From: an uncultured Bacteroidia bacterium
GTDB lineage: Bacteria; Bacteroidota; Bacteroidia; Bacteroidales; F082
DNA: 35,402 nt
Assembly (NCBI GenBank): GCA_902802535.1
Contig: CADCML010000019.1
Span: forward strand, 1 to 35,402
Reading direction: 5' to 3'
A model generated the notes under the pieces. That model did no database searches. It was given only the letters and a program-made list of their open reading frames with translations, and was not told the origin of the DNA. Every line of letters starts with the position of its first letter. The stretch's first letter is position 1. A program made the position numbers and the translations under genes. Positions 1-35,402 of this stretch are shown here, piece after piece.

Positions 1-1
1 G

Positions 2-1012
2 GAAAACAATCAATTCACGACCCGCTTGTTGTTCCATCATTTATTGGGGAAAGACGATATCGAATGGCTTTCGTTGTTTGCTAAATATGAATTGAATAAC
101 GAACAGAAGTTGTCGTTGGTTTTCATCCGTGAATTGGGCGCTATCGATAACATTACTTATCGTCAACTAAATAGTGATATTACAACTAGAAAAGCCACAT
201 TTGACCTGCATCGCATGTGTCAAGAGGGTTTGTTTGAATTGAGAGGACAGAGGCGAAACGCCTATTATGTTGCTGGACAGGAATTTGTGCGGCTTAATAG
301 TAGAGGTGATGACTTTAATGGTAGAGCTGACGACCTTAATAGTAGAGCCAACGGCCTTAATAGTAGAGCCAACGGCCTTAATGGTAGAGCTAACGAAGAA
401 ATAAGTAGAGCTGACGACGAAATGTATGGAGCTAATGATGAAATGTATGGAGCTAACGGAGAAATGTATGGAGCTAACGGAGAAATGTATGGAGCTAACG
501 GAGAAATGTATGGAGCTAACGGAGAAATAAGTAGAGCTAACGGAGAAATAAGTAGAGCTGACGGAGAAATGTGTAGAGCTGACGGAGAAATAAGTAGAGC
601 TGACGGAGAAAATGGTAGAGCTGACAGAGAAAATGGTAGAGCTGATGGAGAAATAAGTAGAGGTGACGCCCTTAATAGTAGAGGTGATGGCCTTAATAGT
701 AGAGGTGGCGGCCTTAATAGTAGAGGTGACGGCCTTAATAGTAGAGGTGACAGTTTGCCATTGGAATTAAAAGAAAGAATAAAACAACTTGGCAAGCGTA
801 CTGATCCCAAGGAAATGGAAAAATTGATTATAGATTTGTGTAATTGGAATCCTTTATCGCTTAAGGAAATAGCAAAACTAATAAAAAGAAAAACTTCTTC
901 CGTTAGATATTTGTATCTAAACAAGTTAATAACTCAAGGCAAACTCTTCTACACCATCCCCGAAATGCTAAACCATCCCAACCAAAAATACACCACAAAG
1001 AAAAAACAATAA
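2..1012 (+). CDS. C-terminal part of a RecG-like / AlbA-type ATP-binding transcriptional regulator (5' end outside window)
   Basis: The frame is open from base 2, before the first internal ATG at 26, so the gene starts upstream of the window. The first ~85 residues (LLGKDDIEWL, NNEQKLSLVF, IRELGAIDNITYRQL, YYVAG) match what I recognise as the C-terminal winged-helix part of Bacteroidales proteins annotated as RecG-like or AlbA_2/HATPase_c_4 ATP-binding regulators. The catalytic or DNA-binding N-terminus is not visible. Next comes a 154-residue stretch of 22 seven-residue repeats (293-754). The last ~85 residues (from LPLELKERIKQ) contain a second predicted helix-turn-helix (LSLKEIAKLIKRKTSSVRYLY) and a basic Lys-rich tail. 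So two DNA-binding-like domains are joined by a repetitive hydrophilic linker. Family assignment is from motif memory and the exact function is unknown. Confidence 0.7.
   Translation, partial: ENNQFTTRLLFHHLLGKDDIEWLSLFAKYELNNEQKLSLVFIRELGAIDNITYRQLNSDITTRKATFDLHRMCQEGLFELRGQRRNAYYVAGQEFVRLNSRGDDFNGRADDLNSRANGLNSRANGLNGRANEEISRADDEMYGANDEMYGANGEMYGANGEMYGANGEMYGANGEISRANGEISRADGEMCRADGEISRADGENGRADRENGRADGEISRGDALNSRGDGLNSRGGGLNSRGDGLNSRGDSLPLELKERIKQLGKRTDPKEMEKLIIDLCNWNPLSLKEIAKLIKRKTSSVRYLYLNKLITQGKLFYTIPEMLNHPNQKYTTKKKQ
293..754 (+). repeat. In-frame 21-bp minisatellite, 22 units encoding a heptapeptide
   Basis: There are exactly 22 head-to-tail 21-bp units with no frame break. Outer units encode L-N-S-R-(A/G)-(N/D)-G. 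Central units encode E-M-Y-G-A-N-G or E-I-S-R-A-D-G. Four adjacent EMYGANG units are identical at DNA level, which suggests recent slippage expansion. The 5' and 3' blocks are more similar to each other than to the middle. The repeat lies between two wHTH-like domains. Because of the repeat, the opposite strand is also open here, but I see no gene there. Confidence 0.95.
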
Positions 1013-1376
1013 TCATTGCAACTATGACCCAGCAAGAATTGAAGCATATTAGAATAAAACAAGATGATGTTCTTGGGAACCCACAATGATATTTATGTGG
1101 TGCTGATTGGGTGTTTGGAAGACTAGGCTGGTAATGTTTCAACCAGTGAGTCCGAAATCTGTGGACTTCAGGAATGCAATGTTGAGATGGCGATGAACTC
1201 CAAAGACATATCAAGAGATAATGCAATAAATGATTTATATATTTGCTGAATATGGCAAACTTTTTATAAAACCCTCCATATATTTCCAATCAAGAGTTCT
1301 TGCTTCCATTTTGGATGCAAATAAAAAGGGTTGACTTTAGCCTCTGTCAGTCTTTCGTTTGCCATATCCTTAGTTT
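1013..1376. other. Intergenic stretch without a convincing gene
   Basis: About 360 bp, AT-rich. A 21-codon frame at 1024-1089 begins MTQQELKHIR but stops quickly and looks like debris. An 11-bp perfect inverted repeat, ATATGGCAAAC (1250-1260) and GTTTGCCATAT (1357-1367), encloses 96 bp. No promoter or RNA gene was recognised. Confidence 0.5.
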
Positions 1377-1607
1377 TTAATTCTTAAACAATTCCCTTTC
1401 TTCTGGCGTGATTAAGTCCCAATCCTCAAGGGCTTCCAAAGGAGTCAGATGATGGCGACGGGCAATCTTGTATTCTCGGGTCATTCCGTAGCGGTCGGCT
1501 ATCCGCATGGCGATACGGTCTTGGGCAACGTATTTGTTTTTCATGGCTGCTGAAAGGGTTTTGAGCAGTTCGCCTTTCAATGCATCACAAAAAAATCCGT
1601 GAAGCAT
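1377..1607 (-). CDS. Small hypothetical protein (76 aa)
   Basis: A short, charged, soluble ORF. The C-terminal ~55 residues (KYVAQDRIAMRIADRYGMTREY, RRHHLTPLEALEDWDLI, PEERELF) have the composition of a real small protein and resemble short orphan proteins I have seen next to accessory genes in Bacteroidales. I cannot assign a family. There is an internal ATG at 1544 (MKNKYVAQ), so the product may be only 55 residues. It lies just beside the 108-bp inverted-repeat element (1614-1721), which occupies where its promoter would be. No function is proposed. Confidence 0.45.
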   Translation of the reverse strand: MLHGFFCDALKGELLKTLSAAMKNKYVAQDRIAMRIADRYGMTREYKIARRHHLTPLEALEDWDLITPEERELFKN

Positions 1608-1613
1608 TCTTTA

Positions 1614-1721
1614 TACGTGGAGGCTCGCCAAAGCCTGTACTACATCAAGAAAGCCCACGGAATCCGTGAGCGTTCCACTTACTCATGTAGTACAATTTTG
1701 AAATTTGGCGATTTCCACGTA
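1614..1721. repeat. 108-bp nested inverted repeat (MITE-like or structured RNA)
   Basis: Three collinear pairs of arms: TACGTGGA (1614-1621) with TCCACGTA (1714-1721); TCGCCAAA (1625-1632) with TTTGGCGA (1704-1711); GTACTACAT (1637-1645) with ATGTAGTAC (1685-1693). The centre contains CACGGA-A-TCCGTG (1656-1668). The outer ~30 bp on each side behave like terminal inverted repeats of a small non-autonomous element. No transposase is nearby. Confidence 0.75.
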
Positions 1722-1821
1722 CTGAGAAAAGCAAAAACGCTTATTATGTAACTATTTTAGTTGTTTTATCTCTTTATTTTTTTGTTGATTTGATTCGTAA
1801 TTGTTGTTAGATTTATCGCTG

Positions 1822-1981
1822 CAAAGATAGAATTTTTTTCATTGGATTATGACAAATCCCCATTTTCCTCTTTTTTCTATCTTTATGCCCATCTACATAA
1901 TCTTATCGATATGAAAAATTCTCCTTTATCTTCTTTTGTTTTTTCATGTAGTCCTACGCACTGAGTCCGTCAAACACCAAA
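1822..1981 (+). pseudogene. Decayed second copy of the GH97 gene promoter and 5' end
   Basis: This stretch aligns with 2890-3024 in the same order: CAAAGATA, TATCTTT, a TTATC motif, ATGAAAAATTCTCCTTTAT (1911; the real gene has one more A), TCATG.AGTCCTA.GC, CCGTCAAAC.CCAAA. The copy has lost one A in the A-run, so it is frameshifted and stops after 17 codons (1911-1964). It also lacks about 10 bp of signal-peptide coding sequence and ends at ~1981, only 10 bp before the stop of the Bro-N gene. It is a truncated duplicate, not a gene. Confidence 0.8.
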
Positions 1982-1991
1982 TAATCCCTAA

Positions 1992-5234
<3,243 letters not shown>

Positions 5235-5238
5235 TACA

Positions 5239-5268
5239 TGTAGAGACGGTGTGCACACCGTCTCTACA
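5239..5268. terminator. 30-bp perfect palindrome between convergent genes; likely bidirectional terminator
   Basis: Fifteen bases each side (TGTAGAGACGGTGTG and its exact complement) lie 4 bp after the GH97 stop and 8 bp before the rlmN stop. No U-tract follows on either strand. The sequence also belongs to a TAGRGAC-headed palindrome type seen again at 32551-32614, so it may be a dispersed repeat serving as a terminator. Confidence 0.7.
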
Positions 5269-5276
5269 ACCATAAT

Positions 5277-6293
5277 TTACAATAAATTTTTCGTTGACAG
5301 CAGCCCACAGGCAGCATCAATATCCTGTCCGCGTGAGGCGCGGATGGTGGCGATGATACCTTTTTCGTTCAAGGCATCGCGGAACCAGGTCATCGTGGCG
5401 GCATCGGGACTCTTCAGCGGAATGTTGGGCACGGCATGATACCTTATTAAATTAATGCGGCAGCGGGTGCTTCCCAAAAGTCGTGCGATTTCCTTGATGT
5501 GTTCCTTGCTGGCGTTCAGGTCTTTGAAGATAATGTACTCAAACGAAAGGCGGCGTTGTCCGTGCCAGTCGTGTTGCCTGACGGCGTGAATCACTTCCTT
5601 GATAGGATAGGTCTTTTCAATCGGCATCAGTTTGAGGCGCTCGTCGTGGAACGGGCTGTGCATACTGATGGCGAGGTTGCATTTCGATTCCTCCAAAAAG
5701 CGTTTCATGTTGGGAATCAGTCCGCAGGTCGAGACGGTGATGCGGGTCGGGCTCCAGCCTAAGGCCCATTCCTGCGTGAGGATGTCGAGGCAGCGCATCA
5801 GGTTGTCGTAGTTGGCCAAAGGCTCGCCCATGCCCATGAAGACGATGTTGGAGAGCGTGTCGAACTCGGGCAGGCTGAGGATTTGGTTCATGATTTCGGC
5901 CACGGAGAGGTTCTTCTGGAAACCCTGCTTGCCCGTGGCGCAAAAGAGGCAGTCCATCTGGCAGCCCACTTGCGTGGAAACGCACAACGTGGCGCGTTCG
6001 CGGTCGGGGATGTAGGCCGCCTCAACGAAATGTTCGCCGGCAGGGAAGAGGTATTTCTTCGTGCCGTCGGTCGAAACTTGCTCTTTGACGGGAGCCTTTA
6101 GTCCTGTTTCGTAATGTTCTGACAACAAGCTTCTTGCGCTCTTGCTGAGGTTGGTCATGTCGTCAAACGAGGCGCAACGCTTGAGGTAAAGCCAATCCAC
6201 AATCTGTTTGCCCGCAAAACGAGGCAGTTCCAATTGCTCCACGACCTCCTGAATCTCGGCGGGGGTCTTTCCTAATAGTATTTGTTTTTCCAT
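5277..6293 (-). CDS. rlmN: 23S rRNA (A2503-C2) / tRNA (A37-C2) methyltransferase, radical SAM
   Basis: 338 residues, normal length for RlmN. The radical-SAM cluster is CQMDCLFC (C111, C115, C118), within TQVGCQMDCLFCATGKQGF. The second catalytic cysteine is C329 in DIDAACGLL, equivalent to E. coli C355, which carries the methyl-cysteine intermediate. Other family motifs present are NIVFMGMGEPLANYDN and NLAISMHSP. RlmN is known to methylate A2503 in 23S rRNA and A37 in some tRNAs; here that is inferred from the conserved residues. The gene is convergent with the GH97 gene and divergent from the L,D-transpeptidase. A half copy of a dispersed REP-like sequence sits directly before its start codon and would form its leader. 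Confidence 0.96.
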   Translation of the reverse strand: MEKQILLGKTPAEIQEVVEQLELPRFAGKQIVDWLYLKRCASFDDMTNLSKSARSLLSEHYETGLKAPVKEQVSTDGTKKYLFPAGEHFVEAAYIPDRERATLCVSTQVGCQMDCLFCATGKQGFQKNLSVAEIMNQILSLPEFDTLSNIVFMGMGEPLANYDNLMRCLDILTQEWALGWSPTRITVSTCGLIPNMKRFLEESKCNLAISMHSPFHDERLKLMPIEKTYPIKEVIHAVRQHDWHGQRRLSFEYIIFKDLNASKEHIKEIARLLGSTRCRINLIRYHAVPNIPLKSPDAATMTWFRDALNEKGIIATIRASRGQDIDAACGLLSTKNLL

Positions 6294-6294
6294 A

Positions 6295-6314
6295 TTTCGA
6301 CAAGCTCAATAACG
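6295..6314. repeat. Half-site of the TTCGACA(A/G)GCTCA repeat
   Basis: TTTCGACAAGCTCAATAACG matches the left arm of the full elements at 28863-28928 and 31400-31472. On the minus strand it reads as the last ~20 nt before the rlmN ATG. Confidence 0.7.
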
Positions 6315-6320
6315 ATGCGG

Positions 6321-6328
6321 CAAAAATA
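6321..6328 (-). promoter_or_regulatory. Probable -7 box for rlmN
   Basis: On the minus strand TATTTTTG fits TAnnTTTG and lies 27 bp before the start. The REP-like half-site would fall within the short leader. Confidence 0.5.
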
Positions 6329-6355
6329 GGGAAAAATGTTTTGTGCTTCGTTTGT

Positions 6356-6388
6356 TATTGTGCAAACACCAAAAAATCCGTATCTTTG
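6356..6388 (+). promoter_or_regulatory. Bacteroidota promoter for the L,D-transpeptidase gene
   Basis: TATTG at 6356-6360, a 20-bp spacer, then TATCTTTG at 6381-6388; ATG at 6408. Confidence 0.65.
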
Positions 6389-6407
6389 CACATTCTTTTG
6401 AAACCCA

Positions 6408-7019
6408 ATGAAAAATATGACACTGATATTAAGTTTGTTGGCGGCTCTGTTTGCCATGCCGTCGTGTGGCTCCTCGGAGCAAAAGGAGAATGTAACCGTT
6501 GAAACGGGCGTAACGGATACTATCAAAGCTGTTCCTGCCGATACGGCTACGTATTATTCCGATGTGGTGGACAAAAAGAACTGCTTTATCCTCATTTCCA
6601 AGCCTGAATACCGTCTTTATGTGTGCGAAGTGGTGGACGGCGACACGGTCAAGCGCGTGCATTATCCTGTCTGTGTGGGACTTGCGAAAGGCCAAAAACA
6701 GAAAAAAGGCGACATGAAAACGCCTGAATGTACGTCGGAAAATCCCTTCACCATCACTGAAATTGTGGATGCCTCGCAATGGACGCACGACTTCGGCGAC
6801 GGTCGCGGCTCGATTTTGTCTTATGGCAACTGGTTCATGCGACTGAAAACGCCAGGCCATTCGGGCATTGGCATCCATGGCAGCACCAACAATGAAAGCT
6901 CGGTGCCAGGGCGTGGCAGTGAGGGGTGCATCCGATTGAGAGACAATGATTTGGATGTACTGAAAGCCAAATATGCCTTTGTCGGGATGCGGGTGGTTAT
7001 CCTCGCCGATGAGGAATAA
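6408..7019 (+). CDS. L,D-transpeptidase (YkuD domain) lipoprotein
   Basis: 203 residues. The N-terminus is a lipoprotein signal with lipobox MPSC (C20), placing it on a membrane facing the periplasm. The YkuD domain runs from about residue 56 (CFILISKPEYRLYV) to the end. The catalytic signature is complete: H157 in GIGIHGS, then S171-x-G-C174-I-R176 in RGSEGCIRL, with C174 as the nucleophile. Family members cross-link peptidoglycan (3-3 links) or attach proteins to it; which one applies here cannot be told. It has its own promoter and is convergent with the glycosyltransferase gene, with only 12 bp between the two stops. Confidence 0.92.
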   Translation: MKNMTLILSLLAALFAMPSCGSSEQKENVTVETGVTDTIKAVPADTATYYSDVVDKKNCFILISKPEYRLYVCEVVDGDTVKRVHYPVCVGLAKGQKQKKGDMKTPECTSENPFTITEIVDASQWTHDFGDGRGSILSYGNWFMRLKTPGHSGIGIHGSTNNESSVPGRGSEGCIRLRDNDLDVLKAKYAFVGMRVVILADEE

Positions 7020-7031
7020 AGCCGTGAGAGG

Positions 7032-8648
7032 CTATTCTTTGGCGTCGAAAAACTCGTTGGCGGACTGATAGGTCGTGTGGTGGGTCGGTGTGCAAACGGA
7101 AAGCTTGCCGTTGCCGCCTACACGTTGCAGCCTTGAGAGCATGTCCCTCTGCCTTTCAAGATAGGTTTCAAACTTACTGTTTTCGATGACAATGTAGTCG
7201 AAGTCCCAAGTGAAAGCGGCTTCGATTAACTCTTTGTCGTCCGTCATTACCGAATAGCCCTTGCGTTTCATCTGGATGAAGGGGCCGTTTTGTGCATAGC
7301 CGAAAAGACATAGTATTTTGGCATTTTTCGGAACATTGAGCGAGTCGAGCAGTCGGTCCGCGTCTTTGAGGTTGTTATAGCTGATTTCGCCATGGTTTTC
7401 CTGCAACCTTCTCGTCGTTTGGGTTTCGACCACGTTGCGAATCATCACCACGGCTAAAATGGCCACGACAAGACATTCCGTTACAAGGATAATAGTGCGT
7501 TTGCTGGCAGGAATGGCCTTCAGCGACAATGCCAACAACAGCAACAGGGGTAGGAGGAAAGTGTCGATGAAGTAGTAGTCATGGTACTGTATTTGTTGCA
7601 TCATGGCCACGGTAAACAACAGACAACCAAAAAGTTGTATGGATGGAAGCCACCAAAGCGAAAGAGGTTGTTTCGCGGAAGCTGAGTCGGTGTGTCTTTT
7701 CTTGGCGATGGCATGAAAAACAGCAAAGGCGATGGCAAAAAGGGCAAAAACGAGGAACAGCCAATAATGGAGGTGCTGAAAGTATTGGAACGCCCAATTG
7801 TTGTAGGCCTCGGTGATGAGTTCTTGGGCATCCTGCCAGCTTTCGGGTGGGAGTAGGTTGTTGAGGAAGATGGTGCCGTGGGTGAGCCTCAGGTGGCGAT
7901 TCCAAAGGAACGAGGCAAGGTAAGCCGCGATAGCGAGGACGACGGAAGGCAGCTTATTGAGGAAAGAGGTTTCCTTGCGCATGACCCGCAGCATCTCGAA
8001 ACAAAGCATGGCAATCAAGGCGATGGCGAAAGTGGTGCGCATCAGCAAGGCCAAGGTCAGGAAGGCGACACTGAGGTGGAAATGCTTGATTTGCTCGCCT
8101 TCGTGATACTTCAAGTAAAACCATAAACCGACGATGCTCATCGAGAGGGCGGGGATACCCGGCAAGAAACCGTTCATGTAATACGCCACGATGGGTGAGG
8201 TCATGGCGACTATGACGACGAGCATGGATTTGGGCCAGTCGCGGGTGATAAAGTAACTGATTTTGAACAAGAAAAAGAGGCCGACAAAAGCTATAAACAG
8301 AGTCCAAAGGCGGAACACCCACGGCGCATCGGTGTCGAAAAGCCGCATCAGTAGGGCGACGATGTACTCGTGAACGGGGAAGTCGGCGGAGGTGATGGTC
8401 GTTTCTGAGGCTTCCTTCCACCAGCCCGGAAACTGCTTGTTATAAATCATCGTCTCGGGATGGAAAAAGTCAAAGCCGTTATTGATGAACCCAACCGACA
8501 GGGCGTAATGGTCTTGCTCGGCCCAAGCGTGGATGTGAGAGGGATACTCGTTCATGTAGCCGCGTTGGATGAACAAACCCGCCACCACGATGAGTGCCAA
8601 GGCGATGAGATGTCCGAATGACGGTTTGTCTTTTAACGATTTGTTCAT
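7032..8648 (-). CDS. Polytopic membrane glycosyltransferase, GT39/ArnT-like (GT-C fold)
   Basis: 538 residues from the ATG at 8648. Longer upstream starts would run through the preceding gene in an unlikely, Arg/Pro-rich frame. About ten hydrophobic helices are visible. After the first helix there is a periplasmic loop with acidic residues (HAWAEQDHYALSVGF), as in GT-C enzymes that use a polyprenyl-phosphate sugar donor. Hydrophobic segments follow through ~420, then a soluble C-terminal domain (DADRLLDSLNVPKNAKILCLFGYAQNG...) of about 120 residues. The ATG overlaps the TGA of the upstream gene (ATGA), so the two are translationally coupled. The acceptor (lipid A, protein or glycan) is unknown. 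Family-level call only. Confidence 0.75.
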   Translation of the reverse strand: MNKSLKDKPSFGHLIALALIVVAGLFIQRGYMNEYPSHIHAWAEQDHYALSVGFINNGFDFFHPETMIYNKQFPGWWKEASETTITSADFPVHEYIVALLMRLFDTDAPWVFRLWTLFIAFVGLFFLFKISYFITRDWPKSMLVVIVAMTSPIVAYYMNGFLPGIPALSMSIVGLWFYLKYHEGEQIKHFHLSVAFLTLALLMRTTFAIALIAMLCFEMLRVMRKETSFLNKLPSVVLAIAAYLASFLWNRHLRLTHGTIFLNNLLPPESWQDAQELITEAYNNWAFQYFQHLHYWLFLVFALFAIAFAVFHAIAKKRHTDSASAKQPLSLWWLPSIQLFGCLLFTVAMMQQIQYHDYYFIDTFLLPLLLLLALSLKAIPASKRTIILVTECLVVAILAVVMIRNVVETQTTRRLQENHGEISYNNLKDADRLLDSLNVPKNAKILCLFGYAQNGPFIQMKRKGYSVMTDDKELIEAAFTWDFDYIVIENSKFETYLERQRDMLSRLQRVGGNGKLSVCTPTHHTTYQSANEFFDAKE

Positions 8649-10492
8649 GGCTTCAGAATCCAAACGTCCTCCAAGTCGATGTCCCAGCCGGCTTTCAGGT
8701 CGAGGGCATCGTAGTATTCGATGACGGTCTCGGGCTGGATGCGGTAATGATAGTTGCCCGTGCTCCATTTGCCGTTGCCGTCGGCATCGAGGAGGGCACG
8801 GAGCTTGTATTTGGCCGGCAACAGGTGTTCAAACATCACCTCTTCTTCACCTTTAATGACTTGTTCCTCAAGCACTTTTCCGTTCTCGTTCAGGAGTTGC
8901 ACCACCACTTGTTTCATGCCCGCGGGCGGTTTGACGGTGATGTAGATGTTACCGTATTCGTCGTCTTTCATGCGGTGGAATTCGGCCTTGATGGGTTCGT
9001 TGGTGCGCCCTCGAATGCCGAAAAAGACCGAGTCGGGAATCTCGAAACTATAGCTTAAATCGGCTGAGAACGGTGTGGTCAATCGGTATTGCAGGCCGTA
9101 TTCGTCGGCTTTTTCGAAGGCGAGGGTGTCATAATACACTATGGTATCGCATTTGAAAACGGCCGAGTCATGCATTTGATAGCTGACGACGGGTTCGGAA
9201 AACGTCAGGATGAGATCTTGGCCCGGGATAAGCCCATCGCGACCGAGCAGGTTGTTACTGACTTTCAGCGTTTCGGGCTTCCTGTTTCGGGCGTTCTTGT
9301 CCTTGAATTTCAGGCTGTAGCGCGACGAGTCGTTGATGACGGTGTCGTGTTTCACATGCACCCATAGGCTATCCTTCATATTGGGCGTGAAATACCACCA
9401 AACCGTATCATGCTCAGCTGAATGCAGTGTGACGAGATTGAAAGTGTCGGGCAGCATTTCAGGGGTCATCACCACGGCTTCCTTGGCGGGATGGCGGAAC
9501 ACGAACCGCAAAAGGCCTTCCTCGACCAACTTCTTTTCCAACAATACTTGCGTGGAATCCACCTCAGTGAACATATAGAGCGTGAGGTTCAAGGCATTTT
9601 GGTCGAAAACTCTTTGAGGCAGGGTGTCTTGTGGCAAGGTTTGCAGCGTGTCGGGAATAAGGGTTAGGCTGTCATGCTCAATTTCCACTAACGAATCAGC
9701 TGGAATAAAAAGTGTTGAGTCGTTGATAATCAGTGTACTGTCGATTATTGTTGAATCCAGGACTTGTGGTTTCGGGGGTGTCCAGGGATACGAGGCTGGC
9801 ACTAAAGTGTCCAGAAACGCCACTTCTTCATTGGGCAAATCGAAATAAAGATTGGCGTTAGCATCCTTTAAGGCGAAGACGAGATACTTCTTGTCGGCCA
9901 ACCCATTGAGGCTGAACTTGCCTTCTTTGTCAGTCTTGGTGAGGTAGTTGGGCACCGTAGTCATCGGCAGCGAGTCCAAATTGTCGCGGTCGGCGGCATA
10001 CAGAGAAACATAAACGTCTTCAACGGGTTTTTTGTCCACGGCATTGAGCACTGTGCCCGCGATGCAGAGCGTGTCGATGTGGTCGCCGGTCGAGAAGCTA
10101 TACACATAATCCTTGAGTTGATTACCTTCGTGCAAGTCCTTGATGGCCGCGCCGAAGTTGATGGTGTAGGTCGTGTTAGCCGCTAAAGTTTCCTTGAATT
10201 TGATGATTACAGTTTTGTTCTTCAGCTTGATATCGGGTTTTTCGCTCAAGGGCGGCGAAATCATCACGTTCTGGTTGGCGTTTTCGAGAGTGATGTATTC
10301 GTCGAAGGTGAGTTCTATTTTCTTGCCGATGAAATTGGTGCTGCGGTTTTCGGGCACCGTTCCAACGACTTTAGGCGGCGTTTCATCCTTTGGGCCGCCC
10401 GTGGGAGCCACCGCATTGGCGCAACGCTGCGCGAGGAAGGCAGTGAGCATCACGCCAATCGCAAAAAGAATATGTTTCAACTTTCGAATCAC
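8645..10492 (-). CDS. Ig-like (Big_5/SbsA-type) domain lipoprotein
   Basis: 615 residues if translated from the GTG at 10492. A TTG at 10480 would give a cleaner lipoprotein signal starting M-K-H-I-L-F and ending AQRC, and may be the true start. After the lipidated Cys comes the Bacteroidota hallmark PTGGPKDETPPKV. A Big_5-like Ig domain follows (ENRSTNFIGKKIELTFDEYI, PPLSEKPDIKLKNKTVIIKF, TYTINFGAAIKDLHEGN). Then a carboxypeptidase-regulatory-like beta domain (IAGTVLNAVDKKPVEDVYVSLY) and further beta-rich sequence to the end. Members of this family are conserved, abundant surface or periplasmic lipoproteins of unknown role. It is first in a two-gene operon with the membrane glycosyltransferase, so they may act in one envelope process (inference). 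Confidence 0.85.
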   Translation of the reverse strand: MIRKLKHILFAIGVMLTAFLAQRCANAVAPTGGPKDETPPKVVGTVPENRSTNFIGKKIELTFDEYITLENANQNVMISPPLSEKPDIKLKNKTVIIKFKETLAANTTYTINFGAAIKDLHEGNQLKDYVYSFSTGDHIDTLCIAGTVLNAVDKKPVEDVYVSLYAADRDNLDSLPMTTVPNYLTKTDKEGKFSLNGLADKKYLVFALKDANANLYFDLPNEEVAFLDTLVPASYPWTPPKPQVLDSTIIDSTLIINDSTLFIPADSLVEIEHDSLTLIPDTLQTLPQDTLPQRVFDQNALNLTLYMFTEVDSTQVLLEKKLVEEGLLRFVFRHPAKEAVVMTPEMLPDTFNLVTLHSAEHDTVWWYFTPNMKDSLWVHVKHDTVINDSSRYSLKFKDKNARNRKPETLKVSNNLLGRDGLIPGQDLILTFSEPVVSYQMHDSAVFKCDTIVYYDTLAFEKADEYGLQYRLTTPFSADLSYSFEIPDSVFFGIRGRTNEPIKAEFHRMKDDEYGNIYITVKPPAGMKQVVVQLLNENGKVLEEQVIKGEEEVMFEHLLPAKYKLRALLDADGNGKWSTGNYHYRIQPETVIEYYDALDLKAGWDIDLEDVWILKP

Positions 10493-10497
10493 GGCTG

Positions 10498-10505
10498 CAA
10501 AGGTA
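10498..10505 (-). promoter_or_regulatory. -7 box for the Ig-like lipoprotein operon
   Basis: On the minus strand TACCTTTG fits TAnnTTTG. It is only 5 bp before the GTG at 10492, so transcription would begin at or just before that codon. This favours the TTG at 10480 as start, or else near-leaderless translation. Confidence 0.5.
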
Positions 10506-10550
10506 AGAATTTGTTTGATAGTTTGGTTTTTTAGTTGTTCGGCGATAAAA

Positions 10551-10591
10551 TTCCCAAGATTTTCAATTGTTTTTTCCCAAGATTTTCAATT
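10551..10591. repeat. Two direct copies of an 18-bp sequence in the 10493-10806 intergenic gap
   Basis: TTCCCAAGATTTTCAATT occurs at 10551-10568 and again at 10574-10591. TTCGGCGA flanks the pair on both sides. The rest of this 314-bp gap holds no gene. Near its right end are two small hairpins, AGTGTTT/AAACACT (10748-10767) and AATCC/GGATT (10778-10791), downstream of the T9SS gene stop; these could end its transcript, but neither has a clean U-tract. Confidence 0.7.
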
Positions 10592-10806
10592 TTATTTCGG
10601 CGAGATAAGTAACGGATCACGAACTACATTTTTAAACGGGACATATCTATTATTATTGAACATCGGAAGAAACGGAAGAGACGAAAAATGTATTTCCGAG
10701 TTTTCTGGGTTTTTCGATGTTGATAATATTTAAACTCAATTTGCTCAAGTGTTTACAAAAAAACACTCCTTTACGACAATCCAAAAGGATTATCAATTTT
10801 TGCAAA

Positions 10807-12477
10807 TCATTTCACCACCACCTTCGTTGCCATTTCGCCGACTTTCACTACATAAAGGCCTGATTTGAGGCAAAACTCGCTATGCAAAACCTGCCTCTTT
10901 TGTGCCACAGCACGACCGAGCATATCGTAGACCACAATATCAGCAGGCTCATCACATTCGACGGCCAAACCGCCTTCGATGTTGAAAACACGAGCGGGGG
11001 AACTGGATGCTTCGGGAAGGTTTTCATAATGCTTGGAATAATACAATGCCACATCTGCATTAACAGGCGAGATGATGTCGGGCAAATTGGGGTCGCTGAA
11101 CCTCCAAACCCCTGATTCCCATTTGTGATGAATCGGGAAATGGTCGTTTTTCCAATAATAAGGTTCGCCGTCGAGTACCATACGGAATTCGTGGTCGGTC
11201 ATAAAACCAATGAAATCGTTCCAAGCCCTTTCCAGCCCTAATATGTTGTCAGACGGTGTGTTGTAGTCAAAACCCTGTCTGAAATAGAAATCCAAATAGT
11301 TCTGAAAATAATAGTCCTGATAAACTTCCCATTCTGAAACCAAGTTTCCTTGGTCGTCAAACTCATATTCCACTCGGGAATCGCCCAACAACGCCCCATC
11401 GATCATACTGTATCTTTTGCAGCGCTTCATAGCAACGCGGCCTTGTTCGTCATAAGTGTTTTCGTACCTGAAGCGAGGCTGTTGTCCACTCGCCCAATTG
11501 TCGTAACAGGTTTCTGCAACGATGCGATCTTGCTCATCGCGCTCGTATTCGTATAGCACGGGATGGTCTATCGCCCCATTGTGATGGGTGAAGTTCTCCA
11601 ATTTCCAGATGAGGCTATCGTTTTCATTATAAGCAAATTCGATGGTATCTTGCTCCCAGATGAAATCAGGAAGTGTGGTTTGGCAGAAGTAATACCAAAT
11701 CGGGTTGTTACGCTCATCATAAATATACTTTGTCTCCTTTTCTATGTTGTTGCTTGAAATGTAATATTCTCTCAACAGGAAGCCGTCTTCGTTGTACTCG
11801 TATTCGGTGGTGGTACCTTCAGAATCCCATGCGCCCGTGTTGGCATTCCAAAGGAAGTATTCTTTGAAAACCAGTTGATGCAGATTGTTGTAAGTGTAAA
11901 CCATTTTGCTATAAGGCTTCCATTCGTTGCCATCGGGAAGATAATCAATTTGTTGCAGGCAGTTGCCCAAATCGTCATATTCCCAAGTGAGGCGGTTGTA
12001 TGGTTCCCAAAGCGTGTCGGCAGAGTGTGCGTCGTAAATCCTTCGTTCCGTGCAGTTCCCGTTTTCGTAGGTGTAATCCCTTTTTTCGTAGTTGGAAAAG
12101 TAACTGCTATATGAATAGTTCCTAAGGAAAACGCACTCTCCCATAGCATTGAAAGTGCTGTCTGTTTTTCGGTCGACAATCCATCCGTTCTCCCAAATGA
12201 AATGGGTGTATGAAAGGCAGCGTCCGTAGTCGTCATAGGTGTAGTTCTGCTTTTCGTAATAATGCAAGTTGGTGGAGTATTCATCCACTTTCGAGAAAAT
12301 GACTTGGTTCAGGCGTTTGTTGCCGTCGTAACCATAGTTGAATTTGGCTCTTACAAAACCACCGTCAATATCAGTAATGACAAGGCTGTCCAAGGCTTCT
12401 GTAAGTTCGGCTGTTTGTTGCGCCATCAATGTGATTGTCGCAAAAGCCATAATGAAAACAAAGATGATTTTCTTCAT
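10807..12477 (-). CDS. Secreted protein with YD/RHS-like tyrosine repeats and a T9SS C-terminal sorting signal
   Basis: 556 residues from the ATG at 12477 (signal peptide M-K-K-I-I-F-V-F-I-M... cleaved near LMAQ). The body is made of irregular repeats of the YD type: NYTYDDYGRCLSYTHF, DYTYENGNCTERRIY, TWEYDDLGNCLQQI, VYTYNNLHQLVFKEY, TEYEYNEDGFLLREYY, KYIYDERNNPIWYY, RYENTYDEQGRVAMK, EYEFDDQGNLVSEWE. The last ~70 residues have the type A sorting-domain pattern (VVYDMLGRAV ... GLYVVKVGEMATKVVVK), so the protein should be exported by the type IX system. Its function is unknown. The repeats resemble beta-shell YD proteins, but no toxin domain is present. Confidence 0.82.
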   Translation of the reverse strand: MKKIIFVFIMAFATITLMAQQTAELTEALDSLVITDIDGGFVRAKFNYGYDGNKRLNQVIFSKVDEYSTNLHYYEKQNYTYDDYGRCLSYTHFIWENGWIVDRKTDSTFNAMGECVFLRNYSYSSYFSNYEKRDYTYENGNCTERRIYDAHSADTLWEPYNRLTWEYDDLGNCLQQIDYLPDGNEWKPYSKMVYTYNNLHQLVFKEYFLWNANTGAWDSEGTTTEYEYNEDGFLLREYYISSNNIEKETKYIYDERNNPIWYYFCQTTLPDFIWEQDTIEFAYNENDSLIWKLENFTHHNGAIDHPVLYEYERDEQDRIVAETCYDNWASGQQPRFRYENTYDEQGRVAMKRCKRYSMIDGALLGDSRVEYEFDDQGNLVSEWEVYQDYYFQNYLDFYFRQGFDYNTPSDNILGLERAWNDFIGFMTDHEFRMVLDGEPYYWKNDHFPIHHKWESGVWRFSDPNLPDIISPVNADVALYYSKHYENLPEASSSPARVFNIEGGLAVECDEPADIVVYDMLGRAVAQKRQVLHSEFCLKSGLYVVKVGEMATKVVVK

Positions 12478-12507
12478 AATTGATGGTTGTTTTAGGTGAT
12501 TAGGCGG

Positions 12508-12515
12508 CAAAGATA
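12508..12515 (-). promoter_or_regulatory. -7 box for the T9SS cargo gene
   Basis: TATCTTTG on the minus strand, 30 bp before the ATG at 12477. A TTG at 12534-12532 lies 16 bp upstream, slightly closer than usual. Confidence 0.55.
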
Positions 12516-12580
12516 GGTAATAAAATGTGTTCAACCGCCTGAAAATCATAAAAACCAATAATCAATTGTCCATTTTTTGC

Positions 12581-12605
12581 TAATTTTGCGCCGATAAACT
12601 ATCGG
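12581..12605 (+). promoter_or_regulatory. -7 box followed by a hairpin before the DUF2442 gene
   Basis: TAATTTTG (12581-12588) fits TAnnTTTG. It is followed at once by CCGATA-AAC-TATCGG (12591-12605), a perfect 6-bp stem with a 3-nt loop ending 4 bp before the ATG at 12610. The hairpin would cover the ribosome entry region of the mRNA. Confidence 0.5.
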
Positions 12606-12609
12606 AACT

Positions 12610-12891
12610 ATGCCAGAGATTAGTCGTTTTTACACCGTTATGATACCGAGAATCAAACAATTTGAACTCAACGACAATTGGAAGTTGATGGTGACTTTCG
12701 ATGACGGTTTCCGCGTGTGTTACGATGTGAAAGACGACATTGACACACTTGATGACTTCAAGTCTTTGACGACAGAATTTGGCCTTTGGCCGATGGCACA
12801 ATTGGACACAAGTCGTACTTGCATCTTTTGGAATGACCGTATCGACTTGGCAAGCGACACAATATATGAATATGGTGTACCGCTTAGTTAG
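12610..12891 (+). CDS. DUF2442 protein, apparently fused to the first residues of a lost DUF4160 protein
   Basis: 93 residues. Residues 11-93, from an internal ATG at 12640 (MIPRIKQFEL...), fit DUF2442: a small protein beginning with IKQFELNDNWKLMVTFDDG and ending with the CIFWNDRIDLASDTIYEYG motif. Residues 1-8 (MPEISRFY) are what I recognise as the start of Bacteroidales DUF4160 proteins, which are usually encoded just upstream of DUF2442. The simplest reading is an in-frame deletion that joined the DUF4160 start codon region to DUF2442. DUF4160/DUF2442 pairs are small two-gene modules of unproven function. If the first ATG is silent, the native DUF2442 would still start at 12640. Confidence 0.75.
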   Translation: MPEISRFYTVMIPRIKQFELNDNWKLMVTFDDGFRVCYDVKDDIDTLDDFKSLTTEFGLWPMAQLDTSRTCIFWNDRIDLASDTIYEYGVPLS

Positions 12892-12917
12892 AAATCATTG
12901 TAAATCAGAAACAAATA

Positions 12918-12950
12918 TTAAATCTTGAAATGTTAAATCTTTAAATCTCG
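12918..12950. repeat. AAATCT-unit repeat upstream of aspS
   Basis: Three AAATCT units in 33 bp just before the aspS start. The same unit occurs four times in inverted orientation at 23537-23570, before the dhs-like gene. In both places it forms the 5' spacer of a gene. Confidence 0.5.
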
Positions 12951-12955
12951 AAAAT

Positions 12956-14710
12956 ATGTACAGAACGCATACTTGTGGCGAACTTCGTCTTGCCGATGCT
13001 GGCAAGGAAGTGACATTGGCCGGCTGGGTGCAGCGCACCCGCGACAAAGGCTCCCTCGTTTGGATTGACCTCCGCGACCGTTACGGCATCACCCAACTCT
13101 TCTTGGATGGCAGCAGCGACCCGAAACTCCTCGAACAAGCCCGCTCCTTCGGGCGCGAGTTCGTGATTCAGGCCAAAGGCACTGTCATCGAGCGCGAGTC
13201 GAAAAATCCGAACATGCCGACGGGCGACATCGAACTGAAAGTGAGTGCTTTCCAATTGCTCAACAGCAGCAAGACCCCGCCCTTCACCATTGAGGACGTC
13301 AGCGACGGCGGCGACGACCTCCGCATGAAATACCGTTATTTGGACATCCGCCGCAACCCCGTGCGCCAAAACCTTGAATTGCGCCATCGTATGGCGATGC
13401 TGGTGCGCAACTATTTGAGCAACCTCAATTTCCTTGAAATCGAGACCCCGATGCTCATCAAGAGCACGCCCGAAGGTGCCCGCGACTTCGTGGTGCCAAG
13501 CCGTATGAATCCGGGCGAGTTTTACGCCCTGCCGCAAAGCCCGCAGCAATACAAGCAACTGCTGATGGTGGCCGGTATGGATCGCTACTTCCAAATCGTG
13601 CGTTGCTTCCGCGATGAGGACCTTCGCGCCGACCGTCAGCCGGAGTTCACCCAAATCGACTGCGAGATGTCGTTTGTGGAACAAGAGGACGTTTTGAACA
13701 CTTTTGAGGGCTTGGCCAAGCACCTTTTCAAGGAGATGAAAGGCCTCGAGTTCGACCAATTCCCGCGTATGACCTGGCACGACGCGATGAAATACTACGG
13801 TTCCGACAAGCCCGACATCCGTTTTGGGATGAAGTTCGTGGAACTCAACGATGTGGTGAAAGGCAAGGGCTTCGGCCTCTTCGACAATGCTGAATTGGTT
13901 GTCGGTATCAATGCCGAAGGCTGCTCGGAATACACTCGCAAGCAACTTGATGCCCTCACCGAGTTTGTGAAGCGTCCGCAAGTGGGCGCTGGCGGCATGG
14001 TGTATATCAAGTACAACACCGATGGCACGTTCAAGTCATCTGTCGATAAGTTCTACACGCCTGAAGACTTGAAGGTCATTGCCGACAAGTTCGGTGCCAA
14101 GCCCGGTGACCTGATGCTCATCCTTTGCGGCGAGGCCATGAAGACCCGTACACAACTCAACGCTTTGCGTCTCGAGATGGGCAACCAACTGGGCCTGCGC
14201 AAACCTGATGAATACGCACCCTTGTGGGTCATCGATTTCCCGTTGTTGGAATGGGACGAGGAGACGCAACGTTACTACGCCATGCACCATCCCTTCACCG
14301 CCCCGAAACCCGAAGACGAGGCCTTGTTGGACGATCCGACGAAGTGGGGCGACATCCGCGCCAATGCATACGACATTGTGATGAACGGTGTGGAGGTCGG
14401 TGGTGGTTCCATTCGTATCCACGACCGCACCTTGCAGAACAAGATGTTCCATACGCTCGGCTTCACCGACGAGAAGGCACAGGAGCAGTTCGGCTTCCTG
14501 ATGGGTGCCTTCGAGTATGGTGCTCCGCCTCACGCCGGTTTGGCCTTCGGCTTCGACCGTCTCTGCTCGCTTTTCGGTGGTGCCGACAGCATCCGCGACT
14601 TCATCGCCTTCCCGAAGAACAACGCTGGCCGCGACGTGATGAGCGGCTCGCCCGCCCCGATTGCTCAGGAGCAGTTGGATGAGTTGCAGATTGCATTAAA
14701 CCTTAAATAA
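12956..14710 (+). CDS. aspS: Aspartyl-tRNA synthetase, bacterial type
   Basis: 584 residues, normal for bacterial AspRS. N-terminal OB-fold anticodon-binding domain ([31 protein letters not shown]). Class II catalytic core: [24 protein letters not shown], motif 2 [20 protein letters not shown], and motif 3 [15 protein letters not shown] near the end. A GAD insertion domain lies between, about residues 280-420. It charges tRNA-Asp in the cytoplasm. The frame is open immediately from ATG 12956, and the upstream spacer is made of AAATCT units. No partner gene for a nondiscriminating pathway (gatCAB) is in the window, so tRNA specificity cannot be judged. Confidence 0.98.
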
Positions 14711-14720
14711 AAGATAGTAG

Positions 14721-14741
14721 GGCTGTCATAATATGGCAGCC
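14721..14741 (+). terminator. Hairpin after aspS
   Basis: GGCTGTCATA and TATGGCAGCC pair with a single T-G wobble, 10 bp after the aspS stop. Followed by CTTACTTTAG, which is only weakly U-rich, so termination is probable but not certain. Confidence 0.45.
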
Positions 14742-14762
14742 TTACTTTAGCAAAAAAAGAAA

Positions 14763-15338
14763 ATGAAACAATTGTTTGTCATAATAATGGTGATGATTTG
14801 CCCTCTGTTCTTGTATGCACAGGAAAAGGAGGGAATATATAAATTCATTGATTATCCGATTTCCCCGATAACAGTGGAAACTTATAATAATAGGGTATTC
14901 TCTCATATGGATACTTTTGTGAGAGCGGTACTAATGAAGGATGAAGAACAGTATTATTATGTTCTAAGAGTTGTTTCAAATGATGCACAGCATTTAGTAG
15001 AATCCACTTTTGTAACTATGATTTCATACGAAAATCTTGTAAAAATCAATAAAGCATTGAAAATCTTGCTTTCTGAAGAAGAGAAAGACTGGAAATCAGG
15101 GGAAGCATTTGTGGAAAACAAGTATGTTACAGATAATGGTTTCAAAATTGGATATATTGTTGAGAATGGAAGGTTGGAATGGTTTGTTGAGTCTGAATAT
15201 TATGGTACTATAAATGGCTTGACTTTAAGGGATCGTGTTGATGAAGGTAAGGCATTTATTATTAATAACGGGACCATTTTAGAAACAACTTTTGGCAAAG
15301 CTCAGGCAAAAATTGAATCACTTATGCAATCAGAGTAA
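14763..15338 (+). CDS. Secreted hypothetical protein
   Basis: 191 residues with a Sec signal peptide (MKQLFVIIMVMICPLFLYAQ) and no lipobox Cys, so it is periplasmic or exported. The mature part is acidic with alternating beta and helix patterns: YKFIDYPISPITVETYNNR, LVKINKALKILLSEEEKDW, GFKIGYIVENGRLEWFVES. I do not recognise a family. Its base composition is clearly AT-richer than aspS and pfk on either side, and it begins an AT-rich islet that also holds the toxin-antitoxin pair. It is probably accessory. Confidence 0.7.
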   Translation: MKQLFVIIMVMICPLFLYAQEKEGIYKFIDYPISPITVETYNNRVFSHMDTFVRAVLMKDEEQYYYVLRVVSNDAQHLVESTFVTMISYENLVKINKALKILLSEEEKDWKSGEAFVENKYVTDNGFKIGYIVENGRLEWFVESEYYGTINGLTLRDRVDEGKAFIINNGTILETTFGKAQAKIESLMQSE

Positions 15339-15395
15339 CGAGTCTTGGTGGATTTGAAAAACTTGTCTAGTTTTTTATGTTTGGGAAATAATTAG

Positions 15396-15403
15396 TACTT
15401 TTG
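15396..15403 (+). promoter_or_regulatory. -7 box for the toxin-antitoxin operon
   Basis: TACTTTTG fits TAnnTTTG and is 25 bp before the antitoxin ATG. No good -33 element is seen at the usual distance. Confidence 0.55.
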
Positions 15404-15428
15404 CGAAATCAATAATAGTTATTCGATT

Positions 15429-15638
15429 ATGGAAACAATGACCATACAATTTGATAAGCAAAACGAAGCGTTGCAGCAACTAATGCAACTATTTGTTACT
15501 TTGGGGGGACATATTCTTGAACAAAAAGCTGAAACAGAAGAATACGATCCAGAAATTGTGGCCAAGGTAAAACGAGGTCGCGAGGACTTTTTGAAAGGAA
15601 ATTGCGTAACTATCAAGGCCGAGGAGATATGGAACTAA
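15429..15638 (+). CDS. Putative antitoxin of a YoeB-type module
   Basis: 69 residues, acidic, with an N-terminal helix rich in Gln and Leu (FDKQNEALQQLMQLFVTLGG) and a C-terminal tail YDPEIVAKVKRGREDF...VTIKAEEIW. The tail pattern (YDPE.VAK..R ending in an IW) is common in small Bacteroidota antitoxins linked to Txe/YoeB toxins. It lacks the classical YefM/Phd N-terminus. It overlaps the toxin gene by 10 bp, so translation is coupled. The role as antitoxin is inferred mainly from this context. An in-frame ATG at 15438 is an alternative start. Confidence 0.7.
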   Translation: METMTIQFDKQNEALQQLMQLFVTLGGHILEQKAETEEYDPEIVAKVKRGREDFLKGNCVTIKAEEIWN

Positions 15639-15898
15639 AATTCACTCCTGATGCAAAGAAAGACCTTGAATGGTGGAAGCAACATGGTGACACAGCCTCG
15701 AAACGAAAGATTCAGCAGTTGTTGACCGAAATGGAGGAACATCCGCGCACCGGTACAGGCAAGCCTGAATTATTATCAGGTGATTTGAGCGGTGTATGGT
15801 CAAGACGTATAAATCAAGAACATCGCATTCTTTATGAAATCCATGATAAGGTTCTTGTTGTGTTGGTGCTTTCAATGAAGTATCACTACAAGAAATGA
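15629..15898 (+). CDS. Txe/YoeB family mRNA interferase toxin
   Basis: 89 residues from ATG 15629 inside the end of the antitoxin gene. The RelE-fold YoeB signature is complete: GKPELLSGDLSGVWSRRI, NQEHRILYEI and the terminal KYHY. Compared with E. coli YoeB (E46, R65, H83, Y84), the catalytic set is E47, R66, H86, Y87. So it should be an active ribosome-dependent RNase that cleaves mRNA when its antitoxin is lost. Codon use is AT-rich like its antitoxin. The pair sits between housekeeping genes as a typical small accessory cassette. Confidence 0.92.
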   Translation: MELKFTPDAKKDLEWWKQHGDTASKRKIQQLLTEMEEHPRTGTGKPELLSGDLSGVWSRRINQEHRILYEIHDKVLVVLVLSMKYHYKK

Positions 15899-15946
15899 TA
15901 GATTATTTATAAAATGAATTGATAAACAAATAATTAAATTAAAACA

Positions 15947-16399
15947 ATGAAAAATTTAAAAACCTACCTAATCATCCTATTGAGCATCATGACTTTAAGC
16001 TCTTGCTCAACAGACAAAACCATGATTGCCAAAGGCGTGAACCTCAACAAGTACCAGTACGCCTCATTGACCCAAACCAGGAACTCTGTCGGTACGGTGA
16101 CCGACATCGAAATTGAGCCTGGTATCTACGATGCCATTGAATCCACACGCCTCTCAATGATAGGCGCACAACGTATCAACGACCTTTCCTCCGACCAAAA
16201 AGAGAAACTCGTTTTGGCAAAGTATTCCGCCACTTCTTCACAGGAAGAATCCGTCCTTATGGTCAGTTTTGAGGACTATATGACGGGCAAGACCGTGGCC
16301 TCATGCCGTTCCTCAAACAGCGCAGGATGGACTCGCCAAAGAGATGTGGATAAAGCCATCAAAAAACTGGCCAAACGAATCCGTAGTGTTTGGAATTAA
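15947..16399 (+). CDS. Hypothetical lipoprotein
   Basis: 150 residues with a lipoprotein signal (...MTLSSC, Cys at residue 20). The mature part begins STDKTMIAKGVNLNKYQYASL and has a region resembling small envelope lipoproteins that bind or modulate envelope complexes (VLMVSFEDYMTGKTVASCRSS), ending with a basic helix DVDKAIKKLAKRIRSVW. No family recognised. It ends 21 bp before pfk and may be co-transcribed with it. Confidence 0.7.
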   Translation: MKNLKTYLIILLSIMTLSSCSTDKTMIAKGVNLNKYQYASLTQTRNSVGTVTDIEIEPGIYDAIESTRLSMIGAQRINDLSSDQKEKLVLAKYSATSSQEESVLMVSFEDYMTGKTVASCRSSNSAGWTRQRDVDKAIKKLAKRIRSVWN

Positions 16400-16420
16400 T
16401 AAATTGAAAATCATAAAAAT

Positions 16421-17515
16421 ATGAAAAGATTGCTCGTATTAACCGGTGGCGGCGACTGTCCAGGTCTGAATGCCGTAATCCGCGCCATCGTGAAAAGAGC
16501 CGCCCAAGAGGGAGACTGGGAGGTGATAGGCAGTATCCAAGCCTACAACGGCATCCTTTGGGAGCCAACTGAGATTGTCAGGCTGACACCTGAAATGGTA
16601 CGTGGCATCCACTTCCGTGGCGGCACCATCATAGAGACTACCAACAAGGGCGGCCCGTTCAACTGGCCGATCAAAAACGCCGATGGCACTTGGTCCACCG
16701 TCGACCGCTCGGACGAAATGCTCCGCAAGCTGCAATACATGGGCATCGACGCGGTCATCAGCATTGGCGGCGACGGTTCGCAACGCATCTCGCAGAAACT
16801 TTACGAAAAGGGTCTGAACATCATCGGCGTGCCCAAGACCATCGACAACGACCTTTCGATGACCGAATGCACCTTTGGATTCCAAACGGCAGTGCAAATC
16901 GCGACTGAGGCTGTCGATAAGCTCGTCACTACGGCGGCTTCGCACAACCGCGTTTTCGTCCTCGAAGTGATGGGCCGCGATGCTGGCTGGATCGCCTTGC
17001 ATTCAGCTATAGCCGGAGGTGCCGAGGTTTGCCTCTTGCCCGAATTCCCCTACGACATCAATGTGGTGAAGGCTCGTTTGGAGCAGCGTTTCAACCACGA
17101 TCGTGGCTTTGCCGTGGTGGTGGCATCGGAAGGCGCTCGCCCGAAAGACGGCCAGCAGGTGTTTGAAATCAGCAAGGAGGTGGGCTACGAAAACAAGAAA
17201 TTGGGTGGCATCGGTCGCCGTTTCATCGAGGAGATGAAGGCGGCGGGCTTCACCCACGACATGCGCGAAACCACCCTTGGCCACTTGCAGCGCGGCGGCG
17301 TGCCGATTGCCTACGACCGTGTGCTTTCTGCCGAATTTGGCGTGAAGGCTTTCGAGATGGTCCTTAACGGGCAGTTCGGCCAGATGGTGGCCTACCATCA
17401 CCCGAATCTGTTAGCCGTGCCGCTCAAGGAGGCCGTCTCCAAGCCCAACCTGGTCACGATTGACAGCGACTTGGTTCGCACGGCTCAGGGACTGAATATC
17501 TCTTTGGGAATCTGA
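16421..17515 (+). CDS. pfkA: 6-phosphofructokinase (group III-like, G/K signature)
   Basis: 364 residues. Family motifs: GGGDCPGLNAVIRAIV at the N-terminus, SIGGDGSQ (116-121), PKTIDNDL (138-145) with catalytic Asp142, and MGRDAGWIAL. By alignment with E. coli PfkA numbering, the residue at position 104 is Gly (G119 here) and at 124 is Lys (K139 here). Gly at 104 predicts ATP as phosphoryl donor. Lys at 124 is otherwise typical of the pyrophosphate enzymes; the G/K combination is known from group III (actinobacterial type) PFKs. So an ATP-dependent enzyme is most likely, but the donor should be called with care. It catalyses fructose 6-phosphate to fructose 1,6-bisphosphate in the cytoplasm. 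Confidence 0.95.
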   Translation: MKRLLVLTGGGDCPGLNAVIRAIVKRAAQEGDWEVIGSIQAYNGILWEPTEIVRLTPEMVRGIHFRGGTIIETTNKGGPFNWPIKNADGTWSTVDRSDEMLRKLQYMGIDAVISIGGDGSQRISQKLYEKGLNIIGVPKTIDNDLSMTECTFGFQTAVQIATEAVDKLVTTAASHNRVFVLEVMGRDAGWIALHSAIAGGAEVCLLPEFPYDINVVKARLEQRFNHDRGFAVVVASEGARPKDGQQVFEISKEVGYENKKLGGIGRRFIEEMKAAGFTHDMRETTLGHLQRGGVPIAYDRVLSAEFGVKAFEMVLNGQFGQMVAYHHPNLLAVPLKEAVSKPNLVTIDSDLVRTAQGLNISLGI

Positions 17516-17534
17516 CCTGTGGTTTGCTGCAACT

Positions 17535-18176
17535 ATGATGGACAATATGATGAAAAAGGCAGTGGTTTTTATTGCTTTGCTTTGCTTTTTTGCCGCTTGC
17601 AGGAAAACCGAAACCCCGCAAGGTGGCGAGTCCCATGTGCCTTATCAGCCCACTTACGAGGTCGGTGATTATTACCGCAACGACACCTTGGAAGGAATTG
17701 TATTTTGGATGTATGGAGCCCATAACGGCCTGATGGTCAGTCTCGACGAGACTTGTCTACCTTGGTGTCTGCCAGGTAATATCAACTGCGAAACGGGTGC
17801 CACCAACCCTTACGAAGGCTGGAACAACACCAACATCCTGATGGACGTTTATGACATGAGCCATTACCCGGCCATCCAATGGAGTTACCTCAAAAACACT
17901 TGGAATCTTGTGAATTATCCTCATCGGAAGATTGTCAACAAGCAATGGTATGTGCCTGCCACCACGGAGTTGCGTTATCTGCTGCAAAACCAAGCGGCTG
18001 TGAACGCCACGCTCGATTCGTTGGGCTACCCGACTTTGGAAGACAAAACCTATTGGTCAAGCACGGAATTGGGTACAAGAAGTGCTGCTGCCTTGCGAAT
18101 GCAAGACAGCAGCATTGTCGTTAGCGAATCCGTGAAAGACCAAGAGTTTTATGTGCGGGCGATTCGGAATTTTTGA
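17535..18176 (+). CDS. Lipoprotein with a DUF1566 (Lcl-type) C-terminal domain
   Basis: 213 residues; ATGs at 17535, 17547 and 17550 are all possible, and MKKAVVF at 17550 gives the neatest signal. Lipobox FAAC. The mature domain has the Fibrobacter-paralogue / DUF1566 layout: a VGDYYRNDTLEGIVFWM strand, WNNTNILMD, then NKQWYVPATTELRYLLQNQ, YWSSTE, and the ending YVRAIRNF. This domain is common in secreted or surface proteins of Bacteroidota, with no known enzyme activity. It follows pfk by 19 bp and is convergent with the DUF1846 gene, the two stops only 2 bp apart. Confidence 0.8.
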   Translation: MMDNMMKKAVVFIALLCFFAACRKTETPQGGESHVPYQPTYEVGDYYRNDTLEGIVFWMYGAHNGLMVSLDETCLPWCLPGNINCETGATNPYEGWNNTNILMDVYDMSHYPAIQWSYLKNTWNLVNYPHRKIVNKQWYVPATTELRYLLQNQAAVNATLDSLGYPTLEDKTYWSSTELGTRSAAALRMQDSSIVVSESVKDQEFYVRAIRNF

Positions 18177-18178
18177 AT

Positions 18179-19654
18179 TCACTTTTTCGCCACAGGGTCG
18201 CAAGTGAGGCCGATGCCCAGTTTCTTGAAGATTTTTCGGTCTACTTCGCTGAGCATCACCGTGCTATGAACTTGACAATCTTTGAGTTGTGGCAGACATT
18301 CCAAGGCTTTCTTGCAGTTCTCGTCCCAAAGGCTGAGCATGGAAAGAGCCACCAAAACCTCGTCGGTGTGCAGGCGCGGATTGTTGCCGTGTAGGAAGCT
18401 GACCTTGGTTTTCTGGATGGGCTCAATCATGGCTTGCGGGATGAGTTTCACATCGTGGTCGATGCCAGCCAAATGCTTTGTGGCATTGAGCAACAGGGCT
18501 GCGCTTGGGCCGAGTAGGGCACTGGTATGTGCCGTGATGATGGTGCCATCGCCCAATTCGATTGCAGACGAGGCCACACCTTCCATTTCCTTTCTTTCTT
18601 TTGCGGCAATGGTGGTCTTGCGGTCTGCCGTGCTGATTTTGGCTTGTTTCATCAACAAGGCAATCTTATTCACCTCGTTTTCAGAGCCTTTGCCTTTTGC
18701 CAAATCGCAAAGTGCAGTGTAATAGCGTCGGATGATTTCCTGATTCGAGGCTTCGCAGCACACCTCGTCGTCGCTGAGGCAGTAGCCCACCATATTGACG
18801 CCCATGTCGGTCGGTGACTTGTAGGGGTTCTCGCCATAGATAGACTCAAAAATGGCGTTCAACACAGGGAAAATCTCAATGTCTCGGTTGTAGTTGACGG
18901 CGGTCTTGCCGTAGGCTTCCAAATGGAAGGGATCAATCATGTTGACGTCGCTGAGGTCGGCGGTGGCGGCTTCGTAGGCCACGTTGACGGGGTGCTTCAG
19001 CGGCAGGTTCCAAACGGGGAAAGTCTCAAACTTGGCATAGCCGGCCTTGACGCCACGCTTGTTCTCGTGATAGAGTTGGCTCAGGCAGACGGCCATCTTG
19101 CCGCTTCCGGGACCAGGAGCTGTGACCACCACTAATGGACGTGAGGTCTTGACATAGTCGTTGCGGCCAAAGCCTTCATCGGAATCGATGAGGGCGACGT
19201 TGTTCGGATAGCCTTCAATGATGCGGTGGTAATACACTTTGATGCCCATGCGCTCCAAACGCTGGCGGTAAGCATCGGTGCTGGCCTGACCGTTGTAATG
19301 GGTAACCACTACGGCACTCACCAAAAAGCCGCGATTCATGAACTCTTCGCGAAGACGCAACACGTCCACATCGTAGGTGATGCCCAAGTCGCCACGCACC
19401 TTGTTCTTCTCAATGTCGACCGCGCTGATGACAATGATGATTTCGGCCACGTCGATGAGTTGGGAAAGCATTTTCAGCTTACTGTCGGGTTGGAAACCTG
19501 GCAACACACGGCTGGCGTGGAAGTCATCGAAGAGTTTGCCGCCGAATTCGAGGTAAAGTTTGTCGCCAAACTGTGCGATGCGGTCTTTGATGTGTTCCGA
19601 CTGTATCTTGAGGTATTTTTCGTTGTCAAACCCGTATTTTTTGGTGGTTTTCAT
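18179..19654 (-). CDS. DUF1846 family protein
   Basis: 491 residues from ATG 19654 (MKTTKKYGFDNEKYL); an upstream start adds ten non-conserved residues. The sequence has the whole family layout: KYLKIQSEHIKDRIAQFGDKLYLEFGGKLFDD at the N-terminus, FQPDSKLKMLSQL, and a P-loop-like APGPGSGKMAVCLSQLYHE about a third of the way along. A conserved C-terminal half follows (VNMVGYCLSDDEV, TADRKTTIAAKERKEMEG). Proteins of this family are widespread in Firmicutes and Bacteroidetes, with a nucleotide-binding fold by structure but no established function. It has its own Bacteroidota promoter. Confidence 0.92.
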   Translation of the reverse strand: MKTTKKYGFDNEKYLKIQSEHIKDRIAQFGDKLYLEFGGKLFDDFHASRVLPGFQPDSKLKMLSQLIDVAEIIIVISAVDIEKNKVRGDLGITYDVDVLRLREEFMNRGFLVSAVVVTHYNGQASTDAYRQRLERMGIKVYYHRIIEGYPNNVALIDSDEGFGRNDYVKTSRPLVVVTAPGPGSGKMAVCLSQLYHENKRGVKAGYAKFETFPVWNLPLKHPVNVAYEAATADLSDVNMIDPFHLEAYGKTAVNYNRDIEIFPVLNAIFESIYGENPYKSPTDMGVNMVGYCLSDDEVCCEASNQEIIRRYYTALCDLAKGKGSENEVNKIALLMKQAKISTADRKTTIAAKERKEMEGVASSAIELGDGTIITAHTSALLGPSAALLLNATKHLAGIDHDVKLIPQAMIEPIQKTKVSFLHGNNPRLHTDEVLVALSMLSLWDENCKKALECLPQLKDCQVHSTVMLSEVDRKIFKKLGIGLTCDPVAKK

Positions 19655-19681
19655 AGTGATTGGAATTAAAAATACGGGATG

Positions 19682-19714
19682 CAAAAGTACGGTTTTTCAG
19701 CATACGAAACCAAA
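19682..19714 (-). promoter_or_regulatory. Full -33/-7 promoter for DUF1846
   Basis: Minus strand TTTG (19714-19711), a 21-bp spacer, then TACTTTTG (19689-19682). Predicted transcript start about 25 nt before the ATG. Confidence 0.7.
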
Positions 19715-19735
19715 TTTTTCAAAATCGGAAAAAAA

Positions 19736-19764
19736 AATGGTTGCCCCAACGCGGAGCAACCATT
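19736..19764 (-). terminator. Rho-independent terminator of glyA
   Basis: On the minus strand AATGGTTGC, an 11-nt loop, GCAACCATT, then a run of eight T. It begins 22 bp after the glyA stop. The best intrinsic terminator in the window. Confidence 0.9.
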
Positions 19765-19785
19765 CATAATTAAAGTGTTTGAAAT

Positions 19786-21084
19786 TTACCAAGCAAACAG
19801 CGGATAGTCCTTCATCATCTTGTTCACCTCGGCGCGGACGGCGGCAATCTTGGCCTCCGAAGCGGTCTTGGTCTCGGGATTGATGTCGGCAATGACGTTG
19901 TCAATCATGTCGACGATGATGGGCATCTTGTCTTCCTTCAGGCCACGGGTGGTGATAGCGGGAGTGCCGACACGCAGACCAGAGGTCAAGAACGGTGAGC
20001 GGCTGTCGAAGGGCACCATGTTCTTGTTGACGGTGATGTCGGCAAGGACGAGGGTGTTTTCCACCATCTTACCAGTGATTTCCGGGAACTTGCCGCGGAG
20101 GTCGATCAGCATCGAGTGGTTGTCGGTGCCGCCGCTGATGACTTGGTAACCTTTGTTGACAAAGGCATCAGCCATCACGCTGGCGTTCTTCTTCACTTGG
20201 AGGATGTATTCCTTGTACTCGTCGCTGAGGGCTTCGCCGAAAGCAACGGCCTTGGATGCGATGACATGCTCCAACGGACCACCTTGGATGCCCGGGAACA
20301 CGGCGCTGTTGATGAGAGCTGACATCATCTTCACTTCTCCCTTCGGGGTCTTGCGGCCACGCGGGTCTTCGAAGTCATGACGGATGAGGATCATGCCGCC
20401 ACGGGGACCACGGAGGGTCTTGTGAGTCGTGGTGGTGATGATGTGGCAATACTCCAACGGGTCGTTCAACAGGCCCTTGGCGATGAGACCAGCGGGGTGG
20501 CTGACGTCGGCCATGAGGACAGCACCCACTTGGTCGGCGATGGCACGCATACGCTTGTAGTCCCAGTCACGGCTGTAGGCCGAGGCACCAGCGATGATGA
20601 GTTTGGGCTTGCACTCGAGGGCAATCTTCTCCATTTCGTCGTAGTCGACGCGACCGGTTTCCTTGGCTACATGGTAAGCGACGGGCTTGTAGAGCATACC
20701 CGAAGCATTGACCGGGCTGCCGTGTGAAAGGTGACCACCGTGCGAAAGGTCGAGACCCATGAAGGTGTCGCCAGGTTCAAGCAGGGCTTGCATCACAGCC
20801 ATGTTGGCCTGTGCACCCGAGTGGGGCTGCACGTTGGCGAAGGTGGCATTGAACAGTTGGCAGGCGCGGTCAATGGCGATTTGCTCGCTTTGGTCGACGA
20901 TTTGGCAGCCGCCGTAGTAACGCTTGCCGGGATAACCCTCGGCGTATTTGTTGGTCATGACAGAACCCATGGCCTCCAGAACTTGCTCACTGACAAAGTT
21001 TTCCGAAGCGATGAGCTCGATTCCGTGCATCTGACGCTCTTTCTCTTGGCGAATCAGATCAAAGATTTTTTCGTCTCTTTTCAT
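19786..21084 (-). CDS. glyA: Serine hydroxymethyltransferase
   Basis: 432 residues from ATG 21084 ([18 protein letters not shown]); the frame is open further upstream but the extra 18 residues are not family-like. Conserved motifs: [35 protein letters not shown] and the PLP site [15 protein letters not shown] with K222. It converts serine and tetrahydrofolate to glycine and methylene-THF in the cytoplasm, feeding purine synthesis (purH lies at 32.6-34.1 kb). It has a strong terminator after it. The upstream -7 box at 21128 is weak. Confidence 0.98.
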
Positions 21085-21127
21085 GTTTCGAATATTGATT
21101 AATAATGACTTGAATTCAATTTTGCTG

Positions 21128-21135
21128 CAAAGGTG
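21128..21135 (-). promoter_or_regulatory. Weak -7 box before glyA
   Basis: Minus strand CACCTTTG, one mismatch to TAnnTTTG, 43 bp before the start. No clear -33. Confidence 0.35.
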
Positions 21136-21207
21136 CAAAATTTTTGTGAGTTGTCGAAAAAATATGCGGTTTATTTTTGTCGGAAGGGGTTTTCCAACAA
21201 ATGGAGT

Positions 21208-22380
21208 CTACATCAGTTTCTGATAAAATTGCCACCACTTATCGGGCAGCTCGTTGCGCATGGCTTGGTCGTAGTCTTCTTTCGCGCAGGGGATGAAGTG
21301 GTGACGCTCGATGCGCTGGTCGGCCGTTTGTAGGAACGACAAGTCCATCCACCATTTGCCTGTGATTTTGTGGCAAAGGAAAACCACATCCTGCCCGTCG
21401 CCGATTTGCACGTTGTAGCGCGTGAAATCAGTGCTTTCCAAAGTCGGGATGTCGTCTTGGCGGTTGGAGAAGCCTTCGATGAAGTACCAAATCATCTCGG
21501 CGATGAGGTTGGCCGTGCGCGAGTTGATGTCGTAGTGCGGGTTGTACTCGAAGAAACCGATGGATGAGAGCTTGTAGCTTAGGCCGGCGTAGCGCGTCAT
21601 GCGGCAGGCCTCCTCACCATTGAAACCATTGGGCGAAGCATTACGAACGCCTGGCGCATCGGCGGCACGGATAGCCGATACATCGAAACTCAAAAGATTG
21701 GCGTTGCGGATGAGCGGCTCGGCCAGTTCGATGTTTTGCTTGATATTGCCCAAGCGATAGGCATCGAAGAGCAACTGTTTCATCAACTCAATATTCTCTG
21801 TGTCAACATAATACGACTGGTAACCGATATTGGTGAAATTGAACAGGAAATTGGGCTGGTGCAAAATGATATGGCTCAGATAGGAGTGCGAGTTGAGGGC
21901 TTCTTGGTCATTGCCGATGTCGAACATAGGGTCGACGGCGGCAATGTTGATGAGCTTGCCCGTAGGCTCATACACTTGATACATCGTGTAGGTCAAGTCT
22001 TGTCCCGCCCCGATGACGATGGGCACGATTTTGTTCTTCAACAGTTCTGTAAGCACTTGGTTTACGGCAAAATAGGTGTCGTTGGTTTCCTTCCCGATTT
22101 TCACGTTGCCGAGGTCGACGATGTTGAGCTGTGGCCAATGGTTGAAAAGGGAATACAGTGCTTTGCGGATGTAATCGACGCCATCGGCACAACCTTTGTT
22201 GTCGACTGCACCGCGTTCTTCCTTGATGCCTACAAGAGCCAAGTCTACGCCCTCGAGGTCGGGAAAAGCGTCCTCGCTGCGGAAAATGCCAAGGGTTTCG
22301 CCCAAAGTTTTCTTACCGGGACGAAACACCACGCTGAAACATTTTTCAGAAATAGGGTCAAGGAATGTGCTGATGTCCAT
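21208..22380 (-). CDS. Arginase/formimidoylglutamase-fold protein with degenerate metal motifs
   Basis: 390 residues. The ureohydrolase fold is recognisable: VDLALVGIKEERGAVDN, IVPIVIGAGQDLTYTMYQ, INIAAVDPMFDIGN, LLSFDVSAIRAADAPG. In active arginases the three motifs are GGDHS, DAHxD and SxDxDxxDP. Here they read GAGQD (124-128), DPMFD (150-154) and SFDVSAI (231-237), so both metal-binding His residues and one of the Asp residues are gone. Length is also greater than arginase, with an extra C-terminal ~80 residues (ITGKWWMDLSFLQTADQRIERHHFIPC). Activity on arginine or agmatine is unlikely; it may be a regulator or bind another ligand. It follows the dhs-like gene by 113 bp and probably shares its transcript. 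Confidence 0.8.
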   Translation of the reverse strand: MDISTFLDPISEKCFSVVFRPGKKTLGETLGIFRSEDAFPDLEGVDLALVGIKEERGAVDNKGCADGVDYIRKALYSLFNHWPQLNIVDLGNVKIGKETNDTYFAVNQVLTELLKNKIVPIVIGAGQDLTYTMYQVYEPTGKLINIAAVDPMFDIGNDQEALNSHSYLSHIILHQPNFLFNFTNIGYQSYYVDTENIELMKQLLFDAYRLGNIKQNIELAEPLIRNANLLSFDVSAIRAADAPGVRNASPNGFNGEEACRMTRYAGLSYKLSSIGFFEYNPHYDINSRTANLIAEMIWYFIEGFSNRQDDIPTLESTDFTRYNVQIGDGQDVVFLCHKITGKWWMDLSFLQTADQRIERHHFIPCAKEDYDQAMRNELPDKWWQFYQKLM

Positions 22381-22414
22381 ATTGGAAGTTGTTCAGAAGA
22401 CGCGAAATATACAG

Positions 22415-22471
22415 CCGATAGGGACAAGGGGTCATGACCCCTTGTTGGCGTTATTCGCCTTTCCCTACCGG
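22415..22471 (-). ncRNA. Predicted three-way-junction RNA element between the dhs-like and arginase-fold genes
   Basis: Minus-strand RNA: outer stem CCGGTAGGGA/TCCCTATCGG (10 bp including one G-U pair); first arm GGCG-AATAA-CGCC; second arm CAAGGGGT-CATG-ACCCCTTG (8 bp, tetraloop). The linkers are AA and AA, and the second arm abuts the outer stem. On the plus strand the outer stem has an A-C mismatch at the same place, so the RNA form fits the transcribed strand best. It could be a processing or regulatory element, or a dispersed repeat. Confidence 0.55.
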
Positions 22472-22493
22472 ACGTATCATTATTTCACATCAA

Positions 22494-23528
22494 TTAATGG
22501 TAAAGTTTCTGCCAGTTCTTGTACTCGCGGTCTTTCCACGGTGCATTGTGGTAGGCGTAGCTGACGATGGCGGGGATGACAGTGGTGCCTTCGGCATAGA
22601 CCATCTGCTGCAACTCCTCGCTCACCTTGCCCCATGAACCAGCTTCGAGCAACGTCGACGACGAGCAGGCACCATCGCGCACATCGGCCACGGTGATTTG
22701 GATGGCGTATTTGTGCATAGGCACCTCAACGCCAAGGATTTCGGCACAAACCACGGTGTCTTGGGCGAAGTTCTTGGGTGTGCCGCCACCGACCATAAAC
22801 AGGCCACTTTCGGGGCTGTTCATCTTGATTTCGGTGAGTTCGAGGAAGTCGGCCACTGAGTCGATGCTGACGTAGGGCTTGCCGGCCTTCTTGCGGAGCC
22901 ATTGGTGTTTGCCGATACCGAAACCGGCGGACGAGTCACTGAAGGCAGGGCAGAAAATCGGCACGCCGCACTCGTAGCAGGTCTGGATGAGGCTCTCTTT
23001 CTTCACGCCGTGACCGTTGGCCAACCATTTGCCGACTTCGTAGAGGAACTCGCGGCTGCTGTAGGGACGGCACTCCAAGGTGTCGGCCACGTCGCAGGTG
23101 GCTTGGTCGCAGGCCTGCAGTTCTTCCTCGTCGATGAAGGTATCGTAGATGCGGTCGATATAGAGCTCGCGCAGTTTGGTGTCGGGGATGACGTTCTCTT
23201 TCGTGCCGATGTAGTGCTTGTAGCCAAGGGCTTCGAAGAGGTCCATGTCGATGATGCTGGCACCCGTGGCGACCACAGCGTCAACCATCTTGTTCCTGAC
23301 CATCTCCACATACACCTGCATACAGCCGGCAGCCGAGGTGGAACCGGCGATGGTAAGGATGTTGGTGCAGTCCTTTTCGGCAATCATCTGGCAGAGGATG
23401 TCGGCGGCGCGGGCGGTGTCGCGCGAAGTGAACGACATCTTGCGCATGGCATTAATCAATTCAGTCGAGTCGTACTTCTTGATGTCGATATGTTCGACAA
23501 CGTCTTTCAGTAAGTCTTTTTTCTCCAT
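22494..23528 (-). CDS. Deoxyhypusine synthase-like protein (bacterial DHS family)
   Basis: 344 residues. DHS landmarks: IAGSTSAAGCMQVYVEM and VDAVVATGASIIDMDLFEAL (NAD-binding side), CPAFSDSSAGFG, FMVGGGTPKNFAQDT, and the active-site region EAGSWGKVSEE. K301 in SWGK aligns with the human catalytic lysine K329, so it should form the same enzyme-substrate intermediate. Bacteria lack eIF5A, the normal DHS substrate; bacterial homologues are thought to make other aminobutyl transfers such as homospermidine formation. It follows topA by 33 bp (topA-dhs operon) and precedes the arginase-fold gene, another enzyme fold linked to arginine and polyamines. Substrate is unknown. Confidence 0.9.
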   Translation of the reverse strand: MEKKDLLKDVVEHIDIKKYDSTELINAMRKMSFTSRDTARAADILCQMIAEKDCTNILTIAGSTSAAGCMQVYVEMVRNKMVDAVVATGASIIDMDLFEALGYKHYIGTKENVIPDTKLRELYIDRIYDTFIDEEELQACDQATCDVADTLECRPYSSREFLYEVGKWLANGHGVKKESLIQTCYECGVPIFCPAFSDSSAGFGIGKHQWLRKKAGKPYVSIDSVADFLELTEIKMNSPESGLFMVGGGTPKNFAQDTVVCAEILGVEVPMHKYAIQITVADVRDGACSSSTLLEAGSWGKVSEELQQMVYAEGTTVIPAIVSYAYHNAPWKDREYKNWQKLYH

Positions 23529-23536
23529 TGTATTTC

Positions 23537-23570
23537 AGATTTAAGATTTAAAATTCAAGATTTAAGATTT
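23537..23570. repeat. Four AGATTT units in the topA-dhs spacer
   Basis: AGATTT at 23537, 23544, 23558 and 23565; the last overlaps the final two codons of topA. Inverse of the AAATCT units at 12918-12950. Confidence 0.5.
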
Positions 23571-25883
23571 CTTCCTTACTACTTTCTTCTTAGGTGCATT
23601 CTTCGGGTCTTCTATGATGGCCATGCAGTCTTCATAGCTCAGCGTGGACGGCTCGGTACCTTTCGGAATCTTGTAGTTGGTCTTCTTGTAGGCGATGTAT
23701 GGTCCGAAGCGGCCGTTCAAGACGCGCAGGTCGGGGTCTTGGTCGAAGGTGAGGATGATGTTGTCCAAGTCCTTCTGCCGTTTCTCGTTGATGATTTCTA
23801 CAGCGCGGTCATATTCCACCAAAGCGGGATTGTCGGTCTTGGCGAGGCTGTAGAACTTGTTGTCGTGGCGGATGTACGGCCCGAAACGACCCACGGCCAC
23901 TGTGATTTCCTTGCCTTCATAATCACCGAGGATGCGCGGGAAGTCGAAGAGTTTCAGGACCTCTTCCAAAGTGACGCTCTCGATGCTCATGTCTTTCTTC
24001 AAGCCGGCGAAACGGGGTTTTTCGTCCGATTCGGTGTCGCCAATTTGGGCCACCGGACCGAAACGACCGACCTTCACATACACCTTCTTGCCCGTGGCAG
24101 GGTCGATGCCGAGAAGTTTCTCGCCGCTGAACTTGCCGGAGTTTTCGGTGGTGGAGATGACTTGGTTGTGGAAACCAGTGTAGAAGTCGCGGATCATGGC
24201 GTTCCACTCGCGTTGGCCTTCCTCAATCTGGTCGAATTCCTTTTCCACATTGGCGGTGAAGTTGTAGTCGATGATGCTCTCAAAGTATTGCAACAGGAAC
24301 TTATTGACCAAGATACCAATGTCGGTGGGCAGCAGCTTGCCTTTCTCAGTGCCGATGTTCTCTTTGCCTTTCTTTTCTGTTATCTTATTGTTTTTCAGTG
24401 TGATAATCTGAAATTCCTGTGAGGTGCCTTTTACGTCGCCTTTGGTGACATATTCGCGCTTCTGGATGGTGGAGATGGTGGGCGCGTAGGTCGAAGGTCG
24501 GCCGATGCCCAATTCTTCCATCTTCTTCACGAGGCTGGCCTCGTTGTAGCGGAACGGCGGGCGCGTGTAGCGTTGCTGGGCTTCCATCTTGTCCATGTCG
24601 AGCAGCGTGCCCACTTCAATGGGCGGCAGGATGGCGGCATCTTCTTCCGTCGTGTCGTCGTAGCTTTCGCGATACACCTTGAGGAAACCATCGAAGAGGA
24701 TGGCTTCGCCCGTGGCCACAAACTGCTTGTCGTTGGTCGAAACGCTGATGTTTACGTTGGTGCGTTCCATCTGAGCATCAGCCATTTGTGAGGCGATGGT
24801 GCGTTTCCAAATGAGTTCGTAAAGACGACGTTCATCAGCGGTGCCTTTGATGGTATGCTGGTTAAGATAAGTCGGGCGGATGGCTTCGTGTGCCTCTTGT
24901 GCGCCTTTCGACTTGGTGTGGTATTGGCGCGTCTTGACGTATTCGGCACCGTAGTTTTGCTCGATTTCCTTCTTGGCCATACCGAGGGCGAGGCTCGACA
25001 GATTGACCGAGTCGGTACGCATATAAGTAATCTTACCAGATTCGTATAGCTGCTGGGCGATGCGCATGGTGTTGGCGACCGAGAAACCCAACTTGCGGGC
25101 GGCTTCCTGTTGCAACGTCGAGGTGGTGAACGGCGGAGCGGGATAGCGCACGGTAGGCTTCTTTTCGATGCTGTCGACCTTATAGGCGGCGTTTATGCAC
25201 GATTCCAAGAATTTCCGTGTTTCCTGCTCGTTTTCAAAGCGATGCGGGAGCTCGGCGGAGAGGTTATACTCCTGTCCATCTTTGGTGAAGGTGAACTGTG
25301 CCGTTATGCGGAAAGCACTGCTCTGCACAAAGTTCTTGATTTCCTCCTCGCGTTCGACGATGAGGCGCACGGCCACCGACTGCACACGGCCGGCCGACAA
25401 AGAGGGCTTCACCTTCTTCCAAAGCAGGGGCGACAGCTCGTAACCTACCAAACGGTCGAGCACGCGGCGGGCCTGCTGCGCGTTGACGAGGCCCATGTTG
25501 ATGTCGCGCGGATTCTCGATGGCATTGGTGATGGCCGATTTAGTGATTTCGTGGAAAACAATGCGCTTGGTGTCCTTTTTCTTCAGGTCGAGCACCTCAT
25601 AAAGATGCCACGAGATGGATTCTCCCTCGCGGTCTTCATCGGATGCCAACCACACCGTATCGGCGGCTTTCGACAGTTTGCGCAACTCGGCCACAAGGTT
25701 TTTCTTGTCGTCGGGGATTTCGTATTCGGGTTCAAAATTGTTGTCGATGTCGACACTCAAGGTGTTCTTGTTCAGGTCGCGCACATGGCCCTGACTTGCT
25801 TTCACCGTATATTCTTTTCCCAAAAAGCCCTCGATGGTCTTGGCCTTGGTCGGTGATTCCACGATAACTAAATTCTTTGCCAT
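23562..25883 (-). CDS. topA: DNA topoisomerase I (type IA)
   Basis: 773 residues from ATG 25883 (MAKNLVIVESPTKAKTI). N-terminal TOPRIM domain with VESPTKAKTIEGFLG and DEDREGESISWHL (acidic metal triad), NAQQARRVLDRLVGY, and the active-site tyrosine Y287 in KITYMRTDSVNL, which matches Y319 of E. coli TopA. The C-terminus has three C-terminal repeat modules (KVGRFGPVAQIG, AVGRFGPYIRHD, LNGRFGPYIAYKK) and a Lys-rich tail, but no tetracysteine zinc fingers. It relaxes negative supercoils. The upstream frame adds 26 unlikely residues. It is divergent from cysQ and probably leads the operon with the dhs-like gene. Confidence 0.97.
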   Translation of the reverse strand: MAKNLVIVESPTKAKTIEGFLGKEYTVKASQGHVRDLNKNTLSVDIDNNFEPEYEIPDDKKNLVAELRKLSKAADTVWLASDEDREGESISWHLYEVLDLKKKDTKRIVFHEITKSAITNAIENPRDINMGLVNAQQARRVLDRLVGYELSPLLWKKVKPSLSAGRVQSVAVRLIVEREEEIKNFVQSSAFRITAQFTFTKDGQEYNLSAELPHRFENEQETRKFLESCINAAYKVDSIEKKPTVRYPAPPFTTSTLQQEAARKLGFSVANTMRIAQQLYESGKITYMRTDSVNLSSLALGMAKKEIEQNYGAEYVKTRQYHTKSKGAQEAHEAIRPTYLNQHTIKGTADERRLYELIWKRTIASQMADAQMERTNVNISVSTNDKQFVATGEAILFDGFLKVYRESYDDTTEEDAAILPPIEVGTLLDMDKMEAQQRYTRPPFRYNEASLVKKMEELGIGRPSTYAPTISTIQKREYVTKGDVKGTSQEFQIITLKNNKITEKKGKENIGTEKGKLLPTDIGILVNKFLLQYFESIIDYNFTANVEKEFDQIEEGQREWNAMIRDFYTGFHNQVISTTENSGKFSGEKLLGIDPATGKKVYVKVGRFGPVAQIGDTESDEKPRFAGLKKDMSIESVTLEEVLKLFDFPRILGDYEGKEITVAVGRFGPYIRHDNKFYSLAKTDNPALVEYDRAVEIINEKRQKDLDNIILTFDQDPDLRVLNGRFGPYIAYKKTNYKIPKGTEPSTLSYEDCMAIIEDPKNAPKKKVVRKKS

Positions 25884-25980
25884 AGTTCCAATTTTATGTT
25901 CAGAATGCGCTTGCAATTCCCCCATTGACTTCGTTGAAATCTTTGATTCAAGGTTAGTCAATGCTTTGCATTTGCGCGTG

Positions 25981-25988
25981 CAAAATTA
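25981..25988 (-). promoter_or_regulatory. -7 box for topA
   Basis: Minus strand TAATTTTG fits TAnnTTTG. It gives a leader of about 95 nt. A TTTG at 26008-26005 lies 16 bp upstream, closer than usual. Confidence 0.5.
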
Positions 25989-26040
25989 GTGGAATAAAAG
26001 CGGACAAAACACACTTTTTTGAAAAAAATTTTTTATTTTA

Positions 26041-26072
26041 TTGATTCATAGGTAGATAATTTTGTACTTTTG
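26041..26072 (+). promoter_or_regulatory. Promoter of cysQ predicting a leaderless mRNA
   Basis: TTG (26041-26043), a 21-bp spacer, then TACTTTTG (26065-26072), only 4 bp before the ATG at 26077. The start of transcription for this promoter type is about 4-5 nt after the box, which falls on the start codon. Confidence 0.65.
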
Positions 26073-26076
26073 TCCC

Positions 26077-26886
26077 ATGAAAACATTGCTTCAATACGCC
26101 ATAAACGCCGCCATAGAAGCTGGCAAAGCCATCATGGAGGTCTATACGCAGCCTTTCGAGGTCTATACCAAGGACGACGACTCGCCCGTCACACAGGCCG
26201 ACCTCCGCGCCAGCAACATCATCAAGGAAATGCTGAAACCCACGGGATTGCCTTTCGTCAGCGAGGAAGATTTGCCTCCCGACCGTTCTCAATTCAATCG
26301 TTATTGGCTCGTCGACCCGTTGGATGGTACCGCAGAATTCGTGAACCGCAACGGCGAATTCACAGTCAACATTGCCCTGATTGACGACAAACAACCCATT
26401 TTGGGCGTGATTTATGCGCCCGTGATGGATACGATTTGGTATGCAGACGGAGGACGTTGGACGGAGGACGTTGGACATAGGACGGAGGACAGAGGACATA
26501 AGACAAAGGACAAAAAGTCTTCAGTCCTTAGTCCTCAGTCCCTCGTCCTCAGTCCCTCGTCCTCAGTCCCTCGTCCGTTCACAGTCCTGGTCAGTCGCTC
26601 GCACCGCACGCCCGAGGTGGACGCATATATTAATAAGGTATTGCGCCCCGCCCATCCCGACCTCGTCATCGATACCCAAGGCAGCAGCCTGAAGTTCGCC
26701 CGCCTTGCTGAAGGCAGTGCCGATGTTTACGTTTGCTACAGCAAGACCAAGGAATGGGACACCGCCGCCGCCGATGCCATTCTCCGCGCCGCTGGTGGCA
26801 AGGTGCTCCGCATCAGCGACGGACAGCCTTTGGAATACAGCAAAAAAGAATATCCCAATCCTCCATTTGTGGCTTGGGCAAAATAA
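26077..26886 (+). CDS. cysQ: 3'(2'),5'-bisphosphate nucleotidase CysQ, carrying a repeat-derived insert
   Basis: 269 residues. Inositol monophosphatase fold: SPVTQADLRASNII, VSEEDLP (metal ligands), YWLVDPLDGTAEFVNRNGEFTVNIALI (DPLDGT motif), and the C-terminal KEWDTAAADAILRAAGG. It removes the 3'-phosphate of PAP in sulfur assimilation. Residues ~127-167 are encoded by a GGAC/GTCC-rich inverted repeat that runs in frame between YADGG and the next strand FTVLVSRSH. CysQ homologues have a short loop here. All catalytic motifs lie outside the insert, so the enzyme may tolerate it. The start at 26077 gives a normal N-terminal helix; the promoter is directly adjacent. Confidence 0.93.
   Translation: MKTLLQYAINAAIEAGKAIMEVYTQPFEVYTKDDDSPVTQADLRASNIIKEMLKPTGLPFVSEEDLPPDRSQFNRYWLVDPLDGTAEFVNRNGEFTVNIALIDDKQPILGVIYAPVMDTIWYADGGRWTEDVGHRTEDRGHKTKDKKSSVLSPQSLVLSPSSSVPRPFTVLVSRSHRTPEVDAYINKVLRPAHPDLVIDTQGSSLKFARLAEGSADVYVCYSKTKEWDTAAADAILRAAGGKVLRISDGQPLEYSKKEYPNPPFVAWAK
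26447..26578. repeat. GGAC/GTCC-rich imperfect inverted repeat inside cysQ
   Basis: The left half is a series of GGAC-type units (GGAGGACGTTGGAC, ATAGGAC, AGAGGACATAAGAC, AAAGGAC). The right half is a series of GTCC-type units (CAGTCCTTAGTCCTCAGTCC, CTCGTCCTCAGTCC repeated). The two halves are complementary, so the transcript could form a long hairpin. About 130 bp, in frame, no stop. Confidence 0.8.
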
Positions 26887-26928
26887 TTGTATTTTTGGAC
26901 CCCAAAATCTGTAAAATATCCGAAAAAC

Positions 26929-27783
26929 ATGAAAATAGAGTTGCCGCAAAATATTGAATTAAAGAAACATACCGGTTTTTGGAAACAGATAGGTATGATT
27001 ATCATCGGTACCACCATCTCTTTGGTACTTACCATTGGTGCGAGTATGGCACTTGAGCTCAGAGAGCGAGCCAACGACCGCAGGCTGTCGGCACTTATGG
27101 TGATGGGTACCATAGAGGACTTTGCCAACGGCATCGACGAGATTGTTAAACAACAACAGCGTTGCGACTCGCTTTGCGTATGGCTCCTCAGTGTGCCTGT
27201 CGATGAACTGGAACTAATGCCAAAAGCAACATTGGAAGAATTGATATATGATGCCGTGAGCAACAGCTTCGTCTCGTTCGACAAAGCCGCTGAAAACATT
27301 TTTTCCAACAATCTTGAAACATGGAAAAACTTGGGTAATTTCCAGTTTATAAATAATGTTGGTGACTGTTTTACAAGAATGCACAGCATTGAGGATTACT
27401 GGAACGACAGGGTGAAAGAGGAGGAGAAAACCTTCGATGATATCAGCGGAAACCCCGAGCAATATCCTGGAAAATATACTTGCACAAAATGGTTGCGAAA
27501 CACTAATATACGCCAAGCGATGGCAATGAAGCACAATTGGATCTGCTGGTTGCATTATCAGGCTGAATACATGCGCTATGTCAACAAGCAGAATATGAGC
27601 GTGATAGGTATTTCCAGGAAAGAATTGGAGGAGTTTATGGAGGAATATCATAAGGAAATCGTCATCGAAGAGCAAGCGCCTGTCAGTGACGATTTCTACA
27701 CTCCGTATCCTAAGCCGGAAAGCCTTAATACTTTAGAGGTCTATAAAAAACAGCTTGATAGCGTAAAAGCGCTTCAAGAATGA
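26929..27783 (+). CDS. Hypothetical one-TM protein with a soluble helical domain
   Basis: 284 residues from ATG 26929 (MKIELPQNIELKKHTGFWKQ). One hydrophobic helix at about residues 19-40 (IGMIIIGTTISLVLTIG) is followed by a charged region (ALELRERANDRRLSALMVMGTIEDFANGIDEI) and a long, mostly helical soluble part to residue 284. The layout (short N-terminus, one TM, helical soluble part) resembles the DUF6090-type membrane proteins of Bacteroidota, but the match is weak and I would not name it. It follows cysQ by 42 bp. No enzyme motif was seen. Its 3' end is 7 bp from the convergent TlpA-like gene. Confidence 0.7.
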   Translation: MKIELPQNIELKKHTGFWKQIGMIIIGTTISLVLTIGASMALELRERANDRRLSALMVMGTIEDFANGIDEIVKQQQRCDSLCVWLLSVPVDELELMPKATLEELIYDAVSNSFVSFDKAAENIFSNNLETWKNLGNFQFINNVGDCFTRMHSIEDYWNDRVKEEEKTFDDISGNPEQYPGKYTCTKWLRNTNIRQAMAMKHNWICWLHYQAEYMRYVNKQNMSVIGISRKELEEFMEEYHKEIVIEEQAPVSDDFYTPYPKPESLNTLEVYKKQLDSVKALQE

Positions 27784-27790
27784 TAAGAGA

Positions 27791-28840
27791 TTACGGCTGT
27801 AGTTGTCTTCCAATCTCTTCCATCAGTTCTTCACCTTCCAAATTGCGGGCGACGATCATGCCGTCCTTAATCAAGGCGTTCTGCGGGATGAAAGCGATAG
27901 CATATAGAGCTCCAGCAGCATTGCCCCAGCCTTGCAGGTCGGAAACGTGGGTCCAGGTCAAGCCGTCCTTTTCGATGGCAGTGAGCCAAGCTTCCTTGTT
28001 GGTGTCAAACGAAACGCCCAGAACATCAAAGCCTTGGTCGTGGTATTTTTGATAAGTTGCCACCACATCAGGATTGGCCTTGCGGCAGTCGGGGCACCAT
28101 GAGGCCCAGAAATCGACCAAAAGGAGTTTGCCTTGGGCGAGTTCGCTGAGGGTCACAGGGTTGCCATCAGAGTCGTTTTGGGTAAAGTCGATGATGGGCT
28201 GGCCGGCTTGCACGCGCTCTTGCTTCTCCACATATTCTTCAGCCAAGGTTAAGTTTTTGGTGGTCAAAGTGCTGTCGGCATGGTGGATGTTGTCAATCAT
28301 CGTACGCAATTCGCAGGGACCGAAAGCCCATTTGTAACGGTACATCACATAATGTGCCACGGGGTCGGTAGGGTTGTCCCAAACGTAGTCGAAGCAATGC
28401 ATCTTCAGGATTTCGTCTTTGTCGGTTTGGGCCATCGTACTGTCGGCTTCAAGTTTGGCCTCAAGGTCGTTATAGCTTTGCGTAAAGGCATTAAGACGGT
28501 CTTGAGAGGTCGAGCCTTTCACCACAATGGCGTTGGGGTTTTGGGCATCGCCTTCGAGGGTCACTTCAGTGTTGTCGGTGAAGAAGGGGAAGGGACGACG
28601 CCAGCCTTGCAGCATGATGCCGTACATCTCATTGTCGTCGCGAACGGGCGTGTTGAACACGGCATCCCAGTTCTCGATGACAGCGGAGTCGAGCACTTGG
28701 CCGTCTTTTTGCAGGTAGACGGTCTGCCCATCAGCGTTGGCGAGGTTCACGTTGACCTTAAAGGTCTCGGTCTTTGGTTTAGAAGTGCAGGCAGCCAATA
28801 GGATAGCCATTGCAGCAAAAACTAAATATCTTGTTTTCAT
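27791..28840 (-). CDS. DUF4369 / TlpA-like thioredoxin-fold lipoprotein (paralogue 2, CPDC)
   Basis: 349 residues from ATG 28840, with a lipoprotein signal ending LLAAC (C18). N-terminal DUF4369-like domain (TFKVNVNLANADGQTVYLQKDGQVLDSAVIENW), a helical middle region, then a thioredoxin/AhpC-TSA domain from about 210 (AGQPIIDFTQNDSDGNPVTL). Active site is WCPDC (C249, C252) in VDFWASWCPDCRKANPDVV. Proteins of this type are envelope thiol-disulfide reductases in Bacteroidota. It is the downstream partner of a close paralogue at 28934-30022, from which it is separated by a REP-like element. Substrate is unknown. Confidence 0.92.
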   Translation of the reverse strand: MKTRYLVFAAMAILLAACTSKPKTETFKVNVNLANADGQTVYLQKDGQVLDSAVIENWDAVFNTPVRDDNEMYGIMLQGWRRPFPFFTDNTEVTLEGDAQNPNAIVVKGSTSQDRLNAFTQSYNDLEAKLEADSTMAQTDKDEILKMHCFDYVWDNPTDPVAHYVMYRYKWAFGPCELRTMIDNIHHADSTLTTKNLTLAEEYVEKQERVQAGQPIIDFTQNDSDGNPVTLSELAQGKLLLVDFWASWCPDCRKANPDVVATYQKYHDQGFDVLGVSFDTNKEAWLTAIEKDGLTWTHVSDLQGWGNAAGALYAIAFIPQNALIKDGMIVARNLEGEELMEEIGRQLQP

Positions 28841-28862
28841 AACGTAATTATTTAGGTACGGG

Positions 28863-28928
28863 CGTTTCGACAGGCTCAACGACCTTTAGGCATTAATAAG
28901 TTAAGGTCCCTGAGCTTGTCGAAGGGCC
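28863..28928. repeat. REP-like palindromic element, TTCGACAGGCTCA family
   Basis: Left arm TTCGACAGGCTCAACGACC and right arm GGTCCCTGAGCTTGTCGAA are inverted copies with a ~15-nt loop. Same family as 31400-31472 and the half-site at 6295-6314. It fills most of the 93-bp gap between the two TlpA-like paralogues. Confidence 0.85.
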
Positions 28929-28933
28929 GACAA

Positions 28934-30022
28934 TTATTGTAACAGTTCTCCTAATTTCGCCGTCAAGTCCTCGCCACGCAGCCCTTTGGCCACCATCGTG
29001 CCGTTTTGGTCGAAGAGGAAATTGGACGGAATGTAATAAATCAGATAGTTTTCGCTGACGGTGTTGTCGACATCGCGCACCTGAGTCCATGGCAGTTGGT
29101 CTTCTTCGACAGCTTTCAGCCAAGCAGCTTCGTCATTGTCGACACTGATGCCGATGACGTCAAAGCCAAGTTCGTGGAATTGTTCGTAGGCGGCCTTCAC
29201 CACGGGGTTCTCCTTGCGGCATGGACCGCACCACGAAGCCCAAAAATCAACCAATGTAAGTTTGTTTTGGCCGATTCTTTCGGAAAGCGTAACATTTTCG
29301 CCATCAATGGTTTGCAGGGTGAAATCAATGAAAGGCTGACCCACTTCGAGGCGTTCCTGCTTGGCAACATAGTCGTTGAGGTGGTCGCGATAGATGGATT
29401 CTGTGGTGAAACCGGCCATCAAGTCTTTCAGTTGGTCGAGGGGATAGTCTTGCTTCACGCCGTCGAGAATGTAATGGGTGACAAAGCTCTCGGGATGGGC
29501 CTTGATGTAGTCGTCGCGGAAGCTGTCCTGTTCCTCCATCAGCGCGGTTCCGACCTTGTTGAGCGAGTCCATCAGGATGGTGTCGTTGTCGGCGAAAGCT
29601 TGCTGCATGACGGCATACAAGTCGCGGATTTGAAGGTCAAATTGGTCGAGTTGTTCATTGTAGGCGTCCAACTCGGCTTGTGATTCCGAGGCCATGATGG
29701 CAACGGCTTGCGGATTGTTGATGTCGCCCACGAAGGTCACGTCTTTATTGTCGGCGAAGAAAGGCATAGAACCACGCATTCCCTTCACTTTCAATGCGTA
29801 AAGGAGTTGCGGGTTGTCGTTAGGAGCGGTCAGGGTTGCGGTTTCGTTGGCGATGACGGCCGAATCGATGATGATAGGCTCGTTGTCGACATACTTCTGC
29901 AAATAAACGGTCTTGTTGTTGCCGTTAGTCATGCTGACATTGACTTTGAAACTTTTTGCGTCCTCTTTGCAGGCAGTTAGTCCGAGTGCAAGAGCCAATA
30001 GGAATAAGATGTTTTTTTTCAT
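28934..30022 (-). CDS. DUF4369 / TlpA-like thioredoxin-fold lipoprotein (paralogue 1, CGPC)
   Basis: 362 residues, lipoprotein signal with LTAC (C18). Same domain order as its neighbour: DUF4369-like (SFKVNVSMTNGNNKTVYLQKY), helical middle, then thioredoxin domain (VGQPFIDFTLQTIDGENVTLSERIG) with the classical active site WCGPC (C265, C268) in VDFWASWCGPCRKENPVVKAAYEQF. Predicted envelope-facing thiol-disulfide reductase. It starts 25 bp after mreD, so it may be transcribed with the mre genes. The two paralogues diverged mainly in the active-site dipeptide and middle region, so they probably reduce different partners (inference). Confidence 0.93.
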   Translation of the reverse strand: MKKNILFLLALALGLTACKEDAKSFKVNVSMTNGNNKTVYLQKYVDNEPIIIDSAVIANETATLTAPNDNPQLLYALKVKGMRGSMPFFADNKDVTFVGDINNPQAVAIMASESQAELDAYNEQLDQFDLQIRDLYAVMQQAFADNDTILMDSLNKVGTALMEEQDSFRDDYIKAHPESFVTHYILDGVKQDYPLDQLKDLMAGFTTESIYRDHLNDYVAKQERLEVGQPFIDFTLQTIDGENVTLSERIGQNKLTLVDFWASWCGPCRKENPVVKAAYEQFHELGFDVIGISVDNDEAAWLKAVEEDQLPWTQVRDVDNTVSENYLIYYIPSNFLFDQNGTMVAKGLRGEDLTAKLGELLQ

Positions 30023-30047
30023 TGTAAATCAGTTATTTATATTGATA

Positions 30048-30563
30048 CTAATCTCTTCTCTTTTCCGATTTGAATATGTACAGAATCATCATAATCAAGA
30101 AGATGGACACAGGAACGCTGAGCAGGATGCGCAGCAGCGTTTGTCCGATGAGCTTGAAGCTGAACGACTCAAGGAAAAACAGGGCAAAATGGTGGATAAG
30201 CACCAAACAGAGCACATAGCGGAAGAACCATAGCCCTCCCAGCTGGCTCATATTGGGCTCCGGGATGTTCTCAAATTTTTGGTTGCCCGAAATGAGGCTG
30301 ATGATGGCCGGTCGGCAGAAGGCCATCAAGGTGGTGGCTCCGGCATGAAGTCCGGGTGTGCCCGTAAACAAGTCGACGGTCAAACCCAAGGCAAAGCCCA
30401 AAACCAACAGTTGCCATTTGGGAGTGCTGAACGGCAACAACATGATGAAAATCATGTAGATATAGGGATGCACATACCCTCCGAGGCGGATGTGGTTGAT
30501 GACCAGCACCTGAAGGAGTACGAGCACGATGTAACGGATGATTTGTAACGCGGTCTTGTTCAT
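30048..30563 (-). CDS. mreD: Rod shape-determining protein MreD
   Basis: 171 residues from ATG 30563, which lies 1 bp after the mreC stop. Five or so hydrophobic helices (IIRYIVLVLLQVLVINHI, PYIYMIFIMLLPF, LLVLGFALGLTVDLF, YVLCLVLIHHFALFFLES, ILLSVPVSIFLIMMILYIF) with the MreD-type motif GYVHPYIY and GLTVDLFTGTPGLHAGA. It forms the elongasome with MreB and MreC. The usual next genes in Bacteroidales are a class B PBP2 and rodA. These are not here; a TlpA-like gene follows instead. Confidence 0.9.
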   Translation of the reverse strand: MNKTALQIIRYIVLVLLQVLVINHIRLGGYVHPYIYMIFIMLLPFSTPKWQLLVLGFALGLTVDLFTGTPGLHAGATTLMAFCRPAIISLISGNQKFENIPEPNMSQLGGLWFFRYVLCLVLIHHFALFFLESFSFKLIGQTLLRILLSVPVSIFLIMMILYIFKSEKRRD

Positions 30564-30564
30564 G

Positions 30565-31380
30565 TCATTTGAGTCTGGCTTTGAGCGAATCAAGCTCGGG
30601 TTTGTGCAAATCTTTGATCACATAGACATGCCTCAACGTGGCGAAATCGGTGGCAAACCGAATCTTGGCTTTGTTCAAGGCATCGACGGCGGTAGGATAG
30701 AACTCTTCCACCGTGCCCACCATGAGGTCTTCGGGGAAGATATAGGAATGTGAACTTGTCAGGATAGTGTCGCCTTTCTGCAAAAGGATGTGGGTAGGAA
30801 TATCTTCCACCATGCCGTAGCGGTAGTTGTTGGTTTCCCACTTCACGCTGGCCAATTCTTGGCTTTCCTTGATGCGCACGCCGACCACCGACTTGCTGTG
30901 CAGCAGGCTCATGATGGAGGCATAATGGCGGCTGACATCCGTGACCACACCCACGATGCCATCGGTGGAGATGACGCTCATGTCGCGTTCGATGCCGTCA
31001 ACCGCACCTTTATTAATAATAATGTAGTTGTTGACTTGGTTGGTGCTGTTGTTGACGACCTGGGCGGGGATGTATTTGTAAAGCGTATCACCTTCTCTGA
31101 TGTCGTAGGTGCAGGTGGTGGTGTCGTGCACGACCGACAACCTCTGCCTGAGCATGGCGTTCTCTTCAGCCAGTTGTTTGTTGGAACTGTTGAGGCGGAA
31201 ATAATTGCCTATTTCGCTACCCCATTCGCAGATTTTGCCCACGACATCGTTGGTGGTGTTCACCATGCGGTTGCGGTGGAAGCGTTGGCTGTTGGCGAGC
31301 AGCAAAATGGAAATCACCTCGAGCAGGATGAACAAGATGACGAAGTGATGCTTGATGATGAAACGCCGCAGGTTGTACAT
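30565..31380 (-). CDS. mreC: Rod shape-determining protein MreC
   Basis: 271 residues. One N-terminal TM helix (HHFVILFILLEVISILLLA), a coiled-coil segment (SSNKQLAEENAMLRQRL), then the beta-rich periplasmic domain: PAQVVNNSTNQVNNYIIINKGAVDG, GIVGVVTDVSRHYASIMSLL, VGVRIKES. Normal length and layout for MreC. It connects MreB filaments to the periplasmic cell-wall synthases. It is separated from mreB by a REP-like element in the 103-bp gap, and from mreD by 1 bp. Confidence 0.95.
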   Translation of the reverse strand: MYNLRRFIIKHHFVILFILLEVISILLLANSQRFHRNRMVNTTNDVVGKICEWGSEIGNYFRLNSSNKQLAEENAMLRQRLSVVHDTTTCTYDIREGDTLYKYIPAQVVNNSTNQVNNYIIINKGAVDGIERDMSVISTDGIVGVVTDVSRHYASIMSLLHSKSVVGVRIKESQELASVKWETNNYRYGMVEDIPTHILLQKGDTILTSSHSYIFPEDLMVGTVEEFYPTAVDALNKAKIRFATDFATLRHVYVIKDLHKPELDSLKARLK

Positions 31381-31399
31381 GTCCTTATTGTTGGGCTTC

Positions 31400-31472
31400 G
31401 GGCCCTTCGACAGGCTCAGAGACTTTTATAGCGACTGAAAAAGCAAAGGTCGTTGAGCTTGTCGAAACGCCG
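31400..31472. repeat. REP-like palindromic element, TTCGACAGGCTCA family, in the mreB-mreC gap
   Basis: Left arm CTTCGACAGGCTCAGAGAC and right arm AAAGGTCGTTGAGCTTGTCG pair as inverted copies around a short AT-rich loop. The element sits inside the mre operon. Confidence 0.8.
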
Positions 31473-31483
31473 ACTTGCGTCTT

Positions 31484-32506
31484 TTATTTGATCAAGAAGG
31501 TGAATCTGTCGAAGTTCTTCAGGGCGATACCGGTGCCACGGGCGACAGCACGCAACGGGTCTTCCGCCACATGGATGGGCAGTTTGGTTTTGCCATTGAG
31601 ACGTTTGTCGAGGCCGCGCAGCAAGGCACCACCACCAGTGAGGTAGATACCCGTGCGGTAGATGTCGGCCGACAGCTCAGGCGGCGTTTGCTCCAAGGCG
31701 TTCAACACGGCAGTCTCGATTTTCATGATGCTCTTGTCGAGGCAGTGGGCGATTTCGGCGTAGTTCACCTTGATTTCCTTCGGGATACCGGTCAGCATGT
31801 CGCGGCCTTGCACGGCATAGTCATCGGGCGGGTTGTCCAACTGCGGGATAGCAGAACCCACCTCGATTTTGATGCGTTCGGCCGTGCGCTCACCCACGAT
31901 GATGTTGTGCTGCTTGCGCATGTATTCCTCGATGTCGGCGGTGAAGTCGTCACCTGCAATACGGATGGACTTATTATTGACGATACCACCCAAAGCGATG
32001 ACCGCGATTTCGGAGGTACCACCACCGATGTCGATAATCATGTTGCCCGTTGGCTCAAGCACGTCGATGCCGATACCGATGGCGGCAGCCATAGGCTCGT
32101 GAATCAGACGCACCTCCTTGGCGCCGGCCTGCTCAGCTGAGTCTTTCACGGCGCGCTCCTCCACCTCGGTGATGCCCGAAGGGATGCAGATGACCATTTT
32201 CAGGCTGGGCGGAAACAAAGTGTTCTTGAAATTGATCATCTTGATCATCTCGCGCATCATGTATTCGGCGGCCTGGAAGTCGGCGATGACACCGTCGCGC
32301 AATGGGCGGATGGTCTTGATGTTTTCGTGGGTCTTGCCGTGCATCATCATGGCGCGTTTGCCGACGGCGATGATTTTCTTCGTGTCGCGCTGCAAGGCCA
32401 CGATGGAAGGTTCGTCGACGACGACCTTGTCGTTGTATATGATAATCGTATTGGCCGTACCGAGGTCAATGGCGATTTCTTTGTTTAAAAATGAAAATGC
32501 TCCCAT
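31484..32506 (-). CDS. mreB: Rod shape-determining protein MreB (actin-like)
   Basis: 340 residues. The actin fold signature is present: EIAIDLGTANTIIIYNDKVVVDEPSIVAL at the start (phosphate 1), MIDIGGGTSEIAVIALGGIV (phosphate 2), and YLTGGGALLRGLDKRL near the end (adenosine region). Cytoplasmic, membrane-associated filaments that place cell-wall synthesis in rod-shaped cells. Order purH-mreB-mreC-mreD matches the usual Bacteroidales arrangement. Two palindromes lie between purH and mreB. No clear Bacteroidota promoter was seen just upstream. Confidence 0.97.
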   Translation of the reverse strand: MGAFSFLNKEIAIDLGTANTIIIYNDKVVVDEPSIVALQRDTKKIIAVGKRAMMMHGKTHENIKTIRPLRDGVIADFQAAEYMMREMIKMINFKNTLFPPSLKMVICIPSGITEVEERAVKDSAEQAGAKEVRLIHEPMAAAIGIGIDVLEPTGNMIIDIGGGTSEIAVIALGGIVNNKSIRIAGDDFTADIEEYMRKQHNIIVGERTAERIKIEVGSAIPQLDNPPDDYAVQGRDMLTGIPKEIKVNYAEIAHCLDKSIMKIETAVLNALEQTPPELSADIYRTGIYLTGGGALLRGLDKRLNGKTKLPIHVAEDPLRAVARGTGIALKNFDRFTFLIK

Positions 32507-32550
32507 GTTTGTGTTGTTTTTGTTGTTGTTCTTTTATCTTCTCTTTTATC

Positions 32551-32614
32551 GGGCGGACACGAGGATCCGCCCATACAATTTTTATTGGTATTGGACGGAC
32601 ACGAGGGTCCGTCC
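32551..32614. repeat. Pair of TAGGGAC-family palindromes between purH and mreB
   Basis: First hairpin GGGCGGA/TCCGCCC (32551-32572). Second hairpin GGACGGAC/GTCCGTCC (32593-32614), followed by CCTAC. Both share the loop ACGAGG. Translation of this repeat gives the peptide GRTRGSA or a variant of it. May act as terminator after purH, since neither side has a U-tract of note. Confidence 0.75.
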
Positions 32615-32619
32615 CTACA

Positions 32620-34137
32620 TTAATGTCTAAAATGTCTGAATCCTGTAAATACCATGCTGATACCGTGTTCGTTGCAGCAGTCGATGGACTCTTGGTCGCG
32701 GACCGAGCCGCCAGGTTGCACAATGGCCGTGATACCCGCTTCGTGGGCCAACTCGACACAATCCTTGAAAGGGAAGAAGGCATCGGAGGCCAACACTGCA
32801 CCTTTCAAGTCGAAGTTGAACGACTTCGCTTTCTCGATGGCTTGGCGCAGGGCATCCACGCGCGAGGTCTGTCCAATGCCGGAGGCGTAGAGTTGCTTGC
32901 CCTTGGCGAGGACGATGGCGTTGCTACGGCTATGCTTCACAATCTTGTTGGCGAAAACCATGTCTTCAACTTCTGAAGCTGTGGGTGCCTTCTCGGTGAT
33001 GACCTTGAAATCGTCGGCGGTTTCTGTATGGAGGTCGCGGTCTTGCACAAGGTAGCCGTTCAAGGCGGTCTTCACAGTCTGAGGCTTGTATTGGTCGGCC
33101 TTCAGGCGCAACACGACGCGGTTCTTCTTCGAGAAAAGCAGGTCGAGCACGCCGTCTTCATACTCAGGTGCTACGATGACTTCAATGAAAAGCTTGTTGA
33201 TTTCCTCGGCGGCGGCCAAATCAATGGGACGGTTGCAGACCAACACGCCACCAAAAGCCGAAACGGGGTCGCCCGCCAAAGCATCAACGTAAGCATCCTT
33301 GACGGTTTTGCGGCAGGCGAGGCCACAAGGATTGTTGTGCTTGAGGATGGCGAAGGTAGGCTCGCTGAATTCACGGATAAGGTTGAGGCCCGCGTCAAGG
33401 TCGAGCAAGTTGTTGTACGACAACTCTTTGCCGTGTAGTTTCTCGAACATCGCGTCAAGGTTGCCATAGAAAGTACCTTTTTGGTGCGGGTTTTCTCCGT
33501 AGCGCAGGGTTGAACCTTCGTCTTCGCTGACTCTCAGCGGTTTGCTTTCGTTGTCCTTGGCAAACCAGTTCATAATGGCACTGTCGTAGTGCGAACTCAC
33601 GCCGAAAGCGTATGTGGCAAAACGGCGGCGGTCGTCAAGGGAAGTCTCACCTTTCTGGTTTTCAAGCAGTTGAATGAGTTCTCCGTAATATTTTTGCGAA
33701 GGCACGATAAGCACGTCGTTGAAGTTCTTGGCTCCGGCGCGGATGAGCGAAATGCCGCCAATGTCGATTTTTTCGATGATTTGCGAAGCGTCTTCGGTCT
33801 TGGCCACGGTTTCCTCGAAAGGATAGAGGTCGACGATGACGAGGTCGAAGGGCGGGATGTCGTATTCCTGCATCTCCTTTTGGTCGGAGGCTAAGTTGGT
33901 GCGACCCAAAATGCCGCCGAATACTTTAGGATGCAAGGTCTTCACGCGACCGCCCAAGATGGACGGATAGCCCGTGAGCGATTCGACAGTTTTCACCGAA
34001 GGGTCGAGGGGTTTGATGAAGTCGTATGTTCCCCCCGTGGAGTAAATCTGCACTCCATTTTGCTTCAACAAGCCGACAATGGTGTCGATGCCCGTTTTAT
34101 AAAATACTGATATTAAAGCAGTTTTAATCTTTTTCAA
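32620..34137 (-). CDS. purH: Bifunctional AICAR transformylase / IMP cyclohydrolase, with TTG start
   Basis: 505 residues from TTG 34137 (LKKIKTALISVFYKTGID...), matching the length of Bacteroidetes PurH and the conserved N-terminus. No ATG exists in the region. The frame is open to a further TTG at 34197, but a good promoter lies inside that extra stretch, so I prefer the shorter start. N-terminal IMP cyclohydrolase (MGS-like) domain: VQIYSTGGTYDFI, GGRVKTLHPKVFGGIL. C-terminal AICAR transformylase domain: STLRYGENPHQKGTFY, ILKHNNPCGLA, PVSAFGGVLVCNRP, FPFKDCVELA. The last two steps of IMP synthesis, using 10-formyl-THF. Confidence 0.95.
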   Translation of the reverse strand: MKKIKTALISVFYKTGIDTIVGLLKQNGVQIYSTGGTYDFIKPLDPSVKTVESLTGYPSILGGRVKTLHPKVFGGILGRTNLASDQKEMQEYDIPPFDLVIVDLYPFEETVAKTEDASQIIEKIDIGGISLIRAGAKNFNDVLIVPSQKYYGELIQLLENQKGETSLDDRRRFATYAFGVSSHYDSAIMNWFAKDNESKPLRVSEDEGSTLRYGENPHQKGTFYGNLDAMFEKLHGKELSYNNLLDLDAGLNLIREFSEPTFAILKHNNPCGLACRKTVKDAYVDALAGDPVSAFGGVLVCNRPIDLAAAEEINKLFIEVIVAPEYEDGVLDLLFSKKNRVVLRLKADQYKPQTVKTALNGYLVQDRDLHTETADDFKVITEKAPTASEVEDMVFANKIVKHSRSNAIVLAKGKQLYASGIGQTSRVDALRQAIEKAKSFNFDLKGAVLASDAFFPFKDCVELAHEAGITAIVQPGGSVRDQESIDCCNEHGISMVFTGFRHFRH

Positions 34138-34166
34138 GGTTGTAAAGTATTGGAAATTTAAAGCTG

Positions 34167-34197
34167 CAAGATTACGAAAATTCTGAAAACCGTGCAA
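34167..34197 (-). promoter_or_regulatory. Promoter of purH that decides its start codon
   Basis: Minus strand TTG (34197-34195), 20-bp spacer, TAATCTTG (34174-34167), one mismatch to TAnnTTTG. Transcription would start near 34163, about 25 nt before the TTG at 34137 and after the TTG at 34197. Confidence 0.6.
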
Positions 34198-34273
34198 GCC
34201 TAAAAACCATTTTTTTGAAGAAAGATTTCAACAATTTTTCTGTCTTTACAGGTCAGGCGGACGTTAAAATCCG

Positions 34274-34281
34274 TACTTTTG
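34274..34281 (+). promoter_or_regulatory. -7 box for the small lipoprotein gene
   Basis: TACTTTTG fits TAnnTTTG, 57 bp before the ATG at 34338. No good -33 found. Confidence 0.55.
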
Positions 34282-34337
34282 CAGAATTATTGGCAAAATA
34301 ATAATCAACTCTTTTTAATAATCAATCCCTTAAAAAA

Positions 34338-34676
34338 ATGAAAAAGCTTTTTTTGGCATTTATGCTCGTAACAGCAGTAGCAACAAGTTTCGTGAGTTGC
34401 AAAAAAACCACCAATGATTCTGACACTCACACACAAAAATTCACTTTAGGCGCAACTGAGTTCGACATCAACAATGCCTTTGCTATCGAAAATATTCAAG
34501 ACAGCGGGTTGATTTACAACGCTATAGTGTTGTCTCAAGCTGATTATGTTGGTAGCTTGGGCAGTAGAGCCAAAGGGGCCATCATCGTTTTCAGAGGCGA
34601 CTACACCTCTGGCACACCGACAATGCACTATGTTGGAAACATGCCTGACTTTGATTTCCCTTTCCCTGATGAATAA
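34338..34676 (+). CDS. Small hypothetical lipoprotein
   Basis: 112 residues with a lipoprotein signal (...SFVSC, Cys at residue 21). The mature part (QKFTLGATEFDINNAFAIENIQ, YNAIVLSQADYVG, GAIIVFRGDYTSGTPTMHYVGN) looks like the first strands of a longer beta-rich envelope protein. It ends in a Phe/Asp/Pro-rich tail (PDFDFPFPDE). It may be complete but short, or the remains of a longer gene; I see no downstream continuation. No family recognised. It has its own promoter and is upstream of a cupin gene. Confidence 0.7.
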   Translation: MKKLFLAFMLVTAVATSFVSCKKTTNDSDTHTQKFTLGATEFDINNAFAIENIQDSGLIYNAIVLSQADYVGSLGSRAKGAIIVFRGDYTSGTPTMHYVGNMPDFDFPFPDE

Positions 34677-34746
34677 TCGATAATTGCCTTTGTGGAGTTT
34701 GGCGTCTATCCTATGCTGTTTAGGCTTGAAAACATCATTCAACGAC

Positions 34747-35124
34747 ATGACTGAAAACAACTCTGTGAAGACCACCGAAATGATACGCACCAGCAAGAGC
34801 TGGGACGGAGCCGAGTTGCCCGACTACCTGCAGGGACGCCCGGAAGTGGTGGCCGTGAAATATGAGATACCTGCCGGACAGAAGTTGGGCTGGCACCACC
34901 ATCCCGTGATGAACCACGGCATATTGGTGCAGGGCGAACTGACCATCATCGACCAGTATGGCAATGAGAAAATAGTGCATGAGGGCGAGGCCGTCGTGGA
35001 GATGGTAGGCACCATCCACCATGGCGAGAACCGAGGCAACAAGCCCGTTGTCCTCTATATGTTCTACCTATCGCAGGAGGGCCTGCCGCTGTCGGTGCAG
35101 CATCCCGAGATGCCATTGGACTAA
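34747..35124 (+). CDS. Single-domain cupin protein
   Basis: 125 residues from ATG 34747 (MTENNSVKTTEMIRTS); an upstream frame adds a poor N-terminus. Cupin motif 1 region: LGWHHHPVMNHGILVQGELTI (His cluster likely binding a metal). Motif 2 region: GEAVVEMVGTIHHGENRG. The C-terminus is LYMFYLSQEGLPLSVQHPE. Similar proteins are often annotated as cupin_2 domain proteins, with no fixed function. It has no signal peptide, so it is cytoplasmic. It may be co-transcribed with the lipoprotein upstream (70-bp gap), though that gap has no clear promoter or terminator. Confidence 0.85.
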   Translation: MTENNSVKTTEMIRTSKSWDGAELPDYLQGRPEVVAVKYEIPAGQKLGWHHHPVMNHGILVQGELTIIDQYGNEKIVHEGEAVVEMVGTIHHGENRGNKPVVLYMFYLSQEGLPLSVQHPEMPLD

Positions 35125-35142
35125 TTCTACAATATTCAGGGC

Positions 35143-35208
35143 TGTGTTATTGGGAATTTCCATATCTTCGCAGCGGATTTCATGCGATAATGAAAGGCGA
35201 ATAACACA
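35143..35208. repeat. 66-bp nested hairpin element
   Basis: Three collinear pairs: TGTGTTATT (35143-35151) with AATAACACA (35200-35208); TTTC (35157-35160) with GAAA (35192-35195); TCGCA (35168-35172) with TGCGA (35183-35187). It starts 18 bp after the cupin stop and could end that transcript or structure the leader of the next gene. It shares GAAAGGCGAATAAC with the minus strand of the element at 22415-22471. Confidence 0.6.
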
Positions 35209-35237
35209 ATGAATGACCATAAAGATTCTATACAGTT

Positions 35238-35402
35238 ATGCGAATAATATTCATGAAAAAGAGAAAAGTCTTCTGTTTTCTTGTGGCACTGTTGGCCATT
35301 GCAGTGCCAGCCTTGGCCGTTTTTACGGGAATGGATTTGGATGCCACATTAGCCAACCTGCGGCGGGAACTGAGCTATGATTACCAGCAAATTGCCCAGA
35401 CG
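35238..35402 (+). CDS. Start of an exported or membrane protein, cut by the window edge
   Basis: Fifty-five codons are visible. Start at 35238 or at the in-frame ATG 35253 (MKKRKVFCF...), the latter giving a cleaner signal peptide or first TM helix (FLVALLAIAVPALA). After it comes FTGMDLDATLANLRRELSYDYQQIAQT, a helical start. I recall similar N-termini on Bacteroidales mechanosensitive-channel-like (MscS) proteins with long periplasmic N-terminal helices, but the diagnostic part lies outside the window, so this is tentative. Confidence 0.55.
   Translation, partial: MRIIFMKKRKVFCFLVALLAIAVPALAVFTGMDLDATLANLRRELSYDYQQIAQT

Follow-up and report, generated by a model that had tools for sequence, protein, structure and literature searches.

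A GTAG-type inverted repeat doublet, probably a REPIN-like element, between a deoxyhypusine synthase-family gene and an arginase-family gene of an uncultured Bacteroidales

REP elements of the GTAG-tagged and REPIN kinds are palindromes of 20–40 bp whose foot carries a GTAG-type tetranucleotide; a genome holds many of them, dispersed and largely extragenic, and their cognate RAYT gene contains the repeat or is bordered by it. GTAG-tagged REPs, as described by Di Nocera et al. 2013 (PMC3733652), lie close behind upstream genes, form inverted dimers and also occur as copies within genes. In REPINs, it is the doublet that is reported to be the moving unit (Bertels and Rainey 2011, PMC3116915), and TnpAREP subclass 2.4 is characterized by 'double foot' GTAG..CTAC repeats, with repeats found inside tnpA genes between the HuH and Tyr motifs (PMC6006769). 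The last of these studies set aside unexpectedly long proteins, and a further source tabulates three Bacteroidota species (PMC12306157). Among the titles listed in our searches, which covered mainly open-access literature, none dealt with the repeat presented here, with a methylase-embedded RAYT or with an exchange of hairpin families at a fixed position.

Our study concerns a 57 nt element at positions 22415–22471 of a 35,402 nt stretch of DNA (the window, by which we mean the whole stretch), compared with the rest of its own genome (G000) and with a genus set of 99 genomes that includes it. We interpret the element as a REP doublet (REPIN) that belongs to a family of dispersed palindromes with GTAG-type tails in this Bacteroidales genus, with a probability of about 0.8; dispersed copies, paired changes, turnover of the gap that it occupies and the published layout speak for this reading, and the few copies for a REP family, the altered tails and the unequal arms speak against it. 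With the GTAG-tagged REPs it shares inverted dimers with outward tails and a short palindrome that ends, in part of the copies, in a GTAG-type tail, as well as dimers of unlike stems, a position behind the upstream gene and intragenic copies. However, the present repeat is low-copy, its tail is often altered and its two arms differ greatly in length (4 and 9 pairs). The passages of PMC3733652 consulted give no family of the present sequence, and the stem 'Bacteroid' occurs once in its text. As in REPINs (PMC3116915), two inverted REPs fold as one unit and singlets occur as remnants, although a REPIN is one long hairpin, whereas the present element, whose mobility we infer, folds into a three-way junction and has hardly any spacer. 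The 5′ GTAG, the 3′ CTAC and in-frame repeats in a candidate transposase gene are shared with the 'double foot' REPs of subclass 2.4 (PMC6006769), from which the present case differs in that the candidate enzyme is embedded in a methylase. The doublet would represent a new family among GTAG REP and REPIN elements, with reservations on tail, copy number and cognate RAYT. What looks more unusual than the element itself is the transposase domain within a methylase, together with the exchange of one hairpin family for another.

Folding confirmed that the 57 bases form a closed three-way junction, as the first-pass annotation had proposed. This was found on both strands, with −29.8 kcal/mol and z −5.08 on the plus strand and −33.7 kcal/mol and z −6.86 on the minus strand, and none of 200 shuffles (dinucleotide-preserving) was as good in either case. 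The junction linkers, previously given as two nucleotides each, were 3, 1 and 0 nt in the computed fold. On the minus strand the outer stem has 9 pairs (22463–22471 with 22415–22423), the short arm reads GGCG-AATAA-CGCC (22459–22447) and the long arm reads ACAAGGGGT-CATG-ACCCCTTGT (22445–22424). The whole can be described as a REPIN/BIME-like unit made of two inverted units with their tails outermost, a description based upon the fold, the same-place orthologues in genomes G018 and G102, a second own-genome doublet and the pairs counted in five selected copies. Unit b (22415–22449, plus strand) consists of a CCGATAGGG tail, which is GTAG with one substitution, and the long hairpin ACAAGGGGTCATGACCCCTTGT; it was identified by a covariance model of the 35 nt unit (R1, built from one unit of each of 12 chosen copies) and by hairpin covariation. 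Unit a (22447–22471, minus strand), identified by sequence and fold, consists of a CCGGTAGGG tail and the short hairpin. The tails in the window are thus GTAG in unit a and GATAG in unit b, and the second strand of the outer stem (22463–22471), likewise assigned from sequence and fold, reads CCCTACCGG on the plus strand. Within the window, unit b matched R1 with 59.2 bits (E 3.2e-16), this copy being itself one of the 12 model rows, and the tail of unit a gave a weak match (13.9 bits, E 0.011). The outer stem is the pairing between the two GTAG-type tails of the inverted units, which makes the three-way junction the folded form of a doublet.

One position of the outer stem had been used to assign a strand. 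In the first outer-stem strand (22415–22423, partner of 22463–22471), the fold and a comparison of copies mark A22418 as a G-to-A variant. As the first-pass annotation had stated, A22418 and C22468 are mismatched on the plus strand and form a G-U pair on the minus strand; the G-U pair itself stood, and its use as a sign of a minus-strand RNA did not. Of five doublets compared, three have G-C as this minus-strand pair and two have G-U. The same-place orthologues in G018 and G102 have G at this position and pair fully on both strands, and the A is shared by a copy on contig C4 of the own genome and by one doublet of genome G012, so the mismatch says little about strand. It is a sequence variant within the repeat family and poor evidence for strand, and the argument was dropped.

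The first-pass annotation had also allowed that the element might be a member of a dispersed repeat family, to be checked by a covariance search and a genome copy count. Both were run, and it is this fallback that the results favour. At E ≤0.001, R1 gave at least 16 matches in the own genome, which correspond to at least 9 sites when palindrome strands are merged, and matches in at least 25 of the 99 genomes, own included; up to 70 candidates were scored in each genome. G018 alone had at least 30 matches when each strand is counted on its own. Searched with a 26-base pattern, the GTDB collection gave 25 stretches, every one with a title of Bacteroidales or Bacteroidia. The copies lie at unrelated loci, beside unrelated genes in several gaps and inside long open frames, in either orientation to the neighbouring frames (greedy ORF calls). 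A search of the own genome with a 77-base query recovered the long hairpin and one tail again at C4:72101, at the end of an HlyD/CusB-like adaptor gene, where the hairpin provides the gene's stop codon. Many copies are single units or have other architectures, and partial copies retain the tail and the hairpin. Among the 9 own-genome sites the tail is GTAG in 3, GCAG in 2, GATAG in 2 (the window and C4) and absent in 2, the tailless sites being a hairpin alone, both inside one open frame. With the GTAG tail kept at only 3 of 9 sites, the family looks mostly decayed in the own genome; 10 of the 12 chosen copies have this tail. The genomes are drafts in many contigs, the own one having 85 % completeness and 6.3 % contamination, and hairpins are easily misassembled.

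Pairing was examined in 12 aligned unit copies and in doublets, all picked by eye among the matches. Every one of the 108 cells of the hairpin pairs in the 12 copies, 13 being changed on both sides, and slid versions reached 65 % at most. Inverted doublets that fold as one unit were found in the window, G018, G102, G012 (contig C38) and at a second own site, C1:165836, which follows the same plan with two mismatched pairs at its outer end. Over these five selected doublets 95.5 % of cells are paired, and two-sided changes occur at three pairs, each of them in the long arm, a modest signal; ten doublets gave weak covariation, with 2 pairs changed on both sides. For the doublet classes B and D the three-way fold is optimal on one strand and the other strand has a different optimum.

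Published REP biology suggests how such an element would spread, namely as a single-stranded DNA hairpin that would be cut and joined at the tails, in trans, by a RAYT-type Y1 HuH transposase. The five IS200-like Y1 loci of the own genome showed no copy of the repeat, and among 16 Y1 loci in four relatives one, the methylase-embedded locus L061, has the repeat close to its Y1 match; IS200-like Y1 genes, with the repeat at 1 of these 21 loci, were rejected as the cognate enzyme. In G018 the Y1 match lies inside a 1121-residue frame, an Eco57I/MmeI-like methylase with a Y1 domain mid-protein. The putative enzyme would be a RAYT-like domain that lies in frame within a type IIG-like methylase of relatives and has related repeats in its linker. 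The domain scored 28.9 bits against Pfam Y1_Tnp (cut-off 23) and 38.3 bits (E 1.1e-9) against NCBIfam REP_Tyr_transpos, which has a cut-off of 80 and still scores better than IS200. It was detected at seven loci (L067–L073) in 6 of the 99 genomes (G018, G098, G106, G114, G007 twice and G088), the own genome not being one of them. The copies are 94–100 % identical over the 102 residues searched and all are in frame; FDHMH is present at all seven loci, and YIRTNREHH at six, with YIQTNREHH in L072. The domain sits just upstream of the methylase NPPY motif and accounts for 218–253 extra residues at four loci measured, and insert-free methylases of the same family (L265–L272, 8 readable loci of 9 further ones) run from FPKVFEKGG straight into the NPPY motif.

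A match to the repeat model lies in or beside the linker of the embedded domain at all seven loci, which is partly by construction, as 3 of the 12 model rows (L020, L067 and L068) were taken from methylase copies. The copy in the G088 methylase has no GTAG tail, and the window's own sequence gave no match to the G018 methylase copies at E ≤0.01. Among the 25 repeat-bearing genomes, 19 are without the embedded RAYT. The predicted structure of the domain had a mean pLDDT of 37.6, too poor to use, and its sequence gave weak matches to solved structures (best E 0.31). The methylase-embedded RAYT-like domain is a possible engine of the present repeat. RAYT searches of nine genomes returned 56 matches, and the 30 loci scanned with the repeat model had a best E of 0.21; a free-standing RAYT with the repeat may have been missed, given that 30 loci out of 56 matches were scanned. 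Within the own genome, at its 85 % completeness, the searches turned up no transposase that carries this repeat, and a phage or viral source was discarded after a search of phage records and viral contigs returned no match. The own genome does have a RAYT-like gene (L248, G000:C17:11148–11741) with a different GTAG repeat, located in frame between the HuH and Tyr motifs and alongside the gene, and this locus is a positive control for REP/RAYT biology in the genome. A repeat at 32507–32619 of the window resembles, by eye, that of L248.

At its own locus, the element was placed correctly by the first-pass annotation between two co-oriented genes, both on the minus strand. Upstream is a deoxyhypusine synthase (DS) family gene, dhs (22494–23528, Pfam PF01916, E 6.7e-84), and downstream an arginase family gene (21208–22380, Pfam PF00491, E 1.4e-22). 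The element starts 22 nt past the dhs stop codon and ends 34 nt ahead of the arginase ATG, and the 113 nt gap (22381–22493, minus strand) folds as a whole into a larger hairpin whose tip is the doublet (−49.7 kcal/mol, z −7.2 to −7.3). The insertion behind the dhs stop codon probably predates the split of the three species that share the element. If dhs and arginase share a readthrough transcript, the element is expected to fold there into a stable hairpin, which may protect or separate the dhs and arginase messages as any hairpin there would, a passive effect at most. The identity of the dhs proteins was considered as a special signal and set aside, high identity being ordinary constraint; DNA identity was 89–94 %.

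The same gap was then compared across the genus. A search with the arginase N-terminus found 73 matches in 72 of the 99 genomes, of which 58 loci were examined. Gaps were counted where dhs lay directly upstream and was readable to its end, which gave 47, including one (L095) added by hand, whose dhs match was short; the other 11 loci had no adjacent dhs (L078 and L140), a truncated dhs (L102) or no co-directional dhs (L144–L151). This doublet occupies three of the 47 gaps (own, G018 and G102), other hairpins occupy 41, and three gaps are tight, with 0–22 nt and the hairpin absent. The 44 filled gaps fall into 12 sequence clusters, 11 besides this element (BLAST clustering at E 1e-4; the number varies with the cut). 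All 38 of the filled gaps that were scored had z ≤−3.3, and fold energies only were obtained for the other 6. Loss of pairing at homologous loci, raised as a possibility in the first-pass annotation, was not what we observed; the three same-place copies keep their pairing, and the 44 gaps other than these three are without the element. At the truncated locus (L102, G105:C43), the dhs match stops at residue 306 and is followed by what appears to be the second half of a gap hairpin, which may be a true deletion across the palindrome or an assembly error.

The alternative that survives best is that any strong hairpin in the dhs/arginase gap is useful, for protection of the dhs mRNA 3′ end or for separation of the cistrons, so that mobile palindromes of whatever sequence are recruited there. 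In its favour, 44 of 47 gaps are filled, by 12 clusters, compared with 22 of 30 at the mreB/mreC control gap, although these loci were chosen differently. The dhs/arginase gap is also richer in hairpins than its surroundings: z ≤−3 was reached by 18 of 18 dhs/arginase gaps delimited by the ORF caller, compared to 19 of 48 other co-directional gaps of 60–200 nt in the same regions, where some of the hairpins are ordinary terminators, and a minimum free energy per nucleotide of ≤−0.33 by 16 of 18 versus 8 of 48. However, 3 of the 47 gaps are 0–22 nt long without a hairpin, and similar turnover at mreB/mreC, together with the variation of a loop in an inositol-monophosphatase-family gene, indicates that the pattern is not special to this operon. 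At mreB/mreC, 8 of 30 gaps were tight and the 22 filled ones formed 4 clusters, with z ≤−3 in 19 of the 22 and z −2.2 in the window's own gap. Nine of 30 purH/mreB gaps were unstructured and the rest contain palindromes, in many of which the foot reads, by eye, GTAG or GTAC. The inositol-monophosphatase-family gene (26062–26886 of the window) has one loop that varies in frame, forming a few groups among the 16 loci read. The stricter claim that the dhs/arginase gap always needs a hairpin was dropped given the three tight gaps and the control gaps, and recruitment for usefulness is, overall, a possible but doubtful explanation of the element.

Genome-wide turnover of mobile palindromes, of which the REP doublet would be one case, is the simplest account of the gap patterns, and there may be a general use for hairpins behind genes that is stronger at dhs/arginase than elsewhere. 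A bolder and rather speculative proposal, which we think unlikely to hold in full, is that the genus has 'palindrome slots'. These would be fixed places between genes, and one within a gene, at which a strong hairpin or insert is retained in most species and the sequence family is repeatedly swapped (12 clusters at dhs/arginase and 4 at mreB/mreC). Single-strand transposases would be the engine. For the present repeat this would be a REP transposase domain with the repeat in its linker, which would itself have entered, in frame, the catalytic domain of a type IIG-like restriction-modification enzyme.

The 9 bp outer inverted repeats and the dispersed copies would also suit a MITE of a DDE transposon, with the ends of the element as terminal inverted repeats instead of the tails of a REP doublet. 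This is improbable, as partial copies consist of tail plus hairpin, like REP singlets, and a related repeat occurs inside a RAYT-like gene. Slightly less probable still is the proposal of the first-pass annotation that a polyamine-like operon has in the element a locus-specific regulatory RNA, be it a processing signal, an attenuator or a metabolite sensor. The fold on the sense strand is strong and the element has been kept at the same place in three species, yet it is missing from 44 of 47 orthologous gaps and copies occur at unrelated loci, including open frames. Rfam returned no family at its gathering score within 22000–22900, the only hit elsewhere in the range being mir-92 (13.1 bits against a gathering score of 47), and the strand argument depends on a variant that is absent from both same-place orthologues. 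An intrinsic terminator of dhs, suggested by the G+C-rich hairpin 22 nt past the stop codon, is the least probable reading, as the minus strand has no T run after the hairpin and a hairpin followed by a T run was seen, by eye, in one of the 47 gaps (L130).

With the REP-doublet reading, an attractive riboregulator candidate gives way to a REP-type element, checked as such, in an uncultured Bacteroidales. Searches for RNA motifs in gut and rumen metagenomes should allow for the possibility that a hairpin between cistrons of this genus, even one that is strong and covaries, results from mobile-palindrome turnover. The reading also draws attention to an unusual enzyme, a methylase with a REP-type transposase domain inside it, as a candidate engine that can be tested.

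Further palindromes were observed in and around these loci. Within the window, gaps at 5235–5276 (TGTAGAGACGGTGTGCACACCGTCTCTACA) and 14711–14762 (AGTAGGGCTGTCATAATATGGCAGCC) hold palindromes with a GTAG foot. The insert in the inositol-monophosphatase-family gene, at about 26450–26600, is by eye an in-frame palindrome of the short words GGACnnn and GTCCnnn, and orthologues carry other peptides in this loop; the window's insert alone was folded. The gap between topA and dhs measures 983–1248 nt at five loci (L066, L104, L111, L118 and L122), 533 nt at L121 and 33–302 nt at twelve others. Long hairpins of repeated short words (TATGGC, GAATGC and GACGCGG types, by eye) recur in the dhs/arginase and mreB/mreC gaps (L074–L103, L124–L143 and L152–L181).
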